A stretch of DNA of 64,000 nt, taken from the NCBI GenBank assembly GCA_003244105.1, contig QHBK01000007.1:55723-119722 (forward strand), written 5' to 3'. Of this stretch, positions 1-64,000 are shown in pieces. A program made the position numbers and the translations under genes. The notes beneath the pieces were generated by a model. It ran no database searches and had not been told where the DNA came from. It worked only from the letters and a program-made list of their open reading frames with translations. This DNA comes from Candidatus Eremiobacter antarcticus (GTDB lineage Bacteria; Vulcanimicrobiota; Vulcanimicrobiia; Eremiobacterales; Eremiobacteraceae). How positions within the stretch are numbered: position 1 is the stretch's first letter; the number at the start of each line of letters is the position of its first letter.

Positions 1-166
1 CTCCCTGTGGGAGTTCGGCGTCTTCACCGCCGGCAGCGGCGGAGGCGGGGGGGGGGGGGGGGGGGGGGGGGGTCGGGCGCGCCGCCGGGGGCGACTCGCC
101 CCCCCCCCCGCCACACCCGGCCGCCACCATCCCAGCGGCCAGAACCAGCACCACCACCCCGCGCAT
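1..166 (-). CDS. Putative lipoprotein, 5' part only (runs off left edge)
   Basis: An open frame starts at the ATG ending at 166 and stays open to the window edge (55 codons). It begins with a short charged N-terminus (MRG), a hydrophobic stretch of about 14 residues and a lipobox AAGC with the lipidated Cys at residue 18. It continues into a Gly-rich then Pro-rich linker. The 26-G run on the plus strand at 47-72 reads as eight consecutive CCC proline codons, so this homopolymer may be coding rather than an artefact, although its exact length is unreliable. This architecture is typical of an exported lipoprotein with a disordered tether. Function is unknown because the folded part lies outside the window. 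No strong ribosome binding site is visible. Confidence 0.5.
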   Translation of the reverse strand, partial: MRGVVVLVLAAGMVAAGCGGGGGESPPAARPTPPPPPPPPASAAAGGEDAELPQG

Positions 167-279
167 CCGGGCAGCGTAACCGCCCTCACCCACCCGCACG
201 ACCCCCCGAACCCCGCCCTGTGGACAGTTCGGCGGTTCCAACGACCGGCGGCACGTGCCGACCGATCGGTGATCGCCGG

Positions 280-774
280 TCAGCGCTGGTCGTAGGCGGC
301 GTAGTCGACGTCGAGCGACCGATCGCCCGCCGCGAGCACGCCGGCGTCGGCGGGCGCGAACACGGTGGTCGTGGAACCGTCCCGCCAGGTGACGACCGCC
401 CGGGCGCGCACCGGTGCGTCGCCGCTAACCCAGATCCGCTCGCTGACCCGCCCGTCCAGGACGGCGTCCAGCCACTCGACCAGGTCAGCGACGGCTGCGT
501 CCTCCGGCGGCAGGTCGTCGCGATCTCGCTCCAGGATCCGCGGATCGGCGCCGTAGCACACCTCGACCGACGCCAGCTCGCCGATCCGGACGAGCACCCG
601 GTCCGCACCGATCGCCTCGACGACGAACGTCGCCGTGGATGGCTCGCCCGGCTGTTCAACCCGCACCGCGGGGGCCGGGTCCAGACCGGTCCGCACCTCG
701 GCGCGGGGCGCGCGCCGCCGGGCCTCGGCGGCCAGCGCCGCCACCAGTCCTTCGCCGAATCTCATCCGCTCCAT
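280..774 (-). CDS. Hypothetical protein (164 aa)
   Basis: I do not recognise the family. The protein is predicted soluble, Ala/Val/Arg-rich and acidic in its middle, with no signal peptide or membrane segment. It has an alpha-helical N-terminus (MERMRFGEGLVAAL) followed by alternating hydrophobic strands. Almost every third codon position is G or C, more extreme than in the genes after 2.4 kb and similar to actinobacterial coding sequence. It lies upstream of, and on the same strand as, the partial lipoprotein, 113 bp away. The opposite strand is also open over much of its length, but that reading is low-complexity and Arg/Pro-rich, as expected for an antisense shadow. Confidence 0.55.
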   Translation of the reverse strand: MERMRFGEGLVAALAAEARRRAPRAEVRTGLDPAPAVRVEQPGEPSTATFVVEAIGADRVLVRIGELASVEVCYGADPRILERDRDDLPPEDAAVADLVEWLDAVLDGRVSERIWVSGDAPVRARAVVTWRDGSTTTVFAPADAGVLAAGDRSLDVDYAAYDQR

Positions 775-998
775 CCCTGTTCTTAGGCCCTAATGCCCTT
801 GGGCCCTGCGCGACGAGCGCGACACGCCGTTCGCACTGTTCTTGACCGGTCGATCGGGTCAGTAGGCAATGTATATTTTGCCGATCCATAGCAACTTACA
901 GGTACTCAACAAGGCATGACTCGTGGCAGATTGCGCGACGAAGTCCCCATCTTCGCGAGCCCCTTCGACGGCGAAGGAGCTCTCTGTCTGGAGGCAGT

Positions 999-2264
999 AT
1001 GCGCAAGGCTCCTGTCCTCGGCACGGCGGCCGGCATCATCGCCGCCGCGGCCACGGTGGTCATGTTCGCGGCGCCCACGTCGGCGTCCGGCCTGCCCGCC
1101 TCCGCTGCTCGAACGGCCACCGTTGCGCATCCCGCGGCAACCGGCTCGGCGGGCAACATCCAGCACCTCTGCGCGCAGACGACGAAGCCCGGCATCATGC
1201 ACTGCCTGGCCCTCGCCCGCACGGACGTAGCCCACCGGCTGGGCGTCCTCGCCGCACCGAACGCGACTCCCTCCGGCTACGGCCCGAGCACCCTTCAGGG
1301 CGCGTACAAGCTCCCGTCGTCCAGCGCCGGATCCGGCCAGACGGTCGCGCTCGTCGACGCCTACGACGACCCCAACGCCGAGTCCGACCTCGGCGTCTAC
1401 CGCTCGCAGTACGGCCTGCCGTCCTGCACGACGGCCAACGGCTGCTTCCGCAAGCTCAACCAGAGCGGCGTGCAAGGAAGTTATACGACGCCCGATCAGG
1501 GCTGGTCGCAAGAGACCTCGGTCGACCTTGATGTGGCCTCCGCCATCTGCCCCGGCTGCCATCTAATGTTGGTGGAAGGGAACACCAACAGCTTCGCCGA
1601 CCTCGCCGCTTCAGTGAACACGGCGGTCAGGGCCGGCGCGACGATCGTGAGCAACAGCTACAGCGGTCAAGAGTCGGACGATATCGTCGCGACGTTTGGT
1701 CCGGCGTACGACCATCCCGGTGTCATCATCACCGTATCGTCCGGCGATGAAGGTTACGGTTCGAGCCTGAGGTTCCCTGACGATCTCAACACGGTCGTCA
1801 GCGTCGGCGGCACAACGCTCAGCGTCATCAGCCCCCGCACGGAATCGGCATGGAGCAGCGCGGGCAGCGGCTGCACGGCAGTCTCCTCTCCGCTCACCTC
1901 GCAACCGGCGTGGCAGACCGCGGACCCACGCATTCGGCAGCTGTGCTCGCGGCGCGCCTATGTCGACGTTTCGGCTGTTGCCGACCCGAATACCGGAGTC
2001 GACGTCTATGACAGTTACGGCATGAGCGGCTGGCTCGTGTTCGGCGGCACCAGCATCGGCGCTCCGCTGATCGCCGGCGTCTACGCGTTGGCCGGCAACG
2101 CATCATCGGCCGGTCCGGCGTATCCGTACAATCACAGCCAATCGCTCAACGACGTGAACGGCGGCAGCAACGGCACCTGTGGTGGTTCCGGCATCTGCAT
2201 GTCGAGCAGTCATTGGGATGGCCCGACGGGTTTGGGCTCGCCAAACGGAATCGGCGGTTTCTAA
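999..2264 (+). CDS. Secreted S53 family (sedolisin-type) serine-carboxyl peptidase
   Basis: The protein has a Sec signal peptide (hydrophobic stretch at residues 9-29), a short pro-region and a subtilisin-like catalytic domain. Visible family marks are the acidic pair in QETSVDLD (Glu172, Asp176/178), the oxyanion Asp250 in SSGD, and the nucleophile Ser352 in GGTSIGAP, which is the S53 Glu-Asp-Ser arrangement. At 421 residues it is short for S53 because the pro-domain is reduced. A GGAGG ribosome binding site lies 5 nt before the ATG. Codon use shifts inside the gene: codons up to about residue 158 (near 1470) are almost purely G/C-ending, then become ordinary. This suggests a recombination or assembly junction. 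It would act outside the cell on proteins or peptides. Confidence 0.82.
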   Translation: MRKAPVLGTAAGIIAAAATVVMFAAPTSASGLPASAARTATVAHPAATGSAGNIQHLCAQTTKPGIMHCLALARTDVAHRLGVLAAPNATPSGYGPSTLQGAYKLPSSSAGSGQTVALVDAYDDPNAESDLGVYRSQYGLPSCTTANGCFRKLNQSGVQGSYTTPDQGWSQETSVDLDVASAICPGCHLMLVEGNTNSFADLAASVNTAVRAGATIVSNSYSGQESDDIVATFGPAYDHPGVIITVSSGDEGYGSSLRFPDDLNTVVSVGGTTLSVISPRTESAWSSAGSGCTAVSSPLTSQPAWQTADPRIRQLCSRRAYVDVSAVADPNTGVDVYDSYGMSGWLVFGGTSIGAPLIAGVYALAGNASSAGPAYPYNHSQSLNDVNGGSNGTCGGSGICMSSSHWDGPTGLGSPNGIGGF

Positions 2265-2299
2265 GCGGTTCCGCTCTCAACGAGCAGCTGAGCGTGCGA

Positions 2300-2329
2300 G
2301 GGTCGGAAGAAATTCCGGCCCTTGCTTTT
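2300..2329 (+). terminator. Rho-independent terminator after the S53 peptidase
   Basis: A hairpin with 9-nt arms (GGGTCGGAA / TTCCGGCCC, one mismatch) and a GAAA-type loop is followed by TTGCTTTTG. It sits 36 bp after the stop codon. Confidence 0.65.
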
Positions 2330-2415
2330 GTATCGTGACGTGACAGGTGCGCCTGCTGCGATAAATCAAGCATCTCGGCTGAAACACAACAGCTAGGAGC
2401 CTGTGAGGAAACAGC

Positions 2416-3999
2416 TTGGGGAAATACGACGCGATCATCATCGGCGGCGGTCACAATGGTTTGGTGACCGCCTGTTATCTCGCGCGCGAGAAGCGCAAAG
2501 TGCTCGTCCTGGAGCGGCGCTACATCGTCGGCGGCGCCTGCGTCACCGAAGAGAACATTTTCCCCGGCTATAAAGTCTCGACGGCCGCCTACGTCAACAG
2601 CCTTTTCCGTCCGGAGATCGTCCGCGATCTGAGGCTGCGCGGCTACGGCTTTGACCTTGTGGAGCGCAATCCGTCGTCCTTCTCGCCGTTTCTGGATGGC
2701 CGCTACCTGCTGTTGGGACCCGACGAAGACATGAACCTGCGCGAGATCGGGAAGTTCAGTGCGCGCGATGCCGATAACTACCCGAAGTACGAGGCGATGC
2801 TGGAGCGAGTCTCCACCGTCATCGAACCGACGCTCGTGCAAACGCCTCCCAACATCGCCCGGCCCGGCCTTGGGGATCTGCTCAAGATGCAACCGCTCGG
2901 CAAGGCGATGCAGAAGATGGGATCTGCGATGGGGGAGGCGATCGAGGTCCTCACCGGTCCTGCGCGGCCGATTCTCGACCGCTGGTTTGAATCCGAGCAG
3001 CTGAAAGCGACGCTTGCAACGGACGCCGTGATCGGCGCCTTCGCCTCGCCGTCGATGCCGGGAACCGCCTACGTGCTTTTCCATCACGTCATGGGCGAGA
3101 CCAACGGCAAGCGCGGCGTATGGAGCTACGTGAAGGGCGGCATGGGTGGCCTCACGCAAGCCCTGGCCAAGGCTGCGGCCGATATGGGAGTCGACATTCG
3201 AACGAATGCGGAAGTCGCTAAGATCCTTGTCAAAGACCACACCGTGAGCGGCGTTGCGCTGGCGAACGGCGATGAGTTCGAGGCGCCCAAAGTCGCGAGC
3301 AATCTCGACTGCCGACTGACCTTCACGAAACTTCTAGAGCCGCAACAGTTGCCGCCCGATTTCTTGGCGGCAGTCGAGCGCATCAACTACGACAGCGCTT
3401 CGATGAAAATCAACGTCGCATTGTCCGCCCTGCCGAACTTCACCGCATGCCCCGGAACCACGCCAGGCCCGCAGCACCGCGGCACCGTGCATCTGTGCCC
3501 CGATCAGGACTTTATCGAGCGAGCGTACGACGACGCCAAATACGGCCAGCCGTCGAAACAGCCGGTGGTGGAATGCACGATTCCCTCATCCGTGGATCCG
3601 AGCGTCGCGCCGCCCGGCCAGCACCTCATGTCGATGTTCGTGCAATACGCGCCGTACAAGCTCAAGGACGCCGTCTGGACGGATGCGCTTAAAGACGAAT
3701 TCGCCGACCGCTGCTTCGAGGTGGTCGAACAATACGCGCCCGGTTTCAAGCAGTCGGTGATCGCGCGCCAAGTGCTGAGCCCGGTGGATCTGGAGAACAC
3801 GTTCAATCTGACTGGCGGCAATATCTTTCAGGGGTCGATGGCTTTGCACCAGCTCTTCATGTTCCGGCCTGTGCCCGGCTTTGCCGGCTATCGCACGCCC
3901 ATCAAAGGGCTCTACCTGTGTGGCGCGGCCGCTCATCCGGGGGGCGGAGTGATGGGCGCCGCCGGCCGCAATGCCGCGCGCGAGATGCTGAAGCGCTAG
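2416..3999 (+). CDS. FAD-dependent oxidoreductase, PYROXD2/phytoene-desaturase-like
   Basis: The 527-residue protein carries an N-terminal dinucleotide-binding Rossmann motif (IIIGGGHNGL, residues 8-17) and the second FAD-contacting segment GGAC. Near the C-terminus is the conserved FAD-binding end GLYLCGAAAHPGGGVMGAAG. Length and pattern match the NAD(P)/FAD-dependent oxidoreductases related to PYROXD2 and CrtI. The substrate cannot be told from sequence. No carotenoid gene is nearby, so a carotenoid role is not supported. The start is a TTG with GAGGA about 7 nt upstream; no in-frame ATG fits. It converges with the korAB operon, separated by a terminator. Confidence 0.85.
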   Translation: MGKYDAIIIGGGHNGLVTACYLAREKRKVLVLERRYIVGGACVTEENIFPGYKVSTAAYVNSLFRPEIVRDLRLRGYGFDLVERNPSSFSPFLDGRYLLLGPDEDMNLREIGKFSARDADNYPKYEAMLERVSTVIEPTLVQTPPNIARPGLGDLLKMQPLGKAMQKMGSAMGEAIEVLTGPARPILDRWFESEQLKATLATDAVIGAFASPSMPGTAYVLFHHVMGETNGKRGVWSYVKGGMGGLTQALAKAAADMGVDIRTNAEVAKILVKDHTVSGVALANGDEFEAPKVASNLDCRLTFTKLLEPQQLPPDFLAAVERINYDSASMKINVALSALPNFTACPGTTPGPQHRGTVHLCPDQDFIERAYDDAKYGQPSKQPVVECTIPSSVDPSVAPPGQHLMSMFVQYAPYKLKDAVWTDALKDEFADRCFEVVEQYAPGFKQSVIARQVLSPVDLENTFNLTGGNIFQGSMALHQLFMFRPVPGFAGYRTPIKGLYLCGAAAHPGGGVMGAAGRNAAREMLKR

Positions 4000-4011
4000 G
4001 GGTCAAAAAGT

Positions 4012-4039
4012 AAGAGGCGCGGGCAACCTCGCGCCTCTT
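4012..4039 (-). terminator. Terminator of the korAB operon (perfect 10-bp stem)
   Basis: The arms AAGAGGCGCG and CGCGCCTCTT pair perfectly around an 8-nt loop. On the minus strand the stem is followed by ACTTTTTGA, so it should stop transcription coming from the genes to its right. It may also slow the convergent flavoprotein transcript, but there is no U-tract on that side. Confidence 0.75.
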
Positions 4040-4062
4040 GATGGCCTGTCTCCGAAGCCTTC

Positions 4063-5091
4063 CTATTCTTTGATGAAGCCCGGCGGGATGTTGAAGAGAT
4101 TCGAGTCTCCGGATCCCAGCGTTCGCACGTTGCCACGCTCGATCAGCGTTCCGAACCGGCCACCCATCGGACCCTGATCGGTCTGAGCGCTGCCGGTTAG
4201 CGACACAAGCGTCCACATCGCAAGCCGATCGCCGGGAGGCGAAGCGCCGCCTGACTGGTGCGTCTTGATCGAGGGATTGCAGCCAGGATGCATGGCCATC
4301 GTTTCCGGGCGCGGCAGGCTCGAGCGGTGCGCCATGCCGGACATCGTCGAGACGTGCGGGTCTGCGTACCGCGAGACGTAATTGATCATCCCCATCTGGA
4401 ACGTGCCGTCCTTGCACGACCCCGTCGAGTTCGTCGAAGCGATCTTGAACGACATATTGTAGCCGGTGGTCGGCACGTTTTCGATGACCTTCGGTCCTAA
4501 CATGGAGTTCGACACCGTGATGTCCAGGTGGCCAGTGCCGGGCTGGGGCGATGCCCCGCCCTGCGGGTTTTGATTCGGCTGGTACGGTGGCGGCGTCTCC
4601 ATTGCGGGTGCAACCGACGTGTCCTCGATCCGATACGTTTTTTTCGCCAAGTTCAGATGAATGACTTGATGCTGGTCGGGCCTGCGGATGGTCGCGGTCT
4701 GTGCGCCCAGATCATCCGTTCTCTCCCAGGCGCCCATGAAAGAATCTCTAGAGGCCACTCCCACCTTGACCATGTTCATGGCATTTTTCGCCATGTTGCC
4801 GGCATTCATGATCGATCCGAGCAGGCCGCCGTGCTTGGGCGTTTCGGCCATGGACTTCGAAGCGTCGACAGCTGCTTGGAAATCCGCCGCAAACGTGCCG
4901 GGCTGCGGAGTGGCTTGACCGCTCATCACGAAGCGCGTCACTTCGTCATACGCCAGGCCCGTCTGAGCGGCATGCGCCGGCTGCGATAGGGTGCCGGCTG
5001 CCAGGACGGCTACGCTGCCCAGCGCGACCGCTGCGAAAGCGGCCTGGATGCGCCCAGTCGAGCGCGCAGATCTGAAGAACTTAAAATCCAT
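4063..5091 (-). CDS. Secreted protein of unknown function
   Basis: The start is the ATG at 5091, preceded by AAGGAGGG; a longer upstream reading lacks such a site. The protein (342 aa) opens with MDFKFFRSARS, a hydrophobic core and an AHA-A signal-peptidase site near residue 43. The mature part is rich in Gly, Pro, Ser and Met and contains a Pro-rich segment (ETPPPYQPNQNPQGG). No family is recognised. It is the last gene of the operon that starts with the cupin at 8.3 kb, 28 bp after korB, so it is probably co-expressed with the 2-oxoacid oxidoreductase. The reason for that pairing is not evident from sequence. Confidence 0.72.
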   Translation of the reverse strand: MDFKFFRSARSTGRIQAAFAAVALGSVAVLAAGTLSQPAHAAQTGLAYDEVTRFVMSGQATPQPGTFAADFQAAVDASKSMAETPKHGGLLGSIMNAGNMAKNAMNMVKVGVASRDSFMGAWERTDDLGAQTATIRRPDQHQVIHLNLAKKTYRIEDTSVAPAMETPPPYQPNQNPQGGASPQPGTGHLDITVSNSMLGPKVIENVPTTGYNMSFKIASTNSTGSCKDGTFQMGMINYVSRYADPHVSTMSGMAHRSSLPRPETMAMHPGCNPSIKTHQSGGASPPGDRLAMWTLVSLTGSAQTDQGPMGGRFGTLIERGNVRTLGSGDSNLFNIPPGFIKE

Positions 5092-5119
5092 AGTCCCTCC
5101 TTGGGTTGCTAGCCGCGCC

Positions 5120-5992
5120 TCAGGCGTACGCATCCTGCAGCGCGGGCAAGCGCGGATCAACCGTTTCGATGGGCAACGAGTTTATCGGCTCGTGCGCCGT
5201 TCCCAACGTCAACGCTTCCAATGTCGGCCGAAGTTCCCGGTAGAAGATCCCGAGCGGTATCTTGCCCGGCTCGGCCAACGTGCTGAACGCTTTGTTGCGG
5301 TCGTGGACGTCGTAATCCCCCGCCTCGCCGACATGATAGACGTTCTCTTTGAACCACTTGTAGGTGTTGACTTTGTTGAAGGTAACGCACGGCGAGATCA
5401 CCTCGACCACTGCAAAGCCCGGATGGCGGACGGCCTCCTTGATCATTTCCGTCATCGCTTTGGGCTCGGAGGAAAAGCCGCGAGCGACGAACGTGCCGCC
5501 GGCAGCCAAGGCGATCGCAAGGCCGTTGATGGGGGCATCCGGATTGCCGTCGGGATGGGGGCCTGCCTTGAACCCAAGCGCGCTCGTCGGCGATGACTGG
5601 CCCTTCGTCAGACCATACGTCTGGTTGTCCATGACGATATACGTCATGTTGGGGTTCCTGCGCACCGCATGCAAGAAGTGTCCGGCGCCGATGGCGTAGC
5701 CGTCCCCGTCGCCGCCCGCGACGATCACCGTGAGATCCGTGTTCGCCAGCTTCACCGCGGTCGCCGTCGGCAACGCGCGTCCGTGCACGCCGTGAAAGGC
5801 GTATGAATGCAAGTAGCCCGAGATCTTGCCCGAGCAGCCGATGCCGGAGATGAACGCGACGTCTTTGGGCTTGAGAGCAAGATCCGCGCACGCCTGCTTG
5901 AGCGATGCCAGTACGCCGAAGTCGCCGCAGCCTGCGCACCACCACGAGGGTGTCGCCGTTGCGAAGTCCTTCGGGCTTAGTACGGTGGCCAA
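5120..5992 (-). CDS. korB: 2-oxoacid:ferredoxin oxidoreductase, beta subunit
   Basis: The thiamine-diphosphate half of an oxidoreductase that converts a 2-oxoacid plus CoA to acyl-CoA, CO2 and reduced ferredoxin (2-oxoglutarate is the usual substrate for this split). Visible features are the N-terminal SWWCAGCGDFGVL with two cysteines, GIGCSGKISGY, the ThDP/Mg motif GGDGDGYAIG, VMDNQTYGLTKGQ and a fourth conserved Cys in SPCVTFNK, consistent with a [4Fe-4S] cluster. The TTG at 5992 follows GAGGCAAGC and lies 13 nt after the korA stop. Longer readings run into korA and look non-native. Regeneration of low-potential ferredoxin would link it to central metabolism; substrate assignment is by family only. 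Confidence 0.9.
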   Translation of the reverse strand: MATVLSPKDFATATPSWWCAGCGDFGVLASLKQACADLALKPKDVAFISGIGCSGKISGYLHSYAFHGVHGRALPTATAVKLANTDLTVIVAGGDGDGYAIGAGHFLHAVRRNPNMTYIVMDNQTYGLTKGQSSPTSALGFKAGPHPDGNPDAPINGLAIALAAGGTFVARGFSSEPKAMTEMIKEAVRHPGFAVVEVISPCVTFNKVNTYKWFKENVYHVGEAGDYDVHDRNKAFSTLAEPGKIPLGIFYRELRPTLEALTLGTAHEPINSLPIETVDPRLPALQDAYA

Positions 5993-6005
5993 AGCTTGCC
6001 TCGAT

Positions 6006-7793
6006 TCAACGCACGGCGACCTGCGGCGCCCACGCCTGCATTGCGGTTTGAGAGGGACGCACGATCCGTTCCACCGCATCGATGATCTCGATGGGCCGGA
6101 ACGGGCGGCCGCTGTATTTGCGAACGGAATGCATGCGCTCGAGCGGTCCCGTGACGTAGCGGATGAGGCGTTCGAGCTGTCCGCTGTAATTGTTCTCGAC
6201 CACAAAAACCTGTGAAGCGGTGCTCACGAAGTCGCGCACTTCTTCTTCCGGGAACGGCCACAGTGTGCGCAGCTGCAGCAGGCGCGTGGCGATGCCCCTG
6301 GCAGCCAACCGGTCCTGCGCTTCGCTGATGGGGCCGCGGTTGCTGCCGAAGGCGATAAACGAAATGGAAGCGCTGGGGTCGCCGATCACGCGCGGTTTGG
6401 GCAGTTCTGCGCGCATCGCTTCCAGCTTGTGCATCCGCTTTTCCATCATGCGCTCGCGGTTGCGTGCATCCTCGGTAATGACGCCTGCTTCGCTGTGCTC
6501 GGAGCCGGCCGCCAGGTGCATGCCGCCTTCCACGCCCGGGATGACGCGGGCTGAAACTCCGTCTTGGCTGAACGAGAAGCGCTTGTATTCGCCGAAGACG
6601 ACACCGCCATCGCGCACGAGCTTGCCGCGATCGACCTTGACCGCGCTGAGGTCGAGCCGCGCAACGCTCTCTTTGCTCTGGCACAACGCCTGCTCCGTCA
6701 AGACAAAGACGGGCAACTGATATCTGTCGGCGAGATTGAACGCGTCGACGGTCAGATAAAACGAGTCCTCGACGGTTTCCGGCGCGAGCACGACCTTCGG
6801 TATCTCTCCGTGGCCGGAGAAGATGATGTGGTTCAGGTTGCTCTGCTCCGTTTTCGTCGGCATGCCGGTCGATGGGCCCGCTCGGGCACACTCGATGACG
6901 ACGATGGGCGTCTCCACCACGCCGGCGAGGCCAACGGCCTCGGTCATCAGCGCCTGACCAGGACCTGAAGTCGCCGTCATGGCGCGGACGCCTGCGTACG
7001 ACGCTCCGATCACCATGTTGATGGCGGCCAACTCGTCTTCTGCTTGGACGACGATGCCGCCGTACGCCGGAGCATGCTTGGCCATCCATTCGAGGATATC
7101 GGTGGCGGGGGTGATGGGATATCCGGCCATGAAACGGCAGCCTGCGACAAGGGAGCCGTAGCCGATGGCGTCGTTGCCCATCATCAACAGGCGGTCGCCG
7201 TCAGGCCGTGCTCGCAAGCCGTACCCGCTCTCGCGGGTGAAACACTCGCGCACGCAGCGCTCGCCGGCTTCGATAGCGGCCACGTTTTGAGAGACGACCT
7301 TGTCGCCCTTGCGCGCGTACTGGGCCGTGACCAGCTTGCGCACGATCTCCGGATCCATGCCGATCAACGCTGCCAACACGCCCAAGGAGATCGTGTTTCG
7401 CACGAGCTCCAAGCCGAGCTCCTCTTTGGCGATCTTGGCAAGGGGGATCTCGTAGAAAAAGACATCCGGGCGCCGCAGCGCTTCGGTCAAAACATCCGAC
7501 GAGTTGTCGAAGATGACGAAGCCGCCGGGCCGCATTTCGGTTATGTGTTTTTGGACGCACTCGACGTCGAATGCGACCATCGCGTCGACGAAATCTGCCA
7601 GCCCGTAATGTCGGTGCTCGCCGGCGCGGATCACATAATTGGTGTGGCCGCCGCGGATGCGCGACGGGAAATCCTTGAAGGTGTATAGCTCCAATCCCAT
7701 GCGCTTGAAAACCGTCGCGATGAGGTCGCCGGTCGTGAGGCTGCCGTCACCGGCCTGACCTCCGAAGAGGACTTCGATGTCGTTGATGATCAC
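6006..7793 (-). CDS. korA: 2-oxoacid:ferredoxin oxidoreductase, fused gamma-alpha subunit
   Basis: The 595-residue protein fuses a gamma domain (residues ~1-185; FGGQAGDGSLTTGD) to the alpha pyrimidine-binding domain (from about 200; YPITPATDILEWMA, TATSGPGQALMTEAVGLAG). A C-terminal transketolase-like domain ends in the WPFPEEEV region. This gamma-alpha fusion is the common two-subunit KorAB form. The ATG overlaps the TGA of a small upstream frame (TGATG), which implies translational coupling, since no good ribosome binding site of its own is seen. korB follows after 13 nt. Whether 2-oxoglutarate or another 2-oxoacid is used cannot be decided here. Confidence 0.92.
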   Translation of the reverse strand: MIINDIEVLFGGQAGDGSLTTGDLIATVFKRMGLELYTFKDFPSRIRGGHTNYVIRAGEHRHYGLADFVDAMVAFDVECVQKHITEMRPGGFVIFDNSSDVLTEALRRPDVFFYEIPLAKIAKEELGLELVRNTISLGVLAALIGMDPEIVRKLVTAQYARKGDKVVSQNVAAIEAGERCVRECFTRESGYGLRARPDGDRLLMMGNDAIGYGSLVAGCRFMAGYPITPATDILEWMAKHAPAYGGIVVQAEDELAAINMVIGASYAGVRAMTATSGPGQALMTEAVGLAGVVETPIVVIECARAGPSTGMPTKTEQSNLNHIIFSGHGEIPKVVLAPETVEDSFYLTVDAFNLADRYQLPVFVLTEQALCQSKESVARLDLSAVKVDRGKLVRDGGVVFGEYKRFSFSQDGVSARVIPGVEGGMHLAAGSEHSEAGVITEDARNRERMMEKRMHKLEAMRAELPKPRVIGDPSASISFIAFGSNRGPISEAQDRLAARGIATRLLQLRTLWPFPEEEVRDFVSTASQVFVVENNYSGQLERLIRYVTGPLERMHSVRKYSGRPFRPIEIIDAVERIVRPSQTAMQAWAPQVAVR

Positions 7794-7903
7794 GGAATGC
7801 GCAGTCTTTCGGATCGGATGTCGAATTCGGCTCCGCTCTTACTATCGTACGTCTTCAGCAGCTTTTCAATGCGCGCGGTGGCTTCCTCCGGTCGGTACGC
7901 CAA
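7790..7903 (-). CDS. Possible small protein (37 aa) translationally coupled to korA
   Basis: Between the cupin and korA a frame reads from a TTG at 7903 to a TGA that overlaps the korA ATG. Its sequence (ARIEKLLKTYDSKSG, then a basic end RSERLRIP) looks like genuine amphipathic-helix protein, not the Arg/Pro-rich noise of antisense frames. The frame can be extended upstream without a stop but then overlaps the cupin. No strong ribosome binding site is visible, and the start is a guess. It could be a real small subunit, a leader peptide coupling korA translation, or a frameshifted tail of the cupin. Confidence 0.38.
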   Translation of the reverse strand: MAYRPEEATARIEKLLKTYDSKSGAEFDIRSERLRIP

Positions 7904-7923
7904 AAGGCGCGCCCGCTCGGCGA

Positions 7924-8301
7924 CTAGGGATGTTCTCCGCCCTCGGGTCCGTAGAAGACGACCCACGTGCTGAAGTCTTCGCTGAATTCCGTGAAGCGAT
8001 GTTCCGCGCCGGCGGCTGCGAACAACACCGCACCAGGCTCGAACGGCACTCGTTCGCCGTCGCACTCGAAGATTCCCAAACCCGCGATGACGACGTACAC
8101 CTCGTCTTGGGAATGGGGCGTCTGCCGATCGACAAATTCCGGCCGATAGTACTTCACTTCCATCGTGCCGTGCGAGAACATCCGCGCTGAACGGCGCGTC
8201 ACGGTCAGTTCCGCTCGCTGTCCGTCTGCCAGAGCGCACGCAAGCATGGTCGAGCGCTTCACGATTGGCTCACTCGGTGGACCCTCGTTGCCAGCGTCCA
8301 T
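7924..8301 (-). CDS. Cupin-domain protein
   Basis: A 125-residue single cupin barrel. The first cupin motif is HSQDEVYVVIAGLGIFECDG and the second includes AGAEHRFTEF, giving the usual His/Glu/His metal ligands. The start ATG follows GGAGGGAGGG. It is the first gene of the operon running through the small coupled frame, korA, korB and the secreted protein, and it is divergent from the membrane/XRE pair. Small cupins of this type bind a metal and a small ligand. Here it may be an accessory enzyme or sensor for the oxidoreductase substrate, but this is inference from neighbourhood only. Confidence 0.82.
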   Translation of the reverse strand: MDAGNEGPPSEPIVKRSTMLACALADGQRAELTVTRRSARMFSHGTMEVKYYRPEFVDRQTPHSQDEVYVVIAGLGIFECDGERVPFEPGAVLFAAAGAEHRFTEFSEDFSTWVVFYGPEGGEHP

Positions 8302-8336
8302 GTTCGAGCCCTCCCTCCGCCTAAGTAGTCTTATAG

Positions 8337-8376
8337 GTAATGTTTGCTTGACATTTTGTAAGGTTTACATTACTAT
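8337..8376 (+). promoter_or_regulatory. Sigma70-type promoter with nested operator palindromes for the membrane/XRE pair
   Basis: TTGACA at 8348-8353 and TACTAT at 8371-8376 are separated by exactly 17 nt. The spacer holds a perfect inverted repeat TGTAA-GGT-TTACA (8357-8369). A wider pair GTAATG (8337-8342) / CATTAC (8368-8373) surrounds it. An XRE repressor bound here would block polymerase, so autoregulation by the downstream XRE protein is likely. The divergent cupin operon starts within 75 bp and may be affected too. Confidence 0.7.
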
Positions 8377-8416
8377 ATGGAGGACCTTCATAAACCTTTC
8401 CACGTGAGGAGCATCC

Positions 8417-8797
8417 ATGCCAGAGCGGCCCCCAAGTCAGGTCACCACGTATCTCATCGCGATCGCCGCTGCGCTCGTGACGATAGTGGGCGCATGGGAG
8501 GAACGAACCCCGCATCCGCTGGGGCTAAGGATTTTGTTCGCTCTCATGCAGACCGCACCGATCATCTACCTCCTGGCGATCGTTGTGGCCAGGATCCGTC
8601 AGCTGGACGAATTCGAGCTTCGCATCCACCTAAACGCGGCCGCGATGACGCTGGTCGCCCTTATCGTCGTCACGTATGCTTACGGTATGCTTACCCCCGT
8701 CGCTGCGCCGGCTCTGTCGTGGACATATATCGCACCGCTCGTCGCCGGTTTGTGGTTGGCAAGCTACACTATGGCCGCAAGCCGCTACCAAGTGTGA
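8417..8797 (+). CDS. Small integral membrane protein paired with XRE regulator
   Basis: The 126-residue protein has four predicted transmembrane segments: residues ~10-26, ~38-56, ~73-92 and ~98-116. A charged loop, RIRQLDEFELR, links the second and third. It begins after GAGGAGC, and its stop overlaps the GTG of the XRE gene (GTGA). Two-gene units of a small membrane protein and a 65-75 residue XRE regulator are widespread, and the membrane partner is thought to signal to, or be controlled by, the regulator. No enzymatic motif is seen. Confidence 0.75.
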   Translation: MPERPPSQVTTYLIAIAAALVTIVGAWEERTPHPLGLRILFALMQTAPIIYLLAIVVARIRQLDEFELRIHLNAAAMTLVALIVVTYAYGMLTPVAAPALSWTYIAPLVAGLWLASYTMAASRYQV

Positions 8798-9009
8798 ATG
8801 CATCCTTGAAAAACGAACTGCGCGTTTTGCGCGCACAACGCGGATGGTCGCAGGCAGAACTTGGCGATCGCATCGGGGTCTCCCGACAAGCCATCAACGC
8901 CGTCGAGACCGGCAAGTTCGATCCAAGCTTGCCGCTCGCGATGCGCTTGGCGAAGCTGTTCGGCAGAAGGGTTGAAGAGATCTTCACGCTGGATGAGTCG
9001 GAGCGTTAA
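8794..9009 (+). CDS. XRE-family transcriptional regulator (71 aa)
   Basis: A compact helix-turn-helix protein. The DNA-binding unit is LRAQRGWSQAELGDRIGVS with recognition helix RQAINAVETGKFDPS, and it ends with LAMRLAKLFGRRVEEIFTLDE, the classic YgzD/YozG-like layout. The start is the GTG at 8794, overlapping the stop of the membrane protein by 4 nt. It probably represses its own promoter at 8348-8376, where two nested palindromes lie. Ligand or inducing signal is unknown. Confidence 0.85.
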   Translation: MNASLKNELRVLRAQRGWSQAELGDRIGVSRQAINAVETGKFDPSLPLAMRLAKLFGRRVEEIFTLDESER

Positions 9010-9025
9010 GGGGGAAGGAGTTTCC

Positions 9026-10402
9026 ATGCGACGACACATCATAAACTCACGCGTGCTCTTCGCGATATGCGCATGCCTGATCCTCACGTCGCTGCTGCCG
9101 GCTTCTCAGAGCGTTGCCCGAATCGGCCTTCCGGGCATTCCGGGACTTCCCGGCGGCGGTGGTGACCAGCTCTTCAAAGGCGCCGTGGTGTCGGCCCTGC
9201 GCAAGACGCTGCACGACGAGGCGCCCATTCTTGCGAGCACCGATCTGTTTCCCACCGTGGACGCTTTGCCCGGCGCCGCCTTCCGGCCCGGCGGCGACGC
9301 GCGCGCCATCTTTCGCCACATCGCTTCATCCCGCGATGGGACGGTCGCGCTCGCGCCCGGCGATTATCAGATAGCGGTCGCGACCTTTTGCATGAAGGCC
9401 CGCGCGCACAGCCCCAACGGCAATACCTTTCGGCTGGCGCGGCTGCAAGGCAAGTCTGCCGACATCATCACTGCGCTGAACTCGCGGGCCGTCGGTTCGG
9501 GCATACCGCAAAGCGACATCCAGACGTTATCCTGGGATCTTCAGGCCGGCATGAAGTATGAAGAGATCCCCGCGCGAACCCGCGGCGTCCTCGACCGGCT
9601 GATACCCGAGTTCAAGCCTCGCCTGACGCAAAGCTATTACGAGCGCGTTCAATCGACATGGGCGCATCTGTCGAGCACGGTTCCGGGCTTGCCGTCACTG
9701 GACGCATCGCTGTCGCGCATGGGAGACGTCGGCAATACCATTTTGACGCTGAAGCACACCCGCGACGAGCTGCTCGCGGACAGCAACAACTTCAACGCGC
9801 TGAGCAGCGCGCTTGCGCCTCCCACCGCGCGGCAGAACTCCACCGGCACGCCCTGGAGCCAAACCGGCAACGGCGTGTACGAGCGCCTCCTGAACGAAGG
9901 CACCTTCATGGGGCCGGGAACCCTGCAGATCCGCGTAGCGGGCAATCCATCAGCCGGCCAAGCGACGCGCAGCGTCCACATAACGGACCTCGTGGGCAAC
10001 CCGGACGCCGACGTGCAGCCGCTGTCGCAATCGCCCAGCGGCCAAATCCCGACACAGACAGCGCCTTCCAACAACGACCCCGGCCACCACCACGTCAGCG
10101 TCCCTTGCCCGGGCAGCAAAGAAAACGCCGTCACCATCATCTCAGGCGCGGCGGTGGAAAACGGGCTCGATAACCTGCGCAACAGCGGACCGTGCGCGTT
10201 GGGCATCCAGGCGCTGGACAAGAACGGGAAGCCACTGCCCGCTCCCGACAACAGCCACAACTCGTCCATGGCGCTGCAGCCCGGGCAGACCATTGGCCAC
10301 TACAAGCCGCCGCCCGGCACTGCCAAGATCATCGTCGCGTGTTTCTCCACGTGCGGCGGGACCGGGTCGGTAGACTTCGACGTGCCGCTTCCCAACTCGT
10401 AG
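9026..10402 (+). CDS. Secreted protein of unknown function (458 aa)
   Basis: The start ATG has AAGGAG 6 nt upstream. A Sec signal peptide is clear (MRRHIINSR, then a hydrophobic stretch to about residue 27, with cleavage near SQSVA). It is followed by a short collagen-like GLPGIPGLPGGGG linker. The mature protein mixes helical and beta segments and ends with a Pro/Gly-rich region and a strand-rich tail containing TAKIIVACFSTCGGTGS. Paired cysteines in the tail could form disulphides outside the cytoplasm. No family recognised. It lies 16 bp after the XRE gene and could be co-transcribed with it. Confidence 0.72.
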   Translation: MRRHIINSRVLFAICACLILTSLLPASQSVARIGLPGIPGLPGGGGDQLFKGAVVSALRKTLHDEAPILASTDLFPTVDALPGAAFRPGGDARAIFRHIASSRDGTVALAPGDYQIAVATFCMKARAHSPNGNTFRLARLQGKSADIITALNSRAVGSGIPQSDIQTLSWDLQAGMKYEEIPARTRGVLDRLIPEFKPRLTQSYYERVQSTWAHLSSTVPGLPSLDASLSRMGDVGNTILTLKHTRDELLADSNNFNALSSALAPPTARQNSTGTPWSQTGNGVYERLLNEGTFMGPGTLQIRVAGNPSAGQATRSVHITDLVGNPDADVQPLSQSPSGQIPTQTAPSNNDPGHHHVSVPCPGSKENAVTIISGAAVENGLDNLRNSGPCALGIQALDKNGKPLPAPDNSHNSSMALQPGQTIGHYKPPPGTAKIIVACFSTCGGTGSVDFDVPLPNS

Positions 10403-10443
10403 CCGTTCGGCGCGAGCCGTTTTGAGACCACGCGCCCCGGCGG

Positions 10444-10686
10444 TTAGCGCACGATCGTGGTCGTATCCGTCGGTGGCCGGCGAGAAGCGAAGTACGCGAT
10501 GAGCGCGATCACGATGACGGCGATGATGCCGACGATGATCCACGTGTTCGTGTCGGGTCCGGTGCTCGTCGTCGTGGTGCTCGTGCTGGTGGACGATGAG
10601 ACCGATGTCTGCACGGGTGCCGGGTTCGCAGGAGCCGCCGTGGCCTGGTCGCTGGCGGGTGAATCGGTGGCTGCCAAAACGTACAT
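10444..10686 (-). CDS. Small single-pass membrane protein, Ser/Thr/Pro-rich
   Basis: An 80-residue protein with AGGAAGGG before its ATG. Residues 1-46 are an Ala/Pro/Ser/Thr-rich low-complexity stretch, residues ~48-66 form one strongly hydrophobic helix (WIIVGIIAVIVIALIAYF), and a short basic tail follows. This is the shape of a tail-anchored or N-out bitopic protein; the Ser/Thr run would suit an extracytoplasmic tether. No homologue is recognised. Confidence 0.6.
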   Translation of the reverse strand: MYVLAATDSPASDQATAAPANPAPVQTSVSSSTSTSTTTTSTGPDTNTWIIVGIIAVIVIALIAYFASRRPPTDTTTIVR

Positions 10687-10882
10687 ATGCCCTTCCTTTC
10701 CTCACGCTGCTGCGAGCGCGCTTTGAAGCCGCGCACTCAGGACTCCAAGCGCGGGCTTCGGATGCGGTGCAAGCGAACCTGCTCGTTCGTGCCGGTCAGG
10801 CGGGGTACGTCTAGGCTGGCAAAGAACCTTGATGAAAGCTGACGGGCTTGCAGCGCTTGCTGCTCCGCACAGAGGAGTGCCT

Positions 10883-11368
10883 ATGGCCGCTGAAGAGCTC
10901 AACGCCGATCTAACAGCGGGCACGGTGACCGCAAAACGCTTTCAGTTGGTAGGCGACAACGGAGAGCTGCGTGCGTTGCTCGAGACCCAGGACGGCAATC
11001 CAATTTTGGAGTTCATGGACGATTCGAGCCGCGTCCGTCTGAACGTGGCGGTCACCAACAACTGGCCGATCATCAACATGAAGGACGAGAACGGGAACGT
11101 CCGCGTCGAGCTCGGCACCGTCAACGGCAGCCCGACGCTTTTTTTCAACGACCACATCGGCAACCTCAAAATCGGCATCGCCCTCTCCAAGCCGGATTCA
11201 AGCCCGCGCATCGTGTTCTTGGACGATGAACGCAACATCCGCTTCGGGGTCGTCTCCGACACAACGGGAACGCCGCGCGTCATCGCAACCGATCAGCTGG
11301 GCGGTAAGCATCGCCTCATGTGGTTCTCCGACGCCGTCACAAGCGACGAGGACATCGGCAAGCGGTAG
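10883..11368 (+). CDS. Beta-repeat protein with six ~22-residue repeats
   Basis: I chose the ATG preceded by GAGGAGTGCCT. After a short N-terminus (MAAEELNADLTAGT) the protein consists of tandem units of 21-24 residues. Each reads hydrophobic strand, D/N-rich turn, R-containing strand (for example NVRVELG, NLKIGIA, NIRFGVV) and ends in Pro. Six units cover residues ~20-150. This pattern suggests a beta-solenoid or sheet ladder. There is no signal peptide or membrane segment. Function is unknown; such repeats often serve as binding scaffolds. Confidence 0.65.
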   Translation: MAAEELNADLTAGTVTAKRFQLVGDNGELRALLETQDGNPILEFMDDSSRVRLNVAVTNNWPIINMKDENGNVRVELGTVNGSPTLFFNDHIGNLKIGIALSKPDSSPRIVFLDDERNIRFGVVSDTTGTPRVIATDQLGGKHRLMWFSDAVTSDEDIGKR

Positions 11369-11383
11369 CCGGCGCCGAGAAAG

Positions 11384-12652
11384 TCAGTTCACGCGCAGGG
11401 AGAGCAGCGCTATGTCGTCTCGTTGTGCGGCGCCTTCCGCGATGAGCGCGGCGCGAATGCGCTCGATGATCTGCTGCGATTCGATGTTCGAGCTGCGGCG
11501 CAGAATCTTTAAAACCGGCTCCAGACCGAACAGCTTCTCGCCCACGCGCGCTTCCGTGAGGCCGTCGGTGTAGAAGAGCGCTCGATCGCCGCGGCGCAGC
11601 GACACGTGCGTGTCGGTGTATGCGCTGTCTTCGAATGCTCCAGCGACCACGCCCGGAGTGCCCCGCCTCTTCACCCCGCCTCGCGCGCCGAAGATCAGCG
11701 GCAAAGGATGGCCGGCGCTTGCGATGGTCAGGCTTGGATCCTTAGGGTCGGTGGAAAGCACCGCAAAGCAGACGGTGCAGAACTGGGAGCTTTCCTCGCT
11801 GTCTTTGAGCAGCGCCGCATTGAGCAGCGCAAGCACCTTAGCGGGTGAGGCTTCTTGGATCGCGGCCGCCCTGATGGTGTATCGCGCCAGCGCCGTGCGC
11901 GCCGCAGCCTTCGCGCCTTTGCCGCAGATGTCTCCGATGGCGATGCCCCACAGCTCATCGGCGATCGGGATGATGTCGTAGAAATCCCCGCCCACAACCG
12001 CGCGATCTGCAGGGCTGTAAAGCGCCGCCAGATCGACACCGGGTATGTGCGGCATGTGCGGCGGCAACAGGCTCGTCTGCAACGCCTGCGCCAAGGCCTC
12101 CGCGTTGTCTTTTTCTTCGGTGATGACTTCGCGGACCGTTCTTTCCATGCGCACGGTGTTGCGCGCCGCGATGCGCAGCTCCAGCGCGTCCACGACGATA
12201 GACGCGAGGTCTTGCAACGTCTTCGCTTCATCCGCCGTGAACTGCCGCGGCTCTTTATCGATAATGCACAGCGTCCCCAGATTGTGACCTTCTGACGTCG
12301 CGAGTTGGGCGGCGGCATAAAACCGCAGACCAAATTCGCCTGCTACCAAGGGGTTGGCAAGCGCGCGAGGGTCGATCTTTGCGTCGTTGATGATCCAGGG
12401 ATCCGTCTGCATGATTGCTGAGGCGCACAGGCCTGGATCGCGATCCAGCTGCTTGACGTCTAGACCGTGATGCGATTTAAACCAGATGCGATCGTGGTCC
12501 ACAATGCTGACGATCGCGATGGGCACCTTGAAAATGCGGGCGGCCAGTGTCGTGATGCGGTCGAACGTGCCGTCTGGCGGCGTGTCCAAGATTTCGTAGC
12601 GCTCAACTGCGGCCAAGCGTTGGGCTTCTCGTTCCACCAGGGTGTCAACCAT
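11384..12652 (-). CDS. GAF-SpoIIE-type serine phosphatase
   Basis: The 422-residue protein has an N-terminal GAF domain (about residues 20-165; ALANPLVAGEFGLRFYAAAQL, LGTLCIID) and a PP2C/SpoIIE phosphatase domain (about 205-420). The metal-binding Asp marks are visible in ADRAVVGGDFYD, GDICGKGAKAA and FYTDGLTEAR. Proteins of this form dephosphorylate anti-anti-sigma factors in RsbU-like partner-switching pathways. The gene lies downstream of an RsbW-like ATPase on the same strand (141-bp gap), which supports such a role. The sensed signal would bind the GAF domain and is not known. Confidence 0.88.
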   Translation of the reverse strand: MVDTLVEREAQRLAAVERYEILDTPPDGTFDRITTLAARIFKVPIAIVSIVDHDRIWFKSHHGLDVKQLDRDPGLCASAIMQTDPWIINDAKIDPRALANPLVAGEFGLRFYAAAQLATSEGHNLGTLCIIDKEPRQFTADEAKTLQDLASIVVDALELRIAARNTVRMERTVREVITEEKDNAEALAQALQTSLLPPHMPHIPGVDLAALYSPADRAVVGGDFYDIIPIADELWGIAIGDICGKGAKAAARTALARYTIRAAAIQEASPAKVLALLNAALLKDSEESSQFCTVCFAVLSTDPKDPSLTIASAGHPLPLIFGARGGVKRRGTPGVVAGAFEDSAYTDTHVSLRRGDRALFYTDGLTEARVGEKLFGLEPVLKILRRSSNIESQQIIERIRAALIAEGAAQRDDIALLSLRVN

Positions 12653-12793
12653 GATTCGCGCTCACAGCCTTTTTCTAGCGTTCTCAACGCTCTAACAAGC
12701 GCCCTACCGCATGCGGCGGAGCGAAGTTCGCAATCGAAGCAAATGCTCTTATAGAGTATCGGGTCTGGACGGGCGAATGCGCGCGGGTGTGAG

Positions 12794-13222
12794 CTAGGCG
12801 CGGGCTGGGATGCGCTTGAGCAGCACCAATTTGTTGGGCTGCGAGCAATGATAGGCGACATCATCGCACAACTGCTGGATGATCGCCAAGCCGCGCCCGT
12901 GCTCTGCGGTTGCGGCGGGCATGGCGCGTTCGTATAGGTCGAAGCCTGCGCCGTAGTCGGTGATGATGGCCTCGACGGCTTGCTGCTCTGCGCGCAGGAT
13001 CAACTCGAAGGTGCCCGGCGGCTTGGCCGCATGCCGTACTACGTTGGCGACCGCCTCGCCGACTGCCAGCTCGAGCTCCTCGCCGGCCGCCGCCACGACG
13101 TTGTGATCGGCTATATCCAACCCGGCGGCGTCGAAGTGGTTCAGGTAGCGTTTGACAAACGCACGGGCGTCATGAACGACGCTGCTGTGGCGAGCATCCA
13201 GAATCCAAACCTGCTCAGTCAC
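12794..13222 (-). CDS. Anti-sigma regulatory kinase, RsbW/HATPase_c type
   Basis: A 142-residue GHKL ATPase. The N-box region is ELAVGEAVANVVRHA and the G1/G2 boxes are ITDYGAGFDLYE and EHGRGLAIIQQLCDDV, as in RsbW and SpoIIAB. These kinases phosphorylate an anti-anti-sigma protein and sequester a sigma factor or other target. The GTG start has GAGG 9 nt before it. It forms a plausible unit with the SpoIIE-type phosphatase that follows. No STAS-domain antagonist or sigma factor is encoded in this window, so the partners must lie elsewhere. Confidence 0.85.
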   Translation of the reverse strand: MTEQVWILDARHSSVVHDARAFVKRYLNHFDAAGLDIADHNVVAAAGEELELAVGEAVANVVRHAAKPPGTFELILRAEQQAVEAIITDYGAGFDLYERAMPAATAEHGRGLAIIQQLCDDVAYHCSQPNKLVLLKRIPARA

Positions 13223-13338
13223 TATCGCTACCTCTTATTAATGGCGTTCCCACTCTCATTATCGGCACAACTGCCGAGAACCCATAATCCTTCGCCCCGC
13301 CACTGACGTCTAGGGGCAAAGCCAGCCAAGCCGTGCCC

Positions 13339-13923
13339 TTATCGTCTGGTGGATTTGCGCTTCCCTGCCGAGCCGCGCAATCGACCGTTCGACGCTCGCA
13401 TTCTCTGGCTGTGCGACGGCGCTTCTGCCTCGACGTTGATGCTATCGGCCAACTCGCTCAGCTTCACGTCCGTCTGCTTTTCCTCGTCGAGCGTTTGCTG
13501 CAGCAGTTCGGCCGCCTCTGGCTCTTCCAAGAGCTGCGCGTACGTTCGCACCGTTCCATACGCCGCGATCTCATAGTGCTCCACGCGCTGGGCTGCTGAT
13601 ATGAGTCCCGCGTCCATGACGGGAGGCTCGGCGTCCTCTTTCATCAGCTCGGCGCCCTCACTCAAGAGGCCTTCCATGCCTTTGCACTTCTTGCCGGTCG
13701 GCGGTTTGCCCAAGGCGTCAAAGATGCGGCGAAGCCTCTTCACGTGACCTTCCGTCTGCTTCAAGTGCTCGCGAAACGCTTGCTGCAGTTGGCGAGACTC
13801 CGCTGCTTTGGCCATTTTGGGAAGCGCCTTCAATATCTGATTCTCCGCGCTATACAGGTCCTTAAGCTCGTCTACGAAGAGCTGCTGCAGCGATCCAAGT
13901 TCCAAAACGAAATCCTCCCACAT
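13339..13923 (-). CDS. YciF/DUF892 ferritin-like protein
   Basis: The 194-residue protein carries the four-helix DUF892 fold seen in YciF stress proteins. Recognisable blocks are LFVDELKDLYSAENQILKAL, the middle HLKQTEGHVKRLRRIF and the late VEHYEIAAYGTVRTYAQLL. The acidic and His residues in these helices (E, H, E) form a di-metal site in the family. The C-terminus is an Arg/Lys/Ser-rich tail (about 25 residues) that may bind nucleic acid. YciF-type genes respond to osmotic and general stress, which suits the neighbouring partner-switching pair. Its exact activity is not established. Confidence 0.85.
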   Translation of the reverse strand: MWEDFVLELGSLQQLFVDELKDLYSAENQILKALPKMAKAAESRQLQQAFREHLKQTEGHVKRLRRIFDALGKPPTGKKCKGMEGLLSEGAELMKEDAEPPVMDAGLISAAQRVEHYEIAAYGTVRTYAQLLEEPEAAELLQQTLDEEKQTDVKLSELADSINVEAEAPSHSQRMRASNGRLRGSAGKRKSTRR

Positions 13924-14112
13924 TGATAGCTGTTGCTCTCTTATATCCGATAAGGCCGTGGTTTAACCTCAACGGCCCTCGCCGGAGCGATAAGGGACCG
14001 TTTGGGCATTAGTCAGTGCTTCGTTTCCCCGCTTGCAGGCAGACGGAGGTGAGCTCGCATCTCGGTCAAATAGCCCTTGCTCGCCTTGCCCTGCATTGGA
14101 AGGGGGGCCACG

Positions 14113-14322
14113 ATGGCAAAGTGCGACGTCTGCGCAGAGGACGCGATGGAAGTTTATTCCATCGATGAGTTCGGCATGTGTTGGCAGTGTTTAGCGTCGG
14201 GACGGATCAATGAGCTTCCGCCATTCAAAACAAGCACGCGAAGCGGTAGAGCCAACGCAAACGATTCCGCGCCGTTGACCCGTTCACACACGGGCGCTCA
14301 AGCGCGCCGCCTGGACGCCTAG
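14113..14322 (+). CDS. Small double-CxxC protein (69 aa)
   Basis: The second ATG of the frame is chosen because a GGAAGGGGGG site lies just upstream. The N-terminal half has two CxxC pairs (CDVC at residues 4-7 and CWQC at 24-27) separated by an acidic spacer, the layout of a zinc-ribbon knuckle. The C-terminal half is polar and disordered. Function is unknown; it may bind zinc and a partner protein or nucleic acid. Confidence 0.55.
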   Translation: MAKCDVCAEDAMEVYSIDEFGMCWQCLASGRINELPPFKTSTRSGRANANDSAPLTRSHTGAQARRLDA

Positions 14323-14436
14323 CCCGGCAGAAACCCGTCGTTGCAAACGGGAGGCGCGACCGAGCCGTGATGTAAACGTTCAGGCGAAATCGTCAACGCC
14401 GAACAAGCTTAAGGCTCTCGTCAAAAAGGAGATCGA

Positions 14437-14988
14437 ATGAAGAAAACGCTTGGCGCACTCTTCCTCTGCCTCATCGTGTCCGCCGGCGCCGCGCTCAACG
14501 CGTCGGCAGCGACCACCGTCTCGGTCAAGGGCGGCACGCCCGTCGCCGTGCACGTCGCCGGGCAGCTGTCGTCCAGCACGGCCCACGTCGGACAGACGTT
14601 CAGGATCACGACGGCAGGGCCGCTTGTGGTCGGGGGATGGGTAGCGGCGCCTGAAGGGGCCATCGGGCAGGGCACGGTCGAGGCTGTGTCGCCCGCCGGA
14701 TCGAGCGGCCGTCAAGGCAAGCTCTCTCTCGCATTCGACTGGGTTTTCGCAGCCGACGGCTCCAAGATTCCGCTCAGCGCAACCAACAGCACGAGAGCCG
14801 GCAAGAACAAGACCGGCAGCTCCAACGCCGCCAACGTCGCCGCGACCGTGCTGTTAGGGCCCGTCGGTCTGTTCGCCCACAACTTCGTGAAGGGCAAAGA
14901 CATCAACGTCGGTCCTTCTCAGAAGTTCGAGGCATACGTCAACCGCACGGTGCTCGTGCGAGCGTCGCACCCCTACTCGACGCAGTAG
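14437..14988 (+). CDS. Secreted protein of unknown function (183 aa)
   Basis: AAGGAGATCGA precedes the ATG. A clear signal peptide (MKKTLGALFLCLIVSAGAAL) has a predicted ASA-A cleavage near residue 24. The mature protein is strand-rich, with a first half containing paired Val/Thr strands. The C-terminal segment is VLLGPVGLFAHNFVKGKD, then FEAYVNRTVLV, a hydrophobic glycine loop followed by strands. No cysteine or catalytic motif is evident. I cannot assign a family. It converges with the S9 peptidase, with a GC-rich stem between them. Confidence 0.7.
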   Translation: MKKTLGALFLCLIVSAGAALNASAATTVSVKGGTPVAVHVAGQLSSSTAHVGQTFRITTAGPLVVGGWVAAPEGAIGQGTVEAVSPAGSSGRQGKLSLAFDWVFAADGSKIPLSATNSTRAGKNKTGSSNAANVAATVLLGPVGLFAHNFVKGKDINVGPSQKFEAYVNRTVLVRASHPYSTQ

Positions 14989-14999
14989 CTCGACGGTTT

Positions 15000-15023
15000 G
15001 GGCGCGGCTTGGCGGCCGCGCCC
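15000..15023. terminator. GC-rich stem between convergent genes, possible bidirectional terminator
   Basis: The arms GGGCGCGGC and GCCGCGCCC pair perfectly around a 6-nt loop. It lies in the 42-bp gap between two stop codons. No U-tract follows on either side, so termination strength is uncertain. Confidence 0.4.
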
Positions 15024-15030
15024 ACAGCCC

Positions 15031-16992
15031 CTACTTCAAGAACGCGGTGATGCTCTCGTCCGGGCCCGCAGGTTCAGCGCGCCCCCCGAGATACTTCGCG
15101 AGAAACGCCTCGGCAGCGGCGTTGAAGCGGCGGTTGTTCTCAGGCCGCGCGAAACCGTGGCCTTCATCAGGAAACACGACGTACTCGACCGGTTTGTTGC
15201 CCTTGCGCATCGCTGCGACGATCTGATCGCTTTCCCGAATGTTGACGCGAGGGTCGTGGGCGCCTTGGCCGATCAAAAGGGGCGCTTGAATCTTACCCGC
15301 TTTGAACAGCGGTGATTGCGAGTTCAAGAAATCGACTGAGTCGCCCATGCGCCGTGAGAATTGCGCGCGCGCAGTCGCCCAGTACGGCGGGATCGACGCG
15401 AGCAAGGTGTTGAGATTCGATGGCCCGACGATATCCACGCCGCAGGCGAACGCATCCGGAGAGAACGCCAGCGCCGCCAACGTCGCATAGCCGCCGTAGC
15501 TCCCGCCCATGATCGCCACGCGCGTTGGATCAGCGTAACCTTGGGCGACCGCCCAGGCCTTGGCATCGAGCAGGTCGGTGTGCATGGTCCCCGCCCACTG
15601 TCGGTCTCCCTTGTTGAGGAACTCTTTGCCGTAGCCGGTCGAACCGCGAAAGTTGGGCTGAAGCACTGCGTACCCACGGTTCGCGAGCCACTGCGGATAC
15701 GCGCTGTAACCCCAAGAATCCCGGCCCCAAGGGCCGCCATGGACGAACTCGATCATCGGCAGGTTTTTTGGTTCCACGCCGACCGGCAGCGTCAAGTAAC
15801 CGTGAATGGTGGTGCCGTCGCGCGCCGTGTATGCGATCGGCTTCATGTGCGCAAGGGTGTATTTGCTGAGCTCGGGCCGGCTCGTGAAGAGAAACGTCCC
15901 CTTTTTCGTGTCGCGGTCGTAAGCGTAGAAACTGACCGGACCATCGTCGACGAGATATGAGACGATGATCTTCCGCCCATCTGCGCTCGTGCTGGTGAAC
16001 GCCATGTCGCCTGGATGCAGCAGCTTGAGCGCCGTGAAGTCGGACCCGTACGATGGATCCAATGCCTGCCAATCGCTGCGCTCCCGAGTGATGTTGGCGG
16101 CGATCACGTTGCGGCTCTTCGCATCCACCAACACGCCGCCGACGTCGTAGGTGGGGTCGGCCGTCACAACGGTTGGGCTGCCGGTCTTGAGATCGTAGCG
16201 CAGCAACTGGGCAGCATTTGCGCCCGCCGCGGCCGTCACGTACAGCGCGGATCCGTCGGGTGAGAACGCTTGCGGGGAGACAAAGCCATCGTCTGCGGGG
16301 TAGGAGGCCAGGGTACGCCAGGGGCCCTTCGGCGCATCGCGAACGATGATCGTATAACTCCCGTCGGCGTTTTGCACGAGCCCTGCGCGGATTTGCAACG
16401 TATTGTCCGCCACCCAGCCCTGGACGTTGCCCGGGTTTTGCGTGTCCAACGTGGACGCGCCGTCGGTCAAACCCACGCGGTACACGTCGAAAACGGTTTT
16501 GTCTCGCTTGTTCATGTCGATCAACGCAACGGTTGGAAACTTCGGGTCGATGGAGTCGATGCCCGCGCGCACCCCGGGGTAAGGCGTGAGATCAACGGGG
16601 CTGCGCTTTGTGAGGATGTCGGCGCGAAAGACGTGGAAATTTTCATCCCCGTTCTTGTCCTGCTCGTACAGGACGTGCCGAGAGTCCGGTTGCCACACGA
16701 CGTTTCTGATGGGCCGTACGGGATCGGACGCGACGACCCGATCGTCGCTCTTGCCGACGGTGCGAACCCAGATGGCAAGCACACCGTGCGCGTCCGGCGC
16801 CAGATACGCCAGCCGTTTTCCGTCCGGAGAGATGGTGGGCAGCGTCTTGACCGGATTCCCGAACAGAACGGCGCGCGGGATGAGAGGTGGGAGAGCAGCT
16901 CGCGCGCTTTGCGGCGCGACGCCGGCCAGCGCGATAGCCGTCATCAGGGTCAGCACATAACGCTTCATCACGGAAGGGCGGACTCTCGGCAT
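15031..16992 (-). CDS. Secreted S9 family peptidase (prolyl oligopeptidase-like)
   Basis: The ATG at 16992 is favoured by AAAGGAG 6 nt before it and by the signal peptide that follows (MKRYVLTLMTAIALAGVA, cleavage near SARA). Residues ~45-400 form a beta-propeller with TolB/WD-like repeats (SPDGKRLAYLAP, SPDGSALYVTAAAG). The C-terminal alpha/beta-hydrolase domain has the nucleophile in GGSYGGYA (about residue 500), the acid in GQGAHDPRVN and the His in DEGHGFARPEN. Length (653 aa) fits the acylaminoacyl-peptidase branch of S9. It would cleave short peptides in the periplasm. A second S9 gene lies at 49-51 kb. Confidence 0.9.
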   Translation of the reverse strand: MPRVRPSVMKRYVLTLMTAIALAGVAPQSARAALPPLIPRAVLFGNPVKTLPTISPDGKRLAYLAPDAHGVLAIWVRTVGKSDDRVVASDPVRPIRNVVWQPDSRHVLYEQDKNGDENFHVFRADILTKRSPVDLTPYPGVRAGIDSIDPKFPTVALIDMNKRDKTVFDVYRVGLTDGASTLDTQNPGNVQGWVADNTLQIRAGLVQNADGSYTIIVRDAPKGPWRTLASYPADDGFVSPQAFSPDGSALYVTAAAGANAAQLLRYDLKTGSPTVVTADPTYDVGGVLVDAKSRNVIAANITRERSDWQALDPSYGSDFTALKLLHPGDMAFTSTSADGRKIIVSYLVDDGPVSFYAYDRDTKKGTFLFTSRPELSKYTLAHMKPIAYTARDGTTIHGYLTLPVGVEPKNLPMIEFVHGGPWGRDSWGYSAYPQWLANRGYAVLQPNFRGSTGYGKEFLNKGDRQWAGTMHTDLLDAKAWAVAQGYADPTRVAIMGGSYGGYATLAALAFSPDAFACGVDIVGPSNLNTLLASIPPYWATARAQFSRRMGDSVDFLNSQSPLFKAGKIQAPLLIGQGAHDPRVNIRESDQIVAAMRKGNKPVEYVVFPDEGHGFARPENNRRFNAAAEAFLAKYLGGRAEPAGPDESITAFLK

Positions 16993-17078
16993 GGGACGCT
17001 CCTTTGGAATTGGCGCGCGCCGCCGCCGGCAGTCGCCGGTCGGGGTGAGTGTTTTTTCAGCGCGCCGGAACCGCACCT

Positions 17079-17984
17079 TCAAACAGCCGACCTCCCTAGG
17101 ATTGCGCGCATCACCCAGCGGTCGGCGATGGAATAGTAGAGCTCGATCTCGGGCGAGCCCGGGCGCTCAACAGCCGAGGCGGCAAAGGCGATATCCGTAT
17201 CTTCAGCCTCGCGCTTGCTCGGCGGCGGCGCGATGACAGGCTCGTCGCAGCGGTCAGTGACGTGCGTGAAATATTCGTCGAACTCAATCCAGCCAATGCG
17301 CCAGTGCGCATCAGCCGTGGCGCCGTTGTAGAACATGACCGGCGCAGTGGGATCAACTATGGAAACGGGCCCCGTGCTGAGGTGCCAGCTGTCCCAGCTG
17401 TCCGGGCGCGCCTCGAAGAGCGGTTCCTGAAAACTCCATGGTCCTTCCAACGCGCCGGCCGCCGCTATCCCGATCTTCGACTTGCCGTCGTGGGCGTATT
17501 CCAAGAACAGCCGCCACGTGCCGTCGCCGGCTTGCACGATGGTCGCCTCCTTGGCGTTGCTGAACCCGGCGTCGTCTGCGAACACCCGGCCGCGTTTTTT
17601 CAGGCGGTGAATGTCCGGGCCGCTCGCCGCCAGCAGTTGTCCGACCTTTTTTTCTTGGTTCCAACCTGAGTAGTACACGTAGTACGAGCCGCCTTCGCTT
17701 GCAAGCGTCGGGTCTTCGCATCCGTCGCGATCGTCTTCTTCCGGCCCCGGCGCGATGACGGGTTCGCTGTCCATCACAAAGTCTATTCCGGACGTGCCGC
17801 TTCCATAGTAGATGCGGGCCACTTTGAGAACCGGGTTGTCCGATCGGTTCACCGCCCGCAACAAGATGTGACAGCGGCCGGCTTCCCTCCACACACAGGG
17901 GCTGAGGATGTAGAACTCGCTCAAGGGATGCGAGCGCTCGAAGTTCAGTTCGTCGGTACGGAGGATCGAGAACCGTGGCGCCAT
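17079..17984 (-). CDS. GH130-like five-bladed beta-propeller protein
   Basis: The protein resembles the glycoside phosphorylases/hydrolases of family GH130 and related GH43-type propellers. It shows repeated blades with acidic motifs (GCEDPTLASEGGSYYVYYSG, NAKEATIVQAGDGTWRLFLE, GPVSIVDPTAPVMFYNGA, WRIGWIEFDEY). The E-D-P-T strand is the conserved substrate-binding feature of GH130-type proteins. Start at 17984 (ATG) leaves a 14-bp gap after the upstream membrane protein; a GTG at 18023 would overlap it. No signal peptide, so cytoplasmic. It probably acts on an oligosaccharide or glycoconjugate, but which one is unknown. Confidence 0.7.
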   Translation of the reverse strand: MAPRFSILRTDELNFERSHPLSEFYILSPCVWREAGRCHILLRAVNRSDNPVLKVARIYYGSGTSGIDFVMDSEPVIAPGPEEDDRDGCEDPTLASEGGSYYVYYSGWNQEKKVGQLLAASGPDIHRLKKRGRVFADDAGFSNAKEATIVQAGDGTWRLFLEYAHDGKSKIGIAAAGALEGPWSFQEPLFEARPDSWDSWHLSTGPVSIVDPTAPVMFYNGATADAHWRIGWIEFDEYFTHVTDRCDEPVIAPPPSKREAEDTDIAFAASAVERPGSPEIELYYSIADRWVMRAILGRSAV

Positions 17985-17998
17985 GTGCGCCCTATGCG

Positions 17999-18358
17999 TT
18001 AGCCGGCGGTTTTCGGCCTCCACGGTTTCAGGAACAAGATTGAGACAATGATAGCGACCTCGAGCGCGGCGTCGCCGAGATACACTTTGCTGATGCGGCC
18101 GATCAGCGCGTAGAAGACGTCGATGGCGGTGAACGCCAGCGCGCTTGCGATGGAGAGCACAACGATCTCAGGCGTGAGCCTTCCGTTGAGCGTGGCCAAC
18201 AGCAGGGTCAGCCCGACTGCGATCACGAGCAGTCCGACCATGCGCACGAGCCACAGGTCTGTCTTGGGACCGGTGACCGCTTGAAACGTGGAGATGCTCA
18301 GGATCGGCCAGATCCCGCTGATGAGGTAGTAGATGGACTGCAGCTGTATGACGCGCAT
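17999..18358 (-). CDS. Small integral membrane protein (119 aa)
   Basis: Four hydrophobic helices are visible: ISGIWPILSISTF, MVGLLVIAVGLTLLLATL, VVLSIASALAFTAIDVFYAL and ALEVAIIVSILFL. The ATG at 18358 has GGAG 6 nt upstream and is preferred over a GTG 4 codons earlier. The loops are short and there is no catalytic motif. It is 14 bp upstream of the GH130-like gene and probably in the same transcript. Family not identified. Confidence 0.68.
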   Translation of the reverse strand: MRVIQLQSIYYLISGIWPILSISTFQAVTGPKTDLWLVRMVGLLVIAVGLTLLLATLNGRLTPEIVVLSIASALAFTAIDVFYALIGRISKVYLGDAALEVAIIVSILFLKPWRPKTAG

Positions 18359-18438
18359 CTCAGGCTCCACGGAAAGAGAGCGGCTGGCATTTAGTATGCC
18401 GCCGCCCGCCTTGTGTTAAACGCTTGAGAAGAGAGCCG

Positions 18439-18891
18439 TCAGTTGTTGAGCATGGCGGAAACGTTGCGCCGCCGCTGTTGTTCGTCGGAGATGTACTTGG
18501 CGATGTGCTTCACCTGATCGGCGTCCAAATTGACGAAGCTGAGTCCACAGACGTAGGAGCCCCGGTCTTCCTTGTTCGCGTGCACGACCTTGGCTTCGAT
18601 ATCGTGGGTCGCCCCCAGACCCATGTCCACCGACAGTACGACCACGTCGCCTTCTTCGAGACGCGTCGAGCTTTGCACTCGAGCGCCGCCGACAGATAAT
18701 TGGATAACGAGCGTCGGAACCTCGATGCCGCCTTCTAAGGATAGGCGGGCCGGCTCAGTCGTGTGCAAGCGAGGCCATCGCCGCGTATAGCCCGGGCGTT
18801 TGTTCTTGAAGATGACGTTCAAAAGAGAATCTAACACGTTGACATCGCTTCTAGTCGCACACTGAAGTACCGTGCGGCCCGTTCGGCCCAC
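18439..18891 (-). CDS. PilZ-domain protein
   Basis: A 150-residue protein with a single PilZ domain over residues ~36-140. It shows the Arg-rich c-di-GMP switch RRWPRLHTTEPARL and the second motif QLSVGGARV (family: D/N-x-S-x-x-G), followed by beta strands (GDVVVLSVDMG, IEAKVVHANKEDRGSYVCGLSFVNL). Both motifs suggest it can bind c-di-GMP. No cyclase or flagellar gene is adjacent, so the target is unknown. The true start may be a GTG at 18837; neither candidate has a strong ribosome binding site. Confidence 0.82.
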   Translation of the reverse strand: MGRTGRTVLQCATRSDVNVLDSLLNVIFKNKRPGYTRRWPRLHTTEPARLSLEGGIEVPTLVIQLSVGGARVQSSTRLEEGDVVVLSVDMGLGATHDIEAKVVHANKEDRGSYVCGLSFVNLDADQVKHIAKYISDEQQRRRNVSAMLNN

Positions 18892-18956
18892 GCAATGTCT
18901 ATCTGCTTGCGGCCGAGCGCAGGCGCGACCTGGTGAGCGCCGTCACAGACGGCCGC

Positions 18957-20051
18957 CTACGTGTGAAGTGTGGGCCCAGGCGCTGGGCTGGGGGATGGAA
19001 AGCCCAGGTTGGGAGCACCGGTCGCGGCGGGTGCCGGAGTCGGCGTGATCAAGGCCATGGGGTGCCGAGACAGCATGTCGTGCCAGGCCCTTTGGAAGGC
19101 GACGGCGAGCGAGTCGATCGCGTGCCTGCCGCCCGGCTGTTCGTAATAGTGCGCTTCGAGGCCGCTGCCGCTCAGGAGATCGGCGTTTTTCTTCATGTAA
19201 CCCTTTGGCACGATCTGGTCTTCCGAGCCGACCACCAGATACAGCGGGAGGTGGGCGAAGCCTCGGATCGCATCGTTCGCGGTCTCGGTGACCATGCCGC
19301 CTGAAACGGCCATCACGCCCGACCAGTCTTCCGGATGCTTGGGCCCCACGATGAACACACCGTACCCGCCCATCGAATGCCCCGCGAGATAGATGCTCTT
19401 GCGGTCGATGTTAAACGACTTGGCGGCGAGATCTAAAGCAGCATAGACATCGACGGATGCAGGATCGACGTACTGGCTATCGCCGCGGGCGTACGGCGCA
19501 ACGACGATGGCATGGGTTGCGTCGGCGGCCGCGCGCACCGTCGGACTTGCGATGACGTCGTTTTCCGAAGCCGTCCGCCCGTGCAAGAACACCACGAGCG
19601 GGACCGGCCGGCTGGCATCGTACGAAGGCGGCACGTAGACGGCGACGGGTTGAAGACTGCCGTCCACCGGCGATTTCATGAGGAGGTCGTCCGCGCCGCG
19701 CACCGCTTTGATATCGTGGTAGCGCCCGCTGGCCAGCTGATCCACGATGCTTTGGTCGAGCCGGACCATGACGGTGTTGTAATCCACAAAGCTGCGCTGG
19801 TCCATCCAAGCGGGCTTGGCGCTCATCGCGACGCCGGTGACGTCGCTGTCGATCCGCTCCTGCAGCGCCGGCGCGAGCCCCGAGCGGTCGTTGATCTCGC
19901 GGAAGTGCTGAAGCAGGGTGTTCCGCGCGACCGTCAACTGCGCTTGCAGCGAACCGGCGGCGTCCATGCCGGCAACATCCGCCCGGGAGCCGCTGGTCAA
20001 AAAGAGCGCGGCCGCAATCGCCGTGGCGCCTATGCCTGCCCGCGCTTTCAT
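18957..20051 (-). CDS. Secreted alpha/beta-hydrolase, esterase/PHB-depolymerase-like
   Basis: The chosen ATG at 20051 has AAAGG upstream and opens a signal peptide (MKARAGIGATAIAAALFL, cleavage near SRA-D). After about 130 residues of helical N-terminal domain comes an alpha/beta-hydrolase core: PVPLVVFLHGRTASEND (oxyanion), nucleophile elbow LAGHSMGGYG, acid region VVGSEDQIVP and His in QPGGRHAID. This is the arrangement of feruloyl-esterase and polyhydroxyalkanoate-depolymerase-like enzymes. The C-terminus is a disordered Pro/Ala tail. It would hydrolyse esters outside the cytoplasm; substrate unknown. Confidence 0.8.
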   Translation of the reverse strand: MKARAGIGATAIAAALFLTSGSRADVAGMDAAGSLQAQLTVARNTLLQHFREINDRSGLAPALQERIDSDVTGVAMSAKPAWMDQRSFVDYNTVMVRLDQSIVDQLASGRYHDIKAVRGADDLLMKSPVDGSLQPVAVYVPPSYDASRPVPLVVFLHGRTASENDVIASPTVRAAADATHAIVVAPYARGDSQYVDPASVDVYAALDLAAKSFNIDRKSIYLAGHSMGGYGVFIVGPKHPEDWSGVMAVSGGMVTETANDAIRGFAHLPLYLVVGSEDQIVPKGYMKKNADLLSGSGLEAHYYEQPGGRHAIDSLAVAFQRAWHDMLSRHPMALITPTPAPAATGAPNLGFPSPSPAPGPTLHT

Positions 20052-20133
20052 CATGTTCCTTTCATTCTGGAAACCAAGCGCAACTCCCACGGTTTCGTCG
20101 GCGTGGGCTGCCCGAATAGAGCCATGAAATTGA

Positions 20134-20517
20134 GTGCTACGTTCCCCACAGACGGCCGCGCTGCGTCGGCGGCAAGACGAAATTGTCGCCGTGCAAAACG
20201 TCGCGGGCCTCACACTAACGCAGCAGACTCCGCTGAACATCGCAGGCTACCGCAGCCAGCTGACGCTGGCAGCCCCCATGGCTCGCGGCGCACGCTACGC
20301 TGCCACCACCGACGTGGCGGTCGGACGCGGTTTCCAGCTGGGCATCGGCGCCGGCATCGGGAAGCTGCGCAACGACAGCCCCGCAGGCTTCATCGTGAGC
20401 CCGTTTGCCTCGCTGCAAATCGCACCCAAGAGCGCAGTTGTCGCCCGCTACTATACCGGCGGCAACCCGACTCGCGTGGGATCGACCACCTTCGTCGGCT
20501 TGCAGTACACGATCTAG
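20134..20517 (+). CDS. Hypothetical beta-strand-rich protein, possibly a truncated outer-membrane barrel
   Basis: The frame starts at a GTG at 20134 (another GTG occurs at codon 19) and encodes 127 residues. From about residue 24 there are alternating amphipathic strands (LNIAGYRSQLTLAAP, GFQLGIGAGIG, AGFIVSPFASLQI, SAVVARYYTGG), ending with a strand TTFVGLQYTI. This looks like the last strands of an outer-membrane beta-barrel, but there is no signal peptide and the N-terminus is poor. It may be a remnant of a larger gene. PAP2 follows after 20 bp. Confidence 0.5.
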   Translation: MLRSPQTAALRRRQDEIVAVQNVAGLTLTQQTPLNIAGYRSQLTLAAPMARGARYAATTDVAVGRGFQLGIGAGIGKLRNDSPAGFIVSPFASLQIAPKSAVVARYYTGGNPTRVGSTTFVGLQYTI

Positions 20518-20537
20518 CAAACACCAAAGGCGGCCTC

Positions 20538-21023
20538 ATGACCGCCACAACCACCGCCGCCGTGTGGATCGCTCAGTATGCAATCGCGGGGTCGCTCATC
20601 GCGGCCTTGGCGGCGCGGCTGCGCAACCGCCGGCGGTTCGAGCCCCTGCTGTTCGGGTTGGGAGCCGGCGTGGCGTTTCTGCTGACGCTCATCGCAGCGC
20701 AGCTGTACCAACACCCGCGGCCATTCGTCGTCATGCACGTCGCGCCGCTCGTTGCTCACTCGAACGACAACGGCTTCCCGTCAGATCATTCCGTGGTGGC
20801 GGCGTACATCGCCGCCTATCTGTTGTGGTTCGACCTTCCCGTGGGTGCGTGCGCGGCCGCCGTGGCGGTGCTCATCGGCGTCGCGCGAATCTTCTGCCTG
20901 CTGCATTGGCCGGTGGACATCGCCTTCGGCTGGCTCATCGGCATCGCTGCCGCGGTCATCGCGCGCTGGCTGCTCGCCCAGCTTTTTACGAAAACCAGCC
21001 GCTCGGCTCAACCGCCAGGTTGA
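20538..21023 (+). CDS. PAP2-family membrane phosphatase (undecaprenyl-diphosphatase-like)
   Basis: A 161-residue integral membrane protein with about five helices and the three-part phosphatase signature: Arg-Pro at 61-62 (QHPRPF), PSDH at 81-84 within NDNGFPSDHS, and R-x5-H-x3-D (Arg117, His123, Asp127). The DNGFPSDH block is close to BcrC/YbjG-type undecaprenyl pyrophosphate phosphatases, which recycle the lipid carrier for cell wall synthesis. Its 3' end overlaps the convergent aldehyde dehydrogenase gene by 38 bp. The long upstream extension of the same frame is antisense to the esterase and is not coding. Confidence 0.85.
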   Translation: MTATTTAAVWIAQYAIAGSLIAALAARLRNRRRFEPLLFGLGAGVAFLLTLIAAQLYQHPRPFVVMHVAPLVAHSNDNGFPSDHSVVAAYIAAYLLWFDLPVGACAAAVAVLIGVARIFCLLHWPVDIAFGWLIGIAAAVIARWLLAQLFTKTSRSAQPPG

Positions 21024-22521
21024 CGTTGATCTGCTTCACCTCGGTATACGCGTCGTAGCCGTGCGTGCCTAATTCGCGGCCGATGCCCGACTGTTTGTAG
21101 CCGCCCCACGGCGCCTCGTTGTAGGTCGGATGATAGGTGTTGATCCAGGTGATGCCCGCGCGCAGTTTGCGGATGACGCGATGCGCCTTGGCGATGTCGT
21201 TGGTGAAGACGCCGCCGGCCAGACCGTAGATCGTGTCGTTGGCAAGCGCGATCGCTTCCGCCTCATCCTTGAAGCGCTGCACGACAAGAACAGGTCCGAA
21301 GATCTCTTCCTGAACGATCTTCATGCCCGGCTTCGTATGCGAGAAGATGGTCGGCTCGATGAAGTTGCCCTTTTCCCCCAGTTCCCCGGGTGGGCGCTGG
21401 CCGCCGCATTCCAGCGTCGCGCCTTCCTCGATGCCTGCGCGGATGTACGCCTCGACTTTTTCTTGGTGCGCGCGGCTGATGATCGGGCCCATCTCGGTCT
21501 GCGGATCGAACCCGTCGCCGACTCGTATCTTCTTTGCGCGCTCGACCAGGCGGGGCAGAAGCTTGTCGTGCAGGGAGTCTTGCACGAGCAGGCGCGAGCC
21601 CGCGGAACACACCTGTCCTGCGTTGGCGAAGATGCCGAACAACGCGTAGTCGACGGCCGTGTCGAAATCCGCATCTGCGAACACGATGTTCGGAGACTTG
21701 CCGCCGAGCTCGAGCGAGATCTTTTTCAAGTTGCCGGTGGCAGCTTGCATGATCGATCTGCCGGTTTTTGTGCCGCCCGTGAAGGCAACTTTATCCACCA
21801 GCGGGCTGGCTGCGATGGCATGTCCGACGACGGGACCCGCACCCAGCACGATGTTGACCACGCCCTTGGGCAGCTCCAGTTCTTCAAAGAACGTGGCCAG
21901 CCGCAGCGCGGTCAGAGGCGTGAGCTCTGCCGGCTTGAGCACGCACGTGTTGCCCGCCGCCAGTGCCGGCGCAAGTTTCCAAGCCGCCATGAGCAGCGGA
22001 TAGTTCCACGGGATGATCTGACCGCACACGCCGATGGGCTCGCGCACCACCATCGTCTGCGAAGCCGCGGGCACGTCGAAGGTCTGGCCGCTCGGCTTGG
22101 TCGCAAGGCCGCCGTAATAGCGGAAACAGTTGGCCGCGTCCGCCATGTCGTACTCGGTTTCGCGCAATGGCTTGCCGTTGTTGAGCGTCTCCATGCGCGA
22201 CAACTCGGCTGCGTGCTCGTCGATCTTGTCAGCGAGGCGGAACAGCAGCTTGGCGCGGTCCTGCGCGTTTGACTCTCCCCACGGCCCTTTGTAAAAGGCG
22301 TCGTGCGCCGCTTGGATGGCGCGCTCCGCGTCCGCCTGCGAGCCTTCGGCCACCTTGGCGATGACGTCTCCATTCGCCGGGTTGACAAGCTCGCGCGTGC
22401 CGCCATCTGCCGCCGCACCCCACTGCCCGTCGATGAACATCGCGTATGCCCCGCCCGCCGTTCTGAGATTCTTCAGAAGCTCGGCTTGGCCGGTTGCGCC
22501 CTTGGGTTCCATTGTCTGCAT
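20986..22521 (-). CDS. NAD(P)-dependent aldehyde dehydrogenase
   Basis: A 511-residue ALDH-superfamily enzyme with general base Glu271 in ELGGKSP, catalytic Cys305 in GQVCSAGSR, and the cofactor loop FTGGTKTGR. The sequence resembles betaine-aldehyde/4-aminobutyraldehyde dehydrogenases. It follows patA and gabT in one operon. In putrescine breakdown it would oxidise 4-aminobutyraldehyde to GABA, or succinate semialdehyde to succinate. This pathway role is inferred from neighbours. GGAG lies 9 nt upstream of the ATG. The 3' end overlaps the convergent PAP2 gene. Confidence 0.88.
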   Translation of the reverse strand: MQTMEPKGATGQAELLKNLRTAGGAYAMFIDGQWGAAADGGTRELVNPANGDVIAKVAEGSQADAERAIQAAHDAFYKGPWGESNAQDRAKLLFRLADKIDEHAAELSRMETLNNGKPLRETEYDMADAANCFRYYGGLATKPSGQTFDVPAASQTMVVREPIGVCGQIIPWNYPLLMAAWKLAPALAAGNTCVLKPAELTPLTALRLATFFEELELPKGVVNIVLGAGPVVGHAIAASPLVDKVAFTGGTKTGRSIMQAATGNLKKISLELGGKSPNIVFADADFDTAVDYALFGIFANAGQVCSAGSRLLVQDSLHDKLLPRLVERAKKIRVGDGFDPQTEMGPIISRAHQEKVEAYIRAGIEEGATLECGGQRPPGELGEKGNFIEPTIFSHTKPGMKIVQEEIFGPVLVVQRFKDEAEAIALANDTIYGLAGGVFTNDIAKAHRVIRKLRAGITWINTYHPTYNEAPWGGYKQSGIGRELGTHGYDAYTEVKQINVNLAVEPSGWFS

Positions 22522-22536
22522 GATGCGTCTCTCCGT

Positions 22537-23970
22537 TTATCTTGCGGTCTTCAGGTGCGCGAGCGACTCCCGCAATGCCTGGCACACATAATCCGCTTGC
22601 TCTTCGGCGAGCGTGAGGGGCGGTTCCACGCGTATGACGCGCGCGTTCACCAGGGTGCCCGAGACGAGCACGCCGCGCTCGAGCATCGCCTTGCTCAGCG
22701 CGAAGCCAAGCTCGTCGTTGGGAAACTCCATGGCTATGAGCATGCCCTTGCCGCGCATGTCGACGATGATGTCTTCGTATCCCGCAGCTGCCTCGCGCAG
22801 ACCCCGCAGCATCCGCTCGCCCATGGATGCCGCCCGCTGCGGCAGCTCTTCTTCGATCAAGACGGTGATGGTCGCAAGCGCGGCGGCACACGCCAACGGA
22901 TTGCCGCCGAACGTCGTCGTGTGCAGGAACGGGTTGCCGAAGATGCGGGAGAAGACCGCTTTCGTTCCCACCACAGCCCCGGCCGGCATTACGCCACCGC
23001 CAAATGCCTTCGCTAAGCACAGCAAGTCGGGCGCCACTCCCCAGTGCTCGCACGCGAACATCTTGCCGGTGCGGCCCATCCCCGTCTGCACTTCGTCGAG
23101 CACGAGCAAGGCGCCGTACTCGTCGCAGAGCGCGCGCACGCCGGGCAGATAGTCGTCGGAGGGGATGTTCACGCCGCCCTCGCCTTGGATCGGCTCGAGG
23201 ATCACCGCGCCGACGTCTTCGCCGACGGTCCGCAGCGTCTGCATGCGCCAGCGCAGCGCCGGCAGATCGTTGAAGGGCACGTGTTCGATGTTCGGCAGCA
23301 TCGGGCCGAACGGCGTTCGGAACTCTCCTTTAGCGGAGACGGACAGCGCGCCCATGCTCTTGCCGTGGAACCCCTTCGTGGCCGCGACGACCGTCTGTTT
23401 GGTGTGATCGTAGGCGCGCGCCAGTTTGAGCGCGGCTTCGATCGCCTCCGTTCCGCTGTTACAGAAAAATGAGTACTCCAAATCGCCGGGCGTCAGCATG
23501 GCCAGCGCTTTTGCCAGCATGGCTCGCAGCGGATCCAACAAGTCTTGGGAATGCAGCGCCTGACGCTTGAGCTGGTCGGTGACCGCCTTGACCACCTTGG
23601 GGTGACGATGGCCGACGTTGTAGATGCCGAAGCCGCCCAGGCAATCGATGTATTCCTTGCCGTTGACGTCGCGGTAGGCATTGAGCCCCGCATCGGACCA
23701 CTCGACGGCGGCGGCCGCATGCTCGACCGACGTCGCTTTGCGGTATTCGAGAAAACCTGGGTTGACGTGATCGCGGAAGTTCTCGACGGTCTCGCGCGTT
23801 ATCCAGTCCGCGTCTTGCGCCGTGATGTTTTCTTTGGCGATGAGATCCAACACGCGGCGCGTGTACGCAAGCGTCTTTGCACGTGCGTCGTTCTCCGCTT
23901 GCAGCGCTGCTTGCGCGAGGCCGCCGAGAGCTTGGGCGTCTGCCGCCTGCGGCACTTCGATGGACTTCAT
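22537..23970 (-). CDS. patA: Putrescine-type class III aminotransferase
   Basis: A PLP-dependent class-III aminotransferase (477 aa) of the YgjG/PatA type. It has the family N-terminal helical region (LIAKENITAQDADWITRETV), cofactor site FFCNSGTEAIEAALKLAR, LVLDEVQTGMGRTGKMFACE and the Schiff-base Lys in LLCLAKAFGGGVMP. It converts putrescine plus 2-oxoglutarate to 4-aminobutanal and glutamate. The ATG at 23970 lies 7 nt after the gabT stop; no strong ribosome binding site, so coupling is likely. Same operon as gabT and the aldehyde dehydrogenase, giving a coherent putrescine-GABA-succinate route. Confidence 0.88.
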   Translation of the reverse strand: MKSIEVPQAADAQALGGLAQAALQAENDARAKTLAYTRRVLDLIAKENITAQDADWITRETVENFRDHVNPGFLEYRKATSVEHAAAAVEWSDAGLNAYRDVNGKEYIDCLGGFGIYNVGHRHPKVVKAVTDQLKRQALHSQDLLDPLRAMLAKALAMLTPGDLEYSFFCNSGTEAIEAALKLARAYDHTKQTVVAATKGFHGKSMGALSVSAKGEFRTPFGPMLPNIEHVPFNDLPALRWRMQTLRTVGEDVGAVILEPIQGEGGVNIPSDDYLPGVRALCDEYGALLVLDEVQTGMGRTGKMFACEHWGVAPDLLCLAKAFGGGVMPAGAVVGTKAVFSRIFGNPFLHTTTFGGNPLACAAALATITVLIEEELPQRAASMGERMLRGLREAAAGYEDIIVDMRGKGMLIAMEFPNDELGFALSKAMLERGVLVSGTLVNARVIRVEPPLTLAEEQADYVCQALRESLAHLKTAR

Positions 23971-23977
23971 CGCAGCG

Positions 23978-25294
23978 TCATGTCGCGTTTGCGGAGGCCG
24001 GCGGTGAGGCTGCAAAGACGGCGTCGCAACTTGCGGTCAGCCGCCCAAGGGCGGTGTCGAGCTCGTCATCGCCGATCACCAGCGGCACCAGAATGCGGAT
24101 GACGCTGCGCTTCGAGCCCGCGGCGAGCAACAGCAGACCGCGCGAACGCGCCTCATCGATGAGACGCTGCGCGAGCTGCCGGCCGCTGACGTCGCCGTCG
24201 CTTAAAAATTCCATGCCGATCATCGCGCCGCGGCCGCGCACGTCGCCGATCTTGGGGTGGCGCGCTTTCAGCTCACGCAGGGCGCCCAGGACCCGAGCTC
24301 CGATCCGATCCGCGCGCTCCAGAAGATTCTCTTCCTCGATGATATCCAAGGTCGCAAGCGCGGCCGCGCAAGCGAGCGGATTGCCCCCGTACGTGCCGCC
24401 CAAGCCGCCGGCGGTAGGCGCATCCATGATGTCGGCGCGACCGATGATGCCCGACAGCGGCATGCCGGCGGCCATGCTCTTCGCCACGGTGATCATGTCC
24501 GGTTCGACGCCCGAGTGCTCGATCGCGAACATCTTGCCGGTGCGGCCGTATCCGCACTGGATCTCGTCCGCGATCAGCACGATGCCGTTGTCGTGCGTGA
24601 TGCGCCGCAGCTCGCGGAGAAACTCCGCGGGCGCCGGCACAAAACCGCCTTCGCCCAAAACCGGTTCGACGACGACTGCAGCGACGCGGCTCGGCGAGAC
24701 CTGCGACTCGAAGAGATCGTTGAGCGCATCGAGCGATCTCTTGGCGGTCCAGCCACGATACTCATAAGGATAGGGCGCGTGATAGACCTCGCTGCAGAAC
24801 GGCCCGAAGCCCTGCTTGTACGGCTCGTTCTCACCCGTCATGGAGAGAGCCAAGAGCGTCCGCCCGTGAAACGCGTGATGAAAGGCGATAACGGCCGGCC
24901 GGTTCGTGTGCATGCGCGCGATCTTGACGGCATTCTCGACGGCTTCTGCGCCGGTCGTCAGCAGCAGCGTTTTCTTCTGGCTCTTGCCTGGAGCGAGCGC
25001 GTTGAGGCGTTCCGCAAGCTGCACGTACGTCTCGTACATCACCACTTGGAAACACGTGTGGGTGAAGCGCTCCAGCTGCGCGGCGATCGCGGCGCGGACC
25101 TTGGGGTGCGAGTGGCCGACGTTGAGCACCCCGATGCCGCCGACGAAGTCGTAGTACTCTTTGCCGTCGATATCCCAAATTTTCTCGCCCGCCGACCGGT
25201 CGACGAAAATGGGATGGCTGTTGCCCACTCCCCGCGGCACGTGCTTCGCGCGCGCTTCAAGGAGGGAGGATGTCCGGGAGGCCGTGATCGCCAC
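23978..25294 (-). CDS. gabT: 4-aminobutyrate aminotransferase
   Basis: A class-III PLP aminotransferase (438 aa) matching GabT: YDFVGGIGVLNVGHSHPKV, LLLTTGAEAVENAVKIAR, HAFHGRTLLALSMTG, LIADEIQCGYGRTGKMFA and MITVAKSMAAGMPLS with the PLP Lys. It converts GABA to succinate semialdehyde. First gene of the operon gabT-patA-ALDH, starting with GTG after GAGGAAAAAG. A TTGCCG-16-TATAAA promoter lies about 60 bp upstream, and the PucR regulator is divergent, making control by PucR likely. Confidence 0.9.
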   Translation of the reverse strand: MAITASRTSSLLEARAKHVPRGVGNSHPIFVDRSAGEKIWDIDGKEYYDFVGGIGVLNVGHSHPKVRAAIAAQLERFTHTCFQVVMYETYVQLAERLNALAPGKSQKKTLLLTTGAEAVENAVKIARMHTNRPAVIAFHHAFHGRTLLALSMTGENEPYKQGFGPFCSEVYHAPYPYEYRGWTAKRSLDALNDLFESQVSPSRVAAVVVEPVLGEGGFVPAPAEFLRELRRITHDNGIVLIADEIQCGYGRTGKMFAIEHSGVEPDMITVAKSMAAGMPLSGIIGRADIMDAPTAGGLGGTYGGNPLACAAALATLDIIEEENLLERADRIGARVLGALRELKARHPKIGDVRGRGAMIGMEFLSDGDVSGRQLAQRLIDEARSRGLLLLAAGSKRSVIRILVPLVIGDDELDTALGRLTASCDAVFAASPPASANAT

Positions 25295-25355
25295 TATTAC
25301 TTTTTCCTCGTGAGACTAAGCGCCGGCTGCTCTTGAAGCGCCGTGAGCTTGCACG

Positions 25356-25383
25356 TTTATAGTTTAGGGGGTTGCCCCGGCAA
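25356..25383 (-). promoter_or_regulatory. Candidate promoter of the gabT operon
   Basis: On the minus strand TTGCCG (25378-25383) and TATAAA (25356-25361) are separated by 16 nt, about 62 nt before the gabT start. The 199-bp divergent region to pucR also holds short inverted repeats (for example GGCCGGACACAAAATTTGGCC near 25390-25415) that could bind PucR. No defined PucR site can be proven by eye. Confidence 0.4.
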
Positions 25384-25493
25384 ACGCTATGTAGGCCGGA
25401 CACAAAATTTGGCCAATACTTTAGAGGACACAGCCAACGGCGGGTGGCCCGTCAAACGCTCGCCGTTTTGACCGCTCTTTGTGAGGCCCGACA

Positions 25494-27092
25494 ATGACCG
25501 TCCGGGAAGCGTTGAAGCTCGAATCTCTGCGGGCCGCCAAGGTGGTGGCCGGAGCGGCCGGGCTGGATCGGATCGTCCTGTGGGCGCACGTCATCGACAT
25601 GCCGGACCCAGAACCGTGGGTGCGGCCGGGCCATCTGCTCCTGACGACGGGCTTCTCCTGGCCGGCCGGCGACGGTGAAGTCCGCTCGCTCATCGCAGCC
25701 CTGAGCAGACGCGGCTTGGCGGCGATGGCTTTGGCGGTGCCGCGCTACCTGCAGCGATTTCCGGACGCAGCTCGGGCCGAAGCCGACGTGCACGACCTTC
25801 CCCTCTTAGAGATACCGTTCGAGATCCCGTTTGCGCAGATCACCGAGGAGCTGCATCGCAATGTCTTAGCTCAGCAGTATTCGGCCATCGAACGGTCGGA
25901 ACACATCCACCGCGAACTGACGCGCGCAGCCGCCGAGGGCCGGAATCTCACAGACTTAGCGCGTTCGCTCGGCGAGCTGATAGGCCGCTCGGTGACGCTC
26001 GAGGATCCCGACGGAAAGTTGCTGGCCTTCCATGCGATCGGAGAGGGCGACGACGCCGTCCGCGCGCGCACGCTGCAAGACGCGCAAAGCCCACCGATCA
26101 TGGCCGAAACGCTGCAGGCCAAAGGGCTGCTGCAAGACATCCGTTCCGCGGTCGGGCCACTGCGGGTGCCGGCCATGCCGGAGATCGGCCTTGCCGCTCG
26201 CGTCGTGTGCCCGATCCGGCTGGGTGCGGAGCTGGTCGGCTTGGTATGGATCATCGAGGGAGATTCTGCTCTATCAGAGCTCGACCATCGGGCTGCCGAG
26301 CATGCTGCACTCGTGGCCGCCTTGCACGTCGCCCACCATCGCGAACTCGCCAATCTTGAGGCACGGCTCGGCTACGCGTCGTTCCTGTCGCTCCTGGAAG
26401 GCGGCGATGAGGATGCCCAAGCCGTCGAGCGAGCGCGTTTGCTCGGCTTCGAGCCCGAGGGCGACCATCGCATCGGCATCGCGTCCATCCCCGAACCGTT
26501 GCCGCTCACCCGCGAGGGATTTTTGCGCAGAGAACGTGTCGCGGGTGTGCTGCGCAGCCGGTTGCGCTTAGCTGCCGCTCGCCCGCTGTTGACGACCACC
26601 CTCAATTACATCGCGTTCATGCTGCCCGAGTCGGTGGATGTAGACGCATTGTGGCGCGCGCTCGGGGATGAGTCGATCACCATCGTTTTAGGCCGGGCGC
26701 ATCGGGGCACGCAGGGCGCCCGCCGTAGCTATCGGGAGGCACAATCTTTGCTCTCCTATCGCGATTCGGCAAAGGTCCGGCGCTTTGAAGACGCGCTCGT
26801 TCCGCGCGTTCTCATGGGAGACGCAGGCGCGCAAGAGGCCTTCATCGATCATCTCTTCGGGCCGTTGCGAACCTCTCGGGGCGGGGGCATGCTCGAACGG
26901 GTTCTGCTCGCCTTCGCCGAGCACGGTTTTCATCTGAGAGAAACCTCGGAAGCGCTGGGCATCCATCCCAACACGCTGCGCTATCGGCTCGCGCGCGCTG
27001 CCGATATCTTGCACGCGGATTTTGAGGACCCGGAGACGAGATTTCGTCTGCAGCTAGCTGTTAGGATTTTGGATTTCTCGAATAATAATTGA
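25494..27092 (+). CDS. PucR-family transcriptional regulator
   Basis: The 532-residue protein has an N-terminal PucR ligand domain (residues ~1-125; HVIDMPDPEPWVRPGHLLLTT written in short: MPDPEPWVRPG, LLLTTGFSW), a central GAF-like region, and the C-terminal PucR HTH (FAEHGFHLRETSEALGIHPN, then TLRYRLARA). Members sense purine or amine-derived metabolites and often activate divergent catabolic genes, here gabT-patA-ALDH. A GAGG site precedes the ATG. It may also act on the TonB receptor and amine oxidase that follow on its own strand. Confidence 0.9.
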   Translation: MTVREALKLESLRAAKVVAGAAGLDRIVLWAHVIDMPDPEPWVRPGHLLLTTGFSWPAGDGEVRSLIAALSRRGLAAMALAVPRYLQRFPDAARAEADVHDLPLLEIPFEIPFAQITEELHRNVLAQQYSAIERSEHIHRELTRAAAEGRNLTDLARSLGELIGRSVTLEDPDGKLLAFHAIGEGDDAVRARTLQDAQSPPIMAETLQAKGLLQDIRSAVGPLRVPAMPEIGLAARVVCPIRLGAELVGLVWIIEGDSALSELDHRAAEHAALVAALHVAHHRELANLEARLGYASFLSLLEGGDEDAQAVERARLLGFEPEGDHRIGIASIPEPLPLTREGFLRRERVAGVLRSRLRLAAARPLLTTTLNYIAFMLPESVDVDALWRALGDESITIVLGRAHRGTQGARRSYREAQSLLSYRDSAKVRRFEDALVPRVLMGDAGAQEAFIDHLFGPLRTSRGGGMLERVLLAFAEHGFHLRETSEALGIHPNTLRYRLARAADILHADFEDPETRFRLQLAVRILDFSNNN

Positions 27093-27221
27093 GAGGTAAT
27101 TTGTCGGGCCGCTACATAGTGTTGCGGCGGCAATCGGAGTAGACTTCGCTTCAAAGGGTCGCCTTTGGGCGTGCCTTGCTGCTGACTGGCCGTTGCGCGC
27201 CACTCTTTGGGGGACCCGCCG

Positions 27222-30200
27222 GTGTCATTACAAACGATGACTGCTCGTTTTTCTAAGGCGCTCTGCGCCGCAACGGCGGCGCTCGCGGTGTTCGCGTGGG
27301 CCGCGCCGTCGCTGGCGGGCACGACGGGCGGCGTTCACGGCAGAATTGTTGACGCCAAAACGGGCACACCTATCGCGGATGCTGCCGTCACCGCTTCGTC
27401 GCCCTCTCAGGTCGCCAGAGTCACATCGAACACCTCGGGATTTTATTCGTTCATCTCCTTAGCGCCGGACACGTACACCGTGACGGTTTCGAAGACAGGC
27501 TTTGAGACGGCGAACGTCGCCGGCGTCACCGTGATCTCCGACCAGCAGCGCACGGTCGACGTCGCCATGCAGGCGAGCGTGCGCACGTTGGATCGCGTGC
27601 TCGTGCGGGGAACGGAATCTCTCGTCCGGCCGGGCACGACCAGCGATGTCTACTCGATCAACAGCGCGGGTCAAAAAGCTGCCGCACCCTTAGCCGGATC
27701 GGGCGGTTTGAATCAGGCGTACGGCGCCATCGCAAGCGCTCCGGGCGTCGTCTATCAGCAGGGGCAGCAGGGCTGGTACCAGAGCGTGTACATCCGCGGT
27801 GGCGACATCGACCAAGTCGCCTATGAAGTCGACGGCGTTCCGGTGATGCGCGTCTCCGACAGCGCGCCGACGGCCACGCTTTCCAGCCTCGGCAATCAGG
27901 AGGTGCAGGTCTACACGGGCGGCACGCCGGCTTCGGCGGATGCGACCGGCATCGCCGGCTATGTGAATCAGGTCATGAAAACCGGCACGTACCCCGGTTT
28001 CGGCAACCTCGATCTCGGTTTCGGAGCCCCGGCGCTGTACAACAAGTCGACGCTCGAGGTCGGCGGCGCGACGCCGACCCGCAACTTCAGCTACTACCTC
28101 GGCACGTCCATCGTCAGCCAGAGCTTCCGCTACGGCGATCAGTTCAACGGCGTCAGCAACCCGCTGTTCTTCTTCCCCATGGCCATCGGCACGCCGCAGA
28201 ACGGAACCGTTTTCGACGGCAACGGGGGACCATTTGTGGCCGCTCCGGGCGCCAGTTACTCCATTGCCACGACGGGCGACCGCGAATCCGTCATCAACCT
28301 GCACTTCGGTTTGCCGCACCACTTCGACACGAGCAAGGACGATATCCAACTCCTGTATCTGAACAGCGACATACTGCAGCGCTTCTACAGCTCGTTCATC
28401 GACCTCGGTTTCCAAAACCCGGACGCGGTCAACGCGGCCTTCGGCGGCCCGATACCGTTTCTCGACAATGTCACGTATAACGGCCCGCTGTTCTCCACGC
28501 CGAATCCCGATCTCTTGGCGCCCGCTCTTTTCCCCAACTCGCCGCAGAACCGGCCGCCGGACGCGCAAATCCCGATCACCGAGCGCGAGGGCTCGGACAA
28601 TGGCGTGTCACTGCTCAAGCTGCAGTACCAGCGCAACATCGACTCGCGGACGTACGTCCGGCTGTTCGGCTATTCCGATTACGCGACGTGGTTCATCAGC
28701 GGTCCGGTCAGTGCACAGCTCGTCTACGGCGCGCAGCTGCCTGATTACGAGGTCATCGAGCACAAATACGGCGCGAACCTCACCTTCTCGCGTCAATTGA
28801 CGGACAAGCACCTCATCAACCTGACCGCTTCCTATATGACGTCGAGACTCCAGACCTACTCGATGGGCTTCTTCGACGGCTTTTTCACCAACTTCATCGA
28901 CGGACGCGGCCGCTGCTACGATCCGATGACCGGACTGCGGACGAGCTGCTTCAGCCAAGACCCGGCCGTCCGCGGCACGGCCGACGACTTGACGCCTGCG
29001 ATCAGCGCTCCGGCGGGCTCGCCCGCGCTGGTCAACAACGCCCAGTGGATCGTCACCGCCGACGGCCAAAACGCGCAAATCGACAACGTGACGCCGTATT
29101 TTACCGCCGTCTCCTTAAGCGATCAGTGGCGCCCGACCGACAGGCTGACGCTCAACCTTGGCTTGCGCGTGGAGAACTTCAAGTACCGGCTGCAAGACCT
29201 CGCGACTGGTTATCCCGCGCGCCAGTTCTGGTTCGACGCGTTCAACCGCGAGAATTGCTTTGCCACGGGGACGCTCAACCCGGTGCAGCCGGGCTTCGAT
29301 GACGCAGGCAATCCGCTGCCGTGTCCGGCCGGCACAACTCCCACGAACGTGACCAATTACCGCGGCGGCGTGCAATCGGAAACCGTGCCGCAGCCGCGCT
29401 TGAGTTTCGCCTACACGCTCAATCCGGATACGGTCATCCGTGGATCGTACGGGCGCTACGCTCGTCCTGCTCCGACTTCGTATCTCGAATTCAACGTCGT
29501 GCAGCAAGACCTGCCGAGCTTCTTATCTCAGTTCGTTAACCTCGGGTACAACTCGCCGTTCCACGACATCCACGCCGACACGTCGAACAATTACGATTTT
29601 TCACTGGAGCAGCACATCCGCGGCACGGACATCGCGTACAAGCTGACGCCCTTCTACCGCAATACGCAAGGACAGCTGCAGTATTTGGCGTTGAACGCCC
29701 AAGGCGTGCTGGCCGGTGTGAACGCGGGGAAGCAGCGCTCGTACGGCATCGAGTTCGCATTCAACAAAGGCGACTTCGCCAAAGACGGCCTAGCGTTGCG
29801 CGCCGCTGTCACCCTTACTCGCAGCCGCGTGAAGTACGGGAACTTCCCCAATGGCGTGAACATCGTCGACTTGCTCAACACCTACGTGCAGACGTACAAC
29901 TCCTACACCGCCGCGTGCGCCTCGCCGTCCGCGAACGCCGCGTTGTGCGGGGACTTCGCCGGAGCGAACGCGCAGCCGAGCTTCACGAACAACGGCGTGA
30001 CGACCGTCAACCCGTACTTCAACCAGCCGCTGCAGAAGCCGTTCGACCGCAACGGCGAGTATACGACCTACGATTTGATACCCGCGCCGTTCAACGCTGC
30101 GCTTGGCTTCGAGACGCCGGTCTCCGCGTCGCTTATCCTGAACTACAAGCATCAGAAGCTGAACTTCTCGCCGAGCTTCACATACACGACGGGCTCCGTG

Positions 30201-30659
30201 TACGGATCGCCGCTGGTGTGGCCGGGCTTCGACCCGGCGTCGTGCGGCAACGTCGCGGATAACGGCGCCACGAGCGGACCGCAAAGCTGTTCGAACTTCA
30301 TCTTCATACCGGACAAGTATACGGGCGTCTTCGACAACCTGGGCGCCTTCAAGGAGCCGTCGCGCTTGACGGCGAGCGTCTCGCTCGGCTATGAGGTATC
30401 GAGCCGCGTCAAAGGCACGCTTTCGCTGACGAATCTGATCGACCACTGCTACCAGCGCGGGCGGCCCTGGGATTCCCCGACAACCTGCGTGTACGGACAG
30501 CTCGCATCGAACCTGCTGGCGCCGGCCGGCAACTTCGTCAGCAACCCGCCGGTGCAGTTGGCATATCCGTATGGCAGTTGGTACAACGACAGCGAGATCG
30601 GGCAGATAGGCCAGAAATCCCCTCCCCAAGCGGTGCTCGAGCTGGAATTCAAACTCTAA
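27222..30659 (+). CDS. TonB-dependent outer-membrane receptor with carboxypeptidase-like N-domain
   Basis: A very large receptor (about 1145 aa). After a signal peptide (FSKALCAATAALAVFAWAA, cleavage SLA-G) comes a carboxypeptidase-regulatory-like domain (residues ~40-125; GGVHGRIVDAKTGTPIADAA), then a plug domain (GWYQSVYIRGGDIDQVAYEV) and a long beta-barrel ending in AVLELEFKL. This resembles Oar-like/SusC-like receptors. The GTG with GGGGGA 7 nt upstream is my choice; an ATG five codons later lacks a site. It lies between pucR and the amine oxidase, so import of an amine or peptide is possible. Its presence is strong evidence for a diderm cell. Confidence 0.88.
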   Translation: MSLQTMTARFSKALCAATAALAVFAWAAPSLAGTTGGVHGRIVDAKTGTPIADAAVTASSPSQVARVTSNTSGFYSFISLAPDTYTVTVSKTGFETANVAGVTVISDQQRTVDVAMQASVRTLDRVLVRGTESLVRPGTTSDVYSINSAGQKAAAPLAGSGGLNQAYGAIASAPGVVYQQGQQGWYQSVYIRGGDIDQVAYEVDGVPVMRVSDSAPTATLSSLGNQEVQVYTGGTPASADATGIAGYVNQVMKTGTYPGFGNLDLGFGAPALYNKSTLEVGGATPTRNFSYYLGTSIVSQSFRYGDQFNGVSNPLFFFPMAIGTPQNGTVFDGNGGPFVAAPGASYSIATTGDRESVINLHFGLPHHFDTSKDDIQLLYLNSDILQRFYSSFIDLGFQNPDAVNAAFGGPIPFLDNVTYNGPLFSTPNPDLLAPALFPNSPQNRPPDAQIPITEREGSDNGVSLLKLQYQRNIDSRTYVRLFGYSDYATWFISGPVSAQLVYGAQLPDYEVIEHKYGANLTFSRQLTDKHLINLTASYMTSRLQTYSMGFFDGFFTNFIDGRGRCYDPMTGLRTSCFSQDPAVRGTADDLTPAISAPAGSPALVNNAQWIVTADGQNAQIDNVTPYFTAVSLSDQWRPTDRLTLNLGLRVENFKYRLQDLATGYPARQFWFDAFNRENCFATGTLNPVQPGFDDAGNPLPCPAGTTPTNVTNYRGGVQSETVPQPRLSFAYTLNPDTVIRGSYGRYARPAPTSYLEFNVVQQDLPSFLSQFVNLGYNSPFHDIHADTSNNYDFSLEQHIRGTDIAYKLTPFYRNTQGQLQYLALNAQGVLAGVNAGKQRSYGIEFAFNKGDFAKDGLALRAAVTLTRSRVKYGNFPNGVNIVDLLNTYVQTYNSYTAACASPSANAALCGDFAGANAQPSFTNNGVTTVNPYFNQPLQKPFDRNGEYTTYDLIPAPFNAALGFETPVSASLILNYKHQKLNFSPSFTYTTGSVYGSPLVWPGFDPASCGNVADNGATSGPQSCSNFIFIPDKYTGVFDNLGAFKEPSRLTASVSLGYEVSSRVKGTLSLTNLIDHCYQRGRPWDSPTTCVYGQLASNLLAPAGNFVSNPPVQLAYPYGSWYNDSEIGQIGQKSPPQAVLELEFKL

Positions 30660-30681
30660 AGCGCGCGGAGCTGCGACCGGC

Positions 30682-32313
30682 TTGGCCCGCACCGCCCTAA
30701 CCCAAAAACTCCGGCAGGTGCACGCGGCGCACCGCGAGGCTGCGGCCACCGGCATGCCGGTCGACGAAGTCTTCGAGCGCCAAGCGCAATGGCGCATCTC
30801 GCGTAGCGCGTTCGTGGCGGGAGCCGCGGGCGCGGCCGCGTCGCTGTTGGCCAGTTGCACGCCCAAGCCCGTACAAACCATCGTGAAATCCGCGGGGCGA
30901 ACGCGCGTGCTCATCGTGGGTGGCGGCCTGGCAGGCATGACCTGCGCCTACCGCTTGTGGAACGCCGGCGTGCCGGCCACGATATGCGATGCCAACTCCG
31001 CACTTGGCGGGCGGACCTGGACGCTACGCAAGTTCTTCGCTGACGGCCAGCTCATCGAACACGGCGGCGAATTCGTCTCGAGCGAGCACACCGCGACGCG
31101 CAAGCTTGCGGCCGAGCTTGGTTTGCACTTGGAAGACCTGCGCGCTGCGCAGCCGCACGGCACCGAAGAGATCTATTACGTGCGCGGCCACAAGTATATG
31201 TTCTCGCAGCTGCTACATGACTATGCTGCGGTCTATCCGGCCCTCGATGCGGCCGCCAAAGCGGCGCCATATCCGACGTTGTACAACCACCACACGCAGG
31301 CGGGCTTACAGCTCGATCGCATGTCCTCTCGGCAGTGGATCGAAAAGCACGTGCCAGGCGGGCGCGCATCGGATTTGGGCTGGCTGTTGGACGTCGACGT
31401 CACGACCGAGAACGGCGGCGATGCAGACGTGCAGAGCGCGCTTGAGCTCGTCTACATGCTAGGCTACATGCCGGCCAAGACCGGCCACGATCAGTTCTAT
31501 CTGGTGGGCACTGACGAGCGCTATCACGTCATCGGCGGCAACGATCAGATGGTGGCTCGCATGTCGCGGCGGGTCCCCGGCGCCTCGGTCCGTCCGAGCA
31601 CGGCGCTGTTGGCGCTCGGCCGTCGCTCGGACGGCAGCTACGTCGCGACGTTCTCTTCGCACTTGCAGACCTTCGAAATGGCCGCGGACCACGTCGTGCT
31701 CGCCATCCCTTTCAGCACGCTGCGTCGCGTCGATCTCTCGCGCGCCGGCTTTGCGCCGCTCAAGCACACGGCGATCGACGAGTTGGGCATGGGGACGAAC
31801 TCGAAGCTGCATCTCCAGTTCGGCGATCGCCTATGGTATCGCGAGCGCTACAACGGCTACACGTACTCCGACACCGGCTTCCAGCAGACATGGGAAGCGT
31901 CGCGCGCGCAGCCGGGCCGAGCAGGCATCCTCACCAACTACACGGGCGGCAGCGTGGGAGCTTCCTACCACGCCCCCTCGTTCGGCCCCGCCGACCCGAA
32001 CATCGCAAAACGCTTCTTAGCGCAGCTCGAGCCGATCTATGCGGGCGCGACCAAAGGCTGGAACGGCAAGGCCTTCCTGGATTACTGGACGGCCGATCCG
32101 TGGCACCGCGGATCGTACTCCTATCTCAAGGTCGGGCAGTACACGCGATTTTCGGGCATGGAAGCGCAGCGTCAGGGCAACGTCCACTTCTGCGGCGAGC
32201 ACACGTCCATCAACTTCGGCGGCTTTATGAACGGCGCGGTGGAAACAGGCGAGGCCGCAGCACGAGAGGTGCTAGCCGATCTTCACGTGAGGCCCGCGCG
32301 CGCCGCGCGCTGA
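30682..32313 (+). CDS. Flavin-containing amine oxidase
   Basis: A 543-residue FAD enzyme of the monoamine/polyamine oxidase family. The dinucleotide motif VLIVGGGLAGMTCAYRL (from residue 76), the GGR segment ALGGRTWTLR and the C-terminal FAD contact GNVHFCGEHTS are all present. The N-terminus has a helical segment then a hydrophobic stretch ending in LLASC, suggesting export and perhaps lipidation. Start is TTG with GGAG upstream. It would oxidise an amine to an aldehyde, feeding the aldehyde dehydrogenase and aminotransferase genes nearby. The substrate is not fixed by sequence. Confidence 0.85.
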   Translation: MARTALTQKLRQVHAAHREAAATGMPVDEVFERQAQWRISRSAFVAGAAGAAASLLASCTPKPVQTIVKSAGRTRVLIVGGGLAGMTCAYRLWNAGVPATICDANSALGGRTWTLRKFFADGQLIEHGGEFVSSEHTATRKLAAELGLHLEDLRAAQPHGTEEIYYVRGHKYMFSQLLHDYAAVYPALDAAAKAAPYPTLYNHHTQAGLQLDRMSSRQWIEKHVPGGRASDLGWLLDVDVTTENGGDADVQSALELVYMLGYMPAKTGHDQFYLVGTDERYHVIGGNDQMVARMSRRVPGASVRPSTALLALGRRSDGSYVATFSSHLQTFEMAADHVVLAIPFSTLRRVDLSRAGFAPLKHTAIDELGMGTNSKLHLQFGDRLWYRERYNGYTYSDTGFQQTWEASRAQPGRAGILTNYTGGSVGASYHAPSFGPADPNIAKRFLAQLEPIYAGATKGWNGKAFLDYWTADPWHRGSYSYLKVGQYTRFSGMEAQRQGNVHFCGEHTSINFGGFMNGAVETGEAAAREVLADLHVRPARAAR

Positions 32314-32317
32314 TGCT

Positions 32318-33529
32318 CTAAGGCGTCTCGCCCGCGCCATCGGCGTGGGGAGCAGCCGGCGGCGGCAGTGATTGTGTCGCGTCGACCGGCACGTTGAGAC
32401 CCTTCGCTTGCCCGACGACCACTTTCAGGGCCAGGGGCAGCACTTCCACCTCAAGCGTCTTGCTTTCCGGCAGCGGGTTCTTGTCCGAGTCCGCCTCCTC
32501 GGCCGATTGCGACCGGATGCGAACGGTGTGCGCCCGGTAGAACTTCACCCTGGGATCGTCAGCCCGCTTGCCGTCCTTCATCGACAGAAAGTAGCGCACG
32601 AGCTCGCTCTTGCTCATGCCGTCGTAGACGGCGATGTCGAGGAGTGCGTCATCCATCTTGGCGTCAGGAGCGATCAAAAAGTTCAAACCCATCAACGGGG
32701 CGTTGGAGACCGTCACGAGCTGAGAGCTCGCCAAGATCGTTTCCCCGTCGTCGAGTTCGACTTGGACCGCGTCTGGCTGGTGCTCGAAGAACTTGCGCAG
32801 TGCGGGAGGCAACCCGGCGAGCGGACCCTTCTGCGCAGCTTTTCCGGCGGAAAACGCGATGCCGCTCAAGCCCAGGCCAGCGGTCTCCAAGAAGTAATCC
32901 ACGTCGGGGTCGCCGCCCGCCACGATGTGCCCCACGTCGACTTGCCGGGTGCTGCCGCCTGAGAGAAGAGCGCACGCCTCCTCGAGGTCGAGCGGGATTC
33001 CCAACGAGCGCGCCACGTTGTTCATCGTGCCGACCGCGAGGATACCAAGCGCCGTGGTCGTGCCGACAAGTTGGGAAGCGACTTCCTCGATCGTGCTGTC
33101 GCCGCCGGCGACGACGAGCAATTCGGCGTTGTCGGCTACGGCGGCTCGCGCCAAGTCGCGGGCGGCTCTGGCCGACGTCTTGACGCCGACGTCCGGGCGC
33201 ATGCCATGCGCGCGCAAGGCTGCATCGATAGCCACGAGCGAATGCGACTTGTCCGAATGGCCGGACTTGGGATTGTAGATCAGACGGACCGCGCGAAGAT
33301 GCCGGTCCTCTTCTTGGCTGGGCGCCGAGCCGCGAGCTTGGCTCGCGCGAAGAGGATGGGCCTCGCTTTCCAAACGAGCGATGTTCGATTCCAGCCTGCG
33401 CAGCTTCCGCGCACGCTTTGCGAGTTTGGCTTGGGTGGCTTGCAATTTCTTCGCCAAACGGCGATGCTTAGCGCGAGCTTTCTCAAGCGCTTTCAACGGT
33501 TCGGAAGGCTTCTTTTTCGCGGGAGGCAT
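32318..33529 (-). CDS. Diacylglycerol kinase-family lipid kinase with basic coiled-coil N-terminus
   Basis: Residues 1-60 are a Lys/Arg-rich coiled coil. The DAGK catalytic domain follows with LIYNPKSG (83-90), the nucleotide loop AGGDSTIEEV (GGDST at 142-146, where the family has GGDGT) and GTMNNVARSLG. The later acidic catalytic patch (AKMDDALLDIAVYDG) is intact. Such YegS/BmrU-like enzymes phosphorylate diacylglycerol or related lipids. The Gly-to-Ser change in GGDGT is notable but does not obviously abolish activity. The ATG directly abuts the TTG of the divergent gene. Confidence 0.85.
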   Translation of the reverse strand: MPPAKKKPSEPLKALEKARAKHRRLAKKLQATQAKLAKRARKLRRLESNIARLESEAHPLRASQARGSAPSQEEDRHLRAVRLIYNPKSGHSDKSHSLVAIDAALRAHGMRPDVGVKTSARAARDLARAAVADNAELLVVAGGDSTIEEVASQLVGTTTALGILAVGTMNNVARSLGIPLDLEEACALLSGGSTRQVDVGHIVAGGDPDVDYFLETAGLGLSGIAFSAGKAAQKGPLAGLPPALRKFFEHQPDAVQVELDDGETILASSQLVTVSNAPLMGLNFLIAPDAKMDDALLDIAVYDGMSKSELVRYFLSMKDGKRADDPRVKFYRAHTVRIRSQSAEEADSDKNPLPESKTLEVEVLPLALKVVVGQAKGLNVPVDATQSLPPPAAPHADGAGETP

Positions 33530-34273
33530 TTGACCGGTTACTTGTTTGCCCGCTGCGCCTTGACCCGTCTGCGCGAAGCGACAAGGGCAACGGTACGGCC
33601 TGCCGTCATTCCCGCGGCATGCGCGTTGCTGTTGATCTTAGGCTGGAGCGCGGCCGGCTCGCCAGCCCAGAATATTCGCGACGGGGACGCCTCCAGCGGC
33701 GGACCTTGGTCTCTCGGCGCGTTGAGACTGCGTCTGTCGCCCCGCTACTACTCCGGCGATCGCCGGATCCTCGTGACGGCGAAGCCGGCGGCCGCTGCGC
33801 ATGTGGTTCCGTCGCCTACCCCGGCCCATGAAAGCGACCGGCTCACGAGAGCAGCAGAAGCGGCGCTTGACGTCGCCCAGGTGTTGGCGGATCGAGCCGG
33901 CGCCATCGCAAAAGCGGGATCGATGTCGCTTGAGGTGCCGATCGAGCCGGAGGTCAGTTTCTTGACGTTAGGATCGGGGCGCACCTGGATTGTGTTTGCG
34001 GCGCTCGTGCACGTGGAAACGTCCGGGCGGCATGTGACGACCGCCTCGGTTGCGGCCGCCGTCGAAACCGATGGATCGATCGTCTTGCTTCGAACATGGG
34101 CGGCTGCCTACGGCCCTGCCACCCTCAACCGGCTAAAGGTCGTCCGGCTGTCCTCGACCGCTTCGGCCGAGACTGCTCCGGCTCGCGAACTGATGGTGAC
34201 GATCGAAGGTGTGGCCGAGCGCGTATCGACCGAACGATACGTCCTTTCCGGCAAAACGTTGAAGCGCATTTGA
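33530..34273 (+). CDS. Exported protein of unknown function (247 aa)
   Basis: A TTG at 33530 with GGGAGG just before it (spacing only 3) begins a protein with a long basic n-region and a hydrophobic signal (VIPAACALLLILGWSAAGSPA). A TTG at 33542 is an alternative. The mature part has an Ala-rich helical segment, then strands (GRTWIVFAALVHVETSG, VAAAVETDGSIVLLRTW) with a repeating strand pattern to the end. No family recognised. The start codon lies immediately next to that of the divergent lipid kinase, so any promoter for either must lie inside the other gene. Confidence 0.6.
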   Translation: MTGYLFARCALTRLREATRATVRPAVIPAACALLLILGWSAAGSPAQNIRDGDASSGGPWSLGALRLRLSPRYYSGDRRILVTAKPAAAAHVVPSPTPAHESDRLTRAAEAALDVAQVLADRAGAIAKAGSMSLEVPIEPEVSFLTLGSGRTWIVFAALVHVETSGRHVTTASVAAAVETDGSIVLLRTWAAAYGPATLNRLKVVRLSSTASAETAPARELMVTIEGVAERVSTERYVLSGKTLKRI

Positions 34274-34399
34274 CGCGCCGGCCGAGCTAACTTTTCCGGC
34301 AGCCGCAGCAGTGTAAGGCCTTCTTTGCCCAGAAGCCGCGGAGGGTGACGCCGCGCGGCGCTGACAGGATTATCTGAAGTCATCGTGGGGAGGGAAATC

Positions 34400-34639
34400 A
34401 TGTGTTATAACTGCGGTTGCAAGATGCCCGATAACTCAATGGGCGCGGGAAACGCGGGCGCCGATCCCAATGGTAAAAACATCACAAACGCGACCTTCCA
34501 AGAGTCAGGCAAAGCGATGAAGGAAAGCGCTGAGCAGTCGAAGCGCAACGCCCTCGATCTGCTCGCCAAAGTCCTGGGCGACAAACCGTCGAAGATCGTG
34601 AAGGATGCCTCGGGCTACGACCGTTACGACGATGGCTGA
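34400..34639 (+). CDS. Small cysteine-containing hypothetical protein (79 aa)
   Basis: The ATG at 34400 is preceded by GGGAGGG. The sequence starts MCYNCGCKMPDNSMG, with three Cys in a CxxCxC pattern that could bind a metal. It continues with a polar region and a Lys/Glu-rich helix (ESAEQSKRNALDLLAKVLG). I recall similar short CYNCGC proteins in bacteria with no assigned role, but cannot confirm this. No neighbours suggest a pathway. Confidence 0.55.
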   Translation: MCYNCGCKMPDNSMGAGNAGADPNGKNITNATFQESGKAMKESAEQSKRNALDLLAKVLGDKPSKIVKDASGYDRYDDG

Positions 34640-34685
34640 GCCGTAAGCTTTTCAGCCTCGCACCGAATCGTATTCTAGGTCGGGT

Positions 34686-35525
34686 CTAAAAGCGGACACC
34701 CAATGCGACATACGGCCCTGCGTGCGTCTGGTCGAGCGTTGCCCCGTGGCGATGATAGAAGCGGTCTCCGGAAAAGCCGGCCGCCAGGTAGATGGGCGAT
34801 TGTTGGATTGGCACGTCGACGGCGACATCGTATTTCAACAGCCGGTACTGTTGCGTGAACGACTGTCCAGGGTTGGGGCCGGCGGGGTCTGCATCGAATT
34901 TCCCGGTCACCGTCGGGTAGTAGAAGGCAGAAAAATATATCCCATAAGACGGATCGAAATCAGGCAGCTTTTCTAATCCCAGGCCGACGCCGCGCAGCTT
35001 TGGGAAGCCATAGTTGTTGGCGGTCTGCAAGTAGCCGACGCCGAGATAGATATGCGGGTCGAGCAATTCCAGCTCGAGCCTGGCGTCAACATTGGATTGG
35101 CGCGCGTCGAACTGCGGCGAAAAGTTCAATGCGCCATCGGGCGTGCGAAAAAGCGTGCCCTGGCCCCCGGTGTTGTCGCTCGAGATGAACTCGTCTTGGC
35201 GCGCATCCACTTTGATGGCAAACGGAAACTGGAGGTATGCGGCCGAGCCGACGAAAGAGGAGCGCCGATCCGTCCTGCCGGCGCCGAACTCGGAGTATAC
35301 GCGTCCAATGGAATAGCCGCCTTGGATGAAGCCGCGGTAGTCCGGAGCACTCGTCGTCCACGCGGAAGCGGTGCTCGACGGCGTCTCGTCCGCCGCTGCG
35401 CCAACGGCGCTGAAGCAAAGGCTAAGTACGATAAAGCAAGTAGCGATGGTCGATTGGCTGAACAAAACATGTCCCTTCATGGAAAATAGGAATGGGGTCG
35501 GACGTTGTGTCGCGCGCCGGTTCAT
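34686..35525 (-). CDS. Predicted outer-membrane beta-barrel protein
   Basis: A 279-residue protein with a signal-like segment (STIATCFIVLSLCFSAVGAAA) and then repeated amphipathic strands with aromatic girdles. It ends in GPYVALGVRF, a C-terminal Phe as in BamA-recognised barrels. Its ATG overlaps the TGA of the upstream DUF4331 gene (ATGA), so the two are translationally coupled. An internal ATG at 35480 is a less likely start. The ligand is unknown; the coupling suggests it handles or displays the DUF4331 protein or shares its substrate. Confidence 0.68.
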   Translation of the reverse strand: MNRRATQRPTPFLFSMKGHVLFSQSTIATCFIVLSLCFSAVGAAADETPSSTASAWTTSAPDYRGFIQGGYSIGRVYSEFGAGRTDRRSSFVGSAAYLQFPFAIKVDARQDEFISSDNTGGQGTLFRTPDGALNFSPQFDARQSNVDARLELELLDPHIYLGVGYLQTANNYGFPKLRGVGLGLEKLPDFDPSYGIYFSAFYYPTVTGKFDADPAGPNPGQSFTQQYRLLKYDVAVDVPIQQSPIYLAAGFSGDRFYHRHGATLDQTHAGPYVALGVRF

Positions 35526-36814
35526 CGCGGCTCTCCGATGTAGGGAAAGTCCGGACGGAAGTGCTTGCCGGCAGGCGTGACGTTGTCACTAGTCAGGCAA
35601 GCGGTTTCATGATGGTCTTCCGTTGCCAGTCCGAGCTTTGGCACTAGGCTGCCGAAGATGGCGCCCAAGTCGATGTCGATGACCGGACTTGCGAAATCGC
35701 GGCCGCCGAAGTGGCGGTACGGGTCGCCGAGCGCCTTTTTGATGCCGTAGATACCAAAGTTCGGAACCAAGCGGATGACGCTGATGGGCAAGCCGCTTTT
35801 GCCGCGCGTTTCGACCGCGAGGTAGCGCGCTGGACCCGGTGCTGAAAGATCCGCAATCATCTCATCGGGGATGAGCAAGCCTTCTACGGCTTTGCCGACT
35901 TCCGGAGAACGGCCAGCGCCCGCCGGACGGGGGTCTGTCATGAATTTGTAGATATCGTTTGGCAACAGCGGATCATCGTATGGTGAACTGCGGTTGGTCC
36001 GATCGTGCGACTTGAACATCTCGAACGCTTCTTTGATGGCGGGCCGCGCCAGACGTTCGATCTGGGTATAGACACCCGGCGTACCTTCCACGACGGAAGT
36101 CGTGGCCCACACGCCGATGCGACCGGGCTTGCCGTCGGCGGGCGTGAGGAGAGATCGAGGCATTTCGACGACCAGCGTGAGGACATTGAAGCCGTTGGTC
36201 GAGAGAAAATCTACGCCAGGCTTGCGGAAGCAATCGGCGCTCGGCGGCGGAGGGTTGGGCTGATTGTGGAAATCGCGATCTGGAATGATCTTGAAGAATT
36301 GCGCCAGGTCGAAATAAAACGGATCCTCCGCCGGGCCCGCAAAAACCTTAATGCCGTTGGGAAGCTCGGATACTTTGTTGTAAGACGCCGTGCCCGTTTC
36401 AGCTATCCACGTCGACGACGTGCCCATGAGGTTGGGCTTGTTCGGGCCGTAGACGGTGAGCGTTTGATTCGCGCCCACGCCATTGGCTTTGAATTGCAGC
36501 ACCAGATGTTCTCTACGATCGCCGACGTTGTCTATCTTGAATTGATACATCACACCCGGATCAAAAAATGTGGCCGGTCCCATCCCCGCAGGAATGAGCG
36601 GGTGGACGTTCATCGCCAGCACGACTTTACCGCGGTCAGCGCGGCTTGGGAACAGGAACACATCGGTGATGTCGGCGCCTGGCCGAGCGACCATCGCGGG
36701 AGAATCTTGGTGGTCAGAGCTCTTGGCGGGATGCAAACCGTACAGCCCTGCGACCACGAGGATCGCTACCGCCACGACTGCCGTGAAGAGGTTGAAAACA
36801 AGCCTTTTGGTCAC
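35522..36814 (-). CDS. DUF4331 family protein
   Basis: A 430-residue protein with one N-terminal hydrophobic helix (LVFNLFTAVVAVAILVVAGL) followed by the DUF4331 core: SSDHQDSPAMVARPGADITDVF (read in short as SDHQDSP, ADITDVFLFP), VLAMNVHPLIPA and a C-terminal FPYIGEP. The family's SDH..D motif is exactly where expected and probably binds a ligand. DUF4331 proteins are exported and often near regulators, but no biochemical role is agreed. GTG start with GGAG upstream. It leads the two-gene unit with the beta-barrel, and 68-bp repeats precede it. Confidence 0.85.
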   Translation of the reverse strand: MTKRLVFNLFTAVVAVAILVVAGLYGLHPAKSSDHQDSPAMVARPGADITDVFLFPSRADRGKVVLAMNVHPLIPAGMGPATFFDPGVMYQFKIDNVGDRREHLVLQFKANGVGANQTLTVYGPNKPNLMGTSSTWIAETGTASYNKVSELPNGIKVFAGPAEDPFYFDLAQFFKIIPDRDFHNQPNPPPPSADCFRKPGVDFLSTNGFNVLTLVVEMPRSLLTPADGKPGRIGVWATTSVVEGTPGVYTQIERLARPAIKEAFEMFKSHDRTNRSSPYDDPLLPNDIYKFMTDPRPAGAGRSPEVGKAVEGLLIPDEMIADLSAPGPARYLAVETRGKSGLPISVIRLVPNFGIYGIKKALGDPYRHFGGRDFASPVIDIDLGAIFGSLVPKLGLATEDHHETACLTSDNVTPAGKHFRPDFPYIGEPR

Positions 36815-36839
36815 AGATCACTCCATCGTTGAAAAGGTT

Positions 36840-36909
36840 GACTGAACGCTAACGAACGACTCGCGCAATCGGATGGGCTAGGCAACCGCCTAGCTGCGTC
36901 AGAATGCAC
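36840..36909. repeat. Upstream repeat unit, distal copy (pair A)
   Basis: This ~69-bp unit shares a nearly identical 29-bp core (GCTAACGAACGACTCGCGCA and following CGGATG) and a looser second half with the copy at 36959. It also holds a perfect 7-bp stem GCTAGGC-AACC-GCCTAGC. It lies 26 bp upstream of the DUF4331 gene on that gene's leader side. Confidence 0.7.
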
Positions 36910-36958
36910 GACCGTGACGAGCCCTCTGGGATACTGAAACGTGATGTGTTTAGGGGCT

Positions 36959-37026
36959 GACTGAAGGCTAACGAACGACTCGCGCAATCGGATGTAGGGG
37001 CAACCGCTTGGGGTGCCTCAGATGCA
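36959..37026. repeat. Upstream repeat unit, proximal copy (pair B)
   Basis: Second copy of the unit, 119 bp from the first. The core is identical apart from one substitution in the first ten bases, and the AACC loop is kept while the stem is degraded to G-U wobble pairs on the plus strand. The unit fills much of the 229-bp gap between the DUF4331 gene and the next secreted-protein gene, and no other gene is visible there. Confidence 0.7.
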
Positions 37027-37043
37027 CCGGGACCAGTCAGTCC

Positions 37044-38069
37044 TTAGTGTGTTTTTGGCGGGTTTGAGAATGTCCGCACGTCGCCTTGGCCGAGCGGAAA
37101 TCGAACGACCGCATCCAGCGTCATGCCGATGACGTCCTCTTGGTACAACCAGTTGCTCACGAAGTAGGTGACTTCCATCGTCTGGCCGGGATTGAGCTGA
37201 TCGGGCGCTCTGTCAAAACTCGTACCCTCAAAGGGCCCGTTCACGTCGTTTCTCGTGGTGTTGCCGTCTTCCATGACCTGGAACAGCGGAAAGAGATTGG
37301 GCATGGCGGCGCGCGCGCTGTTCGGATTGCGAATGGTCGCTGCGACCGTGAAATAGCCGTTGAGCTTGTCTTGATTCTTCAATTGCTTCAGCATGTCGCT
37401 TTCGCCGGCTTTGGCCACGCTCGTGACGCTGTCGAGCCGAACTTCAACATCGGCGATGCTCGTAAAGCGTCCTGTCCGCAGCAACCCCGGCGTATAGTCG
37501 GGCAGCCGCAGGTCCACGTTGGTGCCGTCGAGATCGATGCCGACGGATGCGTTGAGGATGAGCTGCGTCAGCGGTTTGAACGGCCAGCCCAAGACCACGT
37601 ACCACACGTGCCGTGACTCGTGCGGGCCGAACAGCGGGCGGGCGTCTTTAAGCTCGTTGACCGGGTAGTCCCCCTCGTATGGACCGAGCACGCTCGTCTC
37701 ATATTGCCCTCCGAACATGTCGCCGTCGGAGTCGGCGAAAGACATGGTGTACGTGGGCAGCTTCGCCGCGCTGTTATGCATGTTGCGGAAGGTCACATCG
37801 ACGACGGCGAAGCCCTTCGTCGAGTCTTCGCTGTCGGCGAAAAGAGGATCGAGGATCCGGTAGGCGCGTATGCGATCGACTCTGCACTGGAAGTCTGCAA
37901 GCGTCACGAAGCGGTGCAGCTGATATTCCGCGGCCGCTGCCGGCTGCACGGACGCCGCCACTACTGCCGCGACGACCGCCGTCCAAAAGCACTTGCGTAG
38001 CTTGTCGATGGACCTCCTGAAGGTCACGCGAGCCTTCGTGGTCGTATACAGCGCGGCGGGGCTGGTCAT
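37044..38069 (-). CDS. Secreted protein with two immunoglobulin-like halves
   Basis: The start ATG at 38069 opens a basic n-region and signal peptide (FWTAVVAAVVAASVQPAAAA). The mature protein (about 300 aa) has two related strand-rich halves: GFAVVDVTFRNMHNSAAKLP followed by SFADSDGD, and YFTVAATIRNPNSARAAMP followed by LFQVMEDG. They look like duplicated DUF4352/Ig-like domains that bind ligands outside the cell. This duplication is seen directly; the family name is an inference. The ribosome binding site is weak, so the start is moderately sure. Confidence 0.68.
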   Translation of the reverse strand: MTSPAALYTTTKARVTFRRSIDKLRKCFWTAVVAAVVAASVQPAAAAEYQLHRFVTLADFQCRVDRIRAYRILDPLFADSEDSTKGFAVVDVTFRNMHNSAAKLPTYTMSFADSDGDMFGGQYETSVLGPYEGDYPVNELKDARPLFGPHESRHVWYVVLGWPFKPLTQLILNASVGIDLDGTNVDLRLPDYTPGLLRTGRFTSIADVEVRLDSVTSVAKAGESDMLKQLKNQDKLNGYFTVAATIRNPNSARAAMPNLFPLFQVMEDGNTTRNDVNGPFEGTSFDRAPDQLNPGQTMEVTYFVSNWLYQEDVIGMTLDAVVRFPLGQGDVRTFSNPPKTH

Positions 38070-38087
38070 GCGGAGGCACCTTATTCT

Positions 38088-38564
38088 ATGATGCGCGCTG
38101 TTCTTGCCCGGGCTGCATTCGGCTGTGCCGCCGGTGCCGTTGCGACCTACATCATGGACATCGCAACCGGGATGCTCTACACAGAAGACATCAAGCGCCG
38201 GGAGTCGGAGATCCAATCCGAATCCGCGACCGCGGTTCTCGCGCGCAGGCTTCTCGACAGCCTCGAACTGCATCCCACCGACGCCGATGTGAACAAGCTG
38301 GCTCCGCTATTGCACTGGTCGCTGGGCATCAAAAGCGGCGGCGTCGCAGGGGTGTTGGCCGGACGATCCTCTCTGGCATCCGGTCTAGCGGTGGCAGGCG
38401 CGATGTTCGCGTTCGACAACGTCGGTCTGCCAGCGCTCAAGGCCGCTCCGCCCACCTCACGCTACCCCTGGCAGACGACTCTGCGCTCGTTCATCGGACA
38501 CGCGACGTACGCGTTCACATTCGCGCTGGCCTACGAGGGCCTGCGAGCCCTGGCTGACAGCTGA
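38088..38564 (+). CDS. Membrane protein of unknown function (158 aa)
   Basis: The protein starts MMRAVLARAAFGCAAGAVATYIMD with a hydrophobic first helix and has three more hydrophobic segments (GGVAGVLAGRSSLASGLAVA, an FDNVG loop, and FIGHATYAFTFALAYEGLRAL). The middle is charged (DIKRRESEIQSESATAV). This layout recalls YagU/DUF1440-like membrane proteins, but the match is not strong. Divergent from the secreted protein gene with a 18-bp gap. Confidence 0.62.
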   Translation: MMRAVLARAAFGCAAGAVATYIMDIATGMLYTEDIKRRESEIQSESATAVLARRLLDSLELHPTDADVNKLAPLLHWSLGIKSGGVAGVLAGRSSLASGLAVAGAMFAFDNVGLPALKAAPPTSRYPWQTTLRSFIGHATYAFTFALAYEGLRALADS

Positions 38565-38605
38565 AGGGGCGAACTCGGCCTGGTCCTGCGCCGAACACTC
38601 GGCTG

Positions 38606-40036
38606 TCACGACCAGCGGGAGATGACCATCTTCTTGCGCGTGTAGAAATCGACGCCGTCGGTGCCGTGCAGATGCAGGTCGCCGTAAAAAGAACCTTTCC
38701 AGCCTGAGAACGGGTAGAACGCGAACGGCTGCGCGACGCCTACGTTGACGCCGATCATGCCGGCTTGAGTCTGCTCCCTGAATTCTCGTGCCGCTGCGCC
38801 GCTGCCCGTGAAGATGACCGCCATGTTGCCATAGCTCATGGCGTTGGCTTGCGCAATCGCGTCGGCAAGCGTGCGCGCGTGCGAGATCGAGAGCACCGGC
38901 CCGAAGATCTCATCTCGACCCGCGGCCATGGCAGGCGACACATCGTCGAGCACCGTGGGGCCGAGGAAGAAGCCAGGCCGCTCGCGCTGGTCACGGCCGT
39001 CGGTGACGAGGCGCGCGCCTTCGCTCACCCCGCGCTCGATGTGCGCGACGACATTGTCGCGATGCTCCGCGCGGATCAAGGGTCCGATGTCCACGCCCGG
39101 CTCGTCGCCCGGTCCGACCACGAGCTTGCGCGCCGCGTCGTCTACCGCTGCGACGAAGCTGTTCTGCGTGTCGCCCACCGCGACGGCCACGCTGCCGGCC
39201 AAACATCGCTCTCCAGCGTTGCCGAACGCGGAGTTCAAGACGGCCGGTACTGCGGCTGTCAGGTCTGCATCCGGCATGACGACCATGTGATTCTTGGCTC
39301 CCCCGGCGGCTTGCACGCGCTTGCCGTGCTTGGCCGCACGCTCGTATACATAGCGCGCGGTGCGCTCGGATCCGACGAACGAGATCGCATCGATGGCGGG
39401 ATGATCGAGCAATGCGTCGACCGCATCTTTGGCACCGTGCACGACGTTGAGAACGCCCTGAGGGAAGCCCGCTTCCAAGAACAGCTCCGCGAGCCGGACA
39501 GCGCCGAGCGGCGTGCGTTCGGACGGCTTGAGCACGAACGTGTTGCCTGCCATGACGGCGAGCGGAAACATCCACAGCGGTATCATCACGGGGAAGTTGA
39601 AGGGCGTGATTCCCGCGGCCACGCCGATGGGGAAGCGATACATGTCCTGGTCGACGCCGTCGGCCACTTGGCGCAGCGAACGTCCTTGCAACAGGGTCGG
39701 AGCGCCGCATGCGAACTCGACCACCTCGACGCCGCGGCGCACTTCGCCGCGCGCCTCGTCCAATGTCTTGCCGTGATGGCGCGTGATGATGGCGGCCAGT
39801 TGCTCGGCATGGCGATCGAGCAGATCGCGATAGCGGAACATCAGGCGCGCGCGCTCCATCACAGGCGAGCGCGACCAGGCCGCCGAGGCTGCGAGCGCAG
39901 CGCGGGCGGCGGCATCCACTTCCGTTGCGCCGAGCAATGGGACGTGCTCGATTACCTCTCCGGTCGCCGGATTGAAGACGGGAAGCGAACTTGCGTCCGC
40001 GCGGGTCCATGTGTCGCCGATCAGATGTGGAATCAT
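38606..40036 (-). CDS. mmsA: CoA-acylating methylmalonate-semialdehyde dehydrogenase
   Basis: A 476-residue ALDH of the MMSDH type. The nucleophile is Cys278 in GNAGERCLAGS, and the usual catalytic Glu region is replaced by QAAGGAKNHMVVMPDADL, the typical feature of the CoA-acylating branch. Cofactor loop FVGSERTARYVYERA is intact. It converts malonate or methylmalonate semialdehyde plus CoA to acetyl- or propionyl-CoA, in valine, beta-alanine or inositol catabolism. Downstream of the APC permease (10-bp gap), so transport and oxidation of the same compound is likely. Confidence 0.9.
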   Translation of the reverse strand: MIPHLIGDTWTRADASSLPVFNPATGEVIEHVPLLGATEVDAAARAALAASAAWSRSPVMERARLMFRYRDLLDRHAEQLAAIITRHHGKTLDEARGEVRRGVEVVEFACGAPTLLQGRSLRQVADGVDQDMYRFPIGVAAGITPFNFPVMIPLWMFPLAVMAGNTFVLKPSERTPLGAVRLAELFLEAGFPQGVLNVVHGAKDAVDALLDHPAIDAISFVGSERTARYVYERAAKHGKRVQAAGGAKNHMVVMPDADLTAAVPAVLNSAFGNAGERCLAGSVAVAVGDTQNSFVAAVDDAARKLVVGPGDEPGVDIGPLIRAEHRDNVVAHIERGVSEGARLVTDGRDQRERPGFFLGPTVLDDVSPAMAAGRDEIFGPVLSISHARTLADAIAQANAMSYGNMAVIFTGSGAAAREFREQTQAGMIGVNVGVAQPFAFYPFSGWKGSFYGDLHLHGTDGVDFYTRKKMVISRWS

Positions 40037-40045
40037 GGCGTTTCC

Positions 40046-41479
40046 CTATACTTCAGCGGCGGGAAGCAATTCGCTGATCAAATCTTTTTGGATCGCCGCG
40101 ATGATGCCCGGCTTGGTCAGGCGCAGATACGCAAAACGCGCCACGCCGACGGCCAGCATCGCTAAAAAGATGTAGGGCAAGTAATTGTACGGCGCGGCCG
40201 GGATGGGATACAGGCTGCCGGCGATGGGGATGGCCAGCAGCAAGATCGTGATGATCGAAGCGAACGTGACGACGCCTGTGAGCTCGCCGAGCGATTTGAG
40301 ATACCGCGGAGACGCAAGCGAGATGAACACGTAGGCGAAGAGGACGCCGAACGTTCCGATGGCGCCCAAATATCCGAAGATGTTGAGCACGGCGACATGG
40401 CTGAGGAACATGGCGAGCGGTGCCCCGAGCACCACGACGGCGGCCACGTTGACCGCCACATGAGGGGTGGCGTGCACTTTATGCGCATCGCCGGCCGACG
40501 AGTGGAACAAGCCGTGGCGCGACATCGCGAACAGCACGCGCGAGCCGGCGTTCATGCATGCCAGCGCGCAGGCGAAAAAGCTGATGATCACGCCGACCGA
40601 GATGACGATCCCGAAGACGGGGATGCCTGCCAGCTGCGACAGCACGTTGAGCGGCGCATTCGATTCGCTCAAGGGCGGCTTTTGGCCGTGGAATGCGAGC
40701 ACGAGCGTGTAGGTCATGAACACGAAGAGCGCCCCAACGGCGATGACGGTCAGCGGTATCGCTCGCGGAATCGAGTGCAGCGGGTTTTTGGCCTCGTGAC
40801 CCAGCGCGGTCGCGCTTTCGAAGCCGACGTAGCTGAAGATGGCGAGCACGAGCCCCTGGCGGATGTCGCTAATATGGAGGCGAGCGAAAGAGAACTGCGC
40901 AGGGTCGATGATAGTGCGCGCTTTGAGGAAATAGGCCATCGCAAGGATCAGGATGAGGCTGACCGACAGAAACTCGAGCGCGAGCATGAACTGCGTCGAC
41001 AGCTTGATGTCGCGATAGGCGACGTACCAGGCAGCTGCCGCCACCAGGATCATCGCGAAGACCGTGAGCGGCACGTCGTGACCGCGGACGAACAGGTGGG
41101 CCAGCACCTTGATGTAGTTGGCGGCGCCTGCGAGCACGGAACCGCCGATGATGAGATACGCGATCACCAAGCACCAACCGGTAATGACGCCCCACGTCGG
41201 TCCCAGGCCTTTGGCCACATACGTATACAGCGAGCCCGGCGATGACGAACGCTTCGCGAACTGGTTGATGTGAAACGTCACCAGCAGCAACGCGGTCGTC
41301 GCGAAGACGTATGCCAGCCAGGTGGCGTTGCCGGTCGCGGCGACCGCCAGCGGCACGATCAGCGCCGGCGTCGCGGACGGCGCGATGTTCGCAACCGACT
41401 GAGCGACCACTTCCCAAAATCCGAGCACTTCGCGCCGCAAGCCCGTGGGCGCTAGCGGAACGAGGCCCTCATTGGGCAC
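40046..41479 (-). CDS. APC-superfamily amino acid/amine permease
   Basis: A 477-residue transporter with about 12 predicted helices and the APC signature near the N-terminus (VVAQSVANIAPSATPALIVP) plus FVFMTYTLVLAFHG in the middle. Start is GTG with a weak site. It is immediately upstream of mmsA (9 bp), giving an uptake-plus-catabolism operon. Candidate substrates are amino acids or amines that yield a semialdehyde, such as beta-alanine; the actual one is not fixed. Confidence 0.87.
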   Translation of the reverse strand: MPNEGLVPLAPTGLRREVLGFWEVVAQSVANIAPSATPALIVPLAVAATGNATWLAYVFATTALLLVTFHINQFAKRSSSPGSLYTYVAKGLGPTWGVITGWCLVIAYLIIGGSVLAGAANYIKVLAHLFVRGHDVPLTVFAMILVAAAAWYVAYRDIKLSTQFMLALEFLSVSLILILAMAYFLKARTIIDPAQFSFARLHISDIRQGLVLAIFSYVGFESATALGHEAKNPLHSIPRAIPLTVIAVGALFVFMTYTLVLAFHGQKPPLSESNAPLNVLSQLAGIPVFGIVISVGVIISFFACALACMNAGSRVLFAMSRHGLFHSSAGDAHKVHATPHVAVNVAAVVVLGAPLAMFLSHVAVLNIFGYLGAIGTFGVLFAYVFISLASPRYLKSLGELTGVVTFASIITILLLAIPIAGSLYPIPAAPYNYLPYIFLAMLAVGVARFAYLRLTKPGIIAAIQKDLISELLPAAEV

Positions 41480-41748
41480 GGACAGGATCCCGGAAGCAAA
41501 GGGGCTGCGCCAGCGATATCTCCATTAAAGGACATAAGTCAAAGGGCGGCGGCAGAATCACCTGACGCTTAAGATCAGGCGATGAGTTGGTATGCCGCAC
41601 CGGGCACTTCCGCGCCGTATTCTCACAAGGTTTGCCGCCGGCCTCTGGTCGCTTCCCGCGGCAACAAGGGGGGTCCTTAGCGCACCACAAACCCACTTCA
41701 TCCGGTGCCTCGCCGGCATCGACTTCAAATTGAAAAGGATGAAATACA
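41480..41748. other. Intergenic region without recognisable gene
   Basis: The 269-bp gap between the divergent APC permease and DUF1059 genes must hold both promoters. A short stem CACCTGA / TCAGGCG lies near 41567-41585. No clear -35/-10 pair or small gene stands out. Confidence 0.5.
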
Positions 41749-41949
41749 ATGGATACATCCACAAAAACGACCACGCGCAAGGTGATGGACTGCCGCAAGA
41801 TGCCGAGCGAAAAAAACTGCTCGCTCACCATCGCCGGCACCGAAGAAGAAGTCGTCAAAGTGGCGTCGTGGCATGCCATTAACGACCACGGCCATACAGA
41901 TACGCCTCAGCTGCGCGAGGATATCAAGCGCAGCCTGGAAACCGAGTAA
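41749..41949 (+). CDS. DUF1059 small protein (66 aa)
   Basis: A compact protein with the DUF1059 pattern: MDCRKMPSEKNCSLTIAG (two cysteines), then EEEVVKVASWHAINDHGHTD and a final LREDIKRSLE helix. The Cys and the conserved H-x5-H-x-H (HAINDHGH) suggest a metal site. Family function is unknown. An AAAGGATG site precedes the ATG, and a strong terminator follows. Confidence 0.8.
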   Translation: MDTSTKTTTRKVMDCRKMPSEKNCSLTIAGTEEEVVKVASWHAINDHGHTDTPQLREDIKRSLETE

Positions 41950-41970
41950 GAGCCTAGCAGGGGAGAACTG

Positions 41971-42005
41971 GAGAGCGCCCCAAAGCGGGCGCTCTCTTTA
42001 TTTTC
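41971..42005 (+). terminator. Rho-independent terminator after DUF1059
   Basis: The perfect arms GAGAGCGCCC and GGGCGCTCTC with a short CAAAGC loop are followed by TTTATTTT. Part of this sequence is repeated at 43207 beside larE. Confidence 0.85.
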
Positions 42006-42024
42006 TACCAGTTTAGGCTGCCTT
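41975..42024. repeat. Left boundary repeat of the toxin-antitoxin islet
   Basis: A 50-bp unit that matches 43207-43255 at 47 positions (one base missing in the loop and two substitutions). It runs from GCGCCCC through the T-rich tail to GGCTGCCTT. Read on the minus strand it copies the last five codons and stop of larE with two changes. Confidence 0.8.
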
Positions 42025-42058
42025 AAGTGATGGTGGGAGGTCGAGTGCTAACCGTGCA

Positions 42059-42358
42059 TTAGCAAACCGTAATCTTGTCGGTAGAAAAGCCGGAAGTATC
42101 ACCGCTGAGCAGCTTTGATATTTTGGGTTGAGTGAGCCCCAACTGACGCGCTACTTGTACTTGACGAAGGCCTCTGGATTTAATCTCTGCAGCTAGTGCG
42201 ACGATCAGCTGTGCCTTAGCTAAGTGCGCCTCAGGGCCCCGTAGGCGCAGATCGGCGAACACATTCCCGCTGCCGCATTCAACCGAAATTTTAGTCGCTG
42301 TTCCGCTTTTTGAAACTTTGCGCAAATCTTTCTGTTGCGACTTGCAGTCTTTCTTCAA
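42059..42358 (-). CDS. HigA-like XRE antitoxin, apparently C-terminally truncated
   Basis: The 99-residue protein matches the XRE proteins of the COG5606 type: SGNVFADLRLRGPEAHLAKA, then HTH LRQVQVARQLGLTQPKISKL and GDTSGFSTDK. After FSTD the family usually continues for about 20 residues (a RLLRFLNALG-type helix), but here it ends with ITVC. The break lies about 35 bp from the left boundary repeat, suggesting damage at insertion. Its usual toxin partner (a RelE/COG4679 gene) is absent. Base composition is lower in GC than in the flanks. Confidence 0.72.
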   Translation of the reverse strand: MKKDCKSQQKDLRKVSKSGTATKISVECGSGNVFADLRLRGPEAHLAKAQLIVALAAEIKSRGLRQVQVARQLGLTQPKISKLLSGDTSGFSTDKITVC

Positions 42359-42467
42359 TCAATTCGTGGTGTCTCTTTGGCGTCTTCTTGCCCCGGTTAG
42401 CTTTATACGTGAAACGTATATAGAAGTGTTAAACTCTGGATTGGCGGTCGGAAGGGGCCGTAAGTCA

Positions 42468-42496
42468 TTGACAGTATATACATCACGGTGTATACT
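42468..42496 (+). promoter_or_regulatory. Consensus promoter with embedded operator for the antitoxin-toxin pair
   Basis: TTGACA (42468-42473) and TATACT (42491-42496) are spaced by exactly 17 nt. The overlapping palindrome CAGTATATAC-ATCACG-GTGTATACTG (42472-42497) is a likely autoregulatory operator for the ribbon-helix-helix antitoxin. The ATG at 42504 sits at the expected transcription start, so the mRNA may be leaderless. Confidence 0.75.
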
Positions 42497-42503
42497 GAGA
42501 TGT

Positions 42504-42785
42504 ATGAAAAGGAATCGAACCAATATCTACCTCGATCAGGATCAACAGCGGCTGTTGAAACACTTGGCTGTGGAGAATAACGTAACTGTTGCCGAGCTTG
42601 TGCGGCAAGCGATTACTGGGTTCTGGATTCCACGAGTTCTCCATAACAAGGCGTGGGCGAAAAGATTCCGAGATCTCATCGAAAGCGTACAGCAGAGGGT
42701 CCCCGACGATATATCTGCTGAGGAGATCGAGGCTGACATAGAGACGGAGGTAGTCGATAGAAAGAAACGGCGCACGCTTGCGTAA
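42504..42785 (+). CDS. Ribbon-helix-helix antitoxin
   Basis: A 93-residue protein beginning RTNIYLDQDQQRLLKHLAVE, then NNVTVAELVRQAI, the CopG/Arc-type ribbon-helix-helix DNA-binding unit. An acidic C-terminal half (RVPDDISAEEIEADIETEV) would wrap the toxin. It overlaps the PIN gene by 8 bp. It would both repress the promoter (palindrome just upstream) and neutralise the toxin. The ATG used is the one following the promoter directly; the longer upstream frame is not coding. Confidence 0.82.
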   Translation: MKRNRTNIYLDQDQQRLLKHLAVENNVTVAELVRQAITGFWIPRVLHNKAWAKRFRDLIESVQQRVPDDISAEEIEADIETEVVDRKKRRTLA

Positions 42786-43167
42786 ACCACGACTCGTCCT
42801 CGACACAAATGTTTGGATATCGGCGCTCCTAAATAAAAATGGAGCGCCGTTTCGTATTGTGTCGCGATATTCGAACGGTGAAATCGAGATTATTACGAGT
42901 GAAGCGCTACTGGAAGAGCTCCGCGAGGTTCTTAGTCGGCGTAGGTTCGAACAGAAATATAGGATCACAAGAGAAGATATTGAGGCTTACACCGCGATGA
43001 TCCGACAAAGAGCGGTGGTTGTTGAAACCACCGGCGGAGTATTTGGGTGCGAGGATCCGGATGACGACGTTGCAATCGAAACTGCTATCAAGGGGCGGGC
43101 GGACGCAGTGGTTAGCGGAGATGCCCATCTAACGGGCGATTACAACTTGGTCGCGCTACTCAACTAG
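42778..43167 (+). CDS. PIN-domain toxin, COG1569-type
   Basis: A 129-residue PIN-domain nuclease. Acidic site residues are visible at the N-terminus (VLDTNVWISALL), in the middle (SEALLEELREVL) and in the catalytic CEDPDDDVAIETA block, as in the 'putative toxin-antitoxin toxin component, PIN family'. TTG start, overlapping the antitoxin stop. The C-terminus ends soon after SGDAHLTGDYN, where relatives usually continue with a REFL-like segment, so slight truncation is possible. The likely action is RNA cleavage when free of antitoxin. Confidence 0.85.
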   Translation: MRKPRLVLDTNVWISALLNKNGAPFRIVSRYSNGEIEIITSEALLEELREVLSRRRFEQKYRITREDIEAYTAMIRQRAVVVETTGGVFGCEDPDDDVAIETAIKGRADAVVSGDAHLTGDYNLVALLN

Positions 43168-43206
43168 CACCCACGCCGCCCTATAGGACAGGTGGACGCA
43201 AATCAT

Positions 43207-43255
43207 GCGCCCCAAGCGGGCGCTCTCTTTATTTTCTACCCGTTGAGGCTGCCTT
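43207..43255. repeat. Right boundary repeat overlapping the 3' end of larE
   Basis: Second copy of the boundary unit. It starts at GCGCCCC, without the GAGA arm that completes the stem in the left copy, and includes the last codons of larE. The distance between copies is 1232 bp. Confidence 0.8.
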
Positions 43256-44039
43256 GGCGATAGCCGCGCGCATCTATCTCAATCGTTTCGTAACCGACGG
43301 AGCGCAGAGCGGATGCGATGCGCTCGCGAGAAGCGGTGAGCTGCGGCACCTGTTGCAACGGCACTTCTATGCGCGCCGACTCGCCAAAGTGGCGGACTCG
43401 CACGACCTCATACCCGAGCGAACGCAGATAGCTTTCGGCCAGATCGATGCGTCGAAGATCCCCGATCTCTATGCGCTGCCCGTATGGCACTCGGGAGGAC
43501 AGACAAGGAGTGGCGGGCTTGCTCCACACCGGCAGACCCAAACGCCGCGCCAACGCACGAACATCATCTTTGCGCAGACCGCACTCCGCCAACGGGCTGC
43601 GCACGCCCAAACGAAGCGCGGCTTCATGGCCGGGGCGGCGGTCCAACGGAGCCGTGCCGTCATCCGCATTGAATCCGTCCACGACATGCATACAGCCGTG
43701 AGCGCGTGCGAACTCCCAAAGCTTGGTGAACAACTCTTCTTTGCAGTAGTAACAGCGGTTGTGTGGATTTGACCGGTACGATGGGTTCTCGAACTCCCGC
43801 GTCTCGACGATCTTGTGGCGCGCGCCGAGATCTTTGGCCAAACGCACGGCTGCTGCAAGCTCGCTTGGAGCCATCGACGCAGAGCGGCCTGTCAGCGCCA
43901 TTGCGTCCCTGCCCAGCTCCCGCACCGCGACTGCCAAGACCACAGCACTGTCGACGCCGCCGGAATAGGCGATCACGACTCGGCGCATGGCGCGCAACGC
44001 CGCTCGGAGCGAATCTTCCCTTGCGTCGTTAACGGCCAT
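43236..44039 (-). CDS. larE: ATP-dependent sacrificial sulfur transferase LarE
   Basis: A 267-residue PP-loop ATPase: AYSGGVDSAV (residues 24-33), then CYYCKEELF and GFNADD. The sulfur-donating Cys is at 179 in PATPCLSSRVPYG, the single-Cys (sacrificial) type. LarE thiolates the nicotinate-derived precursor in nickel-pincer nucleotide synthesis. It lies 8 bp downstream of larB. The last codons lie inside the boundary repeat of the toxin-antitoxin islet. Confidence 0.9.
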   Translation of the reverse strand: MAVNDAREDSLRAALRAMRRVVIAYSGGVDSAVVLAVAVRELGRDAMALTGRSASMAPSELAAAVRLAKDLGARHKIVETREFENPSYRSNPHNRCYYCKEELFTKLWEFARAHGCMHVVDGFNADDGTAPLDRRPGHEAALRLGVRSPLAECGLRKDDVRALARRLGLPVWSKPATPCLSSRVPYGQRIEIGDLRRIDLAESYLRSLGYEVVRVRHFGESARIEVPLQQVPQLTASRERIASALRSVGYETIEIDARGYRQGSLNG

Positions 44040-44047
44040 TGGTTCGG

Positions 44048-44740
44048 TCAGCCGGCGTTGAGCGGCGCTTCGGCAGCCGCGGCGACCGCATGGTTGATGC
44101 GCGATGCGATGCAGGCCGCACCGAAGCCGTTATCGATGTTGACGACCGCCACGCCGCCCGGGCAGGCATTGAGCATGGCCAGCAGCGCGGCCAGACCGTC
44201 GAAGGATGCGCCGTATCCTACGCTGGTCGGCGTCGCGATCACGGGCTTGGTCGTCAGGCCGGCGATGACCGCGGGCAGCGCGCCGTCCATGCCGGCGACC
44301 GCCACGATGACGTTGGCCGTGCGCAACAATTCACAATGCGCCAAGACGCGGTGCAGCCCGGCGATGCCAACATCGTGCACCTCGCTTACATGGTTGCCCA
44401 TGCAGGCAAGGGCAACCGAAGCTTCGGCCGCGACCGGCCCATCTGACGTGCCGGCCGATACGACGGCGACCGAACCGACTTTGGGCAACGCTTCCCTATG
44501 CCATGCGATGATGCGAGCCGTCGCGTCGTAGGTGGCATCCGGAAGCTGCGCCTGCACCGCGCGAAACGCGCCTTCGCTCGCGCGAGTGGCCAGCATCAAC
44601 GGCGATCTGTTTGCAATAGACGCGGCGATGGAAGCTATCTGGCCGTCGGTCTTTCCAGGGCAAAAGATGACTTCCGGAAAACCCGTGCGGGTCATGCGCT
44701 CGTGATCGAGCGTGGCATAGCTCAGACCATTGTCAGCCAT
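44048..44740 (-). CDS. larB: Nickel pincer cofactor carboxylase LarB
   Basis: The protein carries the PurE-like LarB core: TGFPEVIFCPGKTDGQI, VVSAGTSDGPVAAEASVALA, VIVAVAGMDGALPAVIAGLT and PTSVGYGASFDG. LarB carboxylates and hydrolyses nicotinic acid adenine dinucleotide to start pincer-cofactor synthesis. With the ATG at 44740 it has 230 residues, shorter than typical (about 245-250), because the N-terminal helix is reduced; a longer reading upstream looks like noise. Divergent from the Tag-like gene, with only 35 bp between. Confidence 0.86.
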   Translation of the reverse strand: MADNGLSYATLDHERMTRTGFPEVIFCPGKTDGQIASIAASIANRSPLMLATRASEGAFRAVQAQLPDATYDATARIIAWHREALPKVGSVAVVSAGTSDGPVAAEASVALACMGNHVSEVHDVGIAGLHRVLAHCELLRTANVIVAVAGMDGALPAVIAGLTTKPVIATPTSVGYGASFDGLAALLAMLNACPGGVAVVNIDNGFGAACIASRINHAVAAAAEAPLNAG

Positions 44741-44775
44741 GCGGGCCCTGTTCGCCGGAAAAGAGCTGCCGTCAT

Positions 44776-45375
44776 TTGAAGCGCAAGCCGAGAAAGCGCA
44801 AGCGTGCGCCTTCCAAGCCGGAGCCTGCGGCTTCGCCGGCGGCACTGCATCCGCGCATCGAGCCGCGATCGCTTGCGGACTACCTCAAGGTCATGAGCCG
44901 GGCAGTCTTCCAAGCCGGCTTGAGCTGGGCGCAGATCAACGCGCAGTGGGAGGGGATGTGCGAAGCGTTCGACCAGTTTGAACCCGCCGTCGTCGCGAGG
45001 TACAAGCACAAAGACGTGCGGCGGATTCTCGCCACGCCCGGTGTTGTGCACAGCGAGCGCAAGGTCCAGGCGACCATCCACAACACGCGCACGCTGCAAG
45101 CGCTCGAGCGGGAGCACGGGAGCGTGCGCAAGTACCTGCGCTCCTTTCGAAGCTACCAGGACCTCTCTGCAGACCTGCAAGAGCGATTTTCCCACATCGG
45201 CGAGATCAGCGCGTACTACTTTGTCTTCCGAGTGGGCGAGACCGTACCGCCGTTCGGGCGATGGGTGAAAACCGTCAAAGGCGACCATCCCCGCATCCGC
45301 GAGATGGTGAAGCTCTTCTCCAAACAAAATGAGGCCGTTATGGAAACGATGCCTGAATCGAGCCGATCGGCATAG
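44776..45375 (+). CDS. DNA-3-methyladenine glycosylase I (Tag)-like protein
   Basis: A 199-residue protein with a basic Lys/Arg-rich N-terminus followed by the Tag-like HhH-fold domain: YLKVMSRAVFQAGLSWAQIN, FDQFEPAVVARY, ATPGVVHSERKVQATIHNTR and a conserved FSHIGEISAYYFVFRVGE. Tag enzymes excise 3-methyladenine from alkylated DNA. The usual N-terminal RCxW zinc-binding part is missing, so activity may differ. TTG start with weak support. Convergent with the DUF1579-like gene. Confidence 0.72.
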   Translation: MKRKPRKRKRAPSKPEPAASPAALHPRIEPRSLADYLKVMSRAVFQAGLSWAQINAQWEGMCEAFDQFEPAVVARYKHKDVRRILATPGVVHSERKVQATIHNTRTLQALEREHGSVRKYLRSFRSYQDLSADLQERFSHIGEISAYYFVFRVGETVPPFGRWVKTVKGDHPRIREMVKLFSKQNEAVMETMPESSRSA

Positions 45376-45419
45376 GCATCGAAGAGCTCGTTCGCGCCGC
45401 AAGCATTCCGGCAACCGAG

Positions 45420-45530
45420 TTGCGGTTGCCGGATGATGACCTCTATCCCGACCGCGACGCCATCGACGCGGTCATGGCTGCGAACGGCGTGAAGATCTGG
45501 GGCCCTCCTCCGACCGCCGCGGTTTTATGA
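45420..45530 (+). CDS. Small orphan frame downstream of the Tag-like gene
   Basis: A protein-like frame (ATELRLPDDDLYPDRDAID, then AVMAANGVKIWGPPP and a final TAAVL) is open from 45357. It has no ATG, GTG or TTG until 45420, and lies one frame off the Tag-like gene, whose stop is at 45375. It could be a coupled small protein starting with a non-standard codon, or the tail of the Tag-like gene after a frameshift. The coordinates given use the TTG. Confidence 0.3.
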   Translation: MRLPDDDLYPDRDAIDAVMAANGVKIWGPPPTAAVL

Positions 45531-46058
45531 TTTAGTGCAAACCGTGTCGTCAGTCTGTTTCCACGTATCCCCGTCTTTGTACGACCCCACGTGCCGCAGT
45601 TTGTTTTTGTCCATGACCGTGACCGTATCCCGGCTGGTGGACGTCTTGCCGCCATACGTGTACGGGCCCTCAAACACCATCGTGTTTCCGTTCATGCCAG
45701 ACGACGTCGACATTCCGTGGCCGCCCATGTTATCCACCGCTATGGACGTCCATGATGACGCCGCCTTATCGTAGCGAAAATACGAGTCCGAGGTGTAGAC
45801 TTTACCGGTGTAATGCTGATGGACCCACGCGCCGCCGAGCGCGGAATCGAAGGTCATGGTGTCGGTCTCCGTATGTGCGGGCATGTTCGGGCCCATAGCC
45901 GATACGTTCGCTACACAGGTCCAAGTGCCAAAGAATGCGGCAAAGCCGGCGTTCGGGTCCCCTTGCATCGGGGTATCAGCTTTGGATGTGGCAGCCGCCA
46001 AACACAACGCGGTCGTCAATACGGCAGCTGCGAACAGGCTCTTTGGTGGTCTCGTCAT
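45525..46058 (-). CDS. Secreted DUF1579-like protein
   Basis: A 177-residue protein with a signal peptide (MTRPPKSLFAAAVLTTALCLAAA, cleavage SKA-D). Its domain looks like the DUF1579 beta-sheet family: FFGTWTCVANVSAMG, MTFDSALGGAWVHQHYTGK, SYFRYDKAASSWTSIAVD and GKTSTSRDTVTVMDK. The ligand and role are unknown. It is in the periplasm or outside. Lies 11 bp after the amidase on the same strand. Confidence 0.75.
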   Translation of the reverse strand: MTRPPKSLFAAAVLTTALCLAAATSKADTPMQGDPNAGFAAFFGTWTCVANVSAMGPNMPAHTETDTMTFDSALGGAWVHQHYTGKVYTSDSYFRYDKAASSWTSIAVDNMGGHGMSTSSGMNGNTMVFEGPYTYGGKTSTSRDTVTVMDKNKLRHVGSYKDGDTWKQTDDTVCTKS

Positions 46059-46069
46059 TCATCGCTCCT

Positions 46070-47473
46070 TTAAGAAACAGCAACAGGCGGACGTTTGTGG
46101 TGGAAGGCCGTTTGCCTTTGGAACCGAGCCGCTAGCGCTACGATATCCGGCTCAGCAAATGCGGGACCGGCGATCATGAGGCCGGTCGGAAGCCCGAGAT
46201 GTCCAAAACCGCTGGGCACGCTGATCGCGGGAATGCCCGCCAAATTGCACGCAGTGATGAAGGGGCCGTCGTCCGTTCCCGGATAGGCTTTGTCAAACGG
46301 GAGGTCGATGGGATACGACACCGTGCTGTAAGTGGGCCCCACGAGCACATCGACCGTTTCGAATATCTTCGCGAAGGCTGAGCGCAGCGGCGGCCGCCGG
46401 CGCATTGCGTCGATGTAATCGACGGCGCTGATGGTGAGCGACGAGTAGCCGCCGCGCCGGCCCAAGGGGCTGGCCAGGCTTTGCACGCGGCCGTCTTCGA
46501 TGATGTCGCGAAACGCGGAACCGGCCTCTCCCGAGATGACCGCACCGATCATCGCATTGTATGGAAAATCCGGCAAAGCGATGTGTTCAACCGTTCCCAT
46601 GGTGCCTAAGACGCGCAGCGCCGCCTCGAAGTTGTGCCGGACTTCGGGCTGAACCTTATCAGTGACATGGGCGGGGACTCCGATGCGCCACGTCTTGCGT
46701 TCAGAGGGCGCCGCATTGCGCGCCGGTGTGTCCACCGACGTGCGATCCAACGGGTCTCTTCCCGCCATGGCGTTCAACACCAGGTCGGCGTCTTGTGCGC
46801 TTCTGCAGAAGGGCCCGACTTTGTCGAGCGTCCAGCTCAACGCCATCGCGCCATGCCGGCTCACGAGTCCGTACGTCGGCCGCAAACCCGTAACACCGCA
46901 ATAGCTCGCCGGATTCATGATGGAGCCGTCGGTCTCCGAGCCGATGGCGAACGGAACCAAACCGGCGCTCACGCTCGCAGCCGACCCGCTGGAAGATCCG
47001 CCGCTCCAATGATCCAGGCTCCACGGGGTCCTGCAAGCGCCCGTGAGCGATGCGCCTGCTTCGTTGTATCCCATGCCCCCCGCGAGCTCTATCATCGCAA
47101 GTTTCGCGACAAGCACCGCTCCGGCGTCGTGAAGGCGCCGCACGACGGTCGCATCGCTGTCAAACACCTGCCGGCGGTACGGCGCTGCGCCCCAGGTCGT
47201 AGGCGCGCCGCGCGCCGCGAACAGATCCTTCGCGCCGTACGGGATGCCATGCAGCGGCCCGCGATCTTTGCCGGCGGCAAGTTCAGCGTCGGCCGCTTTG
47301 GCTTCTTGCAGTGCTCTGCTTGGCATCAGCGCGGCGACGCTGTGCAAGCGGGGTCCCAAACGGGCGAGCCGGTCTAAGCAATACTTGGCGAGTTCGACGC
47401 TGCTGATCTGCCGTGCGCGCAACATCTTCCCCAGCGAGGGAATCGTTTGGAATGCCGGTTCGTCCGTCCTCAT
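46070..47473 (-). CDS. Amidase signature enzyme
   Basis: A 467-residue amidase-signature hydrolase with the Ser-Ser-Lys triad: Lys82 in PYGAKDLFAARG, cis-Ser in GGSSSGSAA (160-162) and the nucleophile Ser184 in ETDGSI. It would hydrolyse an amide of unknown kind. Its ATG overlaps the stop of the upstream small exported protein (ATGA), indicating translational coupling. Confidence 0.88.
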   Translation of the reverse strand: MRTDEPAFQTIPSLGKMLRARQISSVELAKYCLDRLARLGPRLHSVAALMPSRALQEAKAADAELAAGKDRGPLHGIPYGAKDLFAARGAPTTWGAAPYRRQVFDSDATVVRRLHDAGAVLVAKLAMIELAGGMGYNEAGASLTGACRTPWSLDHWSGGSSSGSAASVSAGLVPFAIGSETDGSIMNPASYCGVTGLRPTYGLVSRHGAMALSWTLDKVGPFCRSAQDADLVLNAMAGRDPLDRTSVDTPARNAAPSERKTWRIGVPAHVTDKVQPEVRHNFEAALRVLGTMGTVEHIALPDFPYNAMIGAVISGEAGSAFRDIIEDGRVQSLASPLGRRGGYSSLTISAVDYIDAMRRRPPLRSAFAKIFETVDVLVGPTYSTVSYPIDLPFDKAYPGTDDGPFITACNLAGIPAISVPSGFGHLGLPTGLMIAGPAFAEPDIVALAARFQRQTAFHHKRPPVAVS

Positions 47474-47805
47474 CGCAGTTCGCTTCGGGGTTGCGGGCTG
47501 ATGGGGATGTCCTCTGATGCGACGAACAGGAAATCCGGCTCGGGCAAGTGCGCGTTGCTTTTATTGCGGAAGGCGGCGTTGACCGCGAACCCGTCGTCGA
47601 TGTCGCCGGCGATCTTTTCCGTCAGCGAGTTCGAGAGACGCGCCCTCGGCAAAGTGCGCTGAAGCCAACGCGCAAGCGCGAGCGCTACGGCTGACGGTCC
47701 GCGCTTTGCGGCCGGCGCTGCGGCAGCCAGGTCCGCCTTTGCCAGCGTAGATACGACGGCGGCTGCGATGGCCGCGTGCTCCAGAAATCTCTTCCGTGTG
47801 GTCAT
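47470..47805 (-). CDS. Small exported protein coupled to amidase
   Basis: A 111-residue protein with an N-terminal signal (MTTRKRFLEHAAIAAAVVSTL, cleavage near AAAAP) and a mature part rich in Ala/Arg with LVFVASEDIPISP-like strands. It overlaps the amidase start by 4 bp. No family known. It may be an accessory or localisation partner of the amidase. Confidence 0.6.
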   Translation of the reverse strand: MTTRKRFLEHAAIAAAVVSTLAKADLAAAAPAAKRGPSAVALALARWLQRTLPRARLSNSLTEKIAGDIDDGFAVNAAFRNKSNAHLPEPDFLFVASEDIPISPQPRSELR

Positions 47806-47834
47806 CTAGATTCGTCACTCCCCACAGCGTGCAA

Positions 47835-47860
47835 AAAGCCGGGCGCTGCAACGCCCGGCT
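47835..47860 (-). terminator. Terminator of the cytochrome c gene
   Basis: The perfect arms AGCCGGGCG and CGCCCGGCT are followed on the minus strand by a TTTTT tract. It lies 44 bp beyond the cytochrome stop. Confidence 0.75.
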
Positions 47861-47904
47861 CTTGCGTGGATGACAGTCCGCGGCACGATCGCGCTAGCGC
47901 GCGG

Positions 47905-48285
47905 TCAGCGGAGGCTTCTCAAGTAAGCGGTAATCGCTTGCGCGTCGCTGCGGCTGAAGCGGAACTGAGGCATCGGTGGACGCGCTCGCCCCCCGCCCGG
48001 CAACAAGCCCGTCTGGAAAAACCTCACCGCTGCCGGTTGCGAGAGCATCGGCAGGCCCGCGATCTTGGGAGCGTAGTACGCGATGGGCATGCCCGGCCTC
48101 ATGAAACCGAGCTGCATGCCCTGTAGGCGCGCACCGTGGCAGTCGACGCACTTGACCCCGTCGTTTGTCAAGTACCGTCCGCGGCTGACCATGTCATCGC
48201 GGTCGGCCGACGCATGGACAGGGAATAACCCCACCGTCACAACCGCGAGCGCGATCACGGAAGCGCAAGCAACGATGAAACGCAA
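47905..48285 (-). CDS. Monohaem c-type cytochrome
   Basis: A 126-residue secreted cytochrome: signal peptide (MRFIVACASVIALAVVTVGL, cleavage near ASA), then a haem-binding CVDCH at residues 46-50, with a likely axial Met in PPMPQF near the end. The TTG start has AAAGGAG 7 nt before it. It probably carries electrons in the periplasm; the partner is not adjacent. Confidence 0.88.
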   Translation of the reverse strand: MRFIVACASVIALAVVTVGLFPVHASADRDDMVSRGRYLTNDGVKCVDCHGARLQGMQLGFMRPGMPIAYYAPKIAGLPMLSQPAAVRFFQTGLLPGGGRARPPMPQFRFSRSDAQAITAYLRSLR

Positions 48286-48377
48286 GCTCTGATCTCCTTT
48301 CTTGGCGGAATCGGTTGCGGCAGCAAACCGGCTGCGGTCCGAACAACGGCTGCAACTTCAAAAACAGCCGCTCCGAC

Positions 48378-48758
48378 TCATTCCTTGATATGGTGGAGGA
48401 TGAAGCTGTTGCCCTCGCTGTCCTTGGCGAACGCCATCGTGCAATGCTTGTCGTCATGGAGCTCTCCATCGTCCTCGAACTCGACGCCTTTTTGTTTGAG
48501 GTCGGCGACGGCGGCCCTCACATCGGCCACGCGGAACATGACGCCGGAACCGGGGTTCCACGTTCCGTCGTGCGTCTTGTACAGTTCGAATGTCGTGCCG
48601 TCCTCGAACGTGAACTCGGCGCCGGTGCCCTCCGGATATACTCTGGTCGGCTTGAGCCCCATGGCGTCGCACCAGAACTTGATCGCTCTGTCCGTATCTT
48701 TGACCAAGTAGGAAACGCAATCAATGCCGGTGATGGCGTTCGCTTGAGCAACCTCCAT
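48378..48758 (-). CDS. VOC (glyoxalase-like) protein, copy 2
   Basis: A 126-residue vicinal-oxygen-chelate protein: ITGIDCVSYLVKDTDRAIKF, VMFRVADVRAAVADLKQKG and HCTMAFAKDSEGNSFILHH. This is the two-beta-alpha-beta-beta-beta fold of glyoxalases and resistance proteins. About four-fifths of its residues match the copy upstream, with the same ending FILHHIKE. Substrate unknown. Confidence 0.85.
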   Translation of the reverse strand: MEVAQANAITGIDCVSYLVKDTDRAIKFWCDAMGLKPTRVYPEGTGAEFTFEDGTTFELYKTHDGTWNPGSGVMFRVADVRAAVADLKQKGVEFEDDGELHDDKHCTMAFAKDSEGNSFILHHIKE

Positions 48759-48784
48759 CTTTCATCCCCTTGAGAAAAGCGTAC

Positions 48785-49165
48785 TCATTCCTTGATATGG
48801 TGGAGGATGAAGCTATTGCCCTCGCTGTCCTTGGCGAAGGCCATCATGCAATGTTCGCCGTCGTAGATCTCCCCATTGTCGTCGAACTCGACGCCCTTTT
48901 GCTTGAGGCCGGCGACGGCGGCCTTCACGTCGGCCACTCGAAACAACACACCTGAGCCCGCGGTCCAGGTGCCGTCGTGCATCTTGTACAGGCCGAATGT
49001 CGTGCCGTCATTGAAGGTGAATTCGGCACCGGCGCCTCCCGGATATTCCATGGTCGGCTTGAGGCCGATGGTGTCGCGCCAAAACTTGATCGCTCTGTCC
49101 ATATCTTTGACCAAGTACGTCGTGCAATCGATGCCGGTGATAGCGTTCGCTTGAGCAACCTGCAT
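48785..49165 (-). CDS. VOC (glyoxalase-like) protein, copy 1
   Basis: The first of two tandem VOC genes (126 aa from the ATG at 49165, with AAGGAGATG before it). Same fold and motifs as its neighbour: ITGIDCTTYLVKDMDRAIKF, VLFRVADVKAAVAGLKQKG. The 26-bp gap and high identity point to a recent tandem duplication. Confidence 0.85.
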   Translation of the reverse strand: MQVAQANAITGIDCTTYLVKDMDRAIKFWRDTIGLKPTMEYPGGAGAEFTFNDGTTFGLYKMHDGTWTAGSGVLFRVADVKAAVAGLKQKGVEFDDNGEIYDGEHCMMAFAKDSEGNSFILHHIKE

Positions 49166-49228
49166 TTTTTCATCTCCTTGCAGAAACAACGTGGGACCCC
49201 GTATGTTTGGTGTGGCTGACGAGCCCCC

Positions 49229-51235
49229 CTACCGCCGCAGGTAGCGATCCATCCACGCGATCCAGCGGCGATACACGTCAATGGTCCGCACCGGGTCGTC
49301 CGGGAAGTGCGTGTTCACGGGGTAGGCGATGAACTGCACGGTGACGTGGTTGTCTTTGAGCGCGTGATACATCTCGTAGGAATTGATGATCGGAACGTTC
49401 GCATCGCCCGTGTCTGCCATGATGAGGGTGGGAGCCTTGATGCGCCTCTGATAGGCGATGGGCGATTGGGTCCGCCAACCTGCCTGGTGGCTTCCCGCGA
49501 ACGGCGGGCCGCCGAGATAGAACAGATCGTTGTTCACATACCATGAAATCGCGTAGTCCATGATCCAGTCGTTGAGCGCCGCACCCTGCACGGCGGCTTT
49601 CCAGACATCGTAGTGTCCCTCGAGCCACGACGTCATGAATCCGCCGTACGACCAGCCGGACACCGCCATGCGGCTCGAGTCCACGATGCCCAGCCGCTGC
49701 ACGGCTGCCACCCCGGCCATCACATCCTTGCCGGGTCCGTCGCCCGTGTCGCCGGTGATGGCCCGCTCGTACGCATCGCCGAGGTTCGTGCTGCCGCGAT
49801 AGTTCGGCGCGAACACCAAATAACCGCGCGCGGCAAGCAGTTGCTCGAGATCGGCGAAACCTTGAGTCGTCGCGGATTCAGGACCGCCGTGGATGACGAG
49901 AACCAGCGGGTACTTCTTCCCTTTGATGAACTGCGGGGGATAGATCAAAACACCATCCTCCGCGAACCCGCCCGGTCCCGTCCAATCTACAGGTTGAGAG
50001 TCGCCCAATTGCAATGAAGCGATCGCCTTGTTGTAATTCGTCAGCATCTGGGGCTTGACGTCAAGCGACGGCAAGAAGTAGAGCTCGGAGGCGCGGTGCG
50101 GCGTCTGTCCGATGAATGCAACCGCCCCTTTGCGCGAAACATCCGCGTCGTAGAACATGACGTCGCCCAAGTCGACGCGACGTGCCGGCCCTTGCAGCGG
50201 CTGAAGCCATAAAGCGTCCTTCGTCTTGTCCTCCGCGGCGACCAACAGCGCGTTGCCATCCGGCGTCCAGCGATACCACGTGATGGTGCGATCCAGCGCG
50301 GCGGTCATGTCTTTGCCGTTGCCGGCCCCGACGGCGGTCACGAGCACATCGTTGCCGTTGTCGTGGATGCCGTCTTTGGGCCACTGATACGCGAGCTGCG
50401 CTCCCAAGGGTGAGAACAGCGGCATGCTCTCCAGCCCGGCGTGGTCTGAGATGCGCCGCAACGCTCCGCTGCGCACGTCAACGATGGCCACGTTGGCTGC
50501 ATCGGAATCCCCGTAGTAAGGATTGGGGAAACGGCCGATCGCAATCGTTTTGCCGTCGGGCGACCACGACAGGGGCGATTGATTGCCGGGAACCGCTGTG
50601 GTTGAAATGCTCCACACGCCGCCCGTGAGGCGCCGAGTTTTTCCACCTGAAGACGGGACCAGCCACACGTGCGATGAGGTGGGCTTTTCGGTCGTCAGGT
50701 AATCGTTGTCGCCCACTTCAAATGCGTCGTTGTGCTTCTTGACCTGCGCTTTGTTCTTGGCTACATCGGCGCAGACGTATGCGATGGTCGCGCCATCCGG
50801 TTTCCACGCGAACTGCTGCACGTCGGTTTCGGCTTTGGTGACGGCGCGCGCATCGCCGCCGTTCATCGGCATGGCGAAGACCTGGTCGTGGTCGTTCTCG
50901 CCTTCGCCCGTCGCTGCGATGAATGCTAAGCTCTGGCCGTCCGGTGACCAACGCGGCGCACTCACGTCTTTTCTTCCGTAGGTCAGCTGGCGCAAGCCCC
51001 GCGTGCCGAGATCCAGCAGCACGATTTGCCCATCGTACGTGGCCTTCTCGACATCGGGGCGCGACAGAACGAACGCCACGCGCCCGCCGTCGGGTGAGAA
51101 ACGAGGCTCGGAGAGGCGGACGACCCGCTGCACGTCCGTCAGCTGGATGAAGCGCGCTTCCGAAACTTGAGGCACAAGCAATGAGAGCGCGCACGCGACG
51201 GCCACTGCGACCGCGAGCGCGAAACGATGCGACAT
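49229..51235 (-). CDS. Secreted S9 family peptidase (second copy type)
   Basis: A 668-residue S9 peptidase with signal peptide (FALAVAVAVACALSLLVP), an N-terminal TolB/WD-like propeller (SPDGGRVAFVLSRPD, SPDGQSLAFIAATG) and a C-terminal hydrolase domain with GWSYGGFMTSW (nucleophile), DTGDANVPI (acid) and NTHFPDDP (His). It resembles acylaminoacyl- or dipeptidyl-peptidase members. GGGAGGATCT precedes the ATG. Probably periplasmic peptide degradation. Confidence 0.9.
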   Translation of the reverse strand: MSHRFALAVAVAVACALSLLVPQVSEARFIQLTDVQRVVRLSEPRFSPDGGRVAFVLSRPDVEKATYDGQIVLLDLGTRGLRQLTYGRKDVSAPRWSPDGQSLAFIAATGEGENDHDQVFAMPMNGGDARAVTKAETDVQQFAWKPDGATIAYVCADVAKNKAQVKKHNDAFEVGDNDYLTTEKPTSSHVWLVPSSGGKTRRLTGGVWSISTTAVPGNQSPLSWSPDGKTIAIGRFPNPYYGDSDAANVAIVDVRSGALRRISDHAGLESMPLFSPLGAQLAYQWPKDGIHDNGNDVLVTAVGAGNGKDMTAALDRTITWYRWTPDGNALLVAAEDKTKDALWLQPLQGPARRVDLGDVMFYDADVSRKGAVAFIGQTPHRASELYFLPSLDVKPQMLTNYNKAIASLQLGDSQPVDWTGPGGFAEDGVLIYPPQFIKGKKYPLVLVIHGGPESATTQGFADLEQLLAARGYLVFAPNYRGSTNLGDAYERAITGDTGDGPGKDVMAGVAAVQRLGIVDSSRMAVSGWSYGGFMTSWLEGHYDVWKAAVQGAALNDWIMDYAISWYVNNDLFYLGGPPFAGSHQAGWRTQSPIAYQRRIKAPTLIMADTGDANVPIINSYEMYHALKDNHVTVQFIAYPVNTHFPDDPVRTIDVYRRWIAWMDRYLRR

Positions 51236-51295
51236 CGGAGATCCTCCCGGCGGCGAGGTTACACGCCAGGAGCGTTTTTGCTTTTCTGGCTGGTT

Positions 51296-52231
51296 CTAAC
51301 GGTCTTTAAGGGCGGCTGAAGCAGGCGTGGCGCGCAGGCGGCTGCGCATCTCGGGGGTGGGCACCCGGATGGCGCTCGCCAAACCAAGCGCTTTGAGGAT
51401 CTTAATCGTGTGCCAGGAGAGATCGAACTCGTACCACTCCATGCCGTGTTGGGCGGAAAACGGAAACGCATGGTGATTGTTGTGCCAGCCTTCGCCCCAC
51501 GAGAGCAATCCGACCCACCAGCAATTCGTCGACTTATCGCCGCTGCGATAGGTCTGATATCCATAGTGGTGAGCGGCGCTGTTCACAAACCAGGTGATGT
51601 GGTAGACCATGACGAGCCGGACGAACATGCCCCACACGACCCACGACCAACCTCCGAAATGGAAAAGCGCGACTCCCAGCAGTATCTGCAACGGCACGTG
51701 GAAGCGATCGAGGAAACGGTAGTACGGATCTTTGACGAGGTCTGGCGAATAGCGCCGCTCTTCTTCGGGCGAACACCGTCCTTCGTTGGGCCGATACAGC
51801 CACTCGAAATGCGTCCACATCAGACCCTTATGAGCGTTGTGCGGATCGCCATCTTTGTCGGTATGAGCGTGATGCTTGCGATGCGTCGATACCCAGTCGA
51901 TGGGCCCGCCTTCCAGCGCGAGCGTGCCGATGAAGGCGGTGAGATATTCAAACGGTTTGACCAGTTTCAAGCTGCGATGCGTCAGCGTGCGGTGAAAGCA
52001 CAACGAGACCCCGATCGCGCCTGTGAGATACCACAGCAAGAACATGACACCGACGCCGGACCACGAGAAGAACGCCGGCAAAAGCGCCGCCAGCGCCCCA
52101 ACGTGGATGAGAGCCAGCCCGATGCCCGTTGGCCACTTCGTGCGAGCGCGGCTCGTATCGGCGGCGACCGCCTGGAGCGGCGGCGTCCGTTGCTCGGTCG
52201 TCTCGGGGTTTTGGGTCATCACGACGCTCAT
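51296..52231 (-). CDS. Membrane acyl-lipid/acyl-CoA desaturase (delta-9 type)
   Basis: A 311-residue desaturase with three His boxes: HRTLTH (80-85), HRKHH (117-121) and HNNHH (250-254), plus hydrophobic segments between them. It would introduce a cis double bond, typically at delta-9, in acyl chains using O2, altering membrane fluidity. The gene is preceded by a potentially structured leader (52283-52386). No strong ribosome binding site is visible next to the ATG, which may matter if the leader controls translation. Confidence 0.9.
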   Translation of the reverse strand: MSVVMTQNPETTEQRTPPLQAVAADTSRARTKWPTGIGLALIHVGALAALLPAFFSWSGVGVMFLLWYLTGAIGVSLCFHRTLTHRSLKLVKPFEYLTAFIGTLALEGGPIDWVSTHRKHHAHTDKDGDPHNAHKGLMWTHFEWLYRPNEGRCSPEEERRYSPDLVKDPYYRFLDRFHVPLQILLGVALFHFGGWSWVVWGMFVRLVMVYHITWFVNSAAHHYGYQTYRSGDKSTNCWWVGLLSWGEGWHNNHHAFPFSAQHGMEWYEFDLSWHTIKILKALGLASAIRVPTPEMRSRLRATPASAALKDR

Positions 52232-52282
52232 CGATGCAGGCTACTTTCGTTTGGCGCGCGCAGGCATGAGGATGCTTTGCTC

Positions 52283-52386
52283 TCATTAGAGAGCTGCTTG
52301 TGGCGTAAGCTACGTACCCCAAAGCTCCCCTGTGCATGCGCAGGAACACGGGGCTCGGTCGCCGGGCCGTTAGCTGTCTCTAATGA
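52283..52386 (-). ncRNA. Candidate structured leader RNA of the desaturase gene
   Basis: A 10-bp perfect stem (TCATTAGAGA at 52283-52292 with TCTCTAATGA at 52377-52386), extended by GCT/AGC with a 2-nt bulge, closes a 76-nt region. Inside is a GC-rich hairpin (CCCC-T-GTG ... CAC-GGGG, about 52326-52354). On the minus strand it ends 51 nt before the desaturase ATG. The 5' side continues to the upstream TonB receptor gene. No known riboswitch class is recognised. Confidence 0.4.
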
Positions 52387-52478
52387 TGATATCGGCCGGC
52401 GGGCTTGGACCCGCTCCAGGCTGGCCCGTTATACGGTCTGCGGGCCGGCGCCTTGGGGACGGATGGGCTTGGTTGCCG

Positions 52479-54704
52479 CTATTGGACGGAGCCGCAGCCT
52501 GACGTTGGCGCTGCGCCGCCGGCAGAGCCGAAGCGCGTTTGCCAGGCCAGCGTATATGTGACGGGTGGCCCGACCCTGTCAACGCTTGTCAAGTAGCTTC
52601 GATCGGTGATGTTTTGGCCGGACAATGACAGTTGCGTGTTGCGGCTCAGCGGCGCGGCGACCCGGAACCCAGCGAGCAACGCGGGGTTCAGCGGCTGTGT
52701 GTTCCGATCGTCAGCGAACGCTTCGCCCACGAACGCAAGGCTGGCGCCGAGGCCTACATGCCCCACGGCCCCGTCAACGTCCATGACGGCGGCGCGGTCC
52801 GGCACGAACTGAAGGCGCTTTCCGACGATCGCGCTGGGCCCGGCTATCACGCGCGCGTACTGGGTTGTGCCGGAAAGATGTGCGGCCATGCACTTCCCCA
52901 ACGGTGCGCTGAAGACCAGCGTGGCGCCATCGGTTTGCGTGCGGGCCACGTTGGCTCGCATCTGCAGGTTCGGCGACTTGGTCACGAACGCGATCGCGTC
53001 GTTCACCTTGGTAGAGAAGACGTTGAGCGACGCGCGCACCTGACCAGGTATGACGTCGATGCCGGCGCTTTTGGTCGAGCTGCGCTCCGGGATCAGATCC
53101 GAGTTGGGCGCGAAAGCCGTCTGCCCGATCTGAAAGCCGCGTATGAGCTCGTTGAGATAGGGCGGCCGGAATCCCGCGCCGTCGGAGATGCGGATGGCGG
53201 TGGTCGGACTGAGGTCGTAACGCAACGCGATGCGAGGTGAAATCGCGGCGTCATCACGGGCCGGCGGCCGTTTGATCAATCGCGTGCCGGGCGCGCTGCC
53301 GGCAGTGTTGGTCAAGCCGCCGAAAAACGAGACGCTATCGCCGCGCGCTCCGAACAGCGCCTCGAACTTCGATCGCCGCAGCGTCTCTTGCATGGCGAAT
53401 CCACCGACCCACTGAGAACCGCTGCCGATCGTCTGCAGTTTGCCGGACGGGAAATACTGGTTGCTCGTGCCGGACACGCTGCGTCCGTCGAGACGAGCCT
53501 CGAAGTCATCGGTGCCGCTTTGCACGAGCCAAGAAGCGCTGACGCCGCCCTCGGCCGTGGGCACGTGCTGCGTGTAGCGCATGACGCCCGGAGCGGTGGG
53601 AAACTTGTCCGCGACGTTGACGACGAAGCTTGTGCGCGCGTATCCCGTCAGACTGAAGAGCGATTGCTGTTTGGTGCGCGTGAACCGACCGTCAAACTGG
53701 GTGAGCGCGCGGGCCTGGTTGTAGTTGGGCCGACCTTCCGCCTGGCTGTCGTCCGCGTTCAGAACGCCGACCTCGGCCGACGATCCGTTGCCGCCGAAGC
53801 GCAGCCGCACTTGCGTGGCGTTGCTGCGGGAATCTGCCGCGTAGTCGATCGGGCTGCGAAAGTCCTCAGGAAAATCGCTATACGTCGCGCGCCAACGGTT
53901 GGTGTACAGCGACATGGTCGCGTTGTTGCCCAACGGGGCGCGGAAGCGCAGGTCTGCTACGTTCGTGCCATGCCCGCCGGCCGCATACGAGATCAAGCCG
54001 TCTGCCGGTATGCTCGCGTCGGTTCGCGGACCATAGGTCGACAGGTCCAGCACGCCACCGACCGCGCCTGCGCCGTACAGCGCAGAACCTGCTCCGAGGA
54101 GGAGCTCGGCGCGTTCGACGGCTTGCGAAGGGTACGCCGCCCAATCGATCTGTCCGCCAAAGCCGTCTTGCGCGGGCACGCCGTCCACCAGCACAAGCCC
54201 GCGATCGTTGCCGGCGCCGCTGAAGGAGGCGCGCAGCTGTCCGTAATTGGTGAACTCAGCGTTGCTGCGGGTGCGGTCGAAGCCTGGCAGCTGGCGCAGC
54301 AGCTCGTCCGTCGTAGTGGCGGGAGATGACATCACGCGAGTGCGGTCGAGGTACGACGCCGCGACCGGGAGCTCGTGCAGATCGTGGGGTGAACCCGTGG
54401 CCACGCGCACCACGCCGACGACCTTCTGCTTCTGCTCGAGCACGACGTGCGCGGACGGGGAGGTCATGGTCACCTTCAGCGGCTGGAAGCCGGTTGCTGA
54501 AATCTCAGCCCTCAACGGCACGAAGCCGGCGCGCGCGGTGGCCACGCCGGCCGGATCGGTACGTTCTACATCCAGCGCCCCGGCCGCATCGACGAAAACG
54601 ACACGCGCTTCCGCGACCGGGATGCCTGAGCCATCGGTCACGGTCACGGTCGGGCTGGGCGGCGCGCCCGTCGCAAGCAAAGCGGCTAGAATCAATGCAA
54701 ACAT
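52479..54704 (-). CDS. TonB-dependent receptor
   Basis: A 741-residue outer-membrane receptor. The signal peptide (MFALILAALLATGA) is short. A carboxypeptidase-regulatory-like domain covers residues ~18-80, the plug ~105-225 (ELLRQLPGFDRTRSN, LVLVDGVPAQDGFGGQ), and the rest is the barrel (final strand SAGGAAPTSGCGSVQ is weak). It follows the FNT channel gene with 18 bp between. Ligand unknown. The nearness of FNT and a receptor suggests a shared substrate or operon for uptake. Confidence 0.85.
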   Translation of the reverse strand: MFALILAALLATGAPPSPTVTVTDGSGIPVAEARVVFVDAAGALDVERTDPAGVATARAGFVPLRAEISATGFQPLKVTMTSPSAHVVLEQKQKVVGVVRVATGSPHDLHELPVAASYLDRTRVMSSPATTTDELLRQLPGFDRTRSNAEFTNYGQLRASFSGAGNDRGLVLVDGVPAQDGFGGQIDWAAYPSQAVERAELLLGAGSALYGAGAVGGVLDLSTYGPRTDASIPADGLISYAAGGHGTNVADLRFRAPLGNNATMSLYTNRWRATYSDFPEDFRSPIDYAADSRSNATQVRLRFGGNGSSAEVGVLNADDSQAEGRPNYNQARALTQFDGRFTRTKQQSLFSLTGYARTSFVVNVADKFPTAPGVMRYTQHVPTAEGGVSASWLVQSGTDDFEARLDGRSVSGTSNQYFPSGKLQTIGSGSQWVGGFAMQETLRRSKFEALFGARGDSVSFFGGLTNTAGSAPGTRLIKRPPARDDAAISPRIALRYDLSPTTAIRISDGAGFRPPYLNELIRGFQIGQTAFAPNSDLIPERSSTKSAGIDVIPGQVRASLNVFSTKVNDAIAFVTKSPNLQMRANVARTQTDGATLVFSAPLGKCMAAHLSGTTQYARVIAGPSAIVGKRLQFVPDRAAVMDVDGAVGHVGLGASLAFVGEAFADDRNTQPLNPALLAGFRVAAPLSRNTQLSLSGQNITDRSYLTSVDRVGPPVTYTLAWQTRFGSAGGAAPTSGCGSVQ

Positions 54705-54722
54705 GAGGTCAGTTTGCTCCTT

Positions 54723-55589
54723 TCAGCTCGCCCCTTCCTCTGGAATGACTTGAGCGCGGGCTAGCGCCGCTACTAACGCGACGCCACCTACCACGTTGCC
54801 GAGGAGAACGGGCGCGAAGAAATCGCTGAAATATTTCAGCCACGTCAGATCTCCGGCGCTGATGAGATAAAAGGCCTCCACTGACCCTACGATGACATGG
54901 GCGAGGCCCGCGATGCCGACGAGGTAGGTGAGGACGACGATGACCGCCGCTTGCGCCGACTCGGCCGCGGGCAGCAGCCACACCATGAGCGCAATCAGCC
55001 AGCCCGCGAACACGCCCTTCCAGAAGATGACCCAAAATGTTCCCGCCATCGATTCGGTGCTCACCTGAGCGAACACGGCCTTTTGGCGTTCGTCGAATAT
55101 GCCGCTATGGCTGAGAGCGAAGGCGAACAACGAAGCGCCAGCAAGGTTAGTCGCCAGCACGACCGCCCATAGACGCGCGACACGAAACAACGTAGCGCTA
55201 TCTTTGTTGTACAGTAGCGGTAAAATCGGCGTCAGCGTGTTCTCCGTGAACAACTGCTGGCGTCCCATCACGACGATGAGAAAGCCGACAGTGTACCCGA
55301 GATTTGCGATGAGCGGTCGCCAGGGCTCGTCCGGCAGGTGCGCGCGGAGCACGCCGACCGCCATGAGCGAGAAACCCATGGAAAGGCCTGCGGCCAAACC
55401 CGACCAAGCCAGCGATGCAACTGGCCGCTTGAGTTCGCCCTCGCCTTCGGCGCGGATGGTCTCGTGGACCACGGCTGTGCGCGGCCGCGCCCGCTCTTCG
55501 ACCTGGTCGCGTTCTCGATCGGTAAGAGGGATCTCGCTCGGAACTTCGTCCAGCGGCTTACCTTTTCGCGGGATTTTCGCATCCGCCAT
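54723..55589 (-). CDS. FNT-family (formate/nitrite transporter-like) channel
   Basis: A 288-residue integral membrane protein with six hydrophobic segments and an acidic N-terminal tail. The sequence GLAHVIVGSVEAFYLIS holds the conserved pore His, and SMGFSLMAVGVLRAHLP and NVVGGVALVAALA fit YfdC-type FNT proteins. The family conducts formate, nitrite, hydrosulfide or similar small anions. The long soluble tail (about 55 residues) is characteristic of YfdC. Start ATG is preceded by GGAAG. Confidence 0.8.
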   Translation of the reverse strand: MADAKIPRKGKPLDEVPSEIPLTDRERDQVEERARPRTAVVHETIRAEGEGELKRPVASLAWSGLAAGLSMGFSLMAVGVLRAHLPDEPWRPLIANLGYTVGFLIVVMGRQQLFTENTLTPILPLLYNKDSATLFRVARLWAVVLATNLAGASLFAFALSHSGIFDERQKAVFAQVSTESMAGTFWVIFWKGVFAGWLIALMVWLLPAAESAQAAVIVVLTYLVGIAGLAHVIVGSVEAFYLISAGDLTWLKYFSDFFAPVLLGNVVGGVALVAALARAQVIPEEGAS

Positions 55590-55649
55590 GCTGCGGGCTT
55601 CCGACGTTCCACAACGGAACCTGCCGCGGCTTCGTTCAATAATCGGCGC

Positions 55650-56984
55650 GTGTCTATCAAAACAGCCTTAGCACTGCTTTTCGCGACCGTCTGGATGCTG
55701 GTGGCATCCGGCCGCACGTTGGCGGCCTGCGATTACTCCTTCGTCCTTCGTCAGCCGATCTTCCGGCTGGTGGCTCCGGAAGAGAGCAGCATCAACGCTT
55801 CGCTGTCGACGCTGCTGGCCGTTGCAAGCGACGACGGCGACTTCAGCAGCATCAAGCAGATCCAGCTCGTTCCCGACGTCGGATCGACGATCGTGCTTGC
55901 GCCAAGCCTGAAGCCGCTCCCCAAAGATCAGGGACTCCATGGAAGCGCCCAAAGCGGTTCCTCGACCGTGGCCACGATGGCGTTGCCCGAGCTGAACCCC
56001 TCGACGACATATCAGGTCGTGTTGGTGGTGCGAACGCTGCGCGCGCCGACCACGTGTCCTCGCTCCTTGACGGAGCGCATCGCTCGTTTCACCACCGAAT
56101 CAGCAACGTCGCTGGATGCGCTGGCGCTGCAGCGCGCCAAGGCGGCGGTTTCGACGCCCGGCAAGCTCAACGGACCGCAGATCTTCCAAAACGCGCTTCA
56201 GGAACTGCACTCGCTGTCATACCCGCCCTATGTGTCGTTCCTCGTGACCACTCACGCTTCGGTGGACGGAAAACCCTTCGTGGAATCGTTCCGTTCGCTC
56301 GTGCGCATAGGGGATGATCTCGTGGTGACCCACCCGATCCCCGTCTCCTCGACGAACAAGCCTGAGTCGCCATTCGGCTTCAACATCAATATCCCGATTT
56401 TGAGCCAGCTCTTCAAACATCGCAACCCGGACCGCCATGACGAGCCCTTCGGCGTTCCTGAGATCTCGCCGGTGTACACGTTTGGATTGCGCCCCCGTGC
56501 GCCGCTGCCTCAGCCGGGGGCGCGCGCACCGGTCAAAGACGCGGATGTGCCGACGCTCGCGCGCATACGCACGGTGGCGCGGAACTACGATGCGACGCTC
56601 ATCGGCGTGGAACGCGATCGCAACCGAACGGTCTATCATCTGAAGCTTCAGCCGCTGGGTGATCCAGCCCAGTATCGCATACGGGAAGCCTGGGTCGATA
56701 CGAATACCTTCATCATCTGGCGGCTGAAAACGGCCGGCATCTTTCCAAGCGGACCCGCCTCGACGATTCCTTGGGATACCGAGTATACCGCGGTCGACGG
56801 TCACTGGTTCATCGCGCGCGAGTCGACCGCTTCATCGGTGCACACGGGCGGTGGATTTCTCGCGGATACAGCGGCGGCGCGCTACGACGGCATCAGCTAC
56901 GCATTTTCCGACTTCACGTATCCGAGAGATCTTTTCGACTTTGACTTCTTCAGCGAAGTGAAGACCGACGCAGTTCAGTACTGA
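55650..56984 (+). CDS. Exported protein of unknown function (444 aa)
   Basis: A GTG start at 55650 opens a signal peptide (IKTALALLFATVWMLVASGR, cleavage near LAA-C). The mature protein begins DYSFVLRQPIFRLVAP, followed by strand-rich parts (STIVLAPSLKPLP, TYQVVLVVRTLRAP) and a C-terminal domain containing WVDTNTFIIWRLKTAG. No family recognised. It is divergent from the FNT gene (60-bp gap) and converges with cbbX. Confidence 0.65.
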   Translation: MSIKTALALLFATVWMLVASGRTLAACDYSFVLRQPIFRLVAPEESSINASLSTLLAVASDDGDFSSIKQIQLVPDVGSTIVLAPSLKPLPKDQGLHGSAQSGSSTVATMALPELNPSTTYQVVLVVRTLRAPTTCPRSLTERIARFTTESATSLDALALQRAKAAVSTPGKLNGPQIFQNALQELHSLSYPPYVSFLVTTHASVDGKPFVESFRSLVRIGDDLVVTHPIPVSSTNKPESPFGFNINIPILSQLFKHRNPDRHDEPFGVPEISPVYTFGLRPRAPLPQPGARAPVKDADVPTLARIRTVARNYDATLIGVERDRNRTVYHLKLQPLGDPAQYRIREAWVDTNTFIIWRLKTAGIFPSGPASTIPWDTEYTAVDGHWFIARESTASSVHTGGGFLADTAAARYDGISYAFSDFTYPRDLFDFDFFSEVKTDAVQY

Positions 56985-57007
56985 CAGGCGCTCTCCAGCA
57001 GCCTGTC
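56983..57007. terminator. Weak stem between convergent genes (possible terminator of the cbb operon)
   Basis: The perfect arms GACAGGC and GCCTGTC pair around an 11-nt loop in the 24-bp gap before cbbX ends. No U-tract follows, so this is tentative. Confidence 0.3.
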
Positions 57008-57008
57008 G

Positions 57009-57887
57009 CTAGGAGCCGCTCTGGCCGTTGAAGATGCGGCTCTTGAGAATATCTTCCGCTTCGATCGTCATCAGCTGGGCGCGGCTCGGGCGCTCGCCGG
57101 TCGCGCATAAGCGGCTGGCTTGGCGCAAGCGCATGCGGTCGATGGCATTGCGAACGCTGCGCGCGTTGGCGAACTGCGGCTGGCGCATGCGGCGCTCGAG
57201 ATAGTCGGCGAACGCGAGCCGCGCTGCTGGAGAGAAGTCGTACATGAGCCGGCCGAGCATGAGGTCGGCGATCGCGATCAGCTGCTCTGCGCTGTAATCC
57301 GGGAAATCGATGTGGTGTGCGATGCGCGACTTCATGCCGGGATTGCTGCGGAAAAACTGTTCCATCTTGTCTTTGTAGCCCGCCAGGATGACGACGAGGT
57401 CGTCGCGCTGGTTCTCCATCGCCTGCAGCAAGATCTCAATGGCTTCTTGGCCGTAGTCGCGCTCGTTCTCGGGCCGGTACAGATAGTACGCCTCGTCGAT
57501 GAACAAGACGCCCCCGACAGCGCGTTTGAGGATCTCCTTGGTCTTGGGGGCGGTGTGGCCGATGTACTGACCGACGAGATCGTCTCGCGTCACTGTGACA
57601 AGATGCCCCTTGCGGCTGTACCCCAGGCGGCGCAGTATCTCGGCCATGCGCAGCGCGACCGTCGTCTTGCCGGTGCCGGGATTGCCGGCGAAGGACATGT
57701 GCAGCGTGGGGTTTTCGGCGGTGAGATCTTCGGCTTTGCGCAGTTTGTCGATGATGAGCAGCGAGGCGATGTCCCTGATGCGCGTCTTGACCGGCTCCAG
57801 ACCGATCAGCTCGGTGTCGAGGCGCTCTAAGACCTCCTGAACGCCGGCATCCACCGGCTCCGATGCGGGCGCAGGTGAAAGGCTCAC
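57009..57887 (-). CDS. cbbX: Red-type RuBisCO activase CbbX
   Basis: A 292-residue AAA+ ATPase. Walker A is GNPGTGKT (68-75), Walker B is VLFIDE (127-132), the pore loop region is QYIGHT, and the C-terminus has the small helical domain. CbbX remodels inhibited red-type RuBisCO to release sugar phosphates. Its GTG overlaps the stop of rbcS (GTGA), with AAGGAACA as ribosome binding site inside the rbcS end. Its presence is the best marker that the RuBisCO here is red-type. Confidence 0.92.
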
Positions 57888-58333
57888 TGTTCCTTGCTGC
57901 CGTTCACCGGGAAGTCTTCGTAGCGGTGGCCGGTCGGTTTGTCGGCGGCGTAGGCGTGCAGCGTGTACCTGATGCGCCGGTCTGAAGACTCCTGACGCTC
58001 CACCCGGAAGCCGGGTTCGTGCGCGGGCCGGTTCACGATGAAGCTGAGCGCTGTGGTCTGACGGCCTTTGCTGCGGTCGTAGGCGTTCAGTTTGACGTAT
58101 TGTTGCGGGTGCGCCCTGCGGCAGCGGTTGACTTCCGCCAGCACGGCCGTCACGTCCGTGACGTCAAACATGGGAAGCGCCCACATCTCCCAGTAGACGT
58201 TGCGGGGATGCGGGTCGTCCGTGTGCTCGATCGAGATCGACCACTCGTGGTCGAGGGCGTAGCGCACTTGCGCCGCGATCTCTTCGTCGCTGAGCGCGGG
58301 CAGATAGGAGAACGTGCCTTGCGTGAGGTGCAT
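57884..58333 (-). CDS. cbbS: RuBisCO small subunit
   Basis: A 149-residue small subunit starting [20 protein letters not shown], typical of red-type (C/D) chains, with the [19 protein letters not shown] and [20 protein letters not shown] regions. The C-terminal extension of about 25 residues ([19 protein letters not shown]) is also a red-type mark. AAGGATAG precedes the ATG, 11 bp after the large subunit. Confidence 0.9.
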
Positions 58334-58344
58334 CAGATCTATCC

Positions 58345-59853
<1,509 letters not shown>

Positions 59854-62034
59854 TTAGGTGGCGGCCGCGACGTTGGTGGACGTCGCCCGCAGGATGATGG
59901 ATTTTTGCGCGCTCAAGATGCGATGGGCGAGAATCAGCTGCGTTAGCGCGAGCGGATCGCTGTGGCGGCGGCTGCGGGCCGCTTCGTAGTTGCCAAGCAT
60001 GGCCGGGCCCACGTAGTGCAGCGTGCCGTGCCGTCCGTCGATGTGCGCCCAGATGTTGTCCTCGACCATGGTCGCCTCGGCCGGTTCGATGTTGCCGTCG
60101 ATTTCGATCACGTCGGAGCGCTGCCCATCTGCGTCGTCGACGTCGAGCGAAAGGCGCACGGCGCGCGCGCGCAGCAGCTGTCTGTCGAAATTGAGTCTCG
60201 TGAGCGTGTGCCGCTGGATGATGCGCACGTTGAGATGGCCCATGTCTTGCGAATCGGGCTGCGCGCGGTAGAACTGCACGACCAAGTCGGCGTGGCGTCG
60301 CTGCGGTTTTATGTAGAGCTCGGCATCGGGCCGGCGCGCCTCGAGTTCGGCGACCACTTGCTCGCGCGTGTAGCCGCGCTTGGCGACGTCGCGCTGCACT
60401 TTCCACCTCTCGCGCAGCCCGGCTTCGGGATCCAGCCACACCTTGAGATCGAAGGCATGGCGGATGCCGGGCACGAGAAACGGGTGCAGCCCCTGCATGA
60501 TCACGACCTCGCGCGGCTGCAATCGTTCCGGTCCCTCAAGCGTGCCGTTGTGATGGTTGTAGATCGGCTTATCGATCGGGTTGCCGCGTTTCAGCGACCA
60601 GATCTGCTCCTCCATGAGCGCGAAGTTGTTGGCTCTCGGATTGAGCGCGGTCAGGCCGACCAAGCCGCGCTGGCGGCGGTCCAGCGAATGATAGTCATCG
60701 AGGCAGACGCCCGCGATGCGGCCGTCGCCGAACAGGGCGAAGAAGGCGCTCGTGAGCGTGCTCTTGCCGGTTCCGCTGTCGCCGCCGATGCCGACGAAGA
60801 TGGGCACCGCTGCTGATCCATCCGTCAGGACTCCGTTCGACACCGCTGCGGCCGCCCGTCGACTCGCGGCCGGCGTAGGCTCGGTTGATTTGGCAACCTT
60901 CGATGCGCTCAACTTGCGCGCGAGTTCCGACAGCAGCTGAGCGAACGAATCGGCGAAGAGCTTGACGCCGTCGGACTCGAGTTGCGCGGCGACGCCTTCC
61001 ATGTCGATGCCGGCGCCGGCGAGCGCGGCCAGCTGCGCTTTGGTCTCGTCAGGATTGCGCACGAGCGGCTCGCCGCGCACCCGGCCGTGGTCGATGAAAG
61101 CCTTCACCGTTTCGAGCGGCATGGTGTTGACCGTGTGGCGGCCGATGAGTTCTTCCACGTAGCGAACGTCGCCGTAGTTCGGATTTTTCGTGCTCGTCGA
61201 CGCCCACAGCAAGCGCTGCGGTCGCGCTCCCAGCGCCGACAAGCTCAGCATCGTCTCGCCTTCGATGAACTTCCGCCAGACGATGTAGGCTGCGCGCGCG
61301 TTCGCGATTGCGGCTGTGCCCAACAAGCGCGTCAGTGACTCGCGCTGCGTGGCCTCGTTCGGGCCGGTCAGCTTGGCCTGCAGCTGCTGGTCGACGAGCG
61401 TGTCGACGCGGCTGACGAAAAAGCTTGCCACCGATGCGATCTTCCTGAGCTCGAGCCCGTTCTTGTGCGCGGCGGTCAGGCCACGGGCATGCGCTTCCAG
61501 TAACTCCCGGTATCGCTGCAGCCCGAAGACGAGGGTGGCGTTGACGCTGATCCCCTGGCCGAGCAGCGCGGTTATAGCGCTCAACCCCTCTTGGGTCGCG
61601 GGTATCTTGATCATGAGATTCTGGCGGCTCACGGCTGCGTGCAGGCGGCGCGCTTCTACGACAGATGCGTCGGCATCGTAGGCGAGATCCGGCGATACCT
61701 CGAGGCTGACGTAGCCATCGACGCCCTCGCTTGACTCGAACACCGGACGCAGCGCGTCTGCCACCGCCTGCACGTCGCTTGTGGCGACCTCTTCGTAGAT
61801 CTCTTTCACGTTGTGGCCGCGGCGCGCCGAATGCCTGATCTGCAGGTCGTACCGGCTGCCTTGCGCCAGCGCTTTTTGGAAGATGGTCGGGTTGGACGTG
61901 AGCCCGGTGATGCCGTCCACTTCGATCAGCCGCTTGAGCTCGCCGGAATCAATCATGTCACGGCTCAGCTGGTCGCACCAGGGGCTTTGACCGAGCTCGC
62001 GCAGCAAGGACAGGGCGTTTGCGGGCATCAGCAT
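59854..62034 (-). CDS. Transaldolase-phosphoribulokinase fusion protein
   Basis: A 726-residue protein. Residues 1-375 are a complete transaldolase: GITGLTSNPTIFQKAL, the Schiff-base Lys143 in LMIKIPATQEG, and NATLVFGLQRY. After a disordered Ala/Ser linker (about 377-407) comes a full phosphoribulokinase domain: P-loop GDSGTGKST (418-426), catalytic DDYHS (446-450), then YNHHNGTLEGPE and QGLHPFLVPGIR, ending in a regulatory tail to residue 726. It would make RuBP from ribulose-5-phosphate and also exchange a dihydroxyacetone unit between fructose-6- and sedoheptulose-7-phosphate. AGGAGA precedes the ATG at 62034. Confidence 0.9.
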   Translation of the reverse strand: MLMPANALSLLRELGQSPWCDQLSRDMIDSGELKRLIEVDGITGLTSNPTIFQKALAQGSRYDLQIRHSARRGHNVKEIYEEVATSDVQAVADALRPVFESSEGVDGYVSLEVSPDLAYDADASVVEARRLHAAVSRQNLMIKIPATQEGLSAITALLGQGISVNATLVFGLQRYRELLEAHARGLTAAHKNGLELRKIASVASFFVSRVDTLVDQQLQAKLTGPNEATQRESLTRLLGTAAIANARAAYIVWRKFIEGETMLSLSALGARPQRLLWASTSTKNPNYGDVRYVEELIGRHTVNTMPLETVKAFIDHGRVRGEPLVRNPDETKAQLAALAGAGIDMEGVAAQLESDGVKLFADSFAQLLSELARKLSASKVAKSTEPTPAASRRAAAAVSNGVLTDGSAAVPIFVGIGGDSGTGKSTLTSAFFALFGDGRIAGVCLDDYHSLDRRQRGLVGLTALNPRANNFALMEEQIWSLKRGNPIDKPIYNHHNGTLEGPERLQPREVVIMQGLHPFLVPGIRHAFDLKVWLDPEAGLRERWKVQRDVAKRGYTREQVVAELEARRPDAELYIKPQRRHADLVVQFYRAQPDSQDMGHLNVRIIQRHTLTRLNFDRQLLRARAVRLSLDVDDADGQRSDVIEIDGNIEPAEATMVEDNIWAHIDGRHGTLHYVGPAMLGNYEAARSRRHSDPLALTQLILAHRILSAQKSIILRATSTNVAAAT

Positions 62035-62097
62035 TGGAGACGTCTCCTGAGGACGATGGGCAGGAGTGCCGGCAGGGGAAAGGGTTGCTCGACCTCC

Positions 62098-62126
62098 AGC
62101 ATAAAGCGCGCTAATCATGACGTCAA
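62098..62126 (-). promoter_or_regulatory. Promoter of the cbb operon
   Basis: On the minus strand TTGACG (62121-62126) and TATGCT (62098-62103) are separated by exactly 17 nt. A transcription start near 62091 would give a leader of about 57 nt before the tal-prk ATG. The adjacent upstream half-sites suit activation by CbbR. Confidence 0.65.
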
Positions 62127-62137
62127 ATGCAAGTATA

Positions 62138-62164
62138 TTATGATTGCCATAAACTTTCCTTATG
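62138..62164. promoter_or_regulatory. Candidate CbbR operator: three half-sites
   Basis: TTATG (62138-62142), CATAA (62148-62152) and TTATG (62160-62164) form two overlapping inverted repeats with spacers of 5 and 7 nt. They lie between the cbb promoter and the cbbR start. The TNA-rich half-sites fit LysR-type activator binding. Confidence 0.65.
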
Positions 62165-62179
62165 GCAGCGGAGGTCTGG

Positions 62180-63130
62180 ATGATCGGCTCTCGCCTGGAG
62201 CGCCGCATGACGCTCCATCAATTGCGCATCTTCAAAAGCACGGTGGATCAGTCGAGCTTCACGCGCGCGGCCGCGGCTTTATCGCTGAGCCAGCCTGCGG
62301 TGACGCACCAACTGCAGGCACTGTCGCGGTCTCTCGGCCACGCGCTCTTCCAGACTCAGCCGGGCCGAGCGAAACTTGCGTTAACGCCGGTGGGCCAGGC
62401 GCTGTACGAACGCGCCAGCCGAATGCTCGCGCTGGTTCAGGAAACCGACGACGTCATCGGCGAGATCGTCGGATTGCAGACCGGTTCCGTTCGGGTGGCA
62501 GGCGACACGACAGTGGGGATCTACGTCGTGCCTGATGCGCTGTCGGCGTTTCACCGGGCGCATCCTCACATCAAGTTGCGCTTGGATGTCGTCAACCGCA
62601 ACCGCGTGCGCGAACTGCTGCAGACGGGCGAGGCGGACCTTGGCATCTTGGGCCGGCTTTGGAAGGATGACGTGTTTTGCGCCGAGCCGTTGATACAGAA
62701 CGACTTGATGTGGTTCTCGGCGCCGGATCATCCGCTCGTCAAGCGAGAGCCTCTACGTCTGAAGGATCTGGTCAATGGTCCGCTGCTCATGCGCGAGCCG
62801 GGTTCGGGAACGCGCGAAGCGGCCGAGACGATTTTTCGAAAGCACGGGATCGAACCGGTGCCGGACATGGAGATGGCCAGCAACGGCGCGCTGAAGCGGG
62901 CCGCCGCCGGCGGACTGGGCGTCGCGATGTTCTCCACCTGCGCAGTCAGACTGGAACTGGGGGCCGGTTTACTGCGACCGTTGCGCGTGCGGGGCTTCCC
63001 GCTGCGGCGCATGTGGCACACCGTCTGGATGCGCGACCGGTTGTTGAGCCCTGCCGCGAGCGCCTTCCGCGACCTCTTGCGCTCGCCAAGCTGGCGAGAT
63101 CAGCTGCCCAACCCGCTGGGCAGCGACTGA
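62180..63130 (+). CDS. cbbR: LysR-family regulator CbbR
   Basis: A 316-residue LysR protein with N-terminal wHTH (LHQLRIFKSTVDQSSFTRAA, LSQPAVTHQLQALS) and substrate-binding domain (GDTTVGIYVVPDALSAFH, REPGSGTREAAETIFRKHG). Divergent from the cbb operon, as CbbR genes usually are. The ATG at 62180 has GGAGG 5 nt upstream; an ATG at 62204 is also possible. It should sense metabolites such as NADPH or RuBP and activate tal-prk-cbbLSX. Confidence 0.9.
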   Translation: MIGSRLERRMTLHQLRIFKSTVDQSSFTRAAAALSLSQPAVTHQLQALSRSLGHALFQTQPGRAKLALTPVGQALYERASRMLALVQETDDVIGEIVGLQTGSVRVAGDTTVGIYVVPDALSAFHRAHPHIKLRLDVVNRNRVRELLQTGEADLGILGRLWKDDVFCAEPLIQNDLMWFSAPDHPLVKREPLRLKDLVNGPLLMREPGSGTREAAETIFRKHGIEPVPDMEMASNGALKRAAAGGLGVAMFSTCAVRLELGAGLLRPLRVRGFPLRRMWHTVWMRDRLLSPAASAFRDLLRSPSWRDQLPNPLGSD

Positions 63131-63135
63131 GGAGG

Positions 63136-63456
63136 TTAGAGCTTCTCTTCAGCCTCTTCACCCTTCTTGCCGAGCGCCACGATGTCGTCGGTCTTGAAGA
63201 GCACCGCTTGCAGCACGGCTTTCCATTTGGGTTTCGCACGCGCTAAAAATTCCAAAGCCATCGCGAAATGCTTGAACTCTTCTTCTTGCGCGTCGGCCAT
63301 GATGGCCTTGGCGCCCTTGTCCGGCTCCACGGACATGCGCTGCTCGTACCAGCTGATGGCTTGCGCCTCTTCGGCGAGTGACGCTGACATGCGCGCAAAG
63401 GTACGCGTTTGCGAGCTCAGCTCCGAGGCGGGCTCATGATACTGCTCAAATCCCAC
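63136..63456 (-). CDS. Encapsulated-ferritin-like protein (EncFtn)
   Basis: A 106-residue two-helix ferritin-like protein. Ferroxidase ligands align with the EncFtn pattern: Glu30 and Trp36 in LAEEAQAISWYEQR, and Glu60 and His63 in QEEEFKHFAM. EncFtn forms decamers and oxidises Fe(II) inside encapsulin shells. The C-terminus (GKKGEEAEEKL) has no obvious encapsulin targeting peptide, and no encapsulin gene is in the window. GTG start with AAGGAG. It converges with cbbR, 5 bp apart. Confidence 0.82.
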   Translation of the reverse strand: MGFEQYHEPASELSSQTRTFARMSASLAEEAQAISWYEQRMSVEPDKGAKAIMADAQEEEFKHFAMALEFLARAKPKWKAVLQAVLFKTDDIVALGKKGEEAEEKL

Positions 63457-63737
63457 AACGTCTCCTTGTTTGAAGGCCGGGTGAAGTCGCGCGCTTAGTT
63501 CGTCGCGTCACAGGAGGGAATCTTTTGGGCGGCAACGATCGAGCGTCGCAGCAAGTGGTCTGGCCGCCGCTGTGCGCGTCCGGTCGCTCGCTTTGCTCTG
63601 CGTTCTGGACCCGGCCGTTGTTGCGGCCTGGGACTTCAGTCGTAGCCCGGGTGCCAAGACTGTGCGCCGGAGGATGAAGGCCGGCGTTACCTACCCAAAG
63701 CAACCTGGTGCGGACTCGAACCAATGAAGGAGCGCCC
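63457..63737. other. Intergenic region without recognisable gene
   Basis: The 281-bp gap between the divergent EncFtn and M3 peptidase genes must carry both promoters. Frames here are short or low-complexity. No repeat, tRNA or consensus promoter could be supported. Confidence 0.5.
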
Positions 63738-64000
63738 GTGAACCGATCTTTTGTCGTCCTGCTCTTAGCAACCGCCATTTGCCTGTCGTGCCAAGCGATC
63801 TCCCGCGCAGCCAGCGGGGCTGCCGTCTCCTCAGGAACAGATAAGCCGACCATGGTCGACTGGAACCTGAGCGTCGTCGACATCAATCGCAACTGCGCAA
63901 GTGAGATAGCGGCAGCCACCACACGATTGGAGTCCGTGCTCAAATCGCCCGTGAAGCGCAGGACGTTTCGAAACACCTTAATGCCGCTCGAGGATATGGC
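63738..64000 (+). CDS. Secreted M3-family (thimet oligopeptidase-like) metallopeptidase, N-terminal part
   Basis: A GTG with GAAGGAG upstream starts a frame that stays open to the window edge (87 codons). It begins with a signal peptide (MNRSFVVLLLATAICLSC, possible lipobox Cys at 18 or 19) and then TMVDWNLSVVDINRNCASEI. The segment RRTFRNTLMPLEDMA matches the conserved early part of M3 peptidases, where the phrase (F.NTL.PLE) recurs. The zinc site (HExxH) would be outside the window, so the family call rests on this N-terminal pattern alone. Confidence 0.55.
   Translation, partial: MNRSFVVLLLATAICLSCQAISRAASGAAVSSGTDKPTMVDWNLSVVDINRNCASEIAAATTRLESVLKSPVKRRTFRNTLMPLEDM

Follow-up and report, generated by a model that had tools for sequence, protein, structure and literature searches.

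A transaldolase-phosphoribulokinase fusion at the head of a form I red-type RuBisCO operon in Vulcanimicrobiota, and its probable place in a Calvin cycle

A transaldolase variant of the Calvin cycle that avoids sedoheptulose-1,7-bisphosphatase (SBPase) reportedly operates in Thermodesulfobium with a form III RuBisCO. To our knowledge, an SBPase-free Calvin cycle has been characterized in a single organism and is elsewhere deduced from gene absence. The S7P-forming variant depends on FBP aldolase and FBPase and dispenses with SBP aldolase and SBPase; per GAP the FBP aldolase and FBPase act twice, transaldolase once, and phosphoribulokinase (PRK) three times (PMC8927339). A transaldolase variant was proposed in 2026 for Ktedonobacteria with a form I RuBisCO designated 'IG' (PMC13374853). 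Vulcanimicrobium alpinus has a RuBisCO described as type IE, and a 13CO2 test was done by its authors. Transaldolase is also known as a fusion partner of phosphoglucose isomerase (Tal-PGI), and nearly every Vulcanimicrobiota genome has a Tal-PGI frame of about 950 aa.

The locus compared here with these systems lies in the window, by which we mean the whole stretch of 64,000 nucleotides analyzed, from Candidatus Eremiobacter antarcticus (the source genome, G000), a member of the Vulcanimicrobiota (formerly Eremiobacterota/WPS-2). The original prediction, silent on strand, was that one unbroken frame encodes a complete transaldolase and a complete PRK at the head of a RuBisCO operon. Translation of 59854-62034 on the plus strand is interrupted by stops, and the coding strand is the minus strand. 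There the longest open frame is 59854..62208, and an SD-like CAGGAGA upstream of an ATG start region sets the gene start at 62034, for a protein of 726 aa. Pfam matches on this frame, to TAL_FSA (PF00923, 265.9 bits) and PRK (147.3 bits), are each nearly full length, and with the NCBIfam matches they bear out both the unbroken frame and the completeness of its two enzymes. The transaldolase half reaches 472 bits with PRK03343 (NF002881; cut-off 367) and 340 bits with TIGR00876 (cut-off 234), and the kinase half 326 bits with PRK07429 (NF005655; cut-off 236); NCBIfam uridine kinase models score far below cut-off on the PRK half. Codon-position GC shows the reading frame to be maintained through the linker. 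The fusion is the sole PF00485 match in the source genome. Its position at the operon head is likewise upheld, with cbbL, cbbS, and cbbX following in that order on the same strand and a cbbR-type regulator gene divergent from it (Table 1).

Table 1. Window coordinates of the fusion gene, its domains, and the genes and site around it.
Feature	Coordinates	Strand	Basis and remarks
Transaldolase-phosphoribulokinase fusion gene	59854..62034	minus	one open frame; Pfam and NCBIfam matches to both families; 726 aa
Transaldolase domain, residues 1-383, TIGR00876-type	60886..62034	minus	alignment with 3clm; Foldseek TM 0.96 to 3clm
Linker, residues 384-408, predicted disordered	60811..60885	minus	pLDDT < 50 at 384-388 and 390-408
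Phosphoribulokinase domain, residues 409-726	59857..60810	minus	PRK07429 326 bits; cyanobacterial PRKs 9qko/9qkp are the best phmmer and Foldseek matches
cbbL, form I red-type RuBisCO large subunit, 484 aa	58345..59799	minus	PF00016, PF02788
cbbS, RuBisCO small subunit	57884..58333	minus	PF00101; start inferred inside ORF 57884-58441
cbbX, red-type RuBisCO activase	57009..57887	minus	TIGR02880 493 bits, cut-off 459
LysR regulator, CbbR type, divergent	62162..63130 (likely start 62207)	plus	HTH_1, LysR_substrate
Promoter-like site TTGACG-17-TATGCT, between cbbR and fusion	62098..62126	minus	consensus scan only

An AlphaFold2 model built from a 30-row alignment (mean pLDDT 86.4) contains two confident domains, and pLDDT falls below 50 only at the two termini and at 384-408. 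The linker, predicted at about 30 disordered residues, thus corresponds to a low-confidence stretch of about 25. With a pTM of 0.59, the model makes no prediction of how the two domains are placed relative to each other. Normalized by target, Foldseek TM-scores are 0.96 for the transaldolase half against the Neisseria gonorrhoeae transaldolase 3clm and 0.92 for the PRK half against the cyanobacterial PRK 9qko. Alignment with 3clm shows that catalytic D21, N48, E112, and K143 are all kept, K143 being the residue predicted to form the Schiff base. Neisseria transaldolase has a Lys-Cys NOS redox switch; as a candidate feature of the fusion it was rejected, the aligned positions being Arg and Thr. 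In the kinase half the P-loop, predicted at 418-426, is found as GGDSGTGKST at 417-426, followed by CLDDYHSLDR at 444-453, PRANNF at 466, and KPIYNH at 489. By family score and motifs, the kinase half is a predicted class II-type phosphoribulokinase. Its P-loop has Thr at the site of the cyanobacterial enzyme's Cys; thioredoxin-type redox control is therefore not expected, while membership in the kinase family is unaffected. What speaks against a bifunctional enzyme is that the fusion has Gln (Q514, window 60493-60495) in place of the EGLHP Glu; in Rhodobacter PRK, mutagenesis reportedly showed a Glu of this region to be important for activity. However, the position is Gln in every closely related unfused PRK aligned and His in the V. 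alpinus homolog, so the Gln is not specific to the fusion.

A homologous fusion, 70% identical over its full length, is encoded in another genus of the family (G015, record CADDZI010000074.1). It might be argued that a frameshift, an assembly error, or chimeric binning united two separate genes, the source genome being a draft of 19 contigs and the Dormibacteria relatives described below carrying two separate genes. This explanation is extremely improbable, because the other genus was assembled independently and its copy has a linker of different length in a frame that stays open. The old prk start, moreover, shows no obvious ribosome site and start in either fused copy. Chance or frameshift is excluded for practical purposes, and the fusion is genuine. 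Between the two copies, the fractions of differences at codon positions 1, 2, and 3 are 0.25, 0.17, and 0.52 in the transaldolase part and 0.17, 0.14, and 0.43 in the PRK part, a third-position bias that indicates purifying selection on both domains. The corresponding values in the linker are 0.54, 0.54, and 0.42, indicating none there, and residues 371-408 share 31% identity with the second fusion, with 12 gapped residues. These figures bear on the idea that the transaldolase half, catalytically idle or secondary, serves PRK as a structural or regulatory module, or that two coupled genes became fused by neutral accident. In its favor, small junction changes suffice to fuse overlapping genes, the linker is unconserved, and the genome has another transaldolase. 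We nevertheless judge the idea improbable, since every catalytic transaldolase residue checked is kept, the transaldolase domain is under purifying selection in both copies, and the fusion has persisted since the two genera split.

The presence of a large subunit, a small subunit, and a CbbX activase identifies the RuBisCO, by homology, as form I red-type, and the best PDB matches of CbbL include the red-type enzymes 1bwv, 1bxn, and 5nv3. CbbL is 77% identical to that of V. alpinus, which suggests that the source enzyme belongs to sub-form IE. The best NCBIfam model for the regulator is CbbR, at 183 bits and under that model's cut-off; its divergent position is conserved in relatives with the same operon. 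Adjoining the regulator gene is a small ORF of the EncFtn-like (encapsulated ferritin) type (window 63136-63456, PF22277), and no shell protein gene was identified beyond it in the stretch read. Downstream of cbbX, on the same strand, is a formate/nitrite transporter family gene (54723-55589), with an opposing ORF between the two.

A RuBisCO large-subunit N-domain match was found in 13 of 149 Vulcanimicrobiota genomes, and the fusion only in G000 and G015, both of them soil-type bacteria. The stretches read at the RuBisCO clusters of G055, G056, G093, G095, G106, G117, G118, G123, and G059 have no tal, and several of these clusters have a canonical class I aldolase, FBPase I, or GlpX adjoining RuBisCO. 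Outside the phylum, a PRK ortholog is present in nine genomes of the Dormibacteria (110 genomes, both of Candidatus Dormiibacter included). In G149 and G150 (Ca. Dormiibacter) and in G186, tal directly precedes prk as a separate gene, stop and start overlapping (ATGA in Ca. Dormiibacter, TGATG in G186). A continuous tblastn match had hinted at a fusion in Dormibacteria, but the ORFs show tal and prk to be separate. The arrangement cbbR, then prk-cbbL without tal, is seen in G595, G561, G568, G564, and G567, and G300 has the order prk-cbbL-cbbS. The contig scan was pattern-based and missed G186, and our statement of rarity applies to the two phyla; on plasmids, no match covered 80% of the query.

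In FastTree trees, whose branch supports are approximate, the two fused copies group together and all operon transaldolases fall into a single clade that excludes the Tal-PGI of the source genome (L117:7753-12717, contig 3, adjoining a transketolase gene). This separation rules out a domain swap with the resident Tal-PGI as the source of the transaldolase half. The simplest reading of the operon series suggests that tal was acquired, then coupled, and then fused. The direction from gain through overlap to fusion remains inferential, because the PRK and CbbL trees differ in how they resolve the two fusions and the Dormibacteria with tal. Two further features of the Dormibacteria operons were seen. 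In Ca. Dormiibacter spiritus (L003:3863-6352) a single frame of 829 aa spans prk and cbbL, whereas Ca. D. inghamiae (L004) has the two as distinct genes that overlap; the difference at the junction is small, and the long frame reflects a sequencing error or else another fusion. In G186 the interval between cbbR and tal (L121:8794-10418) holds pieces resembling transketolase, spread over several frames and apparently broken, as if a transketolase had once belonged to the operon; their state led us to reject a transketolase as a working member of that operon.

We consider it probable, from the domains and gene neighborhoods described, that the fusion is a single bifunctional Calvin-cycle enzyme, with transaldolase and PRK on a flexible linker, that serves an S7P-forming, SBPase-free cycle and was fused from coupled genes. 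The protein would be made together with the form I red-type RuBisCO, with the divergent CbbR-type regulator in control. Its transaldolase half would run in the S7P-forming direction, converting F6P and E4P to S7P and GAP; transketolase would carry S7P toward Ru5P, and the kinase half would convert Ru5P to RuBP. Neither SBP aldolase nor SBPase would be needed along this route. The gene probably arose when coupled tal and prk, overlapping as they do in Dormibacteria, lost the tal stop. The main benefit is likely to be fixed co-production and not direct channeling, which is unlikely given the transketolase and pentose-phosphate isomerase/epimerase steps that separate the two fused reactions. The 1:1 expression first proposed does not amount to a matching of fluxes, since the steps are not consecutive and the variant has one Tal turnover to three of PRK (PMC8927339).

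The gene content of the source genome bears on this role. G000 has matches to TK, Rpe, PGK, GAPDH, and TIM and a PFK-like match, together with one GlpX bisphosphatase (a possible SBPase; C19:155888-156799) and one DhnA-type class I aldolase (C6:315320-316045), which scores below its model cut-offs, so that this identity is likely, not certain. No class II FBA (PF01116), canonical class I FBA (PF00274), or class I FBPase (PF00316) was found in G000, G015, G149, or G150, four genomes with an operon transaldolase, although gene absence in draft genomes, G000 itself being a draft 95.8% complete, is weak evidence. The canonical class I aldolase is found in 5/5 relatives that have a canonical cbb operon, with no tal there. 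RuBisCO-less members of the family likewise lack these aldolases and FBPase I, a gap that is thus lineage background and no pathway signature; an operon transaldolase would complement this aldolase-poor background. The proposed transaldolase variant, with its expected lack of SBPase and aldolase genes, is therefore supported in part: the three enzymes are missing, but GlpX, which occurs in the fusion genomes, and the DhnA-type aldolase remain and could do either step. To call the route hard-wired claims too much, given these two enzymes, a background shared with RuBisCO-less relatives, and a second transaldolase already supplied by Tal-PGI.

The same two enzymes allow for a bifunctional fusion in an essentially canonical cycle, in which GlpX would act as a dual FBPase/SBPase, the DhnA-type aldolase would make SBP, and transaldolase would merely balance sugar phosphates in either direction. 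GlpX enzymes can be bifunctional in this way, the cyanobacterial FBP/SBPase hydrolyzes both substrates about equally (PMC8927339), and the otherwise similar tal-less operons of Dormibacteria show that tal is not strictly needed with such a RuBisCO. On balance we think a canonical cycle unlikely: GlpX is common to RuBisCO-less family members and hence looks gluconeogenic, canonical relatives have a dedicated aldolase that often adjoins RuBisCO, and a second transaldolase inside the operon needs a reason. Returning to the S7P-forming cycle, we would extend it only tentatively, at somewhat less than even confidence. The fusion may be the regeneration enzyme of an obligate cycle of this kind, with form I red-type RuBisCO, in trace-gas-oxidizing soil bacteria, tal having joined a minimal prk-cbbLSX operon, become coupled, and been fused after spread between Dormibacteria and Vulcanimicrobiota. 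The best solved relative of the [NiFe]-hydrogenase of G000 is the HofG protein of 5aa5 (1087 bits), a hydrogenase that we take to be of group 1h; a group 1h-like enzyme is in keeping with autotrophy on H2, and such a hydrogenase was not found in G015. Trace-gas autotrophy has been reported for relatives (PMC9561532).

A transaldolase encoded in a RuBisCO operon and covalently tied to the RuBP-making enzyme, in an aldolase-poor background, makes the hypothesis of an SBPase-free cycle testable on one recombinant protein. Operons without tal, with tal beside prk, and with the two joined in one gene can be read as stages through which a Calvin-cycle variant may have been put together, and for synthetic CO2 fixation the fusion offers a ready-made part.

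Each of the closest described systems shares some features with this locus. The bifunctional Tal-PGI (NF007080) likewise has an N-terminal transaldolase of the same broad subfamily fused to a sugar-phosphate enzyme, but its partner is PGI and not PRK, it lies outside the RuBisCO operon, and in the source genome its transaldolase is about 44% identical to the operon transaldolase. In Ca. Dormiibacter and G186 the unfused tal-prk-cbbLSX operon matches the source in gene order and divergent cbbR-type regulator, with tal 58-61% and prk 67-71% identical to the fusion halves, the two being overlapping genes and not one. The type IE cbb cluster of V. alpinus WC8-2 (G118) comes from the same class, and its cbbX adjoins cbbLS; unlike the source, it has a separate PRK, about 45% identical, and no tal, and its genome has a canonical class I aldolase. 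In Methylacidiphilum fumariolicum SolV the consecutive genes Mfum_70005-70010 encode transaldolase, cbbL, cbbS, cbxX, PRK, and transketolase, but the transaldolase is annotated mipB, the genes are separate, and their order differs; FBPase class 1 and fbaA are likewise annotated there (PMC3404531). For Ktedonobacteria, as for the source, bypass of SBPase by transaldolase has been proposed with a form I enzyme and red-type activase, whereas no fusion is reported and tal is not among the listed rbc cluster genes (PMC13374853). A transaldolase variant with form I RuBisCO is consequently not a new idea. Tal-PGI fusions, the form III variant, and a transaldolase beside cbbLS in Methylacidiphilum are also known already. 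A transaldolase fused to PRK had been thought not previously known, and we found no report of one in the open-access papers to which the search was confined. What is apparently new and undescribed is the protein architecture, joining known reactions within a type of pathway proposed before.
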